Positions 1 to 64,000 of a stretch of DNA of 64,000 nucleotides are shown in pieces. Each line of letters begins with the position of its first letter. The first letter of the stretch is position 1. The position numbers were made by a program, and so were the translations under genes. Source of the DNA: Onthophagus taurus (taxonomy: Eukaryota > Arthropoda > Insecta > Coleoptera > Scarabaeidae); contig NC_091967.1 in NCBI RefSeq assembly GCF_036711975.1, forward strand, positions 29,985,501 to 30,049,500, in the 5' to 3' direction. The notes below the pieces were generated by a model. The model did no database searches and was not told the DNA's origin. It saw only the letters and a list, made by a program, of their open reading frames with translations.

Positions 1-2085
1 GTGATTATTACGTTGTAGTCAAAACATTATTATCATTACATTCTAAAACATTATTAAGAAAATATCTTCAGTTTGGCCCCTAGCACCTATCCTTTTAATC
101 TGCTCCATATGTTATAAATCACCCTGTATTTACTTATTTGAAAATTTTTTTTATAGAAAAAACGTAACGTTTGCATTGTCCCCCAACTAAGTCCCTCAAG
201 ACGGAACGGTGTGTAGAACTAAGCAAAAAAACATTATTGTATACAGGTGTCTCACGTCACTGGTTCGTTAGAACTTTTTTAGGTTCCACTATTCGTCCAG
301 TTTTAAAATTTTGGTAGCATGGATTGTTCATTCGAATCTTTCGATCTAAAATATTTTCAAGATGGCCGCCACTTGCGGTCTACCGGAAGTAAACCATAAC
401 TTCTATAGTTTTTATTACACCTTTTCATTGTACGTACAAAAATATGTTGACTTTCATAAAAGTTATTGGTACCTAGCGTCTTTCGTTTTCGAGTTATTTT
501 GATTTTAAATTCTCGTTGGCAAATTTCACCATGCTCTTTAAAACCCCATATCTCAGCCAATGTTAATTCAAAAAAGCTCTAAATTGGAACGCTTTATACT
601 GTGTATGGTACTTGCTGTAAATTTGAAACATATACCGGCCTCGACTGTCCCAAAGTTTTCGTTTTAAAATTCATGGAAGATGTTAGATATATTTATCACA
701 AATATATAAAATATGTAATACCCATGACCCCCTTAACTGTTGAAGAACTAATTGCATTTAAAGCAACAAACATTTGTTACATCTCAACACCTTTTGGAAA
801 AGATGTAGTTAAGGTGCATGATCATTGTCATATAACTATATAATTTCCAAATTTATCCCTGTATTTCTCCATAATTTCAGCTGTTATGATGCACATTTAT
901 TTGTTAAAGAGATGGCATGAATGGTATTGGTGTTTTACCTAATAATAAAGAAAAATATATAAGTTTCAGTAAAAGCAGCAATCCGGTTTTGAAAATCGGT
1001 TTATGACATTACGTTTTTTGGATTCATTTCGATTTATGGCATCCTCACTCGATTCATTGTCCAGTAATCTTATAGAGGAGGATTTCGTTCATGTACGAAA
1101 ATTTTTCCCATGTAATAAGCAATTTCAATTATATAAATTCACTTGAAAAATTAGTTTTTTAACAAATTAAGTTAGAAAATATAACTGATCCAGATTATTT
1201 ACACGCTCAAACAGTTTGGCAAACATATCAGTGTCAAAATTTAAAAGGTTAGTCTGATCTATACCTCCAGATCGATGTTCTTTTGTAAGGAGATGTTTTT
1301 GAAAAATTTAGACCCAGCAAATTATTACACCACACCAGGACTCACTTGGGATGCAATGTTAAAATTTACACAAATTAAACTTGAATTATTGACTAATATA
1401 GATCAAGTTCATTTCATCAAAAAAGGCATCCGTGGGGTATTTTACGTCATGCTAAAGCCAATAATAAATATATGGATAATTATGACTCCAATTCTCCTTC
1501 GAAATTTCTAATGTATTGGGACGCTAACAATTTGTATGATTGGGCAATATCACAACCGATGCCCTTTAAAGACTTTAAATGGTTAGATGATACTAAAATT
1601 CTAAATTTTAATTTTAATCATGTATCCGATGAAGCTGATTATGGTTACATTTTTGATGTTGATATTGAATATCCTCATTATTTACACGATATACACAATG
1701 ATCTACCTTTTCTCGCAAAAAACATATGTCCTCCCAACAGCAGTAACAGTGAAAGCGATAAAAGATTAATTCCAAATTTATTTAACAAGAAAAATATGTT
1801 GTTCATTATAGAAATTGAAAGTTCTTTCTCCCCATCCCCAAACTTGTCCCATCACCCTGTTCGCTCTTTTTGCCAATTCGGTGTCAATAATGTCATAATT
1901 TTTAATTAAATTCGGTGCTACATATGTTTCGGGTCCTCACTGGATCCGTCTTCAGGCACGACTAACATAAAAATAAGTACATCTAAATCGTAAGCATAAC
2001 TTTAAGTTTTGAAGTGCACCTTCAAAGAGCATCTTTCTGTCCTGTGACATACAGAGAAGCCGATACAATATATACCTATGTTCTT
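1..2085. repeat. Inverted segmental duplicate, left arm (pair of 26405-28330)
   Basis: The sequence reappears in reverse orientation at 26405-28330. It includes a TIR-element end at 1-129, a stretch starting with ACAGGTGTCTCACG near 243, a polymerase relic, and a terminal stretch with GACATACAGAGAAGCC near 2045. Both arms share the same truncation of the polymerase relic, so an already decayed segment was duplicated. Small indels separate the arms, for example an extra direct repeat near 20-50. The left arm may run beyond the window edge. Confidence 0.85.
601..1815 (+). pseudogene. Maverick/Polinton family-B DNA polymerase relic A
   Basis: Fragments in several frames match successive parts of a protein-primed family-B DNA polymerase of the Maverick type, and align by eye with the intact polymerase at 49.9-53.0 kb. 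Visible pieces are an N-terminal part ending in VHDHCHIT (601-835), a YDAHLFVKEM-like piece near 880-915, an LDSFRFMAS-like piece near 1017, a block with YYTTPGLTWDA and KKGIRG (1275-1440), and a motif A-like WDANNLYD block continuing to HNDLPF (1500-1780). Frameshifts, stops and loss of motifs B and C rule out function. It is more diverged from the intact element than its own inverted copy is, so it comes from a different Maverick lineage. Confidence 0.85.
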
Positions 2086-2208
2086 TTTGCAATAAACTTA
2101 CCGATTGCAAGAACAAAATCGATTATCTTAATTTGTAAACACATAACCTGTCAGCTGTTGTTGAATACAATAAAAGAGCTTACCCATTAATAATAATATA
2201 CAAATACA
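1816..2208. other. Non-coding repeat-derived stretch
   Basis: The first part, to 2085, belongs to the inverted duplication. The remainder contains a segment around 2140-2180 (AACACATAACCTG, then ACAATAAAAGAG) found again in direct orientation at 29930-29990. No gene is seen. Confidence 0.6.
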
Positions 2209-2300
2209 GTAGAGCGTCCATAATCCGGATTAATTGTGACCGTACCCTGTATCAAAATGTCCGGATTTTCGAAAAGAACCAAAAATAATCCACTTTTGTG
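2209..2300 (+). mobile_element. pogo/Tigger-type terminal segment
   Basis: It begins CAGTAGAGCGTCCATAATCC, nearly the same as the segment at 24183. This style of end (CAGTAGAGC followed by an AATCCGGA motif) is typical of pogo-family ends. No matching opposite end was found nearby, so it is probably a fragment or MITE. The following AT-rich bases to 2450 hold no gene. Confidence 0.5.
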
Positions 2301-2451
2301 GTTAAACAATTAATAAATAGATAAATAAAACCATTAATTAATATTAACTTATTATGTATTTTAATAAAAGGATATGTAGAAGTACATACATATAAAAAAT
2401 TGCGGTTAGCTTTCTTGTATTTACTGAACATAAATATGAATATGAATATAA

Positions 2452-3560
2452 ATTCCGTTTAGTGAATTAGGATATTGCACTCTTGAGTCGTATTTACATT
2501 CAATACCACACCGCTTAACAGTAAGTATTTTTGTTATGGTGTTTACAACTTTGTATTTAATGGATTGTTATTTTTAGGTGAATGGTAGAGGTTATGATGC
2601 AGAGCTTTGTTTAATCGTCAGCCAAAAATCTGCCCACTTATACAGTTTAGATCGTAAACAAAGATCTTCAAAAAGACCACAAATTCAAAAATCAGTTCCG
2701 TTTGTTCAAAGGAGGCGTTCGGAAGAATTTCATTTAAGAAAAAGCCCGGATAATAATATTCAAAATGTCATCAACACACATACAAAATAATACCACACCA
2801 AATGTACAACATATTCCTACTTTATTGTATCCAAGTTTACGTCGGCCTCACAAAATATTTGAAAGTGTTCCATCAACATCACAAAATATTCAAAATCCTT
2901 CAACGGTAGAAGAAAAAATTTCCAATGGAGTTAACCCAATTTCCTTAACATCTAAAGGTGCAATACCAAAAAATTACGATAACAAAAGAAAGAAGACACA
3001 TCAAAATAAAGATCCACCATTACGAAATAAACGAAGCTTAAATGATGAGGTTGATAATGAAATGAATTTGACAGAAATGATGCCAGAAAAGAATTCAACA
3101 GAATTATCTGAATCTAATTTTGATGATTTAAATCACAACACTACAACAAAATCATGCAATAATGAAATTGAAGAAAAGAAGGATGAATCGGCATTAGAAA
3201 ATGAAATAAAAATTACTTTTCATAGTAAGTATTTGTTTAAGAATTAAAAAAGTGCTTTATAAAGAATTTAATTTCTGTTTTTGATTAGATTTTGGACCGA
3301 CATCTTTACACATTGTCATCGATACCGATGATAAATATTAAATACTTGAATAAAATCCCCTCCGACTTAAAAGCTGGCATGTTAAGCAATAACATAATTA
3401 CAAGCAGCTGTAATAAAGTCGATATTTTTCCTGTTAATCAAATAAGAGAGGTGTTATATGGAAACGGTTCGATAAAGCCGGAACATTATATTTTTCTTAA
3501 AGATTTTGACTGTTATTTCACAAATAACAATGATGAATCAGATTAAATTGGTTTCAATAT
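2452..3560 (+). pseudogene. LOTUS-domain gene copy A, truncated and internally deleted
   Basis: A decayed copy of the gene on the minus strand at 9802-11052. It starts inside the first LOTUS exon (2452-2524, ending at a GTAAGT donor). The second exon follows a TTTTTAG acceptor at 2578, and an exon-3 segment follows a TTGATTAG acceptor near 3291. A frameshift near 2765 breaks exon 2. The part that encodes the second LOTUS domain in the other copy is missing: the sequence jumps near 2988-3010 from the NYDNK region to the DPPLRNKR region. It therefore cannot make the full protein. The homologous region ends near 3780, where the other copy also ends (9375). Confidence 0.75.
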
Positions 3561-3901
3561 TAAATACATTGATCAGAATATTTAATTTAGTTTTAAGTTG
3601 TGTTAATACAAAATATTTTTTTGTGTTTGAGTAAGACTATAAGTATTCTTTTAATCGTTAAATGTCTGTTATGAATGACTTTTTATTTTGTTATGTGACA
3701 AACTGAATATTATGGTGCTCCAATTGACGCTCAAAGATTTGTTTTTCCCACATCGACTACCCCCCAAAAATTAGCAGTAGCTAACAGTTTTTACAGTTTT
3801 TTGAATAAATCTATCTTTTCTTTTTTCCATTCAATAATTAAATCGTTCAGATTGCTCTGTGGACTTTCTGCTGACTCGGCTACACTTCTTAGTCGAGTTA
3901 A
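3561..3901. other. Non-coding, distal part of inverted duplication
   Basis: Sequence up to about 3780 is repeated inverted at 9375-9520. The rest, up to the TIR element at 3902, shows no recognisable feature. Confidence 0.5.
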
Positions 3902-4551
3902 AGTACAGGGTGTCTCAATTTCGATGTCCGCATAGGCTATCTCCGAAACTAAAAGAGATAGAAAAAAAGTAGCTTACATGTCATGATCTCGTTTTTCGAG
4001 AAAATGCTAATTCCGAAAACTCCGAATAGCTATCGTCTTTTGTTTTCACCCTATCGGCAAAAACTGAAAATTTTGCAAAAACGACAATCGCGAATATCTC
4101 ACTTATTATCAAAGATGGAGTATTATAAATAAAACATTATATGGGCAACTTTTTACGAAGAATTCAGTGGCGTAGGTAGAATTTTTTTCCCATCTTTTAT
4201 TTTCGAGATTTTAGACATAACTTTATTTTTTTAAATGGAAACCATAGTTGGCTATGACTTAAAATAATTTGTTATTTTCTTCTGATAACAAATATATATA
4301 GTTTGTGGGGTATATTTCTTATAGTTATTGAATAATTAACAAAAATTCATTTTGTTCCATCTAAATCTAATGTATGTATTTAAAAGTTAATGTTGTTATG
4401 GTGATAACCATACATACTATGATGGAATATAATCTATCAATTTTTTTTGTTCTTTCTAAAACTATTGTGTGTATTTAAAACTTAATGTTGTTATGGTGAT
4501 AACCATACCATGAGGGAAAGCATTGTTTCCAATTATTGCCAAAGTTTGTAG

Positions 4552-4873
4552 CAAGGACAGTAGAATCTAACAAGACTGCTACATCCAGTGTATTTTTGTA
4601 GTCGACTACGGGTTGGTTGCCCGCACTCTACGTCACACTATTTGCCACGCCTGGTAACTGTCTATGTTTTTAGAGGTTATATGAAGGACATTAATACGTC
4701 TAAAAACATAAAACTTCAAAACTAATATGAATACGTCTAGGATATAACTTCTAAAAACACACAGCAAACGCATAGACCATAACAACAGCTGGGCGTGGAA
4801 AATGGTGTGACGTAGTTTGCGGGTAGGCTGTCACAACAATGGATGTAGCAGTCCTGTTAGATTCTACTGTCCT
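4552..4873. mobile_element. MITE inside the mariner-related element
   Basis: About 35-bp terminal inverted repeats start AAGGACAGTAGAATCTAACA on the left, with the complement ending ACTGTCCTT on the right. The element is about 320 bp with no coding capacity. GTTTGTAG occurs just outside both ends. It extends the adjoining transposase reading frame with unrelated residues. Confidence 0.75.
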
Positions 4874-4879
4874 TGAGTT

Positions 4880-5155
4880 TGTAGTAGTATTTAAAAATTC
4901 ACTAACAACTCTGGCATTATGTGCTGGTGCTCCGTCATATTGAAAATATATCATTTGAGACATATTTAGTGGCAAATTGTCGACCAAAGGCTCAATGTGC
5001 TGCCTTAATATATTGAGGTATTTCCCTGAGTTTGAGTTTTTATGGTAGATACTATATGCCAAAATTCTATTATCTAAAAGGGCGCACCATACATTAAACC
5101 CCAATCTTCTTTGAACACTCAGAGACTTCATCGGTCCAGATAACATTTTGAACAA
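4880..5155 (-). pseudogene. mariner-type DDE transposase fragment
   Basis: The translated segment contains FNVWCALLDNRILAYSI and FQYDGAPAHNARVVSEFL, the middle part of IS630/Tc1/mariner (DDE_3-type) transposases. The second catalytic aspartate lies in the YDGAPAH motif. The first aspartate and the C-terminal PPRSPDxxPLD block are missing, and the frame runs into the MITE at 4873. It is related to the longer ORF at 24863-25705. Non-functional relic. Confidence 0.75.
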
Positions 5156-6178
5156 ACAGCAGATTATTTAATTTTTTTAAATATCATCTACAAAATTCTA
5201 ATCTTCGATTGACATCTCCGGCACGTAAATAATGAGTTAGCCCCGCTTTGTATGGTTTATACTTATTTTTCTTTCATATTTGGGAGCAGCGGCTTTTGGG
5301 TCAGACGTCTTGTTGCAATTTCTCTTGCAGGTCATTTTGGTATGTTTTTGTATGTGGTTTGGGAAAGGACCAAATATCTATTAAATTTTCTGCTAATCGG
5401 CTGAAGATTTTTTCGTGCGGTTGTCTTCTTTCTGGATATCTTGTGAAATAAAATTCCGCGTCGCATTCTTATCTGATAACATATAGCATTCCATCATGTT
5501 ACATTTTTCATAATTTTCGAAATTCATTGTAAAGTTTTATTCAATTTTGTTATACTTTGATACTTAACATGCTGGTGCATCGTACCAGCACATAATGCCA
5601 GAGTTGTTATCGAATTTTTAAATACAAACTTTGGTAATTATTTGATATATTATGTTCCATCATAGTATGTATGGTTATCACCATAGCAACATTAACTTTT
5701 AAATACATACATTAGTTTTAGACAGAACAAAATGAATTTTTGTTAATTATTCAATAACCATAAGAAATATACCCCACAAACTATATATATTTGTTATCAG
5801 AAGAAAATAACAAATTATTTTAAGTCATAGCCAACTATGGTTTCCATTTAAAAAAATAAAGTTACGTCTAAAATCTCGAAAATAAATGATGAGAAAAAAA
5901 TTCTACCTACGCCACTGAATTCTTCGTAAAAAGTTGCCCATATAATGTTTTATTTATAGTACTCCATCTTTGATAATAAGTAAGATATTCGCGATTGTCG
6001 TTTTTGTAAAATTTTCAGTTTTTACCGATAGGGCGAAAACAAAAGACGATAGCTGTTCGGAGTTTTCGGCATTAGCATTTTCTCGAAAAACGAGGTCATG
6101 ACATGTAAGCTACTTTTTTTCTATCTCTTTTAGTTTCGGAGATAGCCTATGCGGACATCGAAATTGGGACACCCTGTA

Positions 6179-6330
6179 CAGCTACTTTATATCCAGGTTG
6201 TTTCTACGTGCTTTTTTCTTCCTTATATATGAATATTAAAAAAATATCGAACACTCAATACGTGTTTATTTCATTGTAAGAGTTAGAAATATTATTTAAA
6301 ATTAATTGGTGACCCCGATCAAACACACAA
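6179..6330 (+). mobile_element. LTR end with primer-binding-site-like motif
   Basis: After an AT-rich stretch the sequence reads AATTGGTGACCCCGATC at 6303-6319, the form seen just inside the 5' LTR of many insect LTR retrotransposons. A gag fragment follows about 400 bp downstream (6719). No second LTR was found. The stretch 6331-6718 has no recognised gene. Confidence 0.45.
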
Positions 6331-6718
6331 CGAAAAACTTCATAAAAAGAAGAAGCGCTGTACCATATTATACCAGCCCTTGCTACATCGTACCGGCCCA
6401 ACTCAAACCTTACTATGCAGTAACGGAAGAATCCCAATCTTTGGTACGCCATACGACTCCGACCCTTGCGACACAGTACCAGCTCAGAACTTCGAAGTCA
6501 AAATTTATATCAACGGACAACAGAAAACAATTGAAAAGCCTCACTTGTGTTTTTAACCTTTTTGAAACTCATAGGAAAGCTAATCTGAGTGAGTACATAT
6601 TCCTGAGTGTTTCCATTCCGAAATACCATGCCAGTAAAAAGTAAAAAATATCTTTATAAATTTCTCTTAAAATAACGTAATTAGTAATCCATTAATTCTT
6701 TTCTAAATTTCTTTAAAA

Positions 6719-6935
6719 ATGAAAAATGCAGATTGTGGCGATCCTCAAACAATTGAGTATTTGACCCACATTAAATTATCTTTTTTTGGACAAGTAGACC
6801 AAAGTTTTGTTTGGTTCAGTCAGATTGAAGCACAATTTGATCTTTCTCGAATTTCGAATGACAAAACAAAATACAACTTAGTGGTGACCCATCTACCTCT
6901 CGACATTATTTCCACGGTTAATAATAATAATAAAC
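6719..6935 (+). pseudogene. LTR-retrotransposon gag, N-terminal fragment
   Basis: The reading frame contains WFSQIEAQFDLSRI and LVVTHLPLDIIS, the N-terminal pattern of Gag proteins of insect Gypsy-type elements (a W-F-x-Q-x-E-x-Q-F core). Homology stops after DIISTV. A DIISTV-containing continuation is on the opposite strand near 9030, so the original gag was broken and rearranged. The remaining codons to 6997 are low-complexity (NNNN) and not gag-like. Confidence 0.65.
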
Positions 6936-7239
6936 CATTTATTGATATTCAATTACAAAATCAAATGAACATAATCAAAGAAATAAACTTAATTTAATAT
7001 AAGAAGAAACAAATATATAAAGAAACTTAATATAAGTAAATAATTATAAGTAAATGAATATCAAAATGGACACCACAGCAAGCTAGTTTTATAGGTGCTA
7101 ATTAAAAAATAAAAATATATATATATATATAATTATTGTTCCAAAATAAACTTAAATATCACCAGTTATTATTCCATTCTCTTTCGATCACATAATCTTA
7201 TTGGTCAGTACCACCGCCAGCCCTGGCACCTAATGAGGT

Positions 7240-8400
7240 AAGATAGTTTAGTGGCTAATAGGAAGGTTGTTGAGAACTGATCCAATGATATAGGAAAAAC
7301 AATGTTTAAAAGTTTGAGTTCGATGTTTGGGAATACGAATTAAGTTTTTACGCCTCAAATTCAAATGATGAACATCGGTTCTATACGTAATCCTTTCATA
7401 GAGGTAAGGTGGCTTATAATTCGAAACAATAGACATCATTCGACAAGCAATATCAAGTTTACGCCGGTCCGGCATATTCAATCAATTTGCACTAGCCAGC
7501 TTATACGATATTCTTTTATGAAGGCGTATACCATAAATGTACCTGAGACAGGACTTCTGGGCCCTTTCTATTCTCTGCACATCATCAAACAAGGCCCATA
7601 AACAAGATCACAATAATTAAATGATGAAAGAACCAAAGAATCACACAGAACCAACTTAGCATCTTTATTCAACAAATGTCTATTGGGCTAAAGCATTTTT
7701 AATTTGCCGTATGATCGTCTAACCAAGGTATTAACGTGATCGGTGAAACGTAAATCACTGTCAACCTCAAGACCCAAAATTTTTACTTTATTAACGAATT
7801 TCATGTTTGTACCACTTATCTTGATCATCATATTGTCACTATTATTGAATGACTTCCGAACTTTTGCATTACCAAACATTGTAGCCGAAGATTTATTCGG
7901 ATTCAAACTTAATGAATGCGATTCAGACAGATTAACTAGACGATCAAGGTCATTGTTTATAAGCTTAAGAGCGTCTTGGGCCTCTTGTAAAGGAAATGAG
8001 TGATAGATAAGTGTATCATCCGCGTATAGATGGTATTTACAAGTCGATAAACAATCAGGTTAAGAGGAAGTATATATCGAAAACAAATGCGGCCCAAGAA
8101 TCGAACCCTGTGGCATACCAGAAGCAACACCTCCATGCTCCGACATACATTCAGAGATCCTCGCCCTTTGTGTTCTACCCTTTAAGTAACTTTCAATTAA
8201 TTTAACAGAATTATTATTAAATCCGACGTAATGAAGAACAGCAGTCATCATCCTATGGTTAACGGTATCGAATGCTTTACTATGATCTGAAGTTACTAGT
8301 ATAGTAACAAGCCCTAAATCAGACGCTTTATGTATGTCATCAATGACACTTGTAAGTGCAGTTTCGCAAGAGTAACCATTGCGAAATCCTGGTTATAGAT
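7240..8400 (-). pseudogene. Jockey-like LINE reverse transcriptase relic
   Basis: Read on the minus strand with several frame changes, the segment shows RT landmarks in order: SDHSKAFDTVNH (8290-8250), MPQGSILGPHLFSIY (about 8100), YADDT (about 8030), a LNPNKSSATMFG block, GLEVDSDLRFTDH, and a C-terminal YRTDVHHLNLRRKNLI block common in LINE tails. These match the palm, thumb and tail of a Jockey-clade non-LTR RT. Stop codons and frameshifts make it inactive. Endonuclease and ORF1 are absent. Confidence 0.8.
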
Positions 8401-8414
8401 ATAATCAATGACCG

Positions 8415-9060
8415 ACCAGCTAATTGATAGATTGTGACTCAGCGAGGAGAAACGGTTAAAAGAACTTTTATCTAATACTCAAATGGGAAACCAAAAGCCA
8501 TCCTAGTTTTATCGAGATGTGCTATCAACTGTCGGTGGATTTGCTTTTCAGAAACATTTTGCATAAAATTTTGGCACGTTGTGGTGAAATCTTTAAAAGC
8601 TTTTAAAATATTGTCATGACTACAGGTTGATAGATTTGAAATTTGAGGCTTGTTAATCTCATCTAACATCAAAGATGATCGAGAAATAGGGAAAGTATTG
8701 ATGGAATCCCAAATCTTGTCTGCAATTGTTAACAGCTCAGATAATTCCTCCTTACCAGAAGCAAGAAGCGCAATGGAAATGCTGCTAGGTAGTCGACTTC
8801 GCCAAAGTTTTACAATTAAATCTTGGCTGACTACTTGAGAACCACCGACAGTTGATAGCATATCTCGATAAAACTAGGATGGCTTTTGGTTTCCCATTTG
8901 AGTATTAGATAAAAGTTCTTTTAACCGTTTCTCCTCGCTGAGTGACAATCTATCAATTAGACATTGTTTAAGGTAATTATATGAGTCTTGAGCTGGTTGC
9001 TCATTGATTATATCTGCAACCGTGGAAATAATGTCGAGAGGTAGGTTTTGTCATTCGATA
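8415..9060 (-). pseudogene. Gag relic with inverted 120-bp duplication
   Basis: On the minus strand, 9040-8840 reads DIISTVADIINEQPAQDS and continues into a long open segment (8861-8472) with LWRSRLPSSISIALLA, a gag capsid-like region. The segment around 8415-8540 repeats the gag bases of 8838-8960 in inverted orientation (for example GAGGAGAAACGGTTAAAAGA), forming a stem-like arrangement around 8690. One inframe stop separates the two minus-strand blocks. Confidence 0.65.
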
Positions 9061-9374
9061 TGTATATTTTAATATGGTATACTTGCTTTACTTTATTATA
9101 TACTCTATAAGGACTTAATTTTTGTTGTAGTATATTTAAAATTATTCCATGAGCCGCAGATTATCTTAAATATAGGTATAATAATAAATAATAAGAACAC
9201 ATCATAAAGAAATTAATATTAATACTTAAATATAAGAAAGAAATAAAGGTTAAGTCTAATGACAAACTGTAAAAAGTAACTAAAAAATGTATCCCTATCA
9301 AATAAATCAATAACGCAAACAAAAACAATACTTTTTTTAACAAAAATGATTAAATGAATGAAGAAATAAAAATA
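9061..9374. other. AT-rich spacer
   Basis: AT-rich sequence with short open frames of low complexity. No homology or signal recognised. Confidence 0.6.
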
Positions 9375-9801
9375 ACTACTGCTAATTTTTGGGGGGTAGT
9401 CGATGTGGGAAAAACAAATCCTTGAGCGTCAGTTGGAGCACCATAATATTCAGTTTGTCACATAACAAAATAAAAAGTCATTCATAACAAACATTTAACG
9501 ATTAAAAGAATACTTATAGTCTTACTTAAACACAAAAAAATATTTTATTTTAATACAACTTAAAACTAAATTAAATATTCTGATGAATGTATTTAATATT
9601 GAAACCGATTTAATCTGATTCATCATTGTTATTTGTAAAATAACAGTCAAACTCTTTAAGAAAAATATAATGTTATATAAAGCCCTAAACACCTCTCTTA
9701 TTTGATTAACAGGAAAAATATCGACTTTATTGCAGCTGCTTGTAATTATGTTATTGCTTAACATGCCAGCTTTTAAGTCGGAGGGGATTTTATTCAAGTA
9801 T

Positions 9802-11052
9802 TTAATATTTATCATCGGTATCGATGACAATGTGTAAAGATGCCGGTCCAAAATCTAATCAAAAACAAAAATTAAATTCTTTATAAAGCACTTTTTTAAT
9901 TCTTAAACAAATACTTACTATGAAAAGTAATTTTTATTTCATTTTCTAATGCCGATTCATCGTTCTTTTCTTCAATTTCATTATTGCATGCTTTTGTTGT
10001 AGTGTTTTGATTTAAATCATCAAAATTAGATTCAGATGATTCTGTTGAATTCTTTTCTGGCATCATTTCTGTCAAATTTATTTCATTATCATTTAAACTT
10101 CGTTTATTTCGTAATGGTGGATCAAGTTTTAAATTTAAGTCTTTACCATAAATTTGAAGATTTGCACCTACTAAAGGTTTAAAAGCAAAAATTGTTTTTA
10201 AAGCTAAACAAAAATGATTAATCGATTTGTAACCATAATCGCTATAATTCAAGTCCTGCTTAAATTCCTTTTTATATAATTCTGTTAATTTCCTACTATG
10301 TACACCTTCGGGATAATTACGAATTAATTCTTTTAATCGATTCTGAATGTAATATGGCACATTCTTCTTTAATGTTGTAGAGTTGTTTTTGTTATCGTAA
10401 TTTTTTGGTATTGCACCTTTAGATGTTAAGGCAATTGGGTTAACTCTGTTGGAAATTTTTTCTTCTACCATTGAAGGATTTTGAATATTTTGTGATGTTG
10501 ATGGAACACTTTCAAATATTTTGTGAGGCCGACGTAGACTAGGATATGATAAAGTAGGAATATGTTGTACATTTGGTGTGGTATTATTTTGTACTGTTGA
10601 TGAGACATTTTCAATATTATTATCCGGGCTTTTTCTTAAATGAAATTCTTCCGAACGCCTCCTTTGAACAAACGGAACTGATTTTTGTTCCGTTTGTGGT
10701 CTTTTTGGAGATCTTTGTTTACGATCTAAACTGTATAAGTGGGCAGATTTTTGACTGACGATTAAACAAAGCTCTGCATCATAACCTCTACCATTCACCT
10801 AAAAATAACAATCCAGTAAATACAAAGTTGAAACACCGTAATAAAAATACTTACTATTAAACGGTGTGGTATTGAATGTAAATACGACTCAAGAGTGCAA
10901 TATCCTAATTCACTAAACGGAATTCGATATCCATTTAACTCCTTAAATTGTCGGTCTAAATCTCTGATGGTCATCCGACGCCGCCGTGGATTTGAGATTA
11001 GAACGCTTGATATAATTGCCTCTAGCTCTGCAGCTTTACTTTTAATGTCATC
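9802..11052 (-). CDS. LOTUS/OST-HTH-domain protein, three exons, 5' end missing
   Basis: Three predicted exons read without stops. 11052-10855 follows a TTTTGTAG acceptor and ends at GTAAGT, exactly 66 codons. 10798-9919 follows TTTTTAG and ends before GTAAGT. The reading frame ends at TAA (9802) in an exon beginning at 9854. Intron 1 is 56 nt and phase 0. Exon 1 encodes a LOTUS domain (ISNPRRRRMTIRDLDRQF to LGYCTLESYLHSIP). Exon 2 holds a second one at about residues 146-208 of that exon (RLKELIRNYPEGV, YGYKSINHFC). LOTUS domains occur in Oskar, Tejas/TDRD5 and TDRD7, which bind Vasa helicase or RNA in germ granules and piRNA pathways. The remaining sequence is Asn/Ser/Glu-rich and probably disordered. 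No Tudor domain and no initiating exon are visible, so this may be a partial gene copy. A different exon-3 frame (9851-9522) is open longer but is out of phase with the join. Confidence 0.6.
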
Positions 11053-11284
11053 CTACAAAATACGTTTTATTATATTCTTTGATAATACATTAATATTTTT
11101 ATCATACCATTTTGTTGTATTTTATTTCAGTAATGCTATAAATAGGAAATAACGTGGTAAAGCCCCTGGAAAGAAGAAAAACAAGGTCAATAGGTGATAC
11201 CAACCTATATTTCAAATTTTTGGTTGTAAATTGAACAAAAATAATTTTTTTTTATTTAATCTTATAAAAAAGAAAATAATAGTA
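11053..11284. other. Intron or intergenic sequence upstream of LOTUS exon
   Basis: No start exon or other gene could be recognised here. Confidence 0.4.
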
Positions 11285-11470
11285 CATTACAAGACTAGTT
11301 TCGTAAGACACGCTTGAAATGCACGAATTGAAGTTGAGAAACGAGTGGCGAAGCCACGAGTTTTTTAATGAATGAGTGTCTAGTAAGTTTTAGAAACGTG
11401 TATTTATGCTATTTTTTGTAATTCGTGTTTTTATCCTTTTTTTTAACAAAAATAAAATAAATTTTGACAA
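11285..11470. repeat. Dispersed repeat (copy also at 29165-29340)
   Basis: The two segments share AACTAGTTTCGTAAGACACG, the GCCACGAGTTTTTTAATGAA block and an AACAAAAATAAA tail in direct orientation. Within each copy, TTTCGTAAGACACG near the left is matched by an inverted GTNTTACGAAACGTGT-like motif about 100 bp later, suggesting a small TIR element. Confidence 0.6.
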
Positions 11471-12060
11471 TGTGGCGGATACGTACGTAGCAGTTGGTAA
11501 CACTTGAAAATAGAAATTTGAATTGAACAACAATACAACAAAATGTATTTACATGAAAAAAATGTTTCATGTACACCTCCCGAAATAAGAGAAATTCCTC
11601 AGAGTTCAATGTCCTCATCATTGTGGACCATGTATTCGATGGTAAAAACATGTTTAAACATCCATGGAAAAAATTGTCACATTGACAACTAGAAAAATTA
11701 ATGACTCAATGTTACCAACTTGAACTGGGAACTGAATCGGATGCTGTAAGGGGTCTCATTACAGCACCCGTTTGAGTACTGTAATAGCTTTCATTACCGT
11801 CGCGAATTACAAAATAGTTATTTATGTACCAAGTCGGCAAAGTGATGCTTTATCGAACGAGTCTGAGTTTGCGAGGAGCGAGCGAAGCAAGCGAGGCGAG
11901 TAAACAGGCGAGTTCGATAAAGACACTTTGCTGACGTGTTGCATACAACATTTTATCGCCAACCGCAAAATTTAACGATATGAAGATATTCTAATTTACC
12001 AATATTATGACATGTGTCAAACGATTTGTTTTGTTAATATACCTCGGTAAAGTTAAACTA
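11471..12060. other. Non-coding stretch
   Basis: No gene seen. Around 11840-11945 is a GC-richer tract with GAGCGAGCGAAGCAAGCGAG and short inverted words (TTTATCGAACGAG / GCGAGTTCGATAAA), probably part of a short palindromic repeat. Confidence 0.5.
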
Positions 12061-12290
12061 TGTATCAAAGGTCGGTAGTATAGTGGAGAGGGAAGTGCGC
12101 TTTCATACAGAAGGTACCGGGTTTAAATCCAGCTGTTCAACGGCATTTTTTTCAAAATGACAGCAATTAGCGGCAGGTAAAGTACTTTGTCTGCCGCTAA
12201 TTGCACAGTTTACTAGATAGTAGCACAAAGTGTCACTTTACTGCCGCAAATGGATAGCATAAAGTATGGTTTTGCTGCCGGTTGGCGATA
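12061..12290 (+). repeat. tRNA-derived SINE
   Basis: The first 80 bases resemble a tRNA gene: a box A-like TAGTATAGTGGAGAGG and a box B-like GGTACCGGGTTTAAATCC with tRNA-like spacing. The acceptor stem does not pair and an unrelated tail with two CTGCCG(C/G) motifs follows. The CATACAGAAGGTACCGGGTT part recurs on the minus strand near 40444-40470. Pol III internal promoter remnants in a dispersed repeat fit a SINE better than a working tRNA gene. Confidence 0.6.
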
Positions 12291-12299
12291 AATTGAATT

Positions 12300-13430
12300 A
12301 CACAAAATAAAATCTCTTCTCGAAATCTGTTTTGTTTTGAATATAAAAACCTACCAAATCACAAAACTGGCGCAGTCAGTAGGATTCAAAACAAAAACAA
12401 AGAAAAGCGGAATGTGATCAATTTCAACGACTATTGAAGTAAATTTTTTTTCACAAATTGGAAACCATTGTGGTTACACCAAGAAGACAACCACCAAGAA
12501 CCATTGGGGTTCAGAAAACGACAGGAACCAAAGGAAATAGTATCATCGCCGAAAAACTGGACGGACCTAGCAACTCGACCGGAAATCGAGTCCACGTCGT
12601 CAGAATGCTTGCGTTAGCATCTCTATAAGTACAACACATTTCCTTTTTAAACTTTAATATTATTATTAAAATAAAAGTAATTTACCATACAAAATTTTTA
12701 AAACTAAAACGATCTACATTTTATAATTGTTTTATTGCTTTTCAAAATTAAGATCATAAAGATGAAACCAAATACTTTAAACGCTTCTGCCTGTAGCGTT
12801 CCCGCGAATACTACTAAACTATTAATACCGTAAATAAAATAAACAAATTCTCACAAATTATTCATCCAAATTCTCAAACAGTCATAGGAGTGGGTTGTAA
12901 AAATTTTCAAAATAAAAATTATGTAATTTGTCCGGAAATAATAATTAACCCCCATTTAAAAATACCTCATGCTCTTGTTAATGTAAAAAACAACACGTTT
13001 TTAACTACTGTTCTAAACACATCATCAAAACAGTATACATATAGTTCTCCATGCTACAGTCCTGTTTGGATGGTTCCAAAAAAGGTTGGTACTGATGGGA
13101 AAAAGCAATGGCGAATGGTCGTGGACTACAGAAAGTTAAATGAGGTAACAAAAGGCGACAAATACCCTCTACCTAATATTGAAGAAATTTTTGACATGTT
13201 GGGTCGGAGTACATATTTTACCACCATAGATCTCGCGTCGAGTTTTCATCAAATAGAAATGGCGTCTGAAGATGTCGAAAAGACGCGCCCTCCACCTTCC
13301 AACGCGCAATGAATAGCGTATTTCGTAGTTTAATAGAAAACAGTTGACTCATATACATGGATGATATCATTATATTTAGTCAATCTCTCCTGGACCACTA
13401 TACAAACATTTCGGACGTAATATAAGTACG
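12300..13430 (+). pseudogene. Gypsy retrotransposon relic: LTR end, PBS, partial RT
   Basis: CTGGCGCAGTCAGTAGGA at 12368-12385 is a typical Gypsy primer-binding-site context. RT fragments follow: [24 protein letters not shown] and [14 protein letters not shown] (12890-13300), then out of frame YMDDIIIFSQ near 13355-13385. Most of gag and protease is missing: only about 430 bp separate the PBS from the RT. Frame breaks and the deletion make it inactive. Confidence 0.8.
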
Positions 13431-13451
13431 AAGGCTTTCACGGCCGGTGTG

Positions 13452-13609
13452 AATTAAACTAAAATTAGAACTAAAACTAGAACTAACACTAGAAACTTTG
13501 GGGTTTTGCCGTTCGTCTTTTAATAAAAGGTTTGACGTTTCGGGTGCCATGCTGCAACCCGAAAGTTTGTAGTGTTAGTTCTAGTTTTAGTTCTAATTTT
13601 AGTTTAATT
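13452..13609. repeat. Perfect 40-bp inverted repeat around a 78-bp loop
   Basis: Arms 13452-13491 and 13570-13609 are exact reverse complements, built from variations of the word AACTARAACTA. The interior contains GGTTTGACGTTTCGGGTGCC. Probably the folded end of a short DNA element. A CTTTCACGGCCGGTGTGAAT stretch precedes it. Confidence 0.85.
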
Positions 13610-14089
13610 TCGAATCGCTTAAAAACATCAAATGTTAAAATAGAACCCAGTAAATGCCATTTTTGAGAATAGAGGAATATTTTTAGGTCATGTGCTGAAA
13701 ATGTTGTTCTCTTCTAATACCATGACATAGTCTAATTCCATGGTTTCATTAATACCAAAATAATAACACATGGCGCTGCGAAGTGTCAGTGAGTCATAAG
13801 GAAAACAGAAAAAGAAGAAAAGCGGCAAGAAGAGGAGAAAGTGAGGTTAGAAAAAAGAATTCAAATAAAATAGAAAAAACGACATGGCGGACATGATGTT
13901 TAAGCGACCGATGAGGATGTCATTTATGGAAAATGTGTCAGAAAATTTTAAAAATTTCCTACAAATAATCTGATAAATCTGATGAAGAAAAATTAACGAT
14001 ATTGCTGAATTGTATTGGCGAGGAAGGTATTTAAGTACTTAATACATTTAAATTAACCAAAGAGGAAAAAAAGAAGTTTGACTAGGTGG
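13610..14089. other. Non-coding, purine-rich stretch
   Basis: A purine-rich tract around 13800-13900 (AAGAAGAAAAGCGGC...). No coherent reading frame or homology seen. Confidence 0.5.
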
Positions 14090-14760
14090 TTATGAAGTAA
14101 CTGGAAATTATTTTGAAGTTCGTAATTCGACCGCTAGGGGGCGTAACTGCCATAGAGAAACATAAAATTCCCGCTATCTCAGAAAGTTAAACGATGAGCT
14201 ATAACTTTGACAACACCATTTAGTAGCTTGTATAATACCGCATCGCTTTTGTTTTGAGTCCATTCAACCGATTTGAATACTTTTGGTCTTGCTTGAAAGA
14301 ACATTTTATGCTCTTTTAAAAGATATTTTCAGTAAGACCGTTTGGTTTAAAACAAATAAGCTAGAGGGCGTTAACTGCAGCGATTATACAGTGTGTCACA
14401 CAAAAAACGCCCCAACCTGTAACTCTGTTATTTACATTCCGATTTTCATGACCCAGGTATCAAATGAAATGGTTTTATAAATACTATAATAGCGTGAACA
14501 AAAACATACCGAGCTATTTGAAAATCAAAAGTTGATAATCGTTTGAAATTGAAGATGGCATTGGAAAAAGTTTATTTGTAGCATGAATCGTAGTATTCAT
14601 CAAACCTTTTCATTTAATACTTCGTTCATAAAAATCGGAATGTAAATGACAGAGTTACAGCTTGGAGCGTTTTTTGTGTGACACCCTGTATATTTGAGTG
14701 ATTTTTGAAAAAAGTTAAACGGAACAGTACTATTTACTTCACAGACCCTTAGTCACCATA
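14090..14760 (+). repeat. Dispersed repeat R1, interrupted copy
   Basis: This family occurs again inverted at 46890-47320 and, truncated, at 47990-48126. Shared blocks include TCGACCGCTAGGGGGCGTAA, AGCTATAACTTTGACAACA and CAGTAAGACCGTTTGGTTTA. This copy is split by a 300-bp MITE (14389-14688). Comparison with the copy at 46890 gives the empty site, GCAGCGATTACATATTTTTG. Confidence 0.8.
14389..14688. mobile_element. 300-bp MITE, TA target duplication
   Basis: Terminal inverted repeats CAGTGTGTCACACAAAAAAC and the complement of GTTTTTTGTGTGACACCCTG are flanked by TA on both sides, with inner inverted homology (AACTCTGTTATTTACATTCC). It interrupts repeat R1, and the uninterrupted copy at 46890-47320 shows the insertion point. 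TA duplication and the CAGTG end suggest a Tc1/mariner-mobilised MITE. Confidence 0.85.
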
Positions 14761-15414
14761 AATATTAGTGAAAACTGCATTTTGATATCTCTATCCGTTC
14801 TCGAATTATAGAAGAAGATGTTAAAAATTAATATATCTTAATCGAATCAAGTTACCTTAGCAAACAAATAAAGGAGTACAAAAATGTTATTACCTAGAAC
14901 CTTCCTTCACACTTTATCCAAGCTTAGAACTGGTTTAAAACTACTTTTGAGACGCGTTTAAAGACCAACTGATCAATGAAACATCAACAATAATAATAAA
15001 ACAAAATAAACGAAAACACTTATTGATAGAATTACTTAAATTTTTGGCAAAAATAGCTCACAAATGTTCGAAATGCCTTCCATAAACCTCCATGCATTTA
15101 TTTAATCTACTTTCGACGAATAAAAAAAAAACGCTGTTTAAGTCTCAGTCGTATGGCATTTAGGGCCGGTTCTTCAGTCGCTAGATAAACTCTAGTTAAA
15201 TAAATCTCGGTATAATTTGAAAAGTTAATTCTCGTCAGTTTAAAGATCGATATATCGAGAACCGTCCGATGAAAAAAATTGCGGTTAGCTTTGTTGTATT
15301 TACTGAACATTTCTACGTAACATATGTGAATTTGAAAATTTTCGGTTTTCGAAAATCGAAAATCGCGGTTTAGTAAGATGCGATATAGTCGAAAACGGCT
15401 CGTTGGATTTTAAC
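14761..15414. other. Non-coding, repeat fragments
   Basis: No gene. A short piece, AAAAATTGCGGTTAGCTTTN TTGTATTTACTGAAC at about 15276-15310, recurs at 2396-2428. Confidence 0.5.
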
Positions 15415-15790
15415 GCGGTTTTAACCAAAATGTGGCAAATAATTGTCGAATCCTGTTATGGGTTTTTCAAAGTTTTGTCTCTTTAATTTTTTTAGAACAA
15501 TTTACGCGAGCTATAAATTATAAAGAAACAGAAATAAGCCATGCGGGGAGAGAGGGGTTCCGTTCAGTTGGAAAAGATGGTGCTGGTGTGTGTTCCAGAC
15601 TGGCTTCGACGTGGCGTACTGAAGTCTAGTTTGAAGGGATTCCGGTACACCTTGCATCAGAACGTAAGAGACGTCCAAGACGCGTCATAGAATATGAAAT
15701 ATATTATATATATTATGTATAATTATTTTGTATTTTTCTGTTGTATTTGTTTATTTCATTTTACCTTTACCATTCACGCATATACCATGT
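15415..15790. repeat. Dispersed repeat R2, copy 1 (inverted copy 17645-17970)
   Basis: It shares with 17645-17970, in reverse orientation, GAGAGAGGGGTTCCGTT, CAGACTGGCTTCGACGTGG and the AATATTCTATGAC/TATTTTGTAT AT-rich tail. Related fragments lie near 18290-18370 and 21990-22200. The short frames inside are not conserved as proteins. Confidence 0.7.
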
Positions 15791-17644
15791 AATATATTGT
15801 AAGATATTATAATAATTTCAATTTTTTGTGCCCCACGTTCGGGTGACAATTTTATGTGTTGATTTTGGTGGTCCTTACGTTTTGGTGCCAATTTGTAGCG
15901 TTAATAAAGAAAAATTATTTGATTTTTTGATAACAAACTATATAATTTTTTTATTTTTTGAGAACAAAATAAATATTTAAAAAAAATTTAATTAACAATA
16001 ACAAACAAAAATGTATTTTAAATTCTAACCTAGCACGAGACTCAAATTATTTTACGCTCAGGGATTTTAGTCGGTTCTCTTAGCGAAACACACAAACTCC
16101 AATTATCTTTGTTTGTAAATGAATGTTTGAAATTTAAAATATTATCCAGAAATAATTAAAATGATTCAGTAATTTAGAGGTTTCTATTATTAGATCAAAT
16201 ATAGTTATCGAACTGTCAAAATACTAAATTGGATTCATAACCTCGCTTTCTGTTATGAGATGAATGAATACAAACAAAAATAGTTTCCGCAGAATTCAAT
16301 CAGAAAAATTTGTTAATTGTGGAAAATGAGTGAAATTATCATTAAATTTAAGGTAAGTGATTTGTTTAAATAATCAAATGAGAAAGAAAAAATCGAAAAT
16401 TCTTAGCTTTAATCCTGTTTTCAGATGTCGATTTATCGGATTGAACTCGAAACAACCAATTCCTCTCTGGCTGGTCTTTCTTTTTTGGATGGTTCCTTTT
16501 ATTTCTTCACCTCGTCAATATGGACCTTTCCTTCAGCTCGTCGAAGATGGATCTTCTCCTCTCGGGAATATTTCTTTATTTTTTTTTTCTCTTTTTCAAA
16601 CTCCTCCGGGATTAAATTTTCTTCTTCCAGGTACGTAGATTTTGACTCGACGTTTTATTTATATTTTTTTTTTCTCTTCTTAGTTAAATTCTTTTAATTT
16701 TCTTCTCTTGATGATAATTATCTTTTCTTCTCTTTCAATTTCTTAATTTCTTCTCTTATATAGACTCGGTGTTCCCCCTCTTTAAATTTCCTCATTCCCA
16801 TGGCAACTGGTCCTTCGCCGATCAAACTTTCCAAATTTGGTCAAAAATTTCGATTTTAGCGCCATCTCTTGATTAAATTCGGAACTAACCAAATTTTCCA
16901 AACTTTCACAAAAATTTCCATAAAATGACCATTTTACTCACATTTCTTTCTACTTTCTTGATTCGCGCACTTTATTTTACCCCAGCAAATGGAGTTTCTT
17001 TAATTCTCCTTCATTTCGGACATTTGGCAAATTCACTCCGAACTACCCAATTTCCCCTTCAATCTAAGCTTTCACCATTGAATTTTCTTTTGATTTATGA
17101 TATTTGTATTCTAATCTTTCTCTTTTTAGTTACTAAAAGGTTTTCTTTTGGAAAATAAATACATTGAAAAATTGACATTTGAGGTTATGTCTTTCGCTTT
17201 TGAGGTTTCTCTAGCTAAGTTAAATTACAAAGGAAATACGCAACTTTAAAACGAATCAACAACGGCAAATACCCTGGTTTACGAATAAATTTACTAACAA
17301 TACAACGGAACTTAAAATTACAATAACTTAATCTAAACAGTGAACAAAGTACATGGCTACTCGTAGGAATCTCTATTAAAACGTTAAACCGTAAGTTATT
17401 TCTTTTTAATTCGTTCAATACTGATCTGTTCATTTAATTTAACTAATTTGGACTCATGGTTTTTTATTTGATATTAATTTAATTTATCTCTTTTAGGTAG
17501 AAGAACCACGTTTTGGTCTCCGATACTAATGATTCTACAGTTGTACTTCTGATCTCCCTAACTTCGTATTCTGGACTTTATTTTTTAATGTATTCTAATT
17601 ATTTAAATTAGATCTTAATACTGGTAGGTAGATATTACTACAAT
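15791..17644. other. No gene recognised; pyrimidine-rich tract
   Basis: AT-rich sequence. From about 16480 to 17200 the plus strand is rich in TTTCTTC/TCCTTTT runs and contains long frames without recognisable protein features (16357-16638, 16425-16697). This composition resembles LTR or UTR sequence of retroelements, but no TG...CA ends or PBS were found. Confidence 0.5.
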
Positions 17645-17970
17645 ATTGAAAAAAATACGCGCGAAGGTAAAATGAAATAAATAAATATTACAAACAGATA
17701 CAAAATAATTATACGAAAAATATTCCAGGGCGTGGAATGCGTCTGTTATATTCTGAGACGGAACTAGCGGAATCCCTTCAGAATTCTGTATGCCAGGTCG
17801 AAGCCAGTCTGGAACACAACCAGCACCACTTTTTCCAACTAAACGGAACCCCTCTCTCCCCGCATGGCTTATTTCTATTTTTTTTAAATTTATAGCCCGC
17901 GTAAATTGTTTTAAAAAAATTATGGTGACAAAACTTTGAAAAACCAATAACAGGATTCGACAAACATGTT
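17645..17970. repeat. Dispersed repeat R2, copy 2 (inverted)
   Basis: Reverse-orientation partner of 15415-15790, including CCTCTCTCCCCGCATGGCTT. Only scattered substitutions separate the copies. Confidence 0.7.
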
Positions 17971-18794
17971 CGCTCCGCTTAAGCTATTTGCGCAAATATG
18001 ACATGCCACCCCCGCCAGGAGGCATTATCTCGCTCATCTCGATCTCGAGCGTTTCGCAACGCGTGTGCCGCATCGCCTCGCTTTTGTTCTTACGGTTTCT
18101 TTCCGCATTTTCTCAGGTAATTTTCTTTTGTTTATTTTATTTATTATTATTTCGACCTTTGTTATTAATTAAAGAAACAATTTATTTATAATCATTTTTT
18201 ATTTTAATTATTTCTTTGAGTATCCAGCACCTTCACAATCGCTTATTGTGGCTCGTATTTTTGGAGCGCACAAAACACAATTAATTACCATATTTTGGTT
18301 AACTGCGTTAAAATCCAACCAGCCGTTTTCGACTATACCGCATCTTACTAAACCGCGATTTTCTGCGAAACTATATGGAATATCCTCCCTTCCTTCGGAC
18401 GGGATGTTAAGCCGTCGGTTCCGGTAACCAGTCGTTATCACGCATGTGTTGGAGGCTCGACTTGTGTTGGCGGCGGTAACTCGTCTCATTGGCAACGATT
18501 AATGCCCCACATTAAGAACACATCGGTTTAACACCAGTTCAAATTTGAAATTTTTTCGTCAAATACTTTTGGAAAAAAAGAATCGCAAAGTAGACAAAGT
18601 AGCTGGCTCTCTCAAAAATCGGGTAGCTATATCTAAAGGAATTTACGGTTTGGTTTAAATTACCGTTCAAGTATATTATATTGATTGTAAATTATAATTT
18701 TAATAAAAGGTTATAAAAACTGTAAAATGTTGTTTTGATTTAAAAAATTACTAAAAATTATTTGAAAAATAAATTCAAAAAATAACAAGAATTC
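17971..18794. other. Non-coding, R2-related fragments
   Basis: Contains a GC-richer piece around 18000-18110 and an R2-like piece near 18290-18370 (CCGCATCTTACTAAACCGCG). The frame at 18208-18495 on the minus strand is repeat-derived. Confidence 0.5.
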
Positions 18795-19470
18795 GTACAG
18801 TGCACTTAAGCCGTTCCTGTCCTATACATTTAAGATGAGTCCCCGTCACATAATGCCGAAGAGGCCCGGCCGGCGTAACCTTCCTCCGCCTCTCACACCA
18901 GCGGAAATAGATTCGCGCGGATTGATTTAACTGTCATTATAAAATCGCATTGAGTACTTCATGTACAATGAGGGTTAGGGTTTTATTCAATTTCATCAGG
19001 CGGTCAAAATGATGTCAGCATCAATCTAATACGATAATTCGTTATCGAGATATCACTATTTCACATAATGTAGTTTTTCTTGAAAATGGATTAGAAAAAT
19101 CAAAAAATAAAACACTGGCATGTTTAGTACACTTTAGGCAATGTGTGGTCGACATTTAGATTTTTTTCGATGAACCGTTCCCGTGTAAAAAAATCGCAAA
19201 GTCGAATTTCTTCGCCGATCGTCCGAAATCGCGTACATTTCCTCATTATATCTGTGACAATTACTATACGAGTGGGAGAAAAAATTTGAAATTACCATAC
19301 ATTATAAAGAATTAAATTTCGCGTCCAACAAAGGTCTCGATTTTTTCTACGGAGTAACAAATAATACCGGCCGGCTAACGGAATAAACCGGCCGGGCCTC
19401 TTCGGCATTATGTGGCGGAGAGACATCTTTAAACGTATAGGACAGGAACGGCTTAAGCGCACTGTACAAT
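18795..19470. mobile_element. TIR element, ~675 bp
   Basis: Ends TACAGTGCACTTAAGCCGTT (left) and the complement of AACGGCTTAAGCGCACTGTA (right) continue inward for about 80 bp with a shared GCCGAAGAGGCCCGGCCGG. A third, isolated end lies at 21903-21960. Part of the interior (19100-19310) recurs inverted at 31975-32170. No coding capacity. Confidence 0.7.
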
Positions 19471-19509
19471 GTTTTGTTATTTTTGCATTTATTTTTCTAA
19501 ACAAGTCAC

Positions 19510-21090
19510 ACTATTTTTTACTGGCAACTACAACAATTTATTGTCTGTAGGTTAGCGGTATCACTGTTGTTATTCGTGGGTTTATATACGGTCTTACACA
19601 AATGAAATCAACAACACATTTTTACACAATATATTTCTCAAGATCTTGATGTGTGGCTTTATTGTTGATTTGTTAACGATTACTCTGGAAATTATATTGA
19701 TAAGACAGACAGTGGATATAAGAGGAAATTTCTTTTAATTAATTGCATTCATAAGTTTGCGCCATTGTCATCGACAAGGTATTACAAGTAATCCTAGCAA
19801 CATGCCTAAGCATTACAAGAAAAAAGTCAAAGAAGTAATTACTAATGTAAGAAAATTTTTTCAACAAGAAAAAGGTAAAGGTGATAAATGAACCTATAAA
19901 TGTGAATGCCGTTGTTGCACGAACCGCACAAGCTGTTAGATATTAGGAAAGAATTAATAAAAATATAAGCAAAGAATACTCAGAATATAGAAACATAGAA
20001 GTTCCTAAAGAAAGATCATGATATTCAACTTTTACATGGACAAAAACTTTCCTACTGTAAGAGAACTTTTTTTTAAAATCACCTACGAAGATTCCGATAT
20101 TCCTACATTTTCGGAGAGTACACTCTTAAGATGGTTAAAACAGTTAAATTTTTGTACAAGAAATTAAATAGCAAATCAATTCTAATGGAGCATCCGCAAA
20201 TGTCATCTCAAAGGTAAGATTTTTTATTGAATATGGAAAAGTATAGAAATAGAGATTGGAAAATTGATTACACAGACAAAACATGGTTTGCCGCTAATTA
20301 TCCCAAAAAGTTTGGATGGGTCGAAAATGCATCTCCAGACACCGTGTACACATTCGATCGTTACCACGGAGGAATAGAAGGTATAAACGGTTATAGAGGA
20401 GGAATTGTACGACCATCTGGCTCTGGTCAAAAGGAGTTATTATTCTACACATAGGAAACGAAAAAGGATTTTTGGAAGGTTGCCTTACGTGTTTCATATA
20501 AGTGAAAAAAAGAAAGCGAAAACTGATTACCACCGAGGAATGGTTTCGTCATGTTTTATCGGTAATACTTTCAAAGTCCGTTATAGTAGTAGATCAAGCA
20601 ACATATCGCACAATGCTAGATCCAGAATATCGAAATCCTACAAATGCTTGGAGAAAAAATGATATTATTGCCTGGTTATTAAAAAAAACGTTCCAATTCC
20701 CGATGAAGTTGATGAATTTTCAAAATTGACGAAACCACAACTTTTACGATTATCTAAACCGTACCTTAATAAAAACTTTTCTTATTCCTATTAGAGTTAA
20801 TCACAAAACAATTGCGTGGAGATGAAGTTAAATTGTTATGGTTACCAGTGGCGCACTGCGAGTTCAATGCATTCGAGTTGATTCGGTCTTATTTAACAAA
20901 TCAAGTCGCAAAGAAAAATGACACTTTTAAAATTAAAGATGTTTTAAATTTATGCATTGAGACTATGAATACAATAACTCCAAATCTATGGGAAAATTGT
21001 GTGCGCCATTTTAGAAAAATAATAATAGTAATAATAATTCCTAATTTTAAATTATGTTTAATTTTAATGTTGCGGGTGTTGAAATGTCTC
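19510..21090 (+). pseudogene. IS630/Tc1-superfamily DDE transposase relic
   Basis: The 5' end (CACACTATTTTTTACTGGCA region) and N-terminal part (KKVKEVITNVRKFFQQEKG) match the minus-strand copy at 40400-41045. Further downstream, in different frames, are the catalytic landmarks of an insect IS630/Tc1-type DDE transposase: YTDKTWF near 20270, VIVVDQATY near 20585 (second Asp), LLWLPVAHCEFNAFELI near 20835-20885 (Glu region), then VAKKNDTFKIKDV and ITPNLWENCVRHF. Stops and frameshifts interrupt it throughout. The right end of the element is not identified. Confidence 0.7.
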
Positions 21091-22795
21091 TGAACAGGAT
21101 CGGAAAGGCCTGCTCCAAACGGAAAGATAATGAACCGCTCCGAACAGCGTGCTCCCAAAAAAAAGATATGTTGCGATAAAAGGATGCTCCGTTAAAAAGC
21201 AAATGCTCTCTCCGTCAAAAAGAAAATGTGCTCCGTCACAAAGACCTAAAGATTAACAATCCTTGTATTAATGAAAATTTGGTTTTAATTAGGATTAGGA
21301 TAGTTTTTTTTTTAATAAATATAAAAGGAATGAATGACACGTGGAGTGAAAGGATTTTTTTTTTGAAGTAACGAAAAGAGGATTGCAAGTTTTAGGAATG
21401 GCTGAGTTAAATTAGTTAATAAAATAATAACTAATTCATTACCGTACCTCAGATCGTCGAGGTCTATGTCCCAAAAATAACGTTGTAACGTGAAAATAAA
21501 TGAAAAATCAATCCTTTGTCGTAATTTATTTAGATATTTTAGATAAATCGCTACGATCTTCGCCGGTGAAAGATGAATCCGATAATTACGGATTGGTAAT
21601 CGACCCAAAAAATTATTACCAAAATGTCGCCAAAAATACCAAAAATTCTGACACCGTGCTTTCACTAGGACAGTCGATGAACAAAAGAGAGAGATTTTGA
21701 AAACTCGTTTCTCAAATACGATACGGGAAATCCAAAAAACGAAAACAAGTAATCACGCCATCGAGTGGGGAAAGTATGATTGAGAAATCCTACTTTGAAT
21801 GATTAAAAATTAAAACAAAAGATACATATAAAAGATAGAAGATAAAAGAAGATTAAAGAAAATAAAACGTAACAAAATAATGCAAAAAAAAAACAAAAAT
21901 TTGTACGGTGCGCTTAAGCCGTTCCTGTCCAGCACGTTTAAAGGTGCCTCCACGCCACATATGTAGGTAAGATAAAGACGCAACGTATTGTCTGGGGCGC
22001 ACCATCTGTTCCGATTGGACGGAACCCCGTCACCCAGCAGAGCTTATTTCTGTTTCTTTTTAATTTATAATTCGCTTTAAAAAAATTAGAGAGACATAAC
22101 TTTGAAAAACTGATGACGGTATCCGATAAACGCGATCGTTTGATGTATTTTGTAAGGGCGTCTTGCTAAACCGCGATTTTCCGCGAAACTGTATGGAATA
22201 TCGAAAAAATAAAATCGAAAAATTGAAATTTTTTCGTCAGATAGGTTTTGAAGAAAAAAAACGCAAAGTGGTCAAAGTTTGTCAAAGTGGTCTATTTTCA
22301 TTTAACTCGCGATAAAAAAAAACATCGATCCGAAAATGTTCAAATTAACATATGTTACGTAGAAATGTTCAGTAATTATAACAAACTTTTCCGCAATTTT
22401 TTTTATCGAGTGGTTGCGAAGATATCGATCTCTAAAGTGAGGGGCCTTACTTTTTGCACGGATAGCAGTGGCGTTTTACTGATTGTAACTTTTTTGTCAC
22501 CGTTAGTTCGTTTCGATACAAACAGTTCGAAATCTACAAAAATTTTGGTTAAAACATAAAAAGATGATAAACAAATTACAATTTACAAATTTTGTAAATT
22601 GGAAACTGTTAAATTTTCCTTATCAAAAATACGATCCAAAGTGAATACAAAGCTTGAAATGTTACCTACCTAACTTTGCTAAATAATTTATTTAGCCTTG
22701 TCTTATTTAAAATAAGACACCAACTTCCTATCATTATTATTGTTTTATATTCGTTATTGTTTTATTCGGCGTACCGACCCGACGTCGCGACATAT
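21091..22795. other. No gene recognised; repeat fragments
   Basis: Contains CTCCGT-rich short words at 21100-21245, a lone TIR end of the 18795-type element at 21903-21960, and an R2-like piece at 21990-22200. Long frames at 21312-21665 and 22248-22559 have no protein-family signal. Confidence 0.5.
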
Positions 22796-23653
22796 GATGA
22801 GATCACCATCTTGAAGAAATATTTTAAGATTCGTCAAGTCGCTTAAAAATCGGACATTTTTTGTTTAATCGATGGGAAATTACTCAAATAAGCCGTTACA
22901 GATAAAAAAAACGGGCGGAAAAGTGTAAAACGACGAAAGTGACGTCACTTTCCCTGACGTATCAACCATGCTAACCATGCATTTTCTGAACACCACCGGT
23001 AATACCAATTCTATCCCTTTTTATTTTCACAGTCAAGTGAATAAGATTACTCCGAAAAAAATAAATTTTCAAAATTCATGAACGAATTAACTTGATTTGT
23101 TATTGTTAAAACGCATATTTCCAGGTTAAATACCCTTGTTTCTTAGGTTTTCGACGCAAAACGACGAAAATGTAGTTGTTTACTCATAACAATTTATATA
23201 AAGGAATTAGTATTTCCAAAAAAAATAGATTTTGAGTTAGGTTAATTAACAAATTATAAGAACACGGTATTTCACCCGAAAATATGCGTTATAATCAACG
23301 AAATCAACGAGTTGTTAATTCTTCCATTAAATTTGAGAAAATTATAACGACTGATGTTGTGTGTGTAGATGTGAAAAGAGCAATTAATAGGACCAGTGTT
23401 AACCTTGGTGCTGTAAAATACGTCTTTAGCGTATTGGTGACGTCACATTTTATGACGTAACATGAAAACAATTTTTGAAGTGATTTTTCGGTAAGTTTTT
23501 CACTATTCCGCACTTTATTTTCATTTTTAACGTATTATAGGTCATTTCACACCGATAAAAGAAATCATTGATTATCAAGCGGCTAGACGGACCTTGAAAA
23601 ATTTCAAAAATAATTATTGCTGCTTTGTTTAGGATGGTGATCTCATCGTGTCG
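22796..23653. mobile_element. TIR element, ~860 bp (copy at 31020-31760)
   Basis: Ends GATGAGATCACCATCTTGAA and the complement of TTAGGATGGTGATCTCATC. Much of the interior (AGTGACGTCACTTTCC, CACCACCGGTAATACCAATT) recurs inverted at 31020-31760. No ORF of note. Class uncertain. Confidence 0.65.
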
Positions 23654-24182
23654 TCAGGTATCCGGATGAGTGGCGTCGGGTCGAAGCGCTGAAAACGACG
23701 ACGACCGTATGATGAAAAGTTGGTATAAAATGTAATTAATCAATTATGTTCATTAACAACTTTAATATAGGACATTTCTAGCTTTGTATTCGCTATGAAT
23801 AATATTTTAGATTTTTACGACTAATTACGTAATAAAACATTAGAAAAATTTTTGTACGGAATGAGATAAAGGTCGGAGCAGAAATTGACTTTAACACATA
23901 CCATTACTGTCTGGATGATTCGATTTTCAAAGTCAACTTTTATCAAGTTTTTTCTAACAAAAAATATGAGAAGAAAAATCACTTACCTTACCAACTTAAT
24001 GTTGCCTAAGAGACCACAAAACAAGTGGTCTTTAGTGACCATGGCCCTGCTTTTAAAGCAAAGTTTTATCCCCCCCCTTTTGTCTCGGCCAATAGTATAA
24101 TTGAAATTGAATGTTCTCTGGAGGAATAAGAGAGGTTGAAGAAACTTTATTATTTTTTAAATTGTTAACAAATAAATATTAC
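23654..24182. other. Non-coding stretch
   Basis: No recognised gene or element. Short frames only. Confidence 0.5.
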
Positions 24183-24490
24183 AGTAGAGCGTCGATAATC
24201 CAGACGTCAAAAATCCGGTCCGTCGATAATCCGGATTCACTACCGATGAAAAAAAAATTTCATTTCTCTTTTTCTGATTGTACATACAAAAGACAAAGTA
24301 CAGTGATTCCGCATATAACACGGTACTCTTATAACGCGTTTTCATACTATGCAATTTCATGTCTCTGTATAACACGTCTTTTCCTCCATATAACGCGGGG
24401 ATTTCCCGCGTTCCTTGAAATTTATAATGATTTGTATAGTTCATAATCATTAGTTTTCATCATATAAGTATTTTACACATATTTTATTCA
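24183..24490 (+). mobile_element. Two nested pogo/Tigger-type ends
   Basis: CAGTAGAGCGTCGATAATCC at 24183 and CAGTGATTCCGCATATAACA at 24300 are two different pogo-like ends. The second continues with ATAACGCG/ATAACACG words typical of Tigger-like elements. They lie directly upstream of a pogo-type transposase remnant. Confidence 0.55.
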
Positions 24491-24499
24491 AAACATAGT

Positions 24500-25705
24500 A
24501 TTGAAGTATTGAATGCAATTAATGAAAATTTTGGGGTTCAATTTCTCCCACCTAACGTCACAGCTATTCTCTAGCCAATGGATCATGGAGTGATCGAAAA
24601 AATGATAAAAATCGAAAGTGTGGCACAGTTCATTAAAGAAATGAACATTAAAGATAGCATTTACATACTTGCAGATGCTTGGGATTCTCTCACCAAAAGT
24701 AACTCACAAAGCACCTGGAATAAATTATGGCCTGAAAAACAAACTGTTGGTGATGATTGTGATGAAATTGCATACGAAAAATGTAGTATAAACGAAGTGG
24801 TAGAAATATGCAGCAAAATCCCAGGATTCGAACAATGAGATAGAAATGATGCCGATGAGTGGTTGGCTATTGACAAGAACGATCCTTGGTATCAGATTTT
24901 GAGCGACCAAGAAATAGTTTCCGTGGTGTGTACAGGGGACGCAGAAACTATTGAGTCCGATAGGAAAAATGAAGATGAAATTGAGGAGGCAGGGCCAACA
25001 CATTCGAAAGCTCTTATTACAACAGAGACTCTGATGACATGGCATGATGGCATGATGAATAATAATCCAACATTCCTAAATAACATTCTTTTCATGGATG
25101 AAGCAACCTTTACCAGACGCGGAGTTTTTAATTGGCGAAATAGTCTTGCCTGGGAAACCGAAAACCCTCGTTTAAAAAAAGATAGACATTTCCAGCACGA
25201 GTTTAAAATAAATGTGTGGTGCGGTGTAATAGGCAATACATTACTGGGCCCAGTTGAATTACCTCCTAATTTAAATGGAGAGTCATATTTAATTTTTTTA
25301 AATAATGACTTAGTCGACCTCTTGGGAGATCTTCCATTACAACTAAGAAGAAATATGTGGTTCATGCAAGACGGTGCTCCTCCACATTTTTCACGTGCTG
25401 TGCGCGAACATCTGAATGAAACATTCCCTCACCGTTGGATTGGACGTGGTAGTGAATTTCAGTGGCCACCTCGCAGTCCCGATTTTAATCCACTTGATTT
25501 TTATGTGTGGGGTTACATGAAATCAATGGTCTATGCTGAACCTACTATAAATACACGAGACGAGTTATGGAATAGAATTCAAGATGCAGCCAATTCAATA
25601 CGAAATAATCCTGCTACATTTTTTAAAGTCAGACAATCCTTAACCAAACGGTTAAATGCGTGTATAAATGCTGGTGGTGGTCATGTTGAAAACCTTTTGC
25701 AGTAG
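24500..25705 (+). pseudogene. Chimeric transposase: pogo-type C-terminus joined to mariner-type DDE domain
   Basis: Upstream, 24521-24838 encodes the end of a pogo/Tigger (DDE_1) transposase: FLPPNVTAIL, one stop (TAG where CAG is expected), PMDHGVIEK, ADAWDSL, WNKLWP. After one more stop at 24838 the frame is open from 24863 to 25705. Its first ~60 residues continue pogo (NDPWYQILSDQEIV, AGPTHSKA). From about residue 62 it becomes a DDE_3/mariner-type domain: FLNNILFMDEATFTRRG (first Asp), NVWCGVIGN, MQDGAPPHFSRAVREHL (second Asp), WPPRSPDFNPLDFYVWG (third acidic position, Asp). The change occurs within one reading frame without a stop. The C-terminus, including GGGHVENLLQ, looks complete. 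No helix-turn-helix N-terminus exists, so it is not an autonomous transposase. Confidence 0.75.
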
Positions 25706-26404
25706 CTCATAATTAAGCTTAAATTTAATTTAACTTCGCACAACATTAACATGTAGGTTTTGATAACAGTTGTCGTAAGTGGTCTTAGTTCAAGTCTGTT
25801 CTAATGTTGTATTTCGTTTTATTAACTGGCGTACAATAAATTGTTTTATTACGTAATTTTTTTATGGTTTCAGTTTAATATTGTTATCAATTATCAATTA
25901 CGGTTAGGTAAATGTCAACATTCCATGCCAAGCTTGTGTCTTAACAGATTAATGCTACGTCGACCACCGTGAAATGTAGTGTAGTGAATTAGTAAAATTC
26001 AAATATCTCGAAAATCGTTAATATTTTCAAGATCAAAGAAGTATAGCTTTTTTCTACAGAAATGATGGGGCTATCCAAATTAAACAAGTATGTTGTAAAA
26101 TAATGAGCGATAAAAAATTTGTAGCTGATTTCATCTAATTCATATGGCGCATGTGGCGACATCTACGAGTTAACTCAAATCCTCTCACACATTATTGTTT
26201 ACCCTTACAGAAACTATAAGTCAACTATGAGTCATTATGTAGAAAAGTAGCTGATCTATTAACAAAAATCTATTTTATTTTTTTCGCTTTAACATCCTGT
26301 ATCTCAGTAAGGAGCAGACTAAGACCCATTATTGTTAATGAAAATATTATTATTTTGGCCTCCTGAACGTACATTTACAATTTGGCCCATTACTTATGAA
26401 TCAC
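25706..26404. other. Non-coding stretch with TIR-element end
   Basis: AT-rich sequence following the transposase. Near 26295-26410 is a TIR-like CATCCTGTATCTCAG ... GAATCACCCTGTAT pair related to the 28229-29912 element ends. No gene. Confidence 0.5.
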
Positions 26405-28330
26405 CCTGTATATTGTATCGGCTTCTCTGTATGTCACAGGACAGAAAGATGCTCTTTGAAGGTGCACTTCAAAACTTAAAGTTATGCTTACGATTTAGAT
26501 GTACTTATTTTTATGTTAGTCGTGCCTGAAGACGGATCCAATGAGGACCCGAAACATATGTAGCACCGAATTTAATTAAAAATTAAGACATTATTGACAC
26601 CGAATTGGCAAAAAGAGCGAACAGGGTGATGGGACAAGTTTGGGGATGGGGAGAAAGAACTTTCAATTTCTATAACGAACAACATATTTTTCTTGTTAAA
26701 TAAATTTGGAATTAATCTTTTATCGCTTTCACTGTTACTGCTGTTGGGAGGACATATGTTTTCTGCGAGAAAAGGTAGATCATTGTGTATATCGTGTAAA
26801 TAATGAGGATATTCAATATCAACATCAAAAATGTAACCATAATCAGCTTCATCGGATACATGATTAAAATTAAAATTTTGAATTTCAGTATCATCTAACC
26901 ATTTAAAGTCTCCAAAGGGTTGATTCATATATTTCATTCATATATTTATTATTGGCTTTAGCATGACGTAAAATACCCCCACGGATCCCTTTTTTGATGA
27001 AATGAACTTGATCTATATTAGTCAATAATTCAAGTTTAATTTGTGTAAATTTTAACATTGCATCCCAAGTGAGTCCTGGTGTGGTGTAATAATTTGCTGG
27101 GTCTAAATTTTTCAAAAACATCTCCCAACAAAAGAACATCGATCTGGAGGTATAGATCAGACTAACCTTTTAAATTTTGACACTGATATGTTTGCCAAAC
27201 TGTTTGAGCGTGTAAATAATCTGGGTCAGTTATATTTTCAAAACTTAATTTGTTAAAAAACTAATTTTTCAAGTGAAGTTATATAATTGAAATTGCTTAT
27301 TACATGGAAAAAATTTTCGTACATGAACGAAATCCTCCTCTATAAGATTACTGGACAATGAATCGAGTGAGGATGCCATAAATCGAAATGAATCCAAAAA
27401 ACGTAATTTCATAAACCGATTTTTAAAACCGGATTGCTGCTTTTACTGAAACTTATATATTTTTCTTTATTATTAGGTAAAACACCAATACCATTCATGC
27501 CATCTCTTTAACAAATAAATGTGTATCATAACAGCTGAAATTATGGAGAAATACAGGGATAAATTTGGAAATTATATAGTTATATGACAATGATCATGCA
27601 CCTTAACTACATCTTTTCCAAAAGGTGTTCAGATGTAACAAATGTTTGTTGCTTTAAATGCAATTAGTTCTTCAACAGTTAAGGGGGTCATGGTTATTAC
27701 ATACTTTATATATTTGTGATAAATATATCTAACATCTTCCATGAATTTTAAAACGAACACAGTATAAATCGTTAAAATGTAGAGCTTTTTTGAATTAACA
27801 TTGGCTGAGATATGGAGTTTTAAAGAGCATGGTGAAATTTGCCAAAGAGAATTTAAAATCAAAATAACTCGAAAACGAAAGACGCTAGGTACCAATAACT
27901 TTTATGAAAGTCAACATATTTTTGTACGTACAATGAAAAGGTGTAATAAAAACTATAGAAGTTATGGTTTACTTCCGGTAGACCGCAAGTGGCGGCCATC
28001 TTGAAAATATTTTAGATCGAAAGTTTCGAATGAACAATCCATGCTACCAAAATTTTAAAACTGGACGAATAGTGGAACCTAAAAAAGTTCTAACGAACCA
28101 GTGACGTGAGACACCTGTATACAATAATGTTTTTTTGCTTAGTTCTACACACCGTTCCGTGGTGAGGGACTTAGTTGGGGGACAATGCAAACGTTACTTT
28201 CTATAAAAAAAATTTTCAAATAAGTAAATACAGGGTGATTTATAACATACGGAGCAGATTAAAAGGATAGGTACTAGGGGCCAAACTGAAGATATTTTCT
28301 TAATAATGTTTTAACTACAACGTAATAATC
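26405..28330. repeat. Inverted segmental duplicate, right arm (pair of 1-2085)
   Basis: Reverse-complement partner of 1-2085, with scattered substitutions and small indels. At its right it runs into the TIR of the element at 28229-29912. The left arm has the same end (1-129), so element and duplication are linked. Confidence 0.85.
26600..27800 (-). pseudogene. Maverick/Polinton DNA polymerase relic B
   Basis: Inverted copy of the relic at 601-1815. Visible blocks are FKWLDDTEIQNFNF and DIHNDLPFLAENI (26930-26700), YYTTPGLTWDAML and IKKGIRGG (27120-26970), and an N-terminal block with YIYHKYIKYVITM (27760-27640). It carries independent frame changes relative to copy A and lacks motifs B and C. 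It marks an older Maverick family than the element at 48 kb. Confidence 0.85.
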
Positions 28331-29912
28331 AACAATCGTAATAACAAAGATATAGAACGCTAAAGTTGTATTAATTGCCGAGCATTTCTTACGATATACG
28401 GTATTGCACTACGTTTAAATTCAAACTGCGAATATTTCGGGGTTACTTAAATAATGCATAATTAGCACCAATAGTAAAATCTTTGTAATATGGCAGTTAC
28501 GGCTATTTAAAAACTTGTTAAATAGCTCAAAAACGGGTGTTTGTTTGTTGAGAACCGCTGATACCATGTTTTTATTGCTGCCAATCCAGTTGATTTGATT
28601 ACCTACATAGACAAAGATAGTAATATAGATGAGGCTTGGTCTACTGCGCATCCAAAAAATCTTTAATTGCGGCCATTTTTATCCAATGTGACTGAGATAG
28701 CAATATACTACTATCATTGTTTATGGCTGGGAAGTAGGATGGAAGTAAGTTAGTTATTGTGTTGTTCTTTTTCATTTAAAACCTAAGCTATAAGTGATAT
28801 ATGTATTTAAAAATACCTAATAGGCAAATTATATTCGATTATAATCATTAATATGATTATAATCAATTGATTATAATCATATTAATATGGTGAATTATTA
28901 CGGTTGCAAGAAGGAGATTATTGTTTTTGTGCTGAAATACTTTAAAACAATAAATTACTATAACAATATAGCAATTTAAAGAATTCTTTAAAAGAAATTA
29001 GAACAATTATGATTGAAGAAATTGTTTATTGTTTTCAATCACAGGGCATGTAATATATTGATATAATGGAATAAAATATTTAAATAAAAGCATTGCATAA
29101 AGTGAGAAAAAAAAATTACCTGAAAAGAATAAGGTTTTTTCTTTCAAAAATGTATTAGTATATTAAAAAACTAGTTTCGTAAGACACGCTTGAAATGCAC
29201 GAATTCAAGTTGAAAAACGAGTGGCTAAGCCACGAGTTTTTTAATGAATGAGTGCTTTACGTCTTACGAAACGTGTTTTTTATACTATTTTTTGTAATTC
29301 GCGTTTTTAACCTTTTTTTTAACAAAAATAAAAAAAATTTTGACAATGTAGGGAAATAAAAGGCATTTTTATTATTTTCATATCTTATTTAATACTTTGA
29401 CCGCCATTGCTTACCAAAAGTAATCATTTCGTTGTTTTACTATGAGAAAATAATCCTAGAACGAAAATACTTCCAATCTCTAAGTGTTAAAATAGTATGA
29501 ATATTACCCTGGAAATTAATTTACAAATTCCTATTACGGATCTGCTTCAGCTGCTTTGCTAAATAGAGAAACACGGTTAATATATTCCTGTTGCAGTCAC
29601 ATTGGATAAAAATGGCCGCGACCAAAACTCTTAAGTTTTATTTCGTACGCGCAGGAACAAGCGCAATCTATATTCTTTTCTTTGTCTATGGTTACCTAGC
29701 ATAGGATATGTCATTTAACAAGTATTTCAATTGTTCTTTACTGAATATCAGCGGTTCCCAAAAATGGACGATAACTTATTTAAAACATTAACATGCGATA
29801 TCTATGTAACTATTAAGTTTTTAACAAAACATTATTAAGAAGATCTCTTCAGTTTGACCCCAAACACATACCCGTTTAGTCTGCTCCGTATGTTATAAAT
29901 CATCCTGTATAT
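28229..29912. mobile_element. TIR element, ~1.7 kb, non-coding
   Basis: Ends CAGGGTGATTTATAACATAC (left) and the complement of ATGTTATAAATCATCCTG (right), flanked by TA, with about 75 bp of inverted similarity running through TCTTCAGTTTG. A direct copy of repeat 11285-11470 lies inside (29165-29340). No coding sequence identified. Confidence 0.7.
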
Positions 29913-30185
29913 CACGAAAACACATAACCTGGCCAAAAATTCTCAAAGAAATCACTTTATAGAATACAATAAAAGAGATTCCCCCTTAATAATAATATAC
30001 AAATAATATATATTTCTTAACAATTTATAAAATAATAATAAAGTTTTTTGTGTATCGATTTAAAATCTATTACTTGTCGTCAATATATTATGGATTTTGT
30101 CGGATACTATCGGTAGTACATATGTATCTCTCTCAAAAAATCAATAGAAGAAACTTCCCAATAAACAAAATTCAAATATTCGAAC
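29913..30185. other. Non-coding, direct repeat of 2140-2180
   Basis: 29930-29990 repeats the segment at 2140-2180 in direct orientation. No gene. Confidence 0.5.
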
Positions 30186-30632
30186 TAGAGATGTGCAAAT
30201 TACGTGAGTCACGCCGGGTCACGATGGGTATGCGTGACCCATCAATTTTTGTACCACTCACGTGAGCGTGCGTGACCGTGAGCAACTTTGATTTCGACCG
30301 GACCAGGCGTGACCAGATTGGACCGATTTTTTAATTTTTCTTTAATAATAACATTTTACCGAACGCCGGACAGAACGGTATATCTCAAATGTATACAATA
30401 ATTAGTACTATAATTGTTTAAGTGTTTTTTTATGCGTAAAAAAATATCTGCATAAAATAAAAAAGAAGTGCGCTCCTGGACTTAGTTCGCTACGATGCGA
30501 CGACCTATCATAAATCACGTACCTAGACGTGAGTCACGTGATTCACATATGATATTCACGTGAGTGGTGTGCGTGACCCGCGTGGGATAGATCGTGAGCG
30601 AGCATAAAAAATCACTCACGCGAACATCTCTA
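30186..30632. mobile_element. hAT-like MITE with CACGTGAG words
   Basis: Short inverted ends TAGAGATG and CATCTCTA enclose about 450 bp full of palindromic CACGTGAG/CTCACGTG and GCGTGACC words. GAGATGTGCAAAT at the left edge is in the style of hAT element ends. No ORF. The target duplication is unclear. Confidence 0.5.
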
Positions 30633-31019
30633 ATCCCAACCTCTCTTATTCCCCCACAGAACATTCAGATTTCGATTATACTATTGGTCAATATAAAAGA
30701 GGGGGGTAAAACTATACAGGGCCATCTTCACTGAAGGACGACTTTTAATCGTAGTAGCCGTAGTAGCCCTGTGAGTGTTTGAGTTAGTTTAATTCCAGTT
30801 ATTCGTTATACTTTAAAACGTTAAAACTTTATTAAATTTTAAGAATTAAATGTTCAAGAAAATGTCGAGGCAACAGGTAAGTGATTTTTATATTTATATT
30901 TTTTCTTTCAAATAGATATTTAAGTGATAATATTACGTAATTAGTCGTAAAAATTTAATATATAAAAGTTGCTAATTATTTGCATTTTATATCAACTTTT
31001 CATCATACGGTCAATCATC
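30633..31019. other. Non-coding stretch
   Basis: No gene recognised. A short ATG frame at 30850 ending in GGTAAGTGA is not supported by any protein feature. Confidence 0.45.
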
Positions 31020-31760
31020 ATTCTAAAGAAAGCTTGATAATCAATGATTTCTTTTATCGGTGTGAAATGACCTAAACAACGTTAAAAATGAAAATAAAGT
31101 GCGGAATAGTGAAAAACTTACCGAAAACTTACTTTCATGTTACGTCATAAAATGTGACGTCACCAATACGCTAAAGACGTATTTTACAGCACCATGGCAT
31201 CCACACACACACCATCTGCCGTCATAATTTCGTTGATTATAATGCATATTTTCGGGTGAAATACCGTGTTTTTATAATTTGTTAATTAATCTAACTCAAA
31301 ATCTAATTTTTTTTGGATATTATTAATTTTCTTTATATAATTTGTTATGAGTAAACAACTACGTTTTAGTCGTTGTGCGTTTAATAGAAACAAGCGTATT
31401 TCACCCGAAAATATGCGTTTTAACAATAACAAATCAAGTTAATTCTTTCATAAATTTTTGTAAAAATTATTTTATTTTTAATTTTATCGGAGTAATATTA
31501 TTCACTTGACTGTGAAAATAAAAAGGGATAGGATTGGTATTACCGGTGGTGTTCAGAAAATTCATGGTTAGCATGGTTGATAACGTTAGGGAAAGTGACG
31601 TAACTTTCGTCGTTTTACACTTTTCCGCACGTTTTTTTTATTTGTAACGGCTCATTTGAGTAATTTCCCATCGATTAAACAAAAAATGTCCGATTTTTAA
31701 GCGGCTTGACGAATCTTAAAATATTTCTTCGAGATGGTGATCTCATCATATTCATGACAT
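31020..31760. repeat. Inverted, partly truncated copy of the 22796-23653 element
   Basis: Reverse-orientation match including AATTGGTATTACCGGTGGTG-like and GGAAAGTGACGT blocks and the terminal GATGGTGATCTCATCAT near 31735-31750. The end near 31020 is not a clean TIR. Confidence 0.65.
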
Positions 31761-32187
31761 CTGAAAAATGCGTCGCGACGTCGGGAACATCTATTGTTTT
31801 AAAACTCTTATTTTTTTATTTTGTTTGAAGAAATCTTATTAGAAATGAATTTTGCTTCCAAACCTGAAATCGCCATAATTATTATCGGATTCAAAAGTTT
31901 TTGACGCTCACTTTGAACGCGAATAACAAAGAAATTACTCCATAGAAAAAATCGGGATCACCTTCGTTGGACGCGAAGTTTAATTCTTTATAATGTGTGG
32001 TAATTTCAAATTTTTTCTCTCGCTCGTATACTAATCATCACAGGTATAATGAAAAATTGTACGCGATTTCGGACGATCGGCGAAGAAGCTCGATATTGCG
32101 CTTTTTTTACACCGGAACGGTTCATCGAACAAAATCTAAATTTCTACCACACATTCCCTAAAGTGTACTAAACATGCGAAAAAAAAA
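31761..32187. repeat. Inverted fragment of the 18795-19470 element
   Basis: 31975-32170 matches 19100-19310 in reverse, including TTTCTCTCGCTCGTATA and GGAACGGTTCATCGA. The remainder is unremarkable. Confidence 0.6.
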
Positions 32188-32399
32188 TGTCCGATGATAG
32201 CCGAACGCCCATAGACGTCCGTAATATCGGACACAAGGGGGCTCAACTTTTTCGAACAAAAAAACATTACATAACCAAGTTAAGAAGTTCATTACAGTAT
32301 ATTAAAAGTAATTAGACAGAATTAAAATATATTTATCACTAATATCAAAGTACAATCAGCAATTTTAATTAAAATAACTGGTTTTAGCTCCCGTATTAG

Positions 32400-33660
32400 T
32401 TCGAAGATCAGAACCAAACTTTATATACGCATTCTAGGCATGATAAGAAATATATTTATCGAAAGAAATTCCACTTGCAAAGGGTCCGCGGGGGTGAACT
32501 ACCCCGCAGTAGATTATAATTTGCTCTACCGCCCTTATTGGTTCGAAGATCCGAACCAAACTTTATATACGCCTTCTAGACATGATAAGAAATATATTTA
32601 TCGAAAGAACGTCCACTTGCATAGGGATCGCGGGGGTGAACTACCCCGCAGTAGATTATAATTACCCCTACCTCTCTTATTCGGTCGAAGATCCGAACCA
32701 TACATTACACAAATCATCTAGACTATATTAGAATCAAATATCTGTTAACAATTTTCACTTGCATAGGGACCGCGGGGGTGAACTACCCACCAGTAGATTT
32801 TAATTACCCATACCTCTCTTATTCGGTCGAAGATCAGAACCAAACTTTACACAAATCATCTAGACCACATTAGAATCAAATATCTGTTAACAATTTTCAC
32901 TTGCATACGGACTGTGGGGGTGAACTACCCACCATTAGATTTTAATTACCCTTACCGCTTTTATTCGGTCGAAGATCCGAACCAAACTTTACACAAATCA
33001 TCTAAACTACATTAGAATCAAATATCCGTTAACAATTTTCACTTGCATAAGGACCGCGGGGGTGAACTACCCACCAGTAGATTTTAATTACCCCTACCTC
33101 TCTCATTCGGTCGAAGATCAGAACCAAACTTTACACAAATCATCTAGACCACATTAGAATCAAATATCCGTTAATGATTTTCACTTGCATAGGGACTGCT
33201 GGGGTGAACTACTCACCAGTAGATTTTAATTTCCCCTACCGCTCTTATTCGGTTAAAGATGCAAACCAAACTTTAACAAATCATCTAGACTACATTAGAA
33301 TCAAATATCTGTTAACAATTTTCACTTGCATAGGGACCGCGGGGGTGAACTACCCACCAGTAGATTTTAATTACCCCTATCTCTCTTATTCGGTCGAAAA
33401 TCCGAACCATACTTTACACAAATAATCTTGACTACATTAGAATCAAATATCCGTTAACAATTTTCACTTGCATACGGACTGTGGGGGTGAACTACCCACC
33501 ATTAGATTTTAATTACCCCTACCGTTCTTATTCGGTCGAAGATCAGAACCAAACTTTACAAAAATCATCTAGATCGCATTAGAATCAAATATCCGTTAAT
33601 AATTTTCACTTGCATAGGGACTGCGGGGGTGAACTACCCACCAGTAAATTTTAATTACTG
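32400..33660 (+). repeat. Tandem array, ~143-bp unit, about nine copies
   Basis: The word GGGGGTGAACTACC (or a one-base variant) recurs near 32486, 32630, 32773, 32916, 33057, 33200, 33342, 33483 and 33626, giving a 141-144-bp period. Units also share ATTCGGTCGAAGATC and AATTTTCACTTGCATA. The two leftmost units differ from the rest (TCGAAAGAAATTCCACTTGC). Confidence 0.9.
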
Positions 33661-34721
33661 AAAGCGTAGGGGTTTATTTGATCCATGATCGACCAGTTTT
33701 TGATAATTGAAATGATTAATCAATCTGTACTTTTTACTGGTTTTAAATTTATTAATTACTTATTGTTAATCTGACTTGTTTCGATAAATATTTATCATCT
33801 TCAGAGACGCTACAAAGAATTAAATTATAAATTATACCGGTTTTAAACATGTGTGTTAATTAACGAAAATGTCCAATTCTATTTAAAAAATAACTAAAAA
33901 TAATTACTGCGTCAAAATTATTAAGAAGAAACATTTTGAAATTAAGATTCAACGTGAAACAATTAAAAGTACCATTAGCGCTCTTATTCGGTCGAAGATC
34001 CGAACCAAACTTTACACAAATCATCTAGACTACTCTAGAATCAAATATCTCTTAACAATTTTCAACAGTTTTGCAATGTATGTTATTTTAATATTATAAA
34101 ACTACTTTTTTCCAAAACTGCTATTAAAAGTTGACTTTTGCGTAGTACTTAGCGACCGTCAAAACGATAGTTTTTTGTCAACAGGACGTAAAAGTCTTTT
34201 ACGTTCAGCTACGGCAATCAAAGGATTTGATACTATTAATTGTTAATTTATTGTTATGAACAAATTATAAACACAAAATAATCAACATTTAATTGTTTTA
34301 TCATTTCATTTCATGTTTAAATGCAAATTTATAATAGTACATTTGTTCAATATGTGAGGTTAAATCAATGTGACGTTAAGTTTTTGACATAACATTAAAT
34401 GAATTCTAAATGTCATTGTCCTGAATTTGGTCTTTTTATTAATTTATAACTTTAGAATACGCAGTTTTCGAAAAAATGTTGTTTGATACACGACAGCGAA
34501 ATTGTTTTGCATTCTCGAACGATTCTTTTTGCTCGCTAAAGCTCGCAAAAAAAACTTTCGTTCTCGAATGCAAAAGTGTCATTTTGCTATCTTGTATCAA
34601 AAATAACTATTGTGGTTAGAGTGAAATTTCATCTCCTATTTATTCAAATAATTATTGTAGCAACATTGTTTTACATTGCTGAATATATTCTTAACAGCTA
34701 TTTATTAATTATATTTTAATA
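33661..34721. other. Central part of Foldback-like element
   Basis: Non-coding. Contains one isolated, truncated repeat unit at 33975-34070. Near 34500 are palindromic words (GCTCGCTAAAGCTCGC). Confidence 0.5.
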
Positions 34722-35641
34722 TACAGTGTGTTCCGGGATAGATGAAACGACTTTTATAAAATGTAAAATTTTTTGGATATTAATTGTCACCTTTTGGGGT
34801 TTAGCCCTGTTTGAACATATTTTCAAGTTAAAAAAAAAGTGAATGTTGATACTGAAGCGAAAACTTCTTGTGCGGCAGGTAAAGTAAAATGTTACTAAGA
34901 AATTTTATTCAGAAAGAAAAGTTATGGCCATAAGCAAATTTTCGGAATAATCGGCCCAATTTGATAAAACCCATTGTTTATTATTTTCGTCAATAGTACA
35001 TTACCACGATTTTTTGTCTTGAGATTCAGATTGTTCAGGAGAAATAAACAAACCGTTCTTAAAATGTTCACAAAAATTAAGTGTTTATTCGCCCACAAAA
35101 GAAAACAGTTAATCATAGCTAACAGTTAATCAGTTTCATCATAATTTTTTTTTTCTTATAGTGAACACTTCCTGCTGTAAGAAATCTTTTGACTAAACGC
35201 CAACAAGTACTTCTTCTAATTACAGTATTTGGAAATTTTTTACTAAATAAAGTAGTAACCATAATTATCGATTTTTCCCCGATTTTTCATAACACTAATC
35301 ACGTAAACTTTTTCCTCTAATATTAACATTGTATTTAAAAAACATTTTAAGTTTACTAAATTACAGTTTGACAGATTAACATTGACAGGAAAGTAATTTT
35401 GTTTTTCCATATATGGATTTTTACCAAAGTTGGCCCATCATTCCGAAAATTGCACATGGCCATAGTTTTCATTCTGAACAAAACTTCTTAGTAACACTTT
35501 CACGTACTGTAAACAGAAAAGGTACTTTAGCTGCCACAAAAAGAGTTTTTCTTTCTCTGTCAAGCCTCACTTGTTTTTTAAAAAATGAAAATATTCTTTA
35601 TAAGAGTCGTGTAACCTACAGTGTGTCCCCGACACTGTATA
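34722..35641. mobile_element. TIR element nested in Foldback-like element
   Basis: Ends begin TACAGTGTG at 34722 and (complement) TACAGTGTCGGGGACAC at 35641. Further inverted similarity links ATTTTATTCAGAAAGAAAAG near 34900 with CATTCTGAACAAAACTTC near 35470, and GGCCCAATTTG with AAGTTGGCCCATC. About 920 bp, no coding region. TA-type target likely. Confidence 0.6.
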
Positions 35642-35899
35642 CAATATAAAATATTATGTTTAATGTATATTAAACATTTACTACCTATATGTATAATCTA
35701 CTATGCTATTTTATTTATACGGGTGTCTCATGTAACTGGTCGTGACATTTTGACAGTTTTTCGTTTAAAATATTTTTACAATTAACTCCGATTGATAATC
35801 TTTTGATTTACTAGGTTTAATTTGCCAAAAATACCAACAAGTAAATGAAACAATGAAAACAAAAATTTAATGACAAAATTAGATTTGGATAAAAAATAT

Positions 35900-36460
35900 A
35901 AATTCTACTGGTAGGTAGATCACCCCCGCGGTTCCTACGCAACTGAAAATTGTTAACGAATATTTGATTATAATGTAGTCTAGAAGATTTGTGTAAAATT
36001 TGGATCGGATTTTCGACCGGATAAGGGCGGTAGGGGTAATTAAAATCTACTGGTGGGTACTTCACCCCCGCGGTCTCTATGCTAGTGGAAATTGTTAACG
36101 AATATTTGATTCTAATGTAGTCTAGATCACTTGTGTAAAGTTTGGTTCGGAACTTCCAGCGAATAAGGGCGGTAGGGGTACTTAAAATCTACTTTTGGGT
36201 AGTTCACCCTCGCGGTCCCTATGCAAGTGGAATTTCTTTCGATAAATATATTTCTTATCATGTCTAGAAGACGTGAAAGCTTGGTTCGGATTTTGGAACC
36301 AATAAGGGCGGTAGAGCAAATTATAATCTACTGCGAGGTAGTGCACGCCCGCGGACCTTTTGCAAGTGGAATTTCTTTCGATGAATATATTTCTTATCAT
36401 GCCTAGAAGGCGTATATAAAGTTTGGTTCGGATCTTCGAACCAATAAGGGAGCTGGAGCC
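35900..36460 (-). repeat. Inverted tandem array of the 143-bp unit, about four copies
   Basis: TTCACCCCCGCGG or variants at about 35928, 36060, 36208 and 36345 mark minus-oriented units of the array found at 32400-33660. The outermost two units are the TTTCTTTCGATAAATATA type, mirroring the left arm. Confidence 0.85.
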
Positions 36461-36655
36461 AGTTATTTTAATTAAAATTGCTGATTGTACCTTGATATTA
36501 GTGATAAATATATTTTAATTTTGTCTAATTACTTTTAATATACCGTAATTAACTTCTTAAGTTGATAATGTAATGTTGAGTAATGTCGAAAAAATTGAGA
36601 CCCCGTGTGTCCGGTATTACGGACGTCTATGGGCGTTCGGGTATCATCGGAAATT

Positions 36656-36953
36656 TTTACTGCTATCCTTTACTGCTGCCTTCACACCGGTGTCTTTATT
36701 GTTGATTTGTTAACGAGAGAGAGAAGATATTTATTTCAGTAAATGTACAATTAAATATTGAAACATATACAATAAATTATATAACACTCATTAGCCATAG
36801 TACTGAAACGGGCTGCCGACCGTGGTCCTCCTGCCCATGTAAAGATTTCTGATCATTGCTTAAATTCGTCGATGCTTTTAAAAATGGTGTCCAAATCAGA
36901 GCGTTGGAAGAGAGGGGAAAGATTTGAGGACATTTTCCTGTATGACTTTTGTG
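36656..36953. other. LINE 3' flank, non-coding
   Basis: Contains CTTTATTGTTGATTTGTTAAC (36693 onward), also present near 19660 and, inverted, near 40895, followed by the presumed 3' UTR of the LINE relic. Confidence 0.45.
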
Positions 36954-37595
36954 CTAGGACGGATAAGCGTTCAATGATTGGAATATGCTCCCTGCTTTCT
37001 CATACAGGGATTTATTAGAGGGATTGTACAGAGGATTTCTAGGATTTCTCAATTTGGTGATGATTCTTATAGCTGATGTGTCTGCCACTTGAATGTTTTT
37101 CAATGAATTATTTCCAATTTTAAACAACAACGGGGATTCGTAGTTGATGATACGTCTACATATTGTCTTGTAAATATGTATCGCACATTTAATGTTAACA
37201 CCATTGTTCTTGAATGTCAGGCTTCTAAGTTGCTTGGCACGTGCTATTACTTTCATTTTAACTTTTTTTGTATGAATATCAAATTTCAATTTATTGTCAA
37301 TAGTTGTCAAATATTTGCATGTCTTCTTTGGCTGGACCAAGGTGTTCGCTAATCTGATGGTCGGAGGATATTCAGATGTCCGATGAAAAGGTAGAAGCAG
37401 TGATTTGTGATTTCAGAGAGTTTATGTGAATTCGCCAAATTTTGAACCATTTTTCTACATCCACAGTCAATGTTTGTAGGTACTATGGGCATCATATCAT
37501 GTTCGACAATATTAAACAAAGTTGGAGAAAGCGGAGAACCCTGCGGCACTCCTTGTTTTAGATAAAACACATTGGAGGTTGTTTCATTTACCTTG
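36954..37595 (-). pseudogene. LINE reverse transcriptase relic, C-terminal part
   Basis: The minus strand encodes VNETTSNVFYLKQGVPQGSP (RT palm motif with GVPQGS), then in changed frames a thumb/tail region (CKYLTTIDNKLKFDIHTKKV, RRIINYESPLLFKIG). The catalytic xADD block is not intact. This joins, across the LTR-like insertion at 37600-38986, with the N-terminal part at 38990-39642: NRTLCIV there and VKVNETTSN here are adjacent parts of the same RT. Confidence 0.8.
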
Positions 37596-37599
37596 ACAC

Positions 37600-38986
37600 T
37601 GTTACGGTTGTATTTTTCCTTAATGTTTCATTTGTGTGTTTAACCTTTACTTTCCCAATTCTTTGTTTTAATTTTATTTTGGGTTAGATGTTTTATTTTG
37701 TTATCGAGTATTTTGAGTGGCATAAATTGCGCGATTATTTATTTTGTTTACTTTTTGAAGATCTCCTTTCATGATTTTCCTTTTTCCTTTTCAATTTACT
37801 TTTCCCTAAACTTATTTTACTTCTTCGTTTCCCCTAAAAGATGGTGTTAATTCTTACATATTCTTGCTTGTGCGCAAGTATAATTTTTTTGTGAATTTTT
37901 GAGGATATTTATAGTCTGTGTAAGATTTTCTCTTCCTCTTTTCAAGTTAGATCAGTACGTGTACGCACGTAGAGTTAGGATTTTTGGTAAAGCCATTTTG
38001 AATTTTTCGCGTGGTGATTAGTTCCTAATCCAAATTTTTGGGATTCATCTGCGTGTTGTGCAATTTATTGGTAACGTTTTTGCACGTCCAATTTTCGGAT
38101 TGTTCCGGATTAAACCGTATTTTGCAACTTTTCTAAGTTTTTCTGACTAAACCTGGAAGATCTGAGGTAAGATATTTTTATTAATTTAAATATATTTTTA
38201 TATTTTCCCTTACACTTTCATACCTTCATTTATTCAAACATACAACCTTTTACCACCAAATTAATTAAACTATTATCATCATTTTTTTTATATCTTATTT
38301 TTTTATCCTTTCTACTCTTTTATATATTATTTTCTCTAATTTCCTCGTGTTCATTTAAGGTTATAATTGAAGAGCATAAATTTTGCTCTTCATTAAACAT
38401 TCACTAAACATTTTCGAAACAGAAGTTTGGTTATTTTGTGAGATTTTCAATCCATTTTCGAAGTTCTACCTTTTCGGAGGGGTTCTTCCTTGAGGATTTT
38501 GGTCGAAGTTGCATTGCTAAACTAAGACAAGTCAAGTCAAGTCAAGTCTTGTCAAGACAAGGTCCGATCTAAACGTTGTTTTTTTTTTGTACACCGCTTA
38601 CCGGTGAACTTTTATTCATTTAATTATTACAATTGAAATTAATCAGAGATAATCTTTTCTTTCTCGACGCCACATTGATATCAGGGGTACGGGTCGTGCG
38701 AGTAATTCAGTCAAATTTATATATTTTTTTGCGTAGTTGTTTTGGTCATTTATTTCACCATTAAATATTTTTTTTGCAACTTAAAATATCTCGAACTGTT
38801 TATTTTTTTGTGTTTTGTTATTTTTTTGTTTGTGTCTACTTGTGTCGATTGCATCACTTTACCATCTCATGTCATTGTTCGTGGACAACGCAGGGTTAAC
38901 TGTGTGGCGCCTTATAAATGCGTTAGTTATTAAATTGCTAATCGATTGTATTGTTCTTTTTTTTTGTATTCATAAGTCGTCACAAT
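37600..38986 (+). mobile_element. Solo-LTR-like insertion, ~1.39 kb, splitting the LINE
   Basis: Starts TGTTACGGTTG and ends near GTCGTCACAAT. Flanked by ACAC at both sides (37596-37599, 38987-38990), with the LINE RT frame interrupted exactly here. TG...CA-like ends, a 4-bp duplication and absence of genes fit a solo LTR of a Gypsy-type element. It has a pyrimidine-rich plus strand, an AGTCAAGTCAAGTCAAGTC tract near 38530, and a GAGGTAAGATAT splice-donor-like site near 38163. The exact 3' end is uncertain by a few bases. Confidence 0.5.
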
Positions 38987-38989
38987 ACA

Positions 38990-39642
38990 CAGAGTTCGAT
39001 TGGTTAAAAAACTGTCAATTAGTGCCACCATGGCTCTAGGAACATTCATTGGTGAGAGCTTATATTCTTATACCCTTTGTGCCATACCGAATCAAAAGCT
39101 TTTTTAGCTTTCAAGCAAAGAATTGCAGTTTTTTCTTTTTTAAGGTTGCTCATAGATATGTTGGAAGTTAATATTGATAATGGATTAATCGTGGATGCTT
39201 TTGGTTTGAAGCCAAATTGATGATTAGGAATGTATCTATCCACAAAATCCCATAACTTCTTTTTTAGCAGTGTTTCAAAGTTTTTCCCAATTACAGGTAG
39301 GAGTGTAATCGGTCTATAACCGATAGGAGTTATTATATTTCCACCTTTTTTGGGTATGCAAATTATAATACCCGTTTTCCATTCGTGTGAAAAGAGATGT
39401 TTAGAAATACAAAAGTTATACATCTTAATAATAAATTCATGAACTTTTCCATTCAACTGTCTCAACATCTTCTTATTGATATTATCATAACCGGGTGCAG
39501 AGATTTTACCGTTTGATATTACTTCCCAGTAACGTTCTTCGTTGATCACTAGGTCATTGTTGGCTTCCACTGCATTATGTTGAAAATCATCATACCAGTG
39601 CTCCACCTCTTGAAGTTTGACATGGTCAAAGCCTAAATACAC
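38990..39642 (-). pseudogene. LINE reverse transcriptase relic, N-terminal part
   Basis: An open frame from 39642 carries the RT finger and palm start: SAPGYDNINKKMLRQL, WKTGIIICIPKKG, GYRPITLLPVIGK, HQFGFKPKASTI and KAKKAFDSVWHKG (the catalytic Asp is replaced: CLKAKKAFD instead of the usual LDxxKAFD). After a frameshift near 39060 it continues SPMNVPRAMVALIDSFLTNR to the insertion at 38986. Jockey/I-type non-LTR element. Confidence 0.8.
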
Positions 39643-40396
39643 TCATACGTAAGTTGTTAATTCTTGGAGAGTTTTCTACTTTCATTGCCAGAGATTTTTT
39701 AGCCATCGTAACCGCACCTCCGACCACATGATCGTCCAATTGCGGAATCTAATAGTTTGATCTGGTTTGGTTTCCACAAACATAGCACAATCAATATCGT
39801 TAACTGTAAATTAAATAAGATTTATTTCGGAAGCTGTTAATGTTAGCATAAATAAATCGTAACTCAGGCATTTTGAACACTAATAATAGTGGCTTGTATA
39901 CCATGTATTCTATGGTCTACCATGATAATGTATATATAATTTGCAGAGAATGATACTATTGTGTCTATTTGATGCTGTTCAATAAAACGTTGTTTTAATT
40001 TATTGATAATTTCCTGTCTGGTTTTTCCAGTGGATGAATTAATTTTTACGGAGTAAGTGTTGATGATATGATCGTGCATAGTGATAGGTTGTAGTATGTA
40101 TTCTGGTATTTTTGAGATTTTTGTGTACTATTTTTTCAAATTTTTTATTTGCTGTTTTTATACGCGTGTTAGGTATTAGGGATTTTAAATCCTACATCGC
40201 GATCGTTTGCTGCTTGTTTTTTTGTTGATCTTGTTTTCGTGGGTGAGTTTTCCTTCGGTCGACCTCGTTTCCTTTGTGTTCGAAACTCGTCCTCCATGTC
40301 GTCCGATCCCGAAGCAATAAAGGCGGAATTAAAAGATGTTGGAGTCGACATTTCTCGGTCCCCAAGATACCCCTTATCTTGATTTAAAGTTGACAC
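39643..40396 (-). pseudogene. LINE 5' part: endonuclease scrap and ORF1-like frames
   Basis: 39800-39650 reads in changing frames CAMFVETKPDQTIRFRNW and GGAVTMAKKSLAMKVENSP, resembling the AP-endonuclease of Jockey-type LINEs, but shortened so that most of the domain is deleted. 40396-40169 encodes a basic frame with RTQRKRGRPKE (AT-hook-like), and 40079-39864 another 71-codon frame. Both lie where ORF1 of the LINE would be. Their identity as ORF1 is inference from position. Confidence 0.5.
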
Positions 40397-40399
40397 TTA

Positions 40400-41045
40400 T
40401 AATCACTACAATATTGTAAACACTTATTATGCTATCAATTTGAACCCGGTACCTTCTGTATGAATGGCATTTACGGTGCTCCATTAGAATTGGTTTGTTA
40501 TTTAACTTAAAATATTTTATTATTTAACCTTGCAAGAAATCGTCACAATCGATGATTTTGCGACCAGATTTTTCTTTAGGAGCTTCTATATTTCCATATT
40601 CAAAGCATTCTTTGTTTATATTTTTAATAGTTCTTTCCGAATATCCAACAGCTTGTGCAGTTCGTGAACAACGGCATTCACATTTATAGGTGCACCATTA
40701 CCTTTTTCTTGGTGAAAACAATTTCTTACATTAGTAATTACTTCTTTGACTTCTTTAGTGCAATGCTTAGGTTTGTCGTTAGGATTGTTTGTATTACCTT
40801 TTCGATGACAATGGCGCAAACTTATGAATGCAATTAAAAGAAATTTACTTATATATCCACTGTCTTATCAATATAATGTCCAGAATAATCGTCAACAAAT
40901 CAACAATAAAGCCACGAGTCCTTGACATATGTATTGTGTAAAATTTTGTTGTTGTTTGTGTAAAACCGTATATAAACCCACGAATAGCAACAGTGATACC
41001 GCTAATCTACAGACAATAAGTTGTTGTAGTTACTAGTAAAAAATA
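40400..41045 (-). pseudogene. IS630/Tc1-type transposase relic, N-terminal copy
   Basis: Inverted match to 19510-20180. Shared features are the outer CACACTATTTTTTACT end, TATATACGGTTTTACACAAA-type leader and the coding piece KEVKEVITNVRNCFHQEKG with INVNAVVHELHKLLDIRKE. Catalytic domains are absent from this copy. Part of the tRNA-derived SINE (CATACAGAAGGTACCGGGTT) lies at its inner edge, 40444-40470. Confidence 0.65.
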
Positions 41046-41052
41046 GTGTGAC

Positions 41053-41358
41053 TCATTTGTAAGAGTTGTAGGGCATATTATGTGCTACCAACTCATCTGG
41101 AATTCCCAGAGTCGAAAAGATTATTTTTAAATTATCTATTATGCTTTCCGATGTTTTCGTTATTAATGGAACTACTTCCAACCACTTTGAATAATAATCA
41201 ATCAGTATAAAGTAACTTTTATTTCCAAATTCTAAGATGTCACTTCCAACTTCTTTGAATGGACGATTTGGAATGTTATGACTAATCAAAGATTCTTTTA
41301 TATTATTAGATTTATATTTTTCACAAATCCTACACGACAATATAAATTGTTCTGTCAT
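41053..41358 (-). pseudogene. Gypsy integrase fragment
   Basis: CRICEKYKSNNIKESL belongs to the zinc-binding HHCC segment. PFKEVGSDILEFGNKSYFILIDYYSKWLEV is the start of the rve catalytic core with its first Asp (GSDILEF). The frame ends before the second Asp region is complete (LVAHNMPY where a DNG/DNGP motif is expected). Probably from the same element as the RT at 41813-42307. 41359-41812 between them holds decayed sequence. Confidence 0.75.
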
Positions 41359-41812
41359 GGTTCATGTTAGGCCAAAAAAATTATTCCTTTGCTTTTAATC
41401 TTGTTTTCGTTATACCAAAGTGTGATAAAACAGTTATTTCATATCGATAAATACAATATGATTTAAGTCTTCATTCAATTTAATATATTCCCTTGGCCAA
41501 CCTTCCATCACATACTTGATTAGTTGTAGCAAAGAGATGTCATGTTTTGTTTCTTTTTTAAATTGTTATCTTCTTTTAGCCGTTATGCTCAAATTCGCTT
41601 CAATACTATACGCTATTTCAGTCATAGTTACGTCATCAGAAACTGATTCTCTGATAAATGATTTTGATAACAAATCCGCCAGAAACAACTTTTTTTCCAA
41701 AAGAGAGTATTCTAAATTTAAATTATATCTTAATAATTTGCCGCCTCGGTGATGGTGTTTTATCTATATCATTTTTCATGATTCCTAATAAAGGTTTATT
41801 ATCTGTCACATG

Positions 41813-42307
41813 CTAAAGAAATTGCAAGAAATTCTTTCTCGCATTGTGCATATCTTTTTTAAGTAAATAATTTAAGTAAATATAAATTGACCGATCTTCT
41901 TGCATAGAGATGAGACAACAACCTAAACCGTCTTTTGATGCATCTGTGTGTACAGTGATTTCTTTCCTTGAATCAAAAGTACCTAATGCTGGTTCAGAAC
42001 TCAAAATATCTTTATTTTTTTCAAAGGTCTTGGTATGATTATCTGTCCACTGAAACACAATATTCTTTTTTAACAATTCTCTAATACTACTTGTCACTTC
42101 TGCAAAGTTGGGTATGAATTTTTTCAAATAATTTAAAACTCCTAACAATCTTTGTAATTCTTTAACATTCTTTGGATTTTCTATGCTATACAATGCCTTA
42201 ACTCTATCCTGATCTGGTTTTATTCCGTCTTTATTAAAAACATGACCCAAATACTTTACTTCACGCACTTTATACTGTAATTGTCTTTTATTGAACTTTA
42301 TATTCAA
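41813..42307 (-). pseudogene. Gypsy RT/RNase H fragment, element B
   Basis: VKYLGHVFNKDGIKPDQDRV, LQRLLGVLNYLKKFIPNF and ITVHTDASKDGLGCCL are the RT connection and start of RNase H (first catalytic Asp in HTDAS) of a Gypsy polymerase. The palm with YxDD is missing. It repeats a region already present in element A (43239-43595) with different sequence, so this is a second Gypsy element. Confidence 0.8.
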
Positions 42308-42938
42308 TTTCTTAGCCCTCTCTATGACTAACCACGCTGATTGCCTTCCGAAGCACCATTTTCGCTAAGTAAGAAACCGATGGGTTCCTACCTGTGGTCT
42401 ATAATTATATTCTACTTAGGTTTTTGCATTTCGTGGGGGCCGGGCCGCGACCGACGTCGTCGAGCTCTCTTTTGTAATTCTTTCGGTCTCTTTCCATTTT
42501 CAACCTTGTTTAAATCCTCGGCTCCACATTGTCGTCTTTCTTCTTCGTTTCCTTTTCGACTTCTTTGGCCCCGCACTGAGTCGATTCTTTTGTAGTGACA
42601 GGTGACACGCAGGCCAGAAATTATTTTCGCTTTTAAAAGATGTGATGGGAAATCTGAAAAAGTGTCGGCGGGAGATGTTCAAATTTGTAGATGATCAAGA
42701 TAAGAGATACCAAATGGATGTAATATTTAATGGAATTTATGATTATTAATTTCTTTTTTATACGTAAAATTTGAAATTTTTTATAAATAATTTTACTCTT
42801 CCACTTTTAATTTTTGAGTTATGATCGACTTTAATATCGAAAAATACAAATTTCGACAATTTAGGGATTTTCATCTTGTATCTAAAATATAGCTTAACCT
42901 GAACTTAATCTTATTACGGATTATGTCTTTTTAGTTCA
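42308..42938. other. Junction between two Gypsy relics
   Basis: No gene. Includes a GC-richer piece near 42425-42460 (GGGGGCCGGGCCGCGACCG). Possibly LTR or rearranged sequence. Confidence 0.45.
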
Positions 42939-43731
42939 TTATAAACAGGTTATATAGAAAACATTTTTCTCTGTTACTTTTAATTTTTGAGTTAAACTGG
43001 CTCCGAGCAAATAAATCCTAAATTTCTTCAAAGCTTGAATCACTGCTAAAACTTTCAATTCATAACTACTGTACTTTTCCTCGGCTGGTGTTGTTTTTTT
43101 GCTTATACAAAGGACAGGGTGTAATTTCGAATCATCTTCAGCCCTCTGCATTAAACAAGCTCCATAACCAAACTTACTTGCGTCAGTGTGCAATTCTGTT
43201 TCAAGTCCAGGTTTCCAAATTTCCAAAGCTTTTTCATCTCACAACAATGACTTTAATGTCTCATATGACAATTTCTGTTGATGATCAAACTTGAAAATAT
43301 TCTCATTCCTCAATAAATCACTTAACGGTTTCGATATTATCGCATAATTAGGTATGAACTTTCTAAAGTATCCAGTTAGACCTAAAAAAGATTGAATCTG
43401 CTTCACAGTCTTAGGTTCAGGAAATTTTCGAATGGCAAGTGTTTTCTCTTCAGACGGCCGTACCTGTCCTTCTTGTATGATGCATCCCAAAAATTCAACT
43501 CTTCTCTTCAGGATTTGACATTTTTTCTTTTTAATTTCTAAACCGTATTCTCGGCAAATTTTGTAACACCTCTTCCAGTCTCTCAAGACCTTCACTTTCT
43601 GTCGAACTCATGATTATTATGTCGTCCATATAATACATTATTTTATTGTCAAGCATTAATTGCCTAAAGATTCTAGTTATATATCTTTGAAATACGGCTG
43701 GACTATTGCATAGACCAAATGGACACTTCAA
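42939..43731 (-). pseudogene. Gypsy element A: reverse transcriptase and RNase H
   Basis: Consecutive minus-strand frames give KCPFGLCNSPAVFQRYI and YYMDDIIIMS (palm motif with catalytic YMDD; 43731-43531), then VEFLGCIIQEGQVRPSEEK and GLTGYFRKFIPNYAIISKPL (43595-43239), then RNase H start ETELHTDASKFGYGACLMQ and EEKYSSYELKVLAVIQALKKF (43226-42939). The order is that of a Ty3/Gypsy polymerase. Two small frameshifts break it, and the RT finger region upstream of KCPFGL is lost at the join with the protease frame (43728). Confidence 0.8.
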
Positions 43732-44129
43732 AAATTCATCCGAATCTCTTTATTTTCCACATGCTCTACTTCAATTTCTTCTTCGTTGTATTCGTTGGTC
43801 ACAATTTCCATGAGGAAATTGGCCTCTTCTTTTTTGAATATTATTATCTGTCCATCTCTAAAAGTAACGTTCGATTTCGAGAGTAATTCTCTTCCAATTA
43901 TAGCTCCTCGAGTAATAGCTTGTCTTGGTAGTACATGAAATTTAAGTTGATATTCCTCATCATTTATTATTGCGTTTCTAGAAAATGAACCCAGAGTACA
44001 CAATTGCCTTCCTTCAAGTCCCTTGACTGCAATCGATGTTTCTTCTAAATTGATCATACTGAAATACTTCTGAAAAATATCCTCTCTGATGGCATTAATG
44101 TCACTTCCGGTGTCTAGCAATGCTTTCAT
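43728..44129 (-). CDS. Gypsy element A: aspartic protease (retropepsin)
   Basis: An open frame with the retropepsin active site ALLDTGSDINAI near its N-terminus and IIGRELLSKSNV (flap-to-helix ILG-like motif) near residue 95. It acts as a dimer to cut the Gag-Pol polyprotein. The frame is continuous with the zinc-knuckle region upstream and overlaps the RT frame by 4 nt. The C-terminal acidic tail (YNEEEIEVEHVENKE) links to RT. In the intact element it would be one part of a polyprotein, so the listed start is not a real initiation site. Confidence 0.75.
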   Translation of the reverse strand: MKALLDTGSDINAIREDIFQKYFSMINLEETSIAVKGLEGRQLCTLGSFSRNAIINDEEYQLKFHVLPRQAITRGAIIGRELLSKSNVTFRDGQIIIFKKEEANFLMEIVTNEYNEEEIEVEHVENKEIRMNF

Positions 44130-44374
44130 TACAATATTGTCAATGTTAACTTTTAATATATTCTCCTCTGCAACCTCTACGACATTTACATTATGTTTAG
44201 TAGATCCAACGTTATGTCTGTCCTTATTATTTGATTTGCATTTCGTTGATATGTGCCCAAATCTGTTGCATTTAAAATATTTAGTGCCTTTGTTTTTGTC
44301 TGGACACGCATCGGCTTTATGTCCTTTGATACTATAATTAAAGCAAACTTGTTGGCCTTCATTATGATCAGATT
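44130..44374 (-). pseudogene. Gypsy element A: nucleocapsid zinc-knuckle region
   Basis: On the minus strand, in frame with the protease, two CCHC-like knuckles appear, CFNYSIKGHKADAC and YFKCNRFGHISTKC. Each has lost one cysteine (Tyr replaces it), so metal binding is probably impaired. Confidence 0.65.
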
Positions 44375-44788
44375 TTAGATCTTTTTCGTTAGTTTTTTTG
44401 AAATTTTTCTTATCTTGTGTTTTATTTCGGTGATCTTCAAATTCATAAAAAAAGTTTTCGTTCCATAAAATATGATTTTATTGCTATTTTTATCTGGAAT
44501 TCCGTCTATTATGTATTGGATAATTACTTCATCTTCAATTCGTGTCCTGCTTCCTATTTCTCTCATCACCAAAACATACTCTCTTACAGTTTCTTCGAGT
44601 TCCTTCTTTTTGTTCATTAAAAGTTTATGTACCTGAGCGCTGCTCACTTTTACTTCAAACTCTTCAATTAATCTTCTTTTGAGCGTTGACCATGTGTTTA
44701 TTCCCTTCTCAGCCTGAACAAACATTTTGGCAAGCCCTCTCAAGCATTTTTTTTGCATATACATATTAACTTCTGTAAATCGCTCCAA
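44375..44788 (-). pseudogene. Gypsy element A: Gag capsid segment
   Basis: CLRGLAKMFVQAEKGINTWSTLKRRLIEEF and KKKELEETVREYVLVMREI have the pattern of the retrotransposon gag domain (helical, W-x2-LK-x2-L-x2-EF). It is separated by frameshifts from the N-terminal Gag frame (45419-44793) and from the zinc knuckles. Confidence 0.7.
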
Positions 44789-44792
44789 CCTG

Positions 44793-45419
44793 TTATATCA
44801 GAGATTTCTTCAAAATCATCAATCCATTTTTGAATTGGGTATTCTCTTTACTCTTTCCATCGTAACACTTGATGCTATCTTCAACATCTTTAAACGTTAA
44901 AGCAAAAGGTTCGCTTCTTCGTCTTCTTCCAAAGCTTCCTCGTTCATCATCTTTCCTTTCAAAATCTTCTTCATCTTCAACATCTTCTTCATCATTAATT
45001 TGTATTTTATTTCTTCTTTTAACTTCTTTCCGTCTCTCGTCTTCTTTGTCATTACTTGGATTATCAACGTCTTCTTCTTGTTCTTCATCCACATTCAAAT
45101 CTTTGTCAATTTTACAATCATTTAAAAATCTCAAAATTCTCTCGTCTACCTCTTCAGAATCACCGATATAATTCAAATCCAACACATGACAAACTGCAAA
45201 TAAATCTGGCAGATCAATACTTTTTATCCCATTAAGTTTAGCAGCATATAATTCTGAATCTTTATCAAAACCAAACCCATCAAAATTAAGTAAATCTTTT
45301 CTTCTTCCGGTAGAGTAACCTTCATTATTAAAGCAAATGGTATGCAGTACTTTCATCGTCTTTAAATTTCCATGTTTCAAACTGAACTCGACCTTCGCAA
45401 ATTCTCGTAATTTCGTCAT
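44793..45419 (-). CDS. Gypsy element A: Gag N-terminal region, SAP-like and acidic
   Basis: A 208-codon frame. The N-terminal part (TKLREFAKVEF, FDKDSELYAAKLNGI) is followed by DLPDLFAVCHVLDLNYIGDSEEVDERILRFLND, which resembles a SAP/DEK-type helix-extension-helix DNA-binding motif. Then comes a very acidic Asp/Glu-Lys-Arg tract (EDEEDFERKDDERGS). Position upstream of gag-protease-RT makes it the Gag N-terminus. The SAP resemblance is by eye only. The final ~20 residues are out of register with the capsid frame, so at least one frameshift has occurred. Confidence 0.6.
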   Translation of the reverse strand: MTKLREFAKVEFSLKHGNLKTMKVLHTICFNNEGYSTGRRKDLLNFDGFGFDKDSELYAAKLNGIKSIDLPDLFAVCHVLDLNYIGDSEEVDERILRFLNDCKIDKDLNVDEEQEEDVDNPSNDKEDERRKEVKRRNKIQINDEEDVEDEEDFERKDDERGSFGRRRRSEPFALTFKDVEDSIKCYDGKSKENTQFKNGLMILKKSLI

Positions 45420-46165
45420 TATTTAAGATTAAAGAGCGTGTGTTTACAAAACAATACGAATACTAATCTATGAATTTTCAATAAAAAAAACAAACACAAC
45501 AAGTACGACAATATACGCAACAACAATATGTTTTCTTGATATCAATATAAATGAACAAAACAACTAAGAAAGATTCTACCTGAATTAAATTCCTAATCTA
45601 AATTTTTGTTTTTAACTCTTTTCTTCTTGTTTCGTGTTTATCTTCCTTCTTTTGTCCAAATTTTCCAACCTTTTCTGTTGTTTACAGTTTACGTTGTCGT
45701 GAAGTTTCCAGTCTATCAGCTGTTGCTTCGCATCGATCGATATAATCTCCAACCAGGTTTCCCGTTCTGGCCTCTACGAGGTGATTTGCTTCGATTGCCG
45801 TTAGTAGGGTAACCAGTACCAATGCTTGTAGGGCGATGGATGATGTCACCCAACGGTCGTATCTCAAGGGTAAAACAAAAAAGGACCACGCCCGATTTCT
45901 TTTTCTTTCTTGATCTTGTTTTCACTATTTAACTCATTGTTTTAACGGAAATCGTCTCTTTATCACTTTAATCTCGGTTAATCACTTGAGACTGTAGCTT
46001 TTAATCGCGAGTTAAAATTAATGTCCGAGAACTTTGGATATTGATGTTTATTACATAAACATTTAAAAACAAAACTAACACGAATGACAATATACGGCTT
46101 TTATACTAAATTATATCTAACTTTGCTAACGACACATCTTCACGTCTTGTCGCCATCTTACTTAT
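45420..46165. other. Probable 5' LTR/leader of Gypsy element A
   Basis: No gene. It lies directly upstream of gag on the minus strand. Neither TG...CA ends nor a PBS could be fixed with confidence. Confidence 0.4.
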
Positions 46166-46603
46166 TCAATAATGTACGCATGTGCTTAAAATTAGAAAAC
46201 GCTCATTATTATTAAGACTGCTCCTCAAATTCCGAAATATGGCGCGCCTGAACGCCGCTGCACTCAAACCCCGTAAATTCTCCGGAACGGAACCATAAAG
46301 CGAATAAATATTATAAGTAAAAGATCTTTCAAAAAAAGTGGTAGAATGAGCCGGTGGAGCAATTAAATTTCGGTTCCGGATATTGACGCAATGAATGTCA
46401 CCACGAAATCTAATCTTCCTCAGCAAATATGGCGGATTACCGGTACTCAGCAACCGATGAAAGAAACAGAGAGATGAAAGCAAATAACGACCACGCATGT
46501 TTAACCAATTTAGATCTACTAAACGATAGGAGACTCTATCACATTTACGAATGCCGTAAATAAATCTAATGCAATCTAATTTCAGGGCTCTGGTTTTCTT
46601 CAA
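46166..46603 (-). pseudogene. LINE ORF2 C-terminal relic
   Basis: KLDCIRFIYGIRKCDRVSYR, SSLCFFHRLLSTGNPPYLL, RNRNLIAPPAHSTTFFERSF and SLYGSVPENLRGL form the C-terminal tail typical of Jockey-like ORF2 proteins (compare the tail at 7481-7248). No RT domain remains. Open over 145 codons but truncated at the 5' side. Confidence 0.7.
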
Positions 46604-46889
46604 TTTTTTTCTGCTTGTTAAATTTTCATGTAATCTTGCCCTTTGGAATCTTTTGTTCCTCGAAATCTCTTGAATTTACGTACTGCCTTTTGAAAATGGC
46701 TCATTATCCTACAGTGATTACACTTCTTTCCGTATGCCTTGCACTGGATCTTCTTTTTTCTTCTTAATTTCTTCTATTTTAATATTTTTATTTTATAATT
46801 CAGCCAAACATTGCTTAACCATTCGTCAATATAACTGTAAAAGTATATACGGTTTTCACTAAAAATTAGCAAATTTTAAGGTGACTAAG
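46604..46889. other. Non-coding stretch
   Basis: No feature recognised. Confidence 0.5.
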
Positions 46890-47320
46890 GGTCTGTGAAG
46901 TAAATAGTACCGTTCCATTTAACTTTTCTTCAAAAATAACAAAAATATGTAATCGCTGCAGATAACGCCCTCTAGCTTATTTGTTTTAAAGCAAACGTTC
47001 TTACTGAAAATATCTTTAAAAAGAGCATAAAATGCTCTTTCAAACAACACCGAAAATATTCAAATCGGTTGAATGGTCCAGCAGATATTAAAATGTAAAC
47101 ATATCAAAACGCATTGGCCTCCCCCTCCCTTATTATGACAGATATGAGAAATATCGCAAAACAAAAGCGATGCGGTATTATCCAAGCTACTAAACGATGT
47201 TGTCAAAGTTATAGCTCATCGTCTAACTTTCTGAGATAGCGGGAATTTTATGTTTCTCTATGGCAGTTACGCCCCCTAACGGTCGAATTACGAACTTCAA
47301 AATAATTTCCAGCTATTTCT
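46890..47320 (-). repeat. Dispersed repeat R1, uninterrupted inverted copy
   Basis: Reverse-orientation copy of 14090-14760 lacking the 300-bp MITE. It contains AGCTATAACTTTGACAACAT reversed and GTTACGCCCCCTAACGGTCG. It serves as the empty-site reference. Confidence 0.8.
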
Positions 47321-47989
47321 CTTGGTCACTTTGCTTATAAGGATTTTTTTCCCAAACCTCTAATACAGCCGTATCTCGATAACGGGACATTCTGTATATA
47401 TTTTTAGTCTTTCACATTTTTATAAAAATCCACGTTTCACACTTTTGTAACTTCAACTAAGAATTTAATTTTCATCGTTCAATTTAACTTAACTTTTATA
47501 ACAATTTAAATTTAACTTTTTCAATTCGACTTAAAAAAAACTTAAAAAAAAAAACTTTCAAAACTTTTTCAATTTTTATACAAAACTTTTCAATTTTTTA
47601 CGTACATCTTCTTTAACAACAAATGTCATCATTAAATAAATCTCTTCTCGCCTATTAGTTTCTCCGACAGTAAGTTGTTGTCCTATTTTAATATTAGTAT
47701 ATATTTTTTATTATTTTTTAATTCTTATTAGCTTTAGGCTGATGATGCAACGTTGATTCCGAAACCGGTTCCGATTTATATATTACAATAAAGCAAGTTA
47801 GAAGTTTTTATCTTATTAGTATTTATCTTTTTAAATATTGTTTTTTTTTCTTTTTTGATTATCTTTATTTTGCATTATAGTAACTATAGTTACTATTATT
47901 ATTGTTTGTTCTCTTTACTCTGGAAATAAAGGCAGTTTATTATTATTATTATTATCTGTTTTTGAATTTTTTTTTTCTTCTATAATTCG
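47321..47989. other. AT-rich, simple repeats
   Basis: T-rich and A-rich runs, a TTATTATTATTATTATC tract near 47937, and a common insect repeat piece (GAAACCGGTTCCGATTTATA) near 47758. No gene. Confidence 0.5.
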
Positions 47990-48126
47990 AGAACGGATGG
48001 AACCGTAAATAGTACCGTTCCGTTTAACTTTTTTTCAAAAATCACAAAAATATGTAATCGCTGTAGATAACGCCCTCAAGCTTATTTGTTTTAAACCAAA
48101 CGGTCTTACTGAAAATATCTTTTAAG
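47990..48126 (-). repeat. Dispersed repeat R1, truncated by the Maverick
   Basis: Matches R1 up to CTGAAAATATCTTTTA, where both other copies continue AAAGAGCATAAAATG. Here the sequence instead continues AGGAGTAACACCACTG. The break marks the left end of the Maverick element. Confidence 0.8.
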
Positions 48127-49170
48127 GAGTAACACCACTGTAGAATTAAAAAAAAAATCATTTTTTTTTATTGGCTTTAAAGATGCTTGACACCTTATAG
48201 AATAAGAAGAAAACAATTGTATATTTGTACACAATATTACATTATTACACTGATTATATACCAATCAGGAACACTCCGTAACTACATACAGCATTTGAAT
48301 CATCTTAGAATAGCATCAGCACGTGTACACGAAGGACGTGAATATTTCGTAGACTAAAAACGCGAGTTCTATTGTGTAGTGTTTTGAATCGATTTTTCTC
48401 AAATTATTTGTAGTTGAAGTGATTTCTAGTATTACAATGAGTGACAGTAGTATAGATTCGCCGATTCAAGAACCTCCTCCTCGAACCTGCGTTCTAGGAG
48501 GAGGTTCTTGAATCGGCAAATTTTTTGGGGGTCAGAGGAGGTTCGATGAGGAGAGGAGGTTCTTGAATCGGCGATTCTTTTGAGGGTCGGAGGAGATTCG
48601 ATGAAGAGAGGAGGAGGTCAATTAACTTGAGAAGGTCATGTTATTTTGACGAAATTATTAAAAATTTATCTTTATTAAAAATGTATCTTTATTAAAAATG
48701 TATCTTTATTAAAAATGTATCTTTATTTAGGTTATGTTATTAAAAATTTATCTTTATATGTAACCTGTTTACCTAGATGAAAACAATTACTATGTTTATC
48801 CTTCGACGCTTCTCAATGAACTGGTAATGTTTTCGATATATCTCTTAACTTATTGTACACAAAGGTATACGGTTTTGGGACATGTAGGTATACAAATAAG
48901 TGAGTCATGATCTACCTGCGGGATATTTTTTAAAATTTATTGTGTAAAGGTATACGGAGCTTTAAAATATGCGAGGAGGTTCTTGAATCGGCAAATTTTT
49001 TGGGGGGATACGTTCGAGGAGGAGGTCAATTAACTTAATACTAGTAAGTGAGTCATGATCTACCTGCGAGATATTTTTTAATTTATTATGCAGAGGTATA
49101 CGGAGTTATAAATATACATGTATACAAACGCACTCGATGCATCCTCCTCCTCCCCAATAAGTTTCAGGAG
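48127..49170. repeat. Left terminal region with hairpin and direct repeats
   Basis: Non-coding. Holds a perfect 22-bp inverted repeat (48460-48481 / 48496-48517, 14-nt loop). The arm word GAGGTTCTTGAATCGGC recurs at 48554-48572 and 48972-48992. A 17-bp tandem repeat ATTAAAAATGTATCTTT lies at 48658-48760. Paired direct repeats GTGAGTCATGATCTACCTGC (48900, 49048) and GGAGGTCAATTAACTT (48609, 49020) are also present. It probably includes the left TIR and cis-acting replication or packaging sites. Only comparison with the right end could delimit the TIR. Confidence 0.65.
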
Positions 49171-49181
49171 CGGTGAGGGTT

Positions 49182-49187
49182 TATAAA
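49182..49187 (+). promoter_or_regulatory. TATA box of the polymerase gene
   Basis: TATAAA within GGGTTTATAAACGCC lies 70 bases before the ATG at 49257, allowing a transcription start near 49212. No other TATA-like motif is closer. Confidence 0.55.
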
Positions 49188-49256
49188 CGCCTGCGAAATG
49201 TGGTATTGACGTAGTTCTTTCATAACAAGTAGAAGTGTACAACATTAAATTGTAAA

Positions 49257-52200
49257 ATGGTCGTGTGTGAGGATTGTGGAAAAAGTTTTACTCGAGTTGA
49301 CAATTTAAAAAGACATCAACGATTATCTTGTATTGGCAAGAGAATCAAGCTTGACGCACCGCAAATTCCAAAAGCAGTAAAATGTGAGGCTTGCGATGAT
49401 TATGTAAATAGACAATGTTACTCTGCACATTTACGAAGCAACGCACACAAGCGTAACGCTTTTGTTATAATCGATGACGGAGTGGAGAGAATAGCTGGAG
49501 CATTCGGTGACAAAATTGTCAGTTATCGAATAAGTGAAGAAGGTTTTTTTGTGGATTTGGATGAATTTTCTCATAGAATTCGAGAAAAAATACTAAATCT
49601 AATACAAAGCGCAATCGATATTCACCGAAATGTAAAATTAAATATGGAATGTTTTGGTTTGTATTTTTTACAATCAAAGGAAGACTGTGAAATAAAATCA
49701 TTTAATACGAAAAATAAGGTAGTATCATTAGCGTCGGATCTGTATAAAATATATAAGGAATTTATTGATGAAATTTCATCAAAAATGTCAGAATTCCAGG
49801 AACGAGATTCAGGTAAGCGTAATGTGACATAATATACCTATATATTAAAAAATAAATGTTTCAATATTTTATTTAGGATGGACTTTAATGCAAATTCTCT
49901 ATATGGAGTTAAATTTAAACAAATATAATCCTATCAGAGCATCTAATTACATCGATCTACCATCGCAAATAAAAGCAAAGCGTGCTGTGATAAATATACA
50001 AAACGCGGATGATGCATGTTTTGCATGGGCTGTAACATCCGCACTACATGAACCGAACGGTTTACCACAGAGGACATCTTCGTATCCGAATTACCTAGAC
50101 TGCGGCTTAGACTATTCAAATATTGTTTTTCCAGTTAAATTACGAGATATACCTGTATTTGAAAAGCAGAACAAACTATCTATTAATGTATATGGAATAA
50201 ATGAGTATTTTAAAGACGGTGTTATGAATTATGACATAATTACAATGTATATATGTCGACAAAAAGAAGAAAGACATATAAATTTATTATTGGTTACAAA
50301 TGATTCCGGGAATAGTCACTATTGTTGGATAAAAAATCTGTCTCGATTACTATCATCGCAAGCATCGCAGAATGGTCATGAAAAGTATATTTGCGACGGA
50401 TGCTTGGTATTCTTTACGTCAGAAAATAAACTTATCCGTCATCAAAGTGACGATTGCAGCAAGGTAAGGGCAATTTTACCAACAACAAATTTGAAAATAA
50501 ATAAATATGGAAATGAAGAAAAGGAAAATATACTACAGTTCGAAAATTTTGAACGACAATTAAAAATACCGTTCGTGGTGTATGCAGATTTTGAAGCATT
50601 ACAGAAACCGATCACCGATGCGGAAGCAACAGAACTTAACGATGATAATTCATACTCCGTCAAATGTTTCAAACACGAACCTTATGCATTTGCATATTAT
50701 ATAAAATGTTCATATGACGAATCATTGTCGAAGTTTGAAATATATCGCGGATGTAATGCTGCTCAAATTTTCATGAGCAAGTTGGAACATGACGTTCTGA
50801 ATATATACAAAAATTATTTAAGCCAACCAAAAGAAATGCTCCCATTACCACCTATTGATAGATTAATACATGAGATGCAGGATATCTGTCACATTTGTTC
50901 GCACAAAATAAAGGAAGGTAATAAAGTGTGCGATCATGATCACCTAACTGGGTTGTATAGAGGACCCGCACATGCTGTATGTAACATCAATTATCAATTA
51001 CCAAAGTTCATACCGATATTCTTTCACAATCTTTCGAACTACGATTGTCATATGTTTGTGAAAGATATGGCATTAAAAGAAGAAGACGTGGACGTTATAG
51101 CACAGAATAAAGAAAAGTATATATCATTTTCGAAAAAAATTATCGTAGGAGAAAACATTGACAGCAAGGGAAAGCTAAGGCGGGTTCATATGAAATTGAG
51201 ATTTGTGGATTCATTTAGGTTTATGGCTTTATCGCTAGAGAAGTTGGGTTCATTTTTGGAAGACAACCAATGCGTTCAAATCAGAAAATATTTTAGGAAC
51301 GAAGAACAGTTTCGACTTATACGTCAGAAAGGAGTTTTTCCGTATTCCTTTGTGGATTCATTCGAAAAGCTGAATCTTACCGCTCTGCCAGATCGAAGTA
51401 GTTTTTACAATACTTTATGCGACGATAGTATAACCGAAGAAAATTATTGTCGTGCACAAACGGTGTGGAACTTATTTAACTGTCGCACTTTAGGCGAATA
51501 TAGCGACATTTATTTAACGTCTGACGTTTTACTTTTGGCGGACGTATTTGAGAATTTCCGAACCATCTCGATGAAGTATTACTCTTTAGATCCATGTCAT
51601 TACTTCACAGCGCCGGGCTTCGGTTGGGATGCATTATTACGAATGACAGGGGTAAAATTAGAATTATTAACGGACATAGACATGTTACACTTCTTTAAAA
51701 ATGGTATTCGCGGTGGATTAAGTATGTGCACTAAACGCAGTGCGAAGGCTAACAATAAATTAATGATGGAATTTGATGAAACCAAAGACCCATCTTATAT
51801 TTTGTATCTCGACGCTACGAATTTGTATGGACACGCAATGAGACGAAAATTACCGACGGGGGGATTTCGATGGCTATCAGATGAAGAGATTCAAAAGTTA
51901 GATATTTACAATACGGAAGACGATTCCGAAAAGGGTTACGTGTTCGAGGTAGATTTAGAGTATCCGGAAGCAATACATGATGAACACAACGATTTGCCAT
52001 TTTGTCCAGAACGGATTGTACCCCCAGGTTCAAAAAATGCAAAGTTAATAGCAAATTTGGAAAATAAAACAAAATACATCATTCATTACGTGAATCTAAA
52101 GCAGTGTATCAAGTTCGGATTGAAACTAACGAAGATTTACAGAGTATTAGAATTTAAACAATCCAACTGGATGCGGAGCTACATCGATTTCAATTCCGAT

Positions 52201-53049
52201 AAACGTGCGAAAGCTAAGAATGAATTTGAAAAAAATCATTACAAAGCAATGAATAACATCGTATACGGTAAGACAATGGAAAATGTGGAAAAGCGAGTGG
52301 ATATAAGACTAGTTACCCACTGGGAATGTCGTCATAAGAAACCGGGCGTGGAAGCCCTAATAGCTAAACCAAATTTTAAATCTTCGAAAATATTTTGCGA
52401 TAATTTGATAGCCGTTCAATTGAACGTCGCGGAAGTTCGTTATTGCAAACCGCTGTATGTGGGTTTCAGTATATTAGAGCTTTCGAAAACCGTAATGTAC
52501 AGCTTCTTCTATGATTACTTAAAACTTAAATATGGAAATAACATAACACTTTTATACACCGATACTGATTCCCTAATCCTAGAAATTACTACTCCCAATG
52601 TATATGAGGATATAAAAGAAAATATTGAATTTTTTGACACGTCCAATTATCCGTTAGAGAATATACACAATATACCTCGCGGTCGATCTGTGTTGGGAAG
52701 AATGAAAGATGAATATCCAAACAGGTGCATAACGTCATTTGTTGGAACAGGAGCTAAGGCGTACTGCATCACCTTGTTGAATGATAATGTAAAGAAGGCT
52801 AAAGGAGTAAAGAAATATGTTATAGATAAACATTTAAGCGTGACCGATTATAAACGTGTGGTTGAATGTGGCGGATCGGTTCATAAAAAAATGTACATTT
52901 TTAAGTCAGAATTTCATACTATGTATACCGAATTAAAGAATAAAATTGCTCTTTCATCGTGCGATGATAAACGATACATATTACCGAACGGATGTAATAC
53001 TTTGGCGTGGGGTCATTGGTTGATAAAAAGATTGAATGCGAATAAATGA
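49257..53049 (+). CDS. polB: Protein-primed family-B DNA polymerase, two exons
   Basis: Replicates the element's linear DNA by protein priming. Exon 1 (49257-49812) encodes two C2H2-type fingers (CEDCGKSFTRVDNLKRHQ; CEACDDYVNR...HLRSNAHK) and ends in EFQERDS. A 64-nt intron (GTAAGC...TTTAG, 49813-49876) is phase 1 and restores the frame into the second exon, for a product of about 1242 aa. Exon 2 landmarks, counted from its ATG at 49888: another finger (CDGCLVFF, ~170), exonuclease ExoI (VVYADFEAL, ~230), CHIC...CDHDH zinc site (~334-352), NYDCHMFVKDM (~384), motif A YLDATNLYG (~640), motif B NNIVYGKTMEN (~789) and motif C YTDTDSL (~890). All key catalytic residues are present and no stops occur. 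It is the only plus-strand gene of the element. A poly(A) signal follows at 53112. Confidence 0.92.
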
Positions 53050-53111
53050 ATTTAATTTAAAAAAAATTGTAAAGAATAATAATAATAATGTATTTGTAAT
53101 GTTCGATTGTT

Positions 53112-53117
53112 AATAAA
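53112..53117 (+). terminator. Poly(A) signal of polB
   Basis: AATAAA 63 bases after the polB stop, in the 102-bp gap before the convergent integrase gene ends (53152). Confidence 0.6.
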
Positions 53118-53151
53118 GTCTTGTAAACTTTTAAATAGGTCTTTATACGTT

Positions 53152-54087
53152 TTAAAGAACGTTAGTTTTTGAGATCCAAGAATTATGAGACGGACCTAAT
53201 CCTAACCATTTCACAAACACTTGATTTCCTTTTCGCCGTAGCACTTTTTCCACCAAGTAGACGTCAGGATATTTAACTTTTTGTAATTCCTCTCGATAAA
53301 AACCACCCATAATTTTTTCATTGGATGCATCTTTGAGCAGATATGTTGTTGGGAAAGTATTACGAACAGAATGTATTGTAAACACTTCGTTAGACCAATT
53401 GGGAGTATAGTTTTTGGTGAAGGCGTGTCGATGCTTGCTCACTCTGACGTGATCACCGACATTAAATTTTTTGGTATAAGGATCGACAATTTTTATGTAA
53501 TTATATACAGTTTTTAACAGTGTCGATGCGTTTCTGTTATTTACCTCGCTAGGTTTCATTCCTATCGTCCTGTGAACTTGGTTGTTATAATCCAGAATTA
53601 ATTTGGGAAGCAATTCCAACCAACGATAGTTACCTTGCATACTAAATTCTTTCCACATTTTTTCTTTTATTGTTCTATTAAACCGTTCAACAATAGAACT
53701 CTTTAAATTGGAAAATGAACTGTAGTGATTGATGTGATATCGTGACATGAGCTTTTTAAAATCCTCATTGTAAAATTCTTTTCCGTTATCCGTTTGCAGA
53801 TTCTTCGGTATGTTTTTCCGCTTTTCCGATAGAATTGTTTCCATAGCTCGCGTAACTTCTTTGCCAGTTTTGTTTTTTAGTGGTACAGCCCATCCATACT
53901 TTGAGAAAGCATTAATAACTGTTAGAATATATTTAAAATTACCATTTGCTTTTGAATAAGGTATCATCTCCACTAAATCAGCTTGAAATAAGTCCGTTAA
54001 ACCTTTTATAATAACACGTCTGCGTTTATACTTTTTCCTCGCGGACGCGTGCAACTCGTTTACGACGGACCTTTTAATATCGCTCAT
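53152..54087 (-). CDS. int: Maverick integrase with C-terminal chromodomain
   Basis: A retroviral-type integrase (rve fold) that inserts the element into chromosomes. Of 311 residues, the catalytic triad is D37 (LFQADLVEM), D100 (LQTDNGKEF) and E134 (SSIVERFNRT), 33 residues apart for the last pair. A GDHVRVSKHRHAFTKNYTPNWS block (~215-236) resembles the SH3-like DNA-binding region of Maverick integrases. Residues ~272-311 (YLVEKVLRRKGNQVFVKWLG) form a chromodomain, which in related retroelements directs insertion to particular histone marks. No separate N-terminal HHCC zinc finger is evident in the ATG-initiated frame, which is shorter than some Maverick integrases. Its ATG overlaps the stop of the upstream gene (ATGA), suggesting coupled translation. 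Confidence 0.92.
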   Translation of the reverse strand: MSDIKRSVVNELHASARKKYKRRRVIIKGLTDLFQADLVEMIPYSKANGNFKYILTVINAFSKYGWAVPLKNKTGKEVTRAMETILSEKRKNIPKNLQTDNGKEFYNEDFKKLMSRYHINHYSSFSNLKSSIVERFNRTIKEKMWKEFSMQGNYRWLELLPKLILDYNNQVHRTIGMKPSEVNNRNASTLLKTVYNYIKIVDPYTKKFNVGDHVRVSKHRHAFTKNYTPNWSNEVFTIHSVRNTFPTTYLLKDASNEKIMGGFYREELQKVKYPDVYLVEKVLRRKGNQVFVKWLGLGPSHNSWISKTNVL

Positions 54088-54509
54088 TTTCTGGATATTT
54101 CAATGAGCAGTTCTACCATAAATGGTTTCTTGAGTAAAGTGGTCTTCGTTGTGGGTTTGCAAACTATTTTATCTCCAAAGAAGAGAACATTTAACTTTTT
54201 ATTTGGATCGAAGATACTCCCGTTAATAATCATTTCAACGTCTCCTTCAAATCGGTATTTCACTATTTCACCAATATATAAATAGTTTATATATTTACTT
54301 ACGTAACCTAAATTTTGAATAATGTAATAATTATCCGTTGTATCCGTAGTTCCATCTCCGCTAAACGTAAGTATTGTTGGTTGTTTGAAATATCGTTGTA
54401 AGTTTTCACGTTTATTAAAATGAGCAGCAATGTTGTGTCCGTGTACGTGTTTACCAAACTTATCGATCGTCATACTAGACGAATGTTTTCCGAACTTGCT
54501 TAAACTCAT
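54084..54509 (-). CDS. Conserved Maverick small protein of unknown function (141 aa)
   Basis: Not assigned to a family. It begins with two related hexapeptides, SKFGKH and DKFGKH, followed by a probably beta-rich domain (TNNYYIIQ-like, LYIGEIVKYRF, LNVLFFGDKIV). No transmembrane segment is seen. Small proteins with an N-terminal KxGKH pattern occur in other insect Mavericks, as far as I recall. The stop codon shares bases with the integrase start (ATGA), placing both on one transcript. A virion or spike-associated role is only a guess. Confidence 0.75.
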   Translation of the reverse strand: MSLSKFGKHSSSMTIDKFGKHVHGHNIAAHFNKRENLQRYFKQPTILTFSGDGTTDTTDNYYIIQNLGYVSKYINYLYIGEIVKYRFEGDVEMIINGSIFDPNKKLNVLFFGDKIVCKPTTKTTLLKKPFMVELLIEISRK

Positions 54510-54578
54510 CTGCTCTAGTTCACAAACGTCGGTGTTTTAAAACAAAAAATGTGAGAGTCGTATATTTATGATAATATT

Positions 54579-55742
54579 TTAACGTATAATCTCGGCCTCT
54601 GTTAGCTCCGATATTATTGATGATATTTCATTGACATGTGCAGAATGACCTGCAGTTTGCGAGGCCATCAACAAACGCAGTCTGTCGACAAGTTCGTTGG
54701 GATCGTCCCAATACTCGTATTCGATAAGAGCCCCAGGAACGACTTGTTTTTGTAATGCACCACCGACTTTTTTCTTCGGATTCGGCCAGTATTTAGCCCA
54801 ATGCACCTTGGGTTTGTTACCTTCAACGATAGGCTTGATAATATTCTGAAATTTCCCACTGTCGTCCTCAGTAGTCATACCTGCCTCTGGAATGTAATTA
54901 ATGTACGGAGCATTTGAACGTAGTAAGATATCTTTGTAGTTGCGCATGTCCTGAATTGTAAATTTGCCCGGTTCGTTTTTAAATAGTAAATCGTATAAAC
55001 CAACGGTTCCCGTATATTTGAAGTTTCCAACGTGAATATCCTGATCCTCAAAGTGAACAGGACTGACTCCAATGTAGAAACCTTCGGGAGTTTCGCGAAC
55101 ACCGTATAAACGATCATAATCATCTTTTAAATCAGTTGTTAAACCAACAATATACGTTCTGGGCAAAGGATGAAACTGACTCAAAGCGGCTTGTACCTCT
55201 GGAGATTCCAATCTTTCTTCTATTTCATCTTTAAGTCGTTCTATTCGATTATGTGCGTCCGAAATAAGAGCTCCGGTATCCTCGCTAGAATCGAGGAGTT
55301 CTTCTTCTTCGCCCGGCGGAACTTCATATACTTCTTCTTCTGCATGAGCTAATGGACCAAGAGGAGAAGACGTGGGAGAAGATACCAACCTTTTTTCAGG
55401 AGTCGATGTAGCAAATTTTCGTCGTTGTTCTTTTAATGGAACTTTCGGTTTTCGAATAAAATATTCGGTCTCGGTTTTAGCTGGTACGTCAGAAATATCC
55501 GGCGAGTAGCGTTGTATCTTAGATATCAATTTTTCTTCTTTTGGAGATAAACTTCGTTTTGGAATGGATAGTAAAGGCGCAGTGTCAAGTTTTGCGACAA
55601 TATCCTGTAAGGGTCTTGCGATGGGTGCATATGCGGTTTCCGACCGAATCCTTGACTCCTCTAAGTCTTCTTTTAAAGAACGAATTTTGTCTCTCACGAC
55701 TTCTCGTGCCGCGATAAGTTCTGCAGCTATCGTCTTGTTCAT
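54579..55742 (-). CDS. Conserved Maverick protein, 387 aa (DUF8207-like)
   Basis: The N-terminus (residues 1-40, KTIAAELIAAREVVRDKIRS) is probably a coiled coil. A disordered Pro/Ser/Glu region follows (~60-160; STPEKRLVSSPTSSPLGP). A folded C-terminal domain contains DRLYGVRETPEGFYIG, VGNFKYTGTVGLYDLLFK and LLMASQTAGHSAHVNEI. The LYGVR...G..K..GT.GLY.LLF pattern matches, from memory, the family Pfam calls DUF8207, which is widespread in arthropod Polintons. Function unknown. Its position between ATPase and integrase and its length suggest a structural or DNA-associated protein. ATG verified at 55742. Confidence 0.8.
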   Translation of the reverse strand: MNKTIAAELIAAREVVRDKIRSLKEDLEESRIRSETAYAPIARPLQDIVAKLDTAPLLSIPKRSLSPKEEKLISKIQRYSPDISDVPAKTETEYFIRKPKVPLKEQRRKFATSTPEKRLVSSPTSSPLGPLAHAEEEVYEVPPGEEEELLDSSEDTGALISDAHNRIERLKDEIEERLESPEVQAALSQFHPLPRTYIVGLTTDLKDDYDRLYGVRETPEGFYIGVSPVHFEDQDIHVGNFKYTGTVGLYDLLFKNEPGKFTIQDMRNYKDILLRSNAPYINYIPEAGMTTEDDSGKFQNIIKPIVEGNKPKVHWAKYWPNPKKKVGGALQKQVVPGALIEYEYWDDPNELVDRLRLLMASQTAGHSAHVNEISSIISELTEAEIIR

Positions 55743-55793
55743 TGTATGATGTATGTGAAGTTACTACGAACTGTACAGCTGAAGTCGTTAGTT

Positions 55794-56498
55794 TTAAACT
55801 TCAATGAATTTATCAAAACCCTTACGGTAACGTCCCTTAGATACACTAAAATCTAAATCAATAACTAGGATGCCGTGTCTATTCTCCCAACAAGCATCGC
55901 TAATTTCCTTTAGCCGATGAAACTCCATATCGCTCATTATGTGATCTTCAAATACGTGTTTTAAATTTGTTAAGTCTTGTTTAAATAACACCAAAAAGTT
56001 ACAATTATCGCGAACTAATTGTTTTGGAATTGCACTATAACTTTGACAAATTAGAAAACAATCAATGTTTTTATGTCGACCATACGAAAAAAATTCCTTA
56101 ATGACATTTTGACCTGTACAGGAAACATCGTCAAATACGACTACCGAATATTCTTTCGCATCTTCCGGTCGAATGAACTCGTCTATATTAGAAAATTCAT
56201 AGTAACCGCAATCTTTTATAGGTTCAATTAAACGTCTTAAAAAATCGTACTTATTTTGGTATAACGAATTGGAGCATAAGTATAAGTTTAGGAAGCGGAG
56301 GCCATTACGTGCAAGTAAAAGCGATAACATAGCATTTGTTTTTCCGACACCAGAGGGTCCTACAATTAAACCTCGCTTACATTTTCCACCAAATAAATTG
56401 CTGTGTCTTGTAAAGTGTTCTTCGACCGAACCATTACTAAAATTTACTATAGGCAGTGTTAGAAGTTGCGGTAGACATTTTAATTTCTCGTCGATCAT
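55794..56498 (-). CDS. FtsK/HerA-type genome-packaging ATPase
   Basis: Powers packaging of element DNA into capsids, as in adenovirus-like and PRD1-like viruses. Walker A is GPSGVGKT at residues 47-54 and Walker B VVVFDDVS at about 119-126. A downstream FLICQSYSAIPKQLVRDN (~150-168) contains the Q and R residues typical of A32-like packaging ATPases (sensor/arginine region). The length, 234 aa, is normal for the group. No signal peptide or membrane segment. It is transcribed leftward with the 387-aa gene 51 bp downstream. Confidence 0.9.
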   Translation of the reverse strand: MIDEKLKCLPQLLTLPIVNFSNGSVEEHFTRHSNLFGGKCKRGLIVGPSGVGKTNAMLSLLLARNGLRFLNLYLCSNSLYQNKYDFLRRLIEPIKDCGYYEFSNIDEFIRPEDAKEYSVVVFDDVSCTGQNVIKEFFSYGRHKNIDCFLICQSYSAIPKQLVRDNCNFLVLFKQDLTNLKHVFEDHIMSDMEFHRLKEISDACWENRHGILVIDLDFSVSKGRYRKGFDKFIEV

Positions 56499-56699
56499 GA
56501 TTCTCGTACTAAATGAATTATAACATTAACAGGATAAGACTGAATGAAAATATAGCAAAAGTAACTTTATATAGATATATTGAGTATATTGGAAGTATAA
56601 AATAATAATTAACTTAATAATTAACTTAATAATTAACTTAATAATTAACTTAATATTAACTTAATATTAACTTAATAAATAAAAGAAGAGAAGGAGTAG
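56499..56699. other. Spacer with AATTAACTTAAT tandem repeat
   Basis: 56605-56675 consists of repeats of AATTAACTTAAT/AATATTAACTT. No gene. It separates the ATPase gene from the spliced 99-aa gene. Confidence 0.8.
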
Positions 56700-57051
56700 T
56701 TACCACTCCTCCTCCTCTTCTTGATATCTTTGGTAAGGAGGTGGTGGTGCTGCTGGTGCCGGAGTAGTTGCCGGAGTCGTTGCCGGAGTCGGTGCCGGAG
56801 TCGGTGAACTAGCACATGTGCAACGGTTAATGTGCATGTTTTGCACATGCACTTCACCCCTCACCACAGCCGATTCTGACACACTCTGCAGCTGAGAAGA
56901 TAAAATTAATGACATGGAAAAAAGTATTATAAGTATAACGTACCAACTTAAATATAGCATCTAATTTTACCTCCAACGAGGCAACTTTCTGCTCCACTTC
57001 ACATAGTCTTAGCATATGATTAACTCTCATATTATCCATATTATTAGTCAT
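56700..57051 (-). CDS. Spliced 99-aa coiled-coil/proline-rich protein
   Basis: Two exons are predicted: 57051-56944 (36 codons) and 56891-56700 (63 codons plus stop). A 52-nt intron starts GTACGT and ends TTCTCAG, phase 0, so the frame is kept exactly. Exon 1 encodes a heptad-like segment (LCEVEQKVASLEVKLDAIF), probably a coiled coil. Exon 2 has a short Cys-containing piece, a run of PTPAPTPATTPA repeats, and ends PPPPYQRYQEEEEEW. A PPxY-like PPPPY motif is visible, which in many viral structural proteins recruits Nedd4-type ligases, but that role is only inferred here. Unspliced, each half would be a separate short frame, one with an unlikely hydrophobic start. No family recognised. Confidence 0.65.
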
Positions 57052-57058
57052 CTTTAAG

Positions 57059-58039
57059 CTAGGAAGGGAAGTTTACGCTATTAGTAGTGAAACTAGATAA
57101 AATACATTCAGCCTTTTTAATTTCACAGGTTAATGATGCTATGGTGATGTCGAGCGATATTGTTAAAGGGTTGTTACAGCTCGATGTCAGCCCTTCTCTA
57201 AACTGTGAAAGTTCTCTCAAAGAGGTCTGCAATTGAAGAACCTTTGCATGAAGGTCTTTATAAAAATTTTGATACAAATTATTAATTTCGGCCAAAATCT
57301 CCCCTTTGGTTGTTTCTACTGCTGTACACATTGCGTTTGAAAAAAGGCTGGCAGACACATCGGAAATATCTGAAGTAGTAGGAATATTAGCAGGAATATT
57401 GTCAACCCTTAAGATGTGTACTTTCGGGCTTAACGAAGGAATTTCGGTGTTAGGGATATTTGAGTTAGTAACGGGAGCCAATGAAGCTTTAGAAGAAGAA
57501 AAAGAAGCCTTAGTAGCTTTAAGATACTTCCGGTTACTACAGTGTTGTGATACCGCCATTAAAGCAAGAGAGTCGTCGGATTTATCGGACTCGTTCTCGG
57601 TAACCACTTTCGACTGTGTCATTTCAACCTTCGACGGGGTCGCTTGTTCAACTGACACATACTTGCGTTGGCTACGTCGCGAACGAGCACGTGCCTCCCT
57701 TCTTTCCTCTCTATACTTTTCTGACGGTACCCACACACCTGCAGCCTTCTTCCAATGTTCACGGTTCCCCGAATTCCGACGAAGTGAAAGGCGTTTCACA
57801 TTTTTATCGTCGACATTCGCGGAACCTGCGACGTTCAGAAGCGACGGATCTTGCTGCGCATTAGATTCTACGTTAGGATCCATCGGCTGCTCATTAGGTT
57901 GCACGTTTGGATCCAGCGCCTTCTCAACAGTCGATATGTTCAACAGGTTTATGTCAAAACTGTTTAACAGGAATGACTCCTGGCTGCTGGCGAAACCGGG
58001 AGCAGTTAAATCAATTTGACTAAAACCGTCTTGAGACAT
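57059..58039 (-). CDS. Unrecognised 326-aa protein behind a multipartite leader
   Basis: The ORF is open to 58060, but the first codons lie in a predicted intron. The last leader acceptor (TTTATCAAG) abuts the ATG at 58039, which is taken as the start (MSQDGFSQIDLTAPGF). It has an imperfect repeat (DPNVQPNEQPMDPNVESNAQ, ~40-60) and a very basic segment (REERREARARSRRSQRK, ~106-122), a likely nuclear-localisation or nucleic-acid-binding stretch. A Ser-rich linker follows, then a C-terminal helical, probably coiled-coil region (ILAEINNLYQNF, KVLQLQTSLRELSQF). No Maverick core family matches. It ends 8 bp before the 99-aa gene. The leader suggests strong or regulated expression. Confidence 0.65.
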   Translation of the reverse strand: MSQDGFSQIDLTAPGFASSQESFLLNSFDINLLNISTVEKALDPNVQPNEQPMDPNVESNAQQDPSLLNVAGSANVDDKNVKRLSLRRNSGNREHWKKAAGVWVPSEKYREERREARARSRRSQRKYVSVEQATPSKVEMTQSKVVTENESDKSDDSLALMAVSQHCSNRKYLKATKASFSSSKASLAPVTNSNIPNTEIPSLSPKVHILRVDNIPANIPTTSDISDVSASLFSNAMCTAVETTKGEILAEINNLYQNFYKDLHAKVLQLQTSLRELSQFREGLTSSCNNPLTISLDITIASLTCEIKKAECILSSFTTNSVNFPS

Positions 58040-58743
58040 CTTGATAAAAAAAAGATTCATACATTAATTTATTTTATTTTAATAAAAAATCATGTATACT
58101 TACATCGCTTGATGAAAAGAACGTTAAAATCTAATTGCAGTGGGTGCTGAATGATAGGATGTGAATGATAAAAAATTATTGTAGATATTATGATACAAAC
58201 GTTCGAATAATAAAGTTATGCTTACCAACAAAAATTAAGATTTAAAATAGAAGGAGCTATAGGAATGAAAAAAAAAACAGATTAGCAACAATATATGCAA
58301 AGGAAAAGAAGGCTATAAGGCTTACCAGAAAAAAGTCGCCGAGATAACGAAGTTATCAAAACTGATCAAACACAAAATGGAAGTGATGGAAGGTCCTGTA
58401 GGAATTGAAAAATAAAAATAACAATTTAACATAACAAACAAATAAACAAGTTGTACTCACAAAAACAAAGTAGAAAGAACTGTTATGATGAAACAAAACA
58501 AGAATATTTTACATATTATATAAGCAAAATAAAAAAGGTTACTTACCAAATAAAACACAGCAAAAAAAGAGAAAGCTTATTGAGCAAGGATGTCTAGGAG
58601 TGGAAAAAACAATTTTAAATATTATATAAACATGCAAAACAAATATAGTTTTACTCACCAAAAAAGAGAAAGTTGTGGAAAGAGCTGTAGTGATGGAGAG
58701 AAAACGTTATATAAACATGATAATAAAGAAGGTTGTACTTACC
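58040..58743 (-). promoter_or_regulatory. Predicted seven-exon untranslated leader
   Basis: Reading leftward, seven donor/acceptor pairs are seen. Exon 1 ends 58743, then exons 58684-58659, 58593-58547, 58479-58461, 58395-58326, 58256-58226 and 58130-58104, then the coding exon at 58039. All donors are GTAAGT, GTGAGT or GTAAGC. Acceptors are CACTACAG, ACTCCTAG, ATAACAG, TCCTACAG, CCTATAG, GCAATTAG and ATCAAG. Exons 2-7 are 19-70 nt, T-rich, and contain no ATG. Introns are 58-95 nt and several contain ATG. The units look like tandem duplicates (CTTTCTCTTTTTTG before the donors). Supported by sequence signals only. Confidence 0.6.
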
Positions 58744-58797
58744 AAAAACTGAAGAACACAAACACTTAAGTGACTTTCAAAGGCTGGGAGGTGCCTT

Positions 58798-58803
58798 CTT
58801 ATA
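58798..58803 (-). promoter_or_regulatory. TATA-like element upstream of the leader
   Basis: TATAAG in CTACTATAAGAAGGC (minus strand) lies about 55 bases before the first leader donor, predicting a start near 58770. The palindrome CACTTAAGTG follows at that position. Confidence 0.4.
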
Positions 58804-59271
58804 GTAGAGTAATGAAGGGGGGCGTGACAAGGGGGAGGAGTGGGGAATGGGCGGAGTTAGAGTGGGGGTACTTTTTTTCTGGCTCTACTTTCCTGGCAAC
58901 CGGGGGGGGGGGGAATTTTAGATTTCCCCCACTCCCATCCCCACTCTTCCATCTCCACTTTGGGAGGAGCCTGAGGAGGAGCATGGGAGGAGCATAGGAG
59001 GAGCTTCAATAAACAATCCTTTTCCCTTTTTCTTTTCTTTTTTTTTTTTTTTTTTTTCTTCCTTTTTTTCCCCTTTCTTTCTTCTTTTTTTTCTTCCAAT
59101 TTAATACTTTTTCAATGTACAACCCAAGTCATACCAACCCAACCCAATGTATACATACCATGTATTCATTTAGATTAACTATTTTTTCTTTTAAATTAAA
59201 ACAACTTTTTACACTTTTTACAATCTTTTATTATTATTAATTTACAATCTATAACTGACAATGTTTATATA
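58804..59271. other. GC-skewed low-complexity region
   Basis: Contains a run of 13 G at about 58901-58913, GGAGGAGC direct repeats (58963-59005), and a long T run at 59036-59057, unusual in an AT-rich element. Frames here are compositional artefacts. It serves as the upstream region of the leader and 3' flank of the next gene. Confidence 0.7.
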
Positions 59272-59604
59272 CTAAACCATACATAAAGAACAATCCTTTC
59301 TTGCCGATGGTGGACCATCAATATGCGTTTCCCAATGAGGCAAATTATAATGTTCAAAACAGGGCAGCTTGCTTTGTAATCGCTCATCGTTTCTATACTT
59401 CAACGGTAATTTAAACCAAACCGCCGCCAAATCTAATGGCTTTACTTTATTGATATAATAATCGATTGGTAAATAACATAATTCGTAGTTTTTAATATTC
59501 GCAAAAGATAAATCAGATTCGTATCTTTCCATAATATCCCACACTTTATTAATTATAAAAGTTGAAAGTCCCAATCTGGTAACTAACCGCCAAAGACGTT
59601 CCAT
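59272..59604 (-). CDS. Conserved-looking 110-aa protein of unknown function
   Basis: The first ATG of the frame is at 59604 (MERLWRLVTRLGL). The frame is open upstream to 59715 without an ATG (only a GTG). It is rich in Trp, Tyr and Leu (VWFKLPLKYRND) and ends PPSARKDCSLCMV with a CxxC near the end. No family recognised. A GTATGT donor-like site at 59718 and a TATTCAG acceptor near 59672 exist but do not keep the frame, so splicing from the upstream gene is not supported. Confidence 0.55.
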   Translation of the reverse strand: MERLWRLVTRLGLSTFIINKVWDIMERYESDLSFANIKNYELCYLPIDYYINKVKPLDLAAVWFKLPLKYRNDERLQSKLPCFEHYNLPHWETHIDGPPSARKDCSLCMV

Positions 59605-59660
59605 CTTGAACTGCTCTACCGCTACTACCCGTCTGCCTTTCTCAATTCGTTTACATATAG

Positions 59661-60140
59661 TTATAGATGTCTGAATACGTATGAAAATAAATAAAAAACA
59701 TTCGATAAGGAGCACATACTTGGTCTCTTTTTATGATAGGGACACATCGGCGCACCAACCTCCAATTTGCATTCATTTTCCGGCAATTCTTTTACCGGTA
59801 TTGTTAAAATTCTTCTTAAAAATGTAGCTTTCTCACGTCCTTTTACGTACGCTACTTTTGTCGAACGACACAAATAATAAACGATCTCATCGAAACGAGA
59901 CGCAGGAACAAACCCGTCGTTCCAATCAATACAATGATGATGACTCATTAACCAATTCGCCGTATTGCGAAATTTGGTAGATAGTGAAGAAAAGCTTCGA
60001 CTAGGTTGAAACACGTAATGACTTATACAATGATTACTGTCGTAAGAAGCCAGTTCCTTTGGGATAAATTCTTCATCGTTTATCGTGAAACCTTGAATGT
60101 CCAAAATAATAAAATCCCTTTGAAAAACCATAATATCCAT
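59661..60140 (-). CDS. Element-associated 159-aa protein of unknown function
   Basis: Resembles an uncharacterised protein common in insect Mavericks: an N-terminal beta-strand segment (FIILDIQGFTINDEEFIPKELA), HYVFQPSRSF, NTANWLMSHHHCIDWNDG (~73-90), AYVKGREKATFL, and a C-terminal cluster CPYHKKRPSMCSL that could bind a metal together with the HHH stretch. The length and end at the Cys motif fit what I recall of the family. The fold is suggestive of a nuclease-like domain but catalytic residues cannot be assigned. An ATG at 60131 is an alternative start. Confidence 0.7.
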   Translation of the reverse strand: MDIMVFQRDFIILDIQGFTINDEEFIPKELASYDSNHCISHYVFQPSRSFSSLSTKFRNTANWLMSHHHCIDWNDGFVPASRFDEIVYYLCRSTKVAYVKGREKATFLRRILTIPVKELPENECKLEVGAPMCPYHKKRPSMCSLSNVFYLFSYVFRHL

Positions 60141-60213
60141 AATATACCACTATATGCAAACGTTTCCTTCGATGTTTAGAGATACACTAAATGACGTTGC
60201 TTCAACAGTACCA

Positions 60214-61473
60214 CTATATTAATTGCTTAACCATTTTCGTAAGAGGCGAATACACAAATGCTCTGTCATGCAGAATTAATGCGTAAGCTGTCGTACCTTC
60301 CGGAATTGGATTTTTCGTTGAATACTCGATTTTTATTTCTACTCCGCTTTTATGTATTGCTTCCTGTTGATACGTGCAATCGATTCCAATTAACGGCGCG
60401 TAAGTTTTAAATTCTTCCGGTGAAAACAAAGGTTCGCTTTCTTGATAGTAGTATGCTTGCTGAAATCTTGAATACATATCATACAAAATCGCATAGTGAT
60501 TGTTATCAAAATCCACATTCAAATTATCGTACGGAAAACGTTCTCCATTCAAGAAAACCGTTACGTTCGTTAAGTTTATATTATCAAATAATGCCATGTT
60601 TCCTTTAAATATACCCTTTCGATTTGTTTGAAATCCGATGATTATAAATCTAGGCGTTTCCAATTGTGGAGCAGTTTTGACGGCCCAAGATTGCTTCGTA
60701 GTTTGAGGTAATTGAGGGTACTCGTGTATTTCCCACGATCGAAAAGGAACGTGAATGTCTACGTTTCTTTCTGATAGTTTTGTTAATGCCAACTGTTCGC
60801 GTAATCCCACCGCCACGTGAGGAACTCTCCATATAATTTTATTAATGATCAATTTCAATTTTTCGTCGTTCGGAGCGGCTGCTGGTTGAAAGATGACGTC
60901 CGTATCATCGTGTTCGCGAATTAGCACAAGTTCCTGTCGAACGTTCATCATGATCTTTCTGAAATCTTCTGCGAATCCTAGCAACGATTTTAGCGGAACG
61001 CTAAGACCGAAATTTCCATTTTTATCTAAAGCCTTTGAAACACCCGCTATATCATCTTTCCAAGGTTTTATGTGCCAACCGGCGTTCGCTAATTTCACCA
61101 CCTCGTTCTGTGTAGATGAGAAATAACCCTTCATGCATGAGCTTATACCGACGTTCCGCACACCATCAACATGTACTCCGTTAATAAGATATCGAATATC
61201 GCTAAACATAAATGCAACGGGATTGTTAACCAATTGCCCCGTGGCGCTGGCATCTTTTGTTATACTTCCGTCCGCGGCTAACTTACGAACGCTACCCTCG
61301 ACGTATAGATAACTCTCGCTCGGTAAAGTATAATTATCTATTTCCGGAATTGAAATTCTAATTTCGTCATTGTTATCGAACGTGGTCGATCCAAACGGTT
61401 GATGCGAATGGAATTCATAACTTACGATAGAGTGATCTGTTTTTATCTTATCCGTTACTTTTAAAATGTCCAT
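60214..61473 (-). CDS. mcp: Major capsid protein (double jelly-roll)
   Basis: Of 419 residues, the length, gene order and sequence pattern match the Polinton double jelly-roll major capsid protein that builds the icosahedral shell. Landmarks: an N-terminal strand DHSIVSYEFHSHQPFG, SESYLYVEGSV (~53-63), FSDIRYLINGVHVDGVRNVG, the inter-barrel segment with WRVPHVAV (~213), then RFIIIGFQTNRKG (~285) and TVFLNGERFPYDNLNVDF (~314), a typical second-barrel motif, and a C-terminal ALILHDRAFVY. No stops or indels. Its ATG overlaps the stop of the preceding small basic gene as TAATG, a known termination-reinitiation signal in other systems. Confidence 0.9.
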   Translation of the reverse strand: MDILKVTDKIKTDHSIVSYEFHSHQPFGSTTFDNNDEIRISIPEIDNYTLPSESYLYVEGSVRKLAADGSITKDASATGQLVNNPVAFMFSDIRYLINGVHVDGVRNVGISSCMKGYFSSTQNEVVKLANAGWHIKPWKDDIAGVSKALDKNGNFGLSVPLKSLLGFAEDFRKIMMNVRQELVLIREHDDTDVIFQPAAAPNDEKLKLIINKIIWRVPHVAVGLREQLALTKLSERNVDIHVPFRSWEIHEYPQLPQTTKQSWAVKTAPQLETPRFIIIGFQTNRKGIFKGNMALFDNINLTNVTVFLNGERFPYDNLNVDFDNNHYAILYDMYSRFQQAYYYQESEPLFSPEEFKTYAPLIGIDCTYQQEAIHKSGVEIKIEYSTKNPIPEGTTAYALILHDRAFVYSPLTKMVKQLI

Positions 61474-61664
61474 TACTTTAACACTTCGTATCCTAACTGA
61501 ACTAAATACCTTCGATTGACTGGTGATAATCGATGAATGGATCGTCTTCTACTGCCGCTACGTTGACTGATGACGCGCGCTTTATAGTTTTCTCCATTAA
61601 ACAATTTTCTCGCTCTGTCTCTTCTTGACCACCGCATTCTTTTGTTTTGATATAACACTGTCAT
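61473..61664 (-). CDS. Small basic protein (63 aa)
   Basis: The first ATG is at 61664 (MTVLYQNKRMRWSRRDRARK). The 5' part of the frame lacks an ATG. Highly Arg/Lys-rich with a C-terminal RLSPVNRRYLVQLGYEV motif (NxxxLxxLG), seen in small proteins next to the MCP in other Polintons as far as I recall. Could bind DNA inside the virion. Begins 24 nt after the penton stop and ends overlapping the MCP start by one base. Confidence 0.65.
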   Translation of the reverse strand: MTVLYQNKRMRWSRRDRARKLFNGENYKARVISQRSGSRRRSIHRLSPVNRRYLVQLGYEVLK

Positions 61665-61687
61665 AACGTTAGTCAAATTTAAATAAT

Positions 61688-62419
61688 TCAATTTATCGAT
61701 CTCAGGTGAACTCTCACTGTTATTTCTTCTTCTCTGAAGTCTACCAAGTTTCCGTCCTGATCAAGTATACGTACTGTTAAGCTACTAATCACGTTCGTTA
61801 AAACCGGTAAATAAATAGGTAGTTGTGGTGATTCGATTATTTTAAAACCTGCCGGAACGTTTGGGAAAAAATGATATAAAACGTGCACGGGAACTCCGTT
61901 ATTATACGATCCCGTCACTAAATTACAATAAATTTGTAAGGCGTTCGTTTTATTTATGTTTACTACGAAATCGGATTCCACTTCCGTATCTCTAGGTAAT
62001 ATTTGAGGCTTGAAGCCAAGTAACGGCCCTATAGAATTATCGCATGCAAAATTAATTCGACGGGTACTTTTTATTAAAGAATGTTGTGTGTTATTATTCC
62101 CCTTAATCCTTATTACGACACTTTTAGCGTGTCTTTTGTCTAGCTGTTCATTCACGAACTCGGCAATATCATCAATATCGTACGTTCCAACAGGTACTAT
62201 TATATTGTTTTTAAAATGTCCTGTCTTATCTTCGTATTGGATTACGTTGTTGTTTTTATTAACGTTTGCTAAACTATTAAACGTTTCGAAATTCAAAAGA
62301 GCCAACTCGTAACTACCAAATTCGTTCAAATAGATCGGAGGATTAAAATTACAAGTCAATTCAGATGACTTTCCAGTCAACGTAAATGTATATGTCGTGT
62401 GTATTGCTTCTTTCTCCAT
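61688..62419 (-). CDS. Penton/minor capsid protein (single jelly-roll)
   Basis: 243 aa. Matches the Polinton penton-type minor capsid protein by position (next to the MCP) and pattern: ELTCNFNPPIYLNEFGSYELAL at ~19-40, FETFNSLANVN, VPVGTYDIDDIAEFVNEQL (~77-95), and GPLLGFKPQILPRDT (~130), followed by C-terminal strands (LTVRILDQDGNLVDF). Forms vertex capsomers as pentamers in related viruses. Open frame with a verified ATG at 62419. Confidence 0.85.
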   Translation of the reverse strand: MEKEAIHTTYTFTLTGKSSELTCNFNPPIYLNEFGSYELALLNFETFNSLANVNKNNNVIQYEDKTGHFKNNIIVPVGTYDIDDIAEFVNEQLDKRHAKSVVIRIKGNNNTQHSLIKSTRRINFACDNSIGPLLGFKPQILPRDTEVESDFVVNINKTNALQIYCNLVTGSYNNGVPVHVLYHFFPNVPAGFKIIESPQLPIYLPVLTNVISSLTVRILDQDGNLVDFREEEITVRVHLRSIN

Positions 62420-62449
62420 TACTTCTGAACGTCTAAACGTCTCTAGACT

Positions 62450-62839
62450 CTAATAGGTTCTTTTATTACTTAGAAACTTCAGACACAACTGTCCGCAATT
62501 TTGATCTATTTCTCTTTGATATCGACAGTAATTATACTTTACTTGACCACCCCTACCGTCTGACAACAAATATTGTTCAATTTCTAATGGCGGTCTTAAA
62601 TCACCGTAACTGTCGAAATAGTATATGTCCTTGTCGTCTTTCTTATAGGCGACCCAATGAGTCCCTCGTCCTTTCAAGTTATCCAAGTTAACAATACCTC
62701 TTTCCTTCTTTTTAATCTTACTCGGGAGATTGTCTCTCATAAATATACCCCGAAAATGTGGAATTTTTAGTACTTTCGCAAACTTTTCCAACTCGACGTT
62801 AGTTAACGCACGACGAGGTATTCGAACTAGTTTTTTGAA
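62450..62839 (-). CDS. pro: Adenain-type cysteine protease, probably reached by -1 frameshift
   Basis: A maturation protease of the adenovirus protease family (C5-like). The catalytic triad is visible: His in GTHWVAYKK, Asp/Glu-type position in YYFDSYGDL and Cys in QNCGQLCLKFL, with the Gln of the oxyanion hole in the same segment. There is no ATG between the upstream stop (62842) and the conserved core; the first codon usually called (62791) is TTG, and the conserved N-terminal ALTNVELEKF lies upstream of it. The frame is -1 relative to the PLA2 gene and overlaps its end at a slippery heptamer. It is best read as a C-terminal extension of that protein, released by its own cleavage. Independent translation from a non-AUG codon or an undetected spliced mRNA are alternatives. 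Confidence 0.85.
   Translation of the reverse strand, partial: FKKLVRIPRRALTNVELEKFAKVLKIPHFRGIFMRDNLPSKIKKKERGIVNLDNLKGRGTHWVAYKKDDKDIYYFDSYGDLRPPLEIEQYLLSDGRGGQVKYNYCRYQREIDQNCGQLCLKFLSNKRTY
62792..62836 (-). promoter_or_regulatory. Candidate -1 programmed frameshift site
   Basis: The PLA2 frame ends ...TCA AAA AAC TAG. The heptamer A AAA AAC (62836-62830) has the canonical X XXY YYZ form in the correct phase, and a slip of -1 places ribosomes exactly in the protease frame, avoiding the TAG at 62829-62827. Twelve bases downstream, a small stem-loop can form at 62817-62792 (CTCG/CGAG, T-T mismatch, CGT/ACG, 10-nt loop), weaker and a little farther away than typical stimulators. Confidence 0.7.
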
Positions 62840-63744
62840 CTAGTGGTTATACCGCAACCTTTCTTATAGGGCTTATTGAAGTAACCTGTGCCGCCAACAT
62901 TATTCCCCTTTCCTTCAATAAACAAACCGCAACCTTTCTTATATGGTTTTATATAAAATCCGCTACCTACGGCCTTTGCTTCCATAGCCTTGTTATGTCT
63001 TCGTTCTTCATCTAATTGCTCTCTAGCTGTTTTCGCGTTGTTTATAGTTCTTGCAATAGCGGCAGCACCACCGCCGATACTACCTAGGGCACCTAAAGCT
63101 GCGAACAGGGGAATTAAAGGTAAAAATCCTCCCGTTTTCGGAATTCGAATAACTCGACCTCTAGGTTCGGAAATTCTTTTTCTTATCTTTTTCAAAGCTC
63201 CGTATGCCGCTTTAACGTTTGTCAACAAATTCTTAGCACCTGATCTCGATATTGCGTTGCGAGCGAATCGAAGTGCATCTACAAAAGATATAGCTCCACC
63301 ACGCTTTACACGCGTTCGGACTTTTTTTAAAGGTCGTCGACCCGTACGATTTCTTTTTCTACCTACGCCCATACCGACCGCTACTTTTGCTTTCATTAAG
63401 GCGGCAACTGCGGACGATGCCACTTTTTCTCCAAGAGTAGACTCTTTATTTCGTATTCGTTCTTTCGCTGCTTTATATAATGCTCTGTCTGCGTCGTGTC
63501 TAAATTTTAAATTTGAACTGACCGTATATGCTATATCGTGTTTCTTACACGCTTCGTCTAATGGATTCACGCCTCGATCTCCTCTCGATAATCTCTTTTC
63601 CAACTTGGTACCCGGTCCACAAAAATTATATCCTGGCAAATGAAGTTCTATCGGAAGTTTATCTATCAACTTGTTAAAAAATCCTCGACCAATTCGTTTG
63701 CCTGTCAAACGATAACTGTTACGATTAGGTTCTAACAAATTCAT
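62827..63744 (-). CDS. PLA2-domain/pVI-like minor capsid protein
   Basis: 305 aa. Residues ~35-100 form a parvovirus-type secreted phospholipase A2 domain: calcium-loop-like YNFCGPGTKL, catalytic His-Asp in DEACKKHDIAY and a second Asp/Arg in FRHDADRAL. Such domains breach endosomal membranes during virus entry. A very basic stretch (GRKRNRTGRRPLKKVRTRVKRGG, ~125-150; about 20 residues) probably binds DNA. FLPLIPLFAALGALGSIGGG (~207-226) is a hydrophobic, possibly amphipathic, pVI-like segment, followed by a helical linker. Two C-terminal repeats of a (Y/F)xKPYKKGCG motif end the protein, with a sequence IEGK-G between them that fits the adenain cleavage pattern (M/I/L)XGX-G. The protease frame continues by -1 shift. 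Confidence 0.85.
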   Translation of the reverse strand: MNLLEPNRNSYRLTGKRIGRGFFNKLIDKLPIELHLPGYNFCGPGTKLEKRLSRGDRGVNPLDEACKKHDIAYTVSSNLKFRHDADRALYKAAKERIRNKESTLGEKVASSAVAALMKAKVAVGMGVGRKRNRTGRRPLKKVRTRVKRGGAISFVDALRFARNAISRSGAKNLLTNVKAAYGALKKIRKRISEPRGRVIRIPKTGGFLPLIPLFAALGALGSIGGGAAAIARTINNAKTAREQLDEERRHNKAMEAKAVGSGFYIKPYKKGCGLFIEGKGNNVGGTGYFNKPYKKGCGITTSSKN

Positions 63745-64000
63745 TTTATAATTTCACTCCTTCTTCCTTTTCTTCACAGTTAAAAACTAGAAATGAAGCT
63801 CTGCTGTTGTGCTTTAAGCTTTTATTCCTTTTAAATATTTTACAAAAACAGTTTTGTTCTTAATTTATACTTAAATCTATTAATATTATTATTATTATTA
63901 TTCAGCTACACTTAAATCTACTAATACCTATCCTAAAAATTAATCGTTACTCAGTTAAAAACATTTCGATTACTCTACAATGCTAAAACGTTCTTGATAT
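63745..64000. other. Upstream region of PLA2 gene, no further gene
   Basis: Minus-strand AATAAAAGC near 63816 could be a TATA element about 70 bases before the ATG. The rest is AT-rich (a TTATTATTATTATTATTATTC tract at 63882-63902). The right TIR is not reached. Confidence 0.5.

What the first reader, a model, noticed from the sequence alone, without database searches (positions are those of the whole stretch)
62792..62842. -1 programmed frameshift joins a PLA2 minor capsid protein to the adenain-type protease
Seen: the PLA2 frame terminates as TCA AAA AAC TAG, a textbook A AAA AAC heptamer in the right phase with the stop immediately after it. The protease frame is exactly -1, overlaps it, and has no ATG before its conserved N-terminal region. 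Known: retroviruses and coronaviruses use this heptamer class to append enzymes to structural proteins. Inference: this element expresses its maturation protease as a frameshift extension of a virion protein, which would place one protease per few PLA2 proteins inside the capsid. I do not know of this device having been described for Mavericks.
Basis: partly seen in the sequence, partly recalled or inferred. Interest (0 to 1): 0.9.

Follow-up and report, generated by a model that had tools for sequence, protein, structure and literature searches.

The report
Maverick protease made by ribosomal frameshifting
In this virus-like Maverick element of a beetle genome, the capsid-maturation protease has no start codon of its own and is very probably made when ribosomes slip back one base at the end of a minor capsid gene, a retrovirus-like trick that many related insect elements appear to share.

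Summary
On the minus strand the PLA2 ORF ends TCA AAA AAC TAG; A AAA AAC lies at 62830-62836, and the protease ORF is exactly -1 with no ATG before its conserved core. The host genome (probably Onthophagus taurus) holds at least 150 protease hits in about 13 subfamilies. Of 122 junctions examined, 107 keep an in-phase heptamer leading openly into the protease: 81 A AAA AAC, 26 T TTT TTA. Of the other 15, 13 are disrupted copies (11 still hold the heptamer letters) and two are lineage E, with an ATGA stop/start overlap instead. One subfamily's protease ORF has no methionine. Protease dN/dS is 0.10-0.20 in 7 pairs. In database relatives 114 of the 120 listed PLA2 proteins end with the heptamer's K-N footprint; 7 of 13 contig-length-matched PLA2/protease pairs overlap in the -1 register; in-frame fusions exist. 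Best explanation: -1 frameshifting appends the protease to the PLA2 minor capsid protein. Against: no RNA or protein data; downstream structure significant in only 2 of 11 subfamilies; 63 of 120 database proteases have an ATG near the junction. A 2024 preprint suggested a related Hexon-Adenain frameshift.

The parts
62827..63744 (-). PLA2-type minor capsid protein gene (zero frame), 305 aa: parvovirus-VP1-like PLA2 domain, hydrophobic GGFLPLIP domain, C-terminal KPYKKGCG repeats, ends ...SSKN*
   Evidence: ORF; Pfam PF08398 E=1.2e-12; profile matches PDB chains named 'Capsid protein' E=1.7e-4 (that these are parvovirus capsids is recalled from the entry codes)
62830..62836 (-). slippery heptamer A AAA AAC, in phase (TCA AAA AAC), stop codon directly after it
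62827..62829 (-). PLA2 stop codon TAG
62840..62842 (-). stop codon TAG that opens the -1 frame, so the -1 frame cannot be entered from upstream
62450..62839 (-). -1 frame: adenain-like cysteine protease (His61, Asp76, Gln108, Cys115 of the ORF), no ATG before the conserved core
   Evidence: model mean pLDDT 89.4; profile matches cysteine protease S273R E=4.9e-4 and adenain E=0.0063
62746..62820 (-). possible long-range 7-bp stem starting 9 nt after the heptamer (62820-62814 with 62752-62746); B has a 6-bp stem at the corresponding place; weak here
   Evidence: 5.8% of shuffles as good for A, 0.8% for B; codon-shuffle z -0.03 for A; not chosen by the alignment fold
61688..62419 (-). downstream gene with its own ATG; penton-like by position and recall, no convincing Pfam match
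60214..61473 (-). double jelly-roll major capsid protein
   Evidence: PF21738 E=4.4e-101; ATG at 61473
55794..56498 (-). A32-like packaging ATPase
   Evidence: PF04665 E=7.7e-9
53152..54087 (-). rve integrase with chromodomain
   Evidence: PF00665 E=4.5e-12, PF00385 E=4e-5 just below its cut-off
49888..53049 (+). protein-primed PolB candidate (named from motifs DATNLYG and YTDTDS by recall; Pfam gave only Endonuclease_7)
48446..49115 (.). left terminal inverted repeat; partner lies beyond the window end at window-scale 65438-66021

Best explanation
Ribosomes translating the PLA2 minor capsid gene reach A AAA AAC just before its stop codon. Most terminate and give the 305-aa PLA2 protein; a minority slip back one base, re-read AAA AAA, and continue in the -1 frame, adding the adenain-like protease to the C-terminus of the PLA2 protein. 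Shown here: the heptamer, its phase, the ATG-less conserved protease frame, purifying selection on that frame, conservation of the heptamer across subfamilies and of its footprint in other insects, and the use of another heptamer class (T TTT TTA) at the same junction in D/D2. Inferred: that slippage happens, its efficiency, and that the fusion carries the protease into assembling capsids and is later cleaved.
For: (1) 107 of 122 junctions from the host genome keep an in-phase heptamer with an open -1 frame. (2) Five C-subfamily pairs have dS above 1 (saturated) yet keep AAA AAC exactly; protease dN/dS 0.10-0.20 in the 7 pairs that gave an estimate (A/B did not: dS infinite). (3) The heptamer persists when the PLA2 stop lies 0, 3, 15 or 39-48 nt downstream. 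(4) D/D2 use T TTT TTA at the same junction. (5) Subfamily G (L122, 137 aa) has no Met anywhere in the protease ORF. (6) K-N in the last seven residues of 114 of 120 listed PLA2 relatives; the residue before it can have a codon ending in A in 114 of 114; 91 of 114 further relatives. (7) 7 of 13 contig-length-matched PLA2/protease pairs are encodable together in the -1 register (0 of 13 in the other register, 0 of 700 shuffled tails, 27 of 1575 unmatched natural pairs); six force NNA AAA AA(C/T). (8) PLA2-protease proteins in one frame exist in relatives. (9) F has a 15-bp hairpin exactly 9 nt after the heptamer, z about -7; B a stem 10 nt after it, 0.8% of shuffles as good.
Against: No expression, ribosome-profiling or mass-spectrometry data. 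Folding of the 100 nt after the heptamer beats codon-preserving shuffles in only 2 of 11 subfamilies (B and F; the other 9, the window's A among them, do not); no H-type pseudoknot met my criteria in any of 11. 63 of 120 listed database protease relatives start with a Met just before the conserved core, five of them on contigs of the same length as K-N-ending PLA2 proteins, so in them ordinary or re-initiated starts are possible. Single copies in heptamer families also carry a Met upstream (L053, L067). 19 of 114 relatives in the second search lack K-N without being flagged as fusions (one of them, P0354, is a fusion by reading). No DNA from other species could be read.
Confidence: 0.86

Rival explanations
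1. Termination-reinitiation or a separate start: the protease is made from its own start codon at or just after the PLA2 stop (stop/start overlap), and the A-rich stretch is only a favourable start context.
For: E (L065, L119) has ATGA and no heptamer; P0085/P0320 has its own ATG and no K-N; 63 of 120 listed database proteases start just before the conserved core; ATGA and TAATG stop/start overlaps occur at the INT and major capsid starts of the same element.
Against: No ATG before the conserved core in the representatives of A, B, C1-C5, D, D2, F; no Met at all in G. No near-cognate codon is shared by all families (A and B share an ATA, four of five C subfamilies an AGG). Does not explain the fixed phase and codons of the heptamer or T TTT TTA in its place.
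Confidence: 0.07
2. Transcriptional slippage: RNA polymerase adds a base in the A or T run, and the edited mRNA encodes the fusion in frame.
For: Runs of 6-7 A or 7 T are present at the representatives' junctions, and a one-base insertion would give the same fusion.
Against: Such runs are short for eukaryotic polymerases (recall); the codons are AAA AAC in 9 of 9 A-type subfamilies, and the preceding residue allows an NNA codon in 114 of 114 relatives, as ribosomal tandem slippage requires but polymerase slippage does not.
Confidence: 0.04
3. An intron removes the PLA2 stop or supplies an upstream ATG to the protease.
For: Cannot be excluded without RNA data; GTRAG donors exist upstream in 4 of 11 subfamilies.
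Against: No GTRAG donor within 400 nt upstream in 7 of 11 subfamilies, no YAG acceptor at the junction in C4 and G, no rich polypyrimidine tract (at most 10 of 15).
Confidence: 0.02
4. The protease is a decayed gene that lost its ATG and the heptamer is coincidence.
For: Some subfamily copies (of C, D and E) have broken PLA2 frames.
Against: dN/dS 0.10-0.20, catalytic positions conserved in 66 of 66 aligned proteins except one Asp, 31 genomic hits with identical protease, same state in 11 subfamilies.
Confidence: 0.01

Closest known systems
Retroviral/retrotransposon gag-pro(-pol) -1 frameshift (A AAA AAC or U UUU UUA heptamers)
   Same: Structural protein in zero frame, maturation protease appended in -1 frame, heptamers of the same classes (HIV-1 U UUU UUA seen in the listed abstract of PMC4373837; the A AAA AAC class is recalled).
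   Different: DNA element with jelly-roll capsid; cysteine adenain-type protease, not aspartic; structural partner is a PLA2 minor capsid protein; no stimulatory structure common to the subfamilies found.
Predicted adintovirus Penton isoforms and Hexon-Adenain ('Hexain') -1 frameshift (PMC11071296, section 16)
   Same: Same virus group, same idea of a -1 frameshift fusing a capsid protein to adenain.
   Different: There the partner is the major capsid protein (Hexon) and the support given in that section is KnotInFrame prediction; here it is PLA2, with conservation, selection and cross-species footprint evidence. I did not see its sequences.
Insect Mavericks of Spodoptera cells (PMC5803895, passages)
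   Same: Same CAP (PLA2) and PRO genes.
   Different: The 12 passages shown do not describe frameshifting between CAP and PRO; the frameshift passages concern errantiviruses.
Adenovirus adenain and protein X
   Same: Related protease by weak profile matches; hydrophobic GGFLPLIP domain resembles protein X (weak, E=0.09).
   Different: Adenain has its own start and is not a fusion (recalled).

Membership tests
Canonical -1 programmed ribosomal frameshift site | In-phase X XXY YYZ heptamer at the end of the zero frame | tested here: met
   107 of 122 junctions
Canonical -1 programmed ribosomal frameshift site | Overlapping -1 ORF under purifying selection and without a usable start | tested here: met
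   dN/dS 0.10-0.20 in 7 pairs; no ATG before the core in the A-D, F representatives; no Met in G. Not true of E nor of many database relatives
Canonical -1 programmed ribosomal frameshift site | Stimulatory structure a few nt downstream | tested here: inconclusive
   Clear in F (15 bp, 9 nt spacing) and significant in B (stem from 10 nt); not in 9 of 11
Canonical -1 programmed ribosomal frameshift site | Measured frameshift product | not testable with these tools
   needs reporter, ribosome profiling or mass spectrometry
Maverick/Polinton (adintovirus, Eupolintoviridae) | DJR capsid, packaging ATPase, rve integrase | tested here: met
Maverick/Polinton (adintovirus, Eupolintoviridae) | Terminal inverted repeats | tested here: met
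   (longest two pieces at 90-97% identity; right repeat lies outside the window)
Maverick/Polinton (adintovirus, Eupolintoviridae) | Protein-primed PolB | tested here: inconclusive
   1066-aa ORF with PolB-like motifs by eye; Pfam gave only Endonuclease_7
Adenain-type cysteine protease (C5) | His-Asp/Glu-Gln-Cys constellation | tested here: met
   His 66/66, Asp 65/66, Gln 66/66, Cys 66/66; equivalence to adenain's residues is by recall
Adenain-type cysteine protease (C5) | Sequence or fold match to adenain | tested here: inconclusive
Parvovirus-like PLA2 capsid protein | PLA2 domain | tested here: met
   PF08398 E=1.2e-12; PDB 'Capsid protein' chains E=1.7e-4

The most novel reading that the evidence does not exclude
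Translational tethering of the maturation protease to the PLA2 minor capsid protein is a general and old device of insect Mavericks: -1 frameshifting at A AAA AAC is the widespread state, repeatedly replaced by T TTT TTA, by true in-frame fusion, or by a stop/start overlap with its own ATG. It would be a gag-pro-like packaging strategy in the polintovirus/adenovirus lineage, and would explain how these capsids acquire the protease.
Probability: 0.55. Interest if true: 0.85.

Novelty: new variant of a known kind. Interest (0 to 1): 0.74.

Why it matters
If true, Mavericks express an essential virion enzyme by a recoding device best known from retroviruses and RNA viruses. It predicts a PLA2-protease polyprotein in particles that had not been observed as of the vertebrate Maverick survey (abstract of PMC8097293), tells gene finders to look for an ATG-less protease, and links protease dosage to a minor capsid protein. 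At least 150 copies in one beetle genome make it directly testable.

Tried and rejected
Viral contigs and genome-contig scans gave no relatives, so other-species evidence is protein-level only. A general stimulatory RNA structure was sought by dinucleotide shuffles, stem and pseudoknot enumeration, a four-row alignment fold of A and B and codon shuffles: only B and F stand out; the A/B long-range stem was not what the alignment fold chose. Splicing was examined by motif scan only. Considered and dropped: an adenain consensus cleavage site at the junction (pattern recalled, looked at by eye only, no consistent match). The protease tree (50 rows, 16 of 47 inner branches well supported) places heptamer-bearing rows on both sides and needs 6 changes for 6 fusion rows; no ancestral state is claimed.

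Selection of copies: the first search scored 150 of 265 candidates. Family A gave 31 full-length hits identical in protein (the window's included) and 35 at 85-100%; I fetched all 35, 3 of the 30 other identical ones and 2 of 3 more degraded relatives. Of the B, C, D, F families I fetched a part. L001-L008 were delivered but not counted. The 122 are L009-L129 plus the window, all of them counted. The 11 representatives leave out E (no heptamer) and H (one altered copy). Database lists are the best 120 of 2810, 1973 and 296.

Full report
What is there. On the minus strand of the window a 305-aa PLA2-type protein (ATG at 63744) ends ...ACT AGT TCA AAA AAC TAG. The heptamer A AAA AAC occupies 62836-62830. 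The next ORF, 62839-62450, is exactly in the -1 frame, opens directly after an in-frame TAG, and runs FKKLVRIPRRALTNVELEKF.... Its first Met is residue 34, inside the conserved FRGIFM strand. The protease was modelled at mean pLDDT 89.4, carries His61, Asp76, Gln108 and Cys115, conserved in 66, 65, 66 and 66 of 66 aligned proteins, and its family profile reaches cysteine protease S273R (E=4.9e-4) and adenain (E=0.0063) among solved structures; a fold search could not be run. The surrounding genes (rve integrase with chromodomain, A32-like ATPase, DJR capsid) and terminal inverted repeats at 48446-49115 and, beyond the window, at 65438-66021 make it a Maverick of roughly 17.6 kb.

Host. Contig lengths of G000 (C2 30,797,615; C11 34,988,216) equal those of database records named Onthophagus taurus (P0121, P0122, P0126). 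The host is therefore probably that dung beetle; this is inference.

Copies in the same genome. A protease search scored 150 of 265 candidates, and further queries revealed subfamilies that I name A (window), B, C1-C5, D, D2, E, F, G and H. I examined 122 junctions (L009-L129 and the window). In 107 an in-phase heptamer leads without stop into the protease: AAAAAAC in 81, TTTTTTA in 26; in 101 of the 107 the PLA2 frame is open for at least 30 codons upstream, in six it is not (L074, L091, L104, L120, L127, L128). Two of those six, L104 and L120, have the PLA2 tail in the protease's own frame through a local frame change. Of the other 15, two are lineage E (L065 and L119). Thirteen are disrupted copies of heptamer families: L023 has lost 13 nt including the heptamer and L121 has a shortened A run, while in L032, L041, L042, L043, L044, L045, L062, L063, L123, L124 and L126 the heptamer letters survive but a deletion, insertion, nonsense change or altered run breaks the path into the protease.

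Why the heptamer looks selected. The junction forms are TCA AAA AAC TAG (A), GCA or ACA AAA AAC TAA (B), CAA AAA AAC TTN TAA or TAG (C1-C5), TCA AAA AAC with the stop 15 nt on (F), AGA AAA AAC TAA (G) and GTT TTT TTA with the stop 39-48 nt on (D, D2). Protease dN/dS is 0.10-0.20 for the seven pairs that gave an estimate; A/B gave none (dS infinite). For C1/C3, C1/C4, C2/C4, C3/C4 and C1/C5 dS exceeds 1, so silent sites are randomised, yet AAA AAC is unchanged. AAC is only 30% of Asn codons in these genes; the nominal chance of AAA AAC at all nine K-N sites is 9e-7, overstated because subfamilies are related. Elsewhere in the PLA2 frames of the 11 representatives the two heptamers occur in phase 3 times in 2547 codon positions.

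No other start. No ATG precedes the conserved core in the representatives of A, B, C1-C5, D, D2 and F. Near-cognate codons occur, but none is shared by all: A and B share an ATA, four of five C subfamilies an AGG. Single copies can differ: L053 (B) and L067 (D) carry a Met upstream. In G the whole 137-aa protease ORF has no Met; G rests on one intact copy, L122, and one rearranged copy, L123. GTRAG splice donors are absent within 400 nt upstream in 7 of 11 subfamilies and present in 4; acceptors at the junction are absent in C4 and G.

The exception. E has no heptamer at the junction, and its PLA2 stop overlaps an ATG of the protease frame (ACACAATGAAAAG). Among database pairs, P0085/P0320 is alike: no K-N, and its own ATG in the -1 overlap. 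So in the two heptamer-less lineages where both genes can be seen, an ATG is present.

Other species, protein level. The viral and prokaryotic DNA collections gave no relatives. Among the 120 best of 1973 PLA2 relatives, 114 have K-N within seven residues of the C-terminus (32 end in it, 53 have one and 27 two residues after it, 2 have five); a few of the 120 are O. taurus proteins themselves. The residue before K-N has a codon ending in A available in 114 of 114, against 82% of residues overall. In a second search (best 120 of 296), of 114 further proteins 91 have it; 23 do not, of which the script flagged 4 as PLA2-protease fusions and I read a fifth, P0354. Seven of the 13 are jointly encodable with 9-15 overlapping codons in the -1 register, none in the other; shuffled tails 0 of 700, unmatched natural pairs 27 of 1575. 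In six of the seven the solution forces NNA AAA AA(C/T), in two of these AAC.

Fusions. P0241 (named Lucilia cuprina), P0251 (Temnothorax), P0265, P0354 and P0260 (Brassicogethes), and the shorter P0098 and P0111, join a PLA2 protein or its tail to the protease in one frame. Those on chromosome-scale contigs (P0241, P0251, P0260) may owe the join to gene prediction; P0265, P0354, P0098 and P0111 come from contigs of about 2-3 kb. On a protease tree six fusion rows need six changes, so they look like separate events, though many forks are weak. A true fusion in relatives suggests that the fused product is functional.

Against. Folding downstream of the heptamer beats codon shuffles in F (15-bp hairpin, 9 nt spacing, z about -7 by dinucleotide shuffle, 1 of 300 codon shuffles as low) and in B (1 of 300; a 6-bp stem starts 10 nt after the heptamer, 0.8% of block shuffles as good); 9 of 11 subfamilies do not. 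A has a 7-bp stem at the place corresponding to B's (5.8% of shuffles as good), but the A+B alignment fold did not choose it. No H-type pseudoknot met my criteria. Efficiency may therefore be low in most. The database probably favours proteins with a start codon, so this share may be biased upward.

Mechanism. The best-supported reading is canonical -1 tandem slippage of the ribosome on A AAA AAC (or T TTT TTA), making a PLA2-protease fusion as a minority of PLA2 synthesis. That the fusion delivers the protease into particles, and is then cut free, is inference by analogy with gag-pro.

Literature. Searches for frameshifting in Mavericks, Polintons or adintoviruses brought up one related statement: PMC11071296 suggests slippery sequences in adintovirus Penton genes and 'a similar relationship' for potential Hexon-Adenain fusions (section 16 read whole). 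No paper in the library holds both 'Polinton' and 'programmed ribosomal frameshifting'. Passages only were seen of PMC5803895, PMC8097293, PMC12567637 and PMC4028283; other listed papers were seen as listings. The adintovirus founding paper is not held, so prior description there cannot be excluded.

Mended after checking: the major capsid start overlap is TAATG, not TGATG; L119 is a second E copy, so 13 not 14 copies are disrupted; only L023 shows the repeat-to-repeat deletion; B's stem position; the A/B dN/dS gap; the chosen nature of the 11 representatives (and re-reading). None of these changes the odds.

Noticed in passing
window 62824-62844 (-); L023: The heptamer sits between and partly inside two copies of ACTAGTTC; one degraded copy (L023) has lost one repeat and the A run between them, as recombination between the repeats would do.
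   Followed up: partly
window 54084-54099 (-) and 61471-61475 (-): Other gene starts in the element overlap the preceding stop: INT ATG in AAAATGA, and the major capsid ATG in TAATG after a 63-aa basic ORF (61473-61664) of unknown function lying between the penton-like and capsid genes; that ORF has no Pfam match at E 0.01.
   Followed up: partly
G000, for example C2, C8, C11: The beetle genome carries very many Maverick proteases (150 of 265 candidates scored), 31 of them identical in protein, suggesting recent activity.
   Followed up: partly
L068, L072, L077, L079 (subfamily D): The D copies translated in three frames keep the PLA2 C-terminal domain, heptamer and protease, but the N-terminal PLA2 domain is not seen in the roughly 1.2 kb upstream; the sequence there is repeated and non-coding, as if a shortened element had multiplied.
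   Followed up: no
L107-L110: A 15-bp hairpin, z about -7, lies inside protease coding sequence 9 nt after the heptamer.
   Followed up: yes
window 62827-63744 (-): The PLA2 protein tail carries repeated KPYKKGCG motifs with a cysteine in A and (with variation) B and a leucine (KKGLG) in C, D and F; role unknown, perhaps protease cofactor by loose analogy with adenovirus pVI (recalled).
   Followed up: no
P0351: A Maverick PLA2 protein is recorded under an Enterobacter cloacae complex name, probably insect DNA contamination.
   Followed up: no
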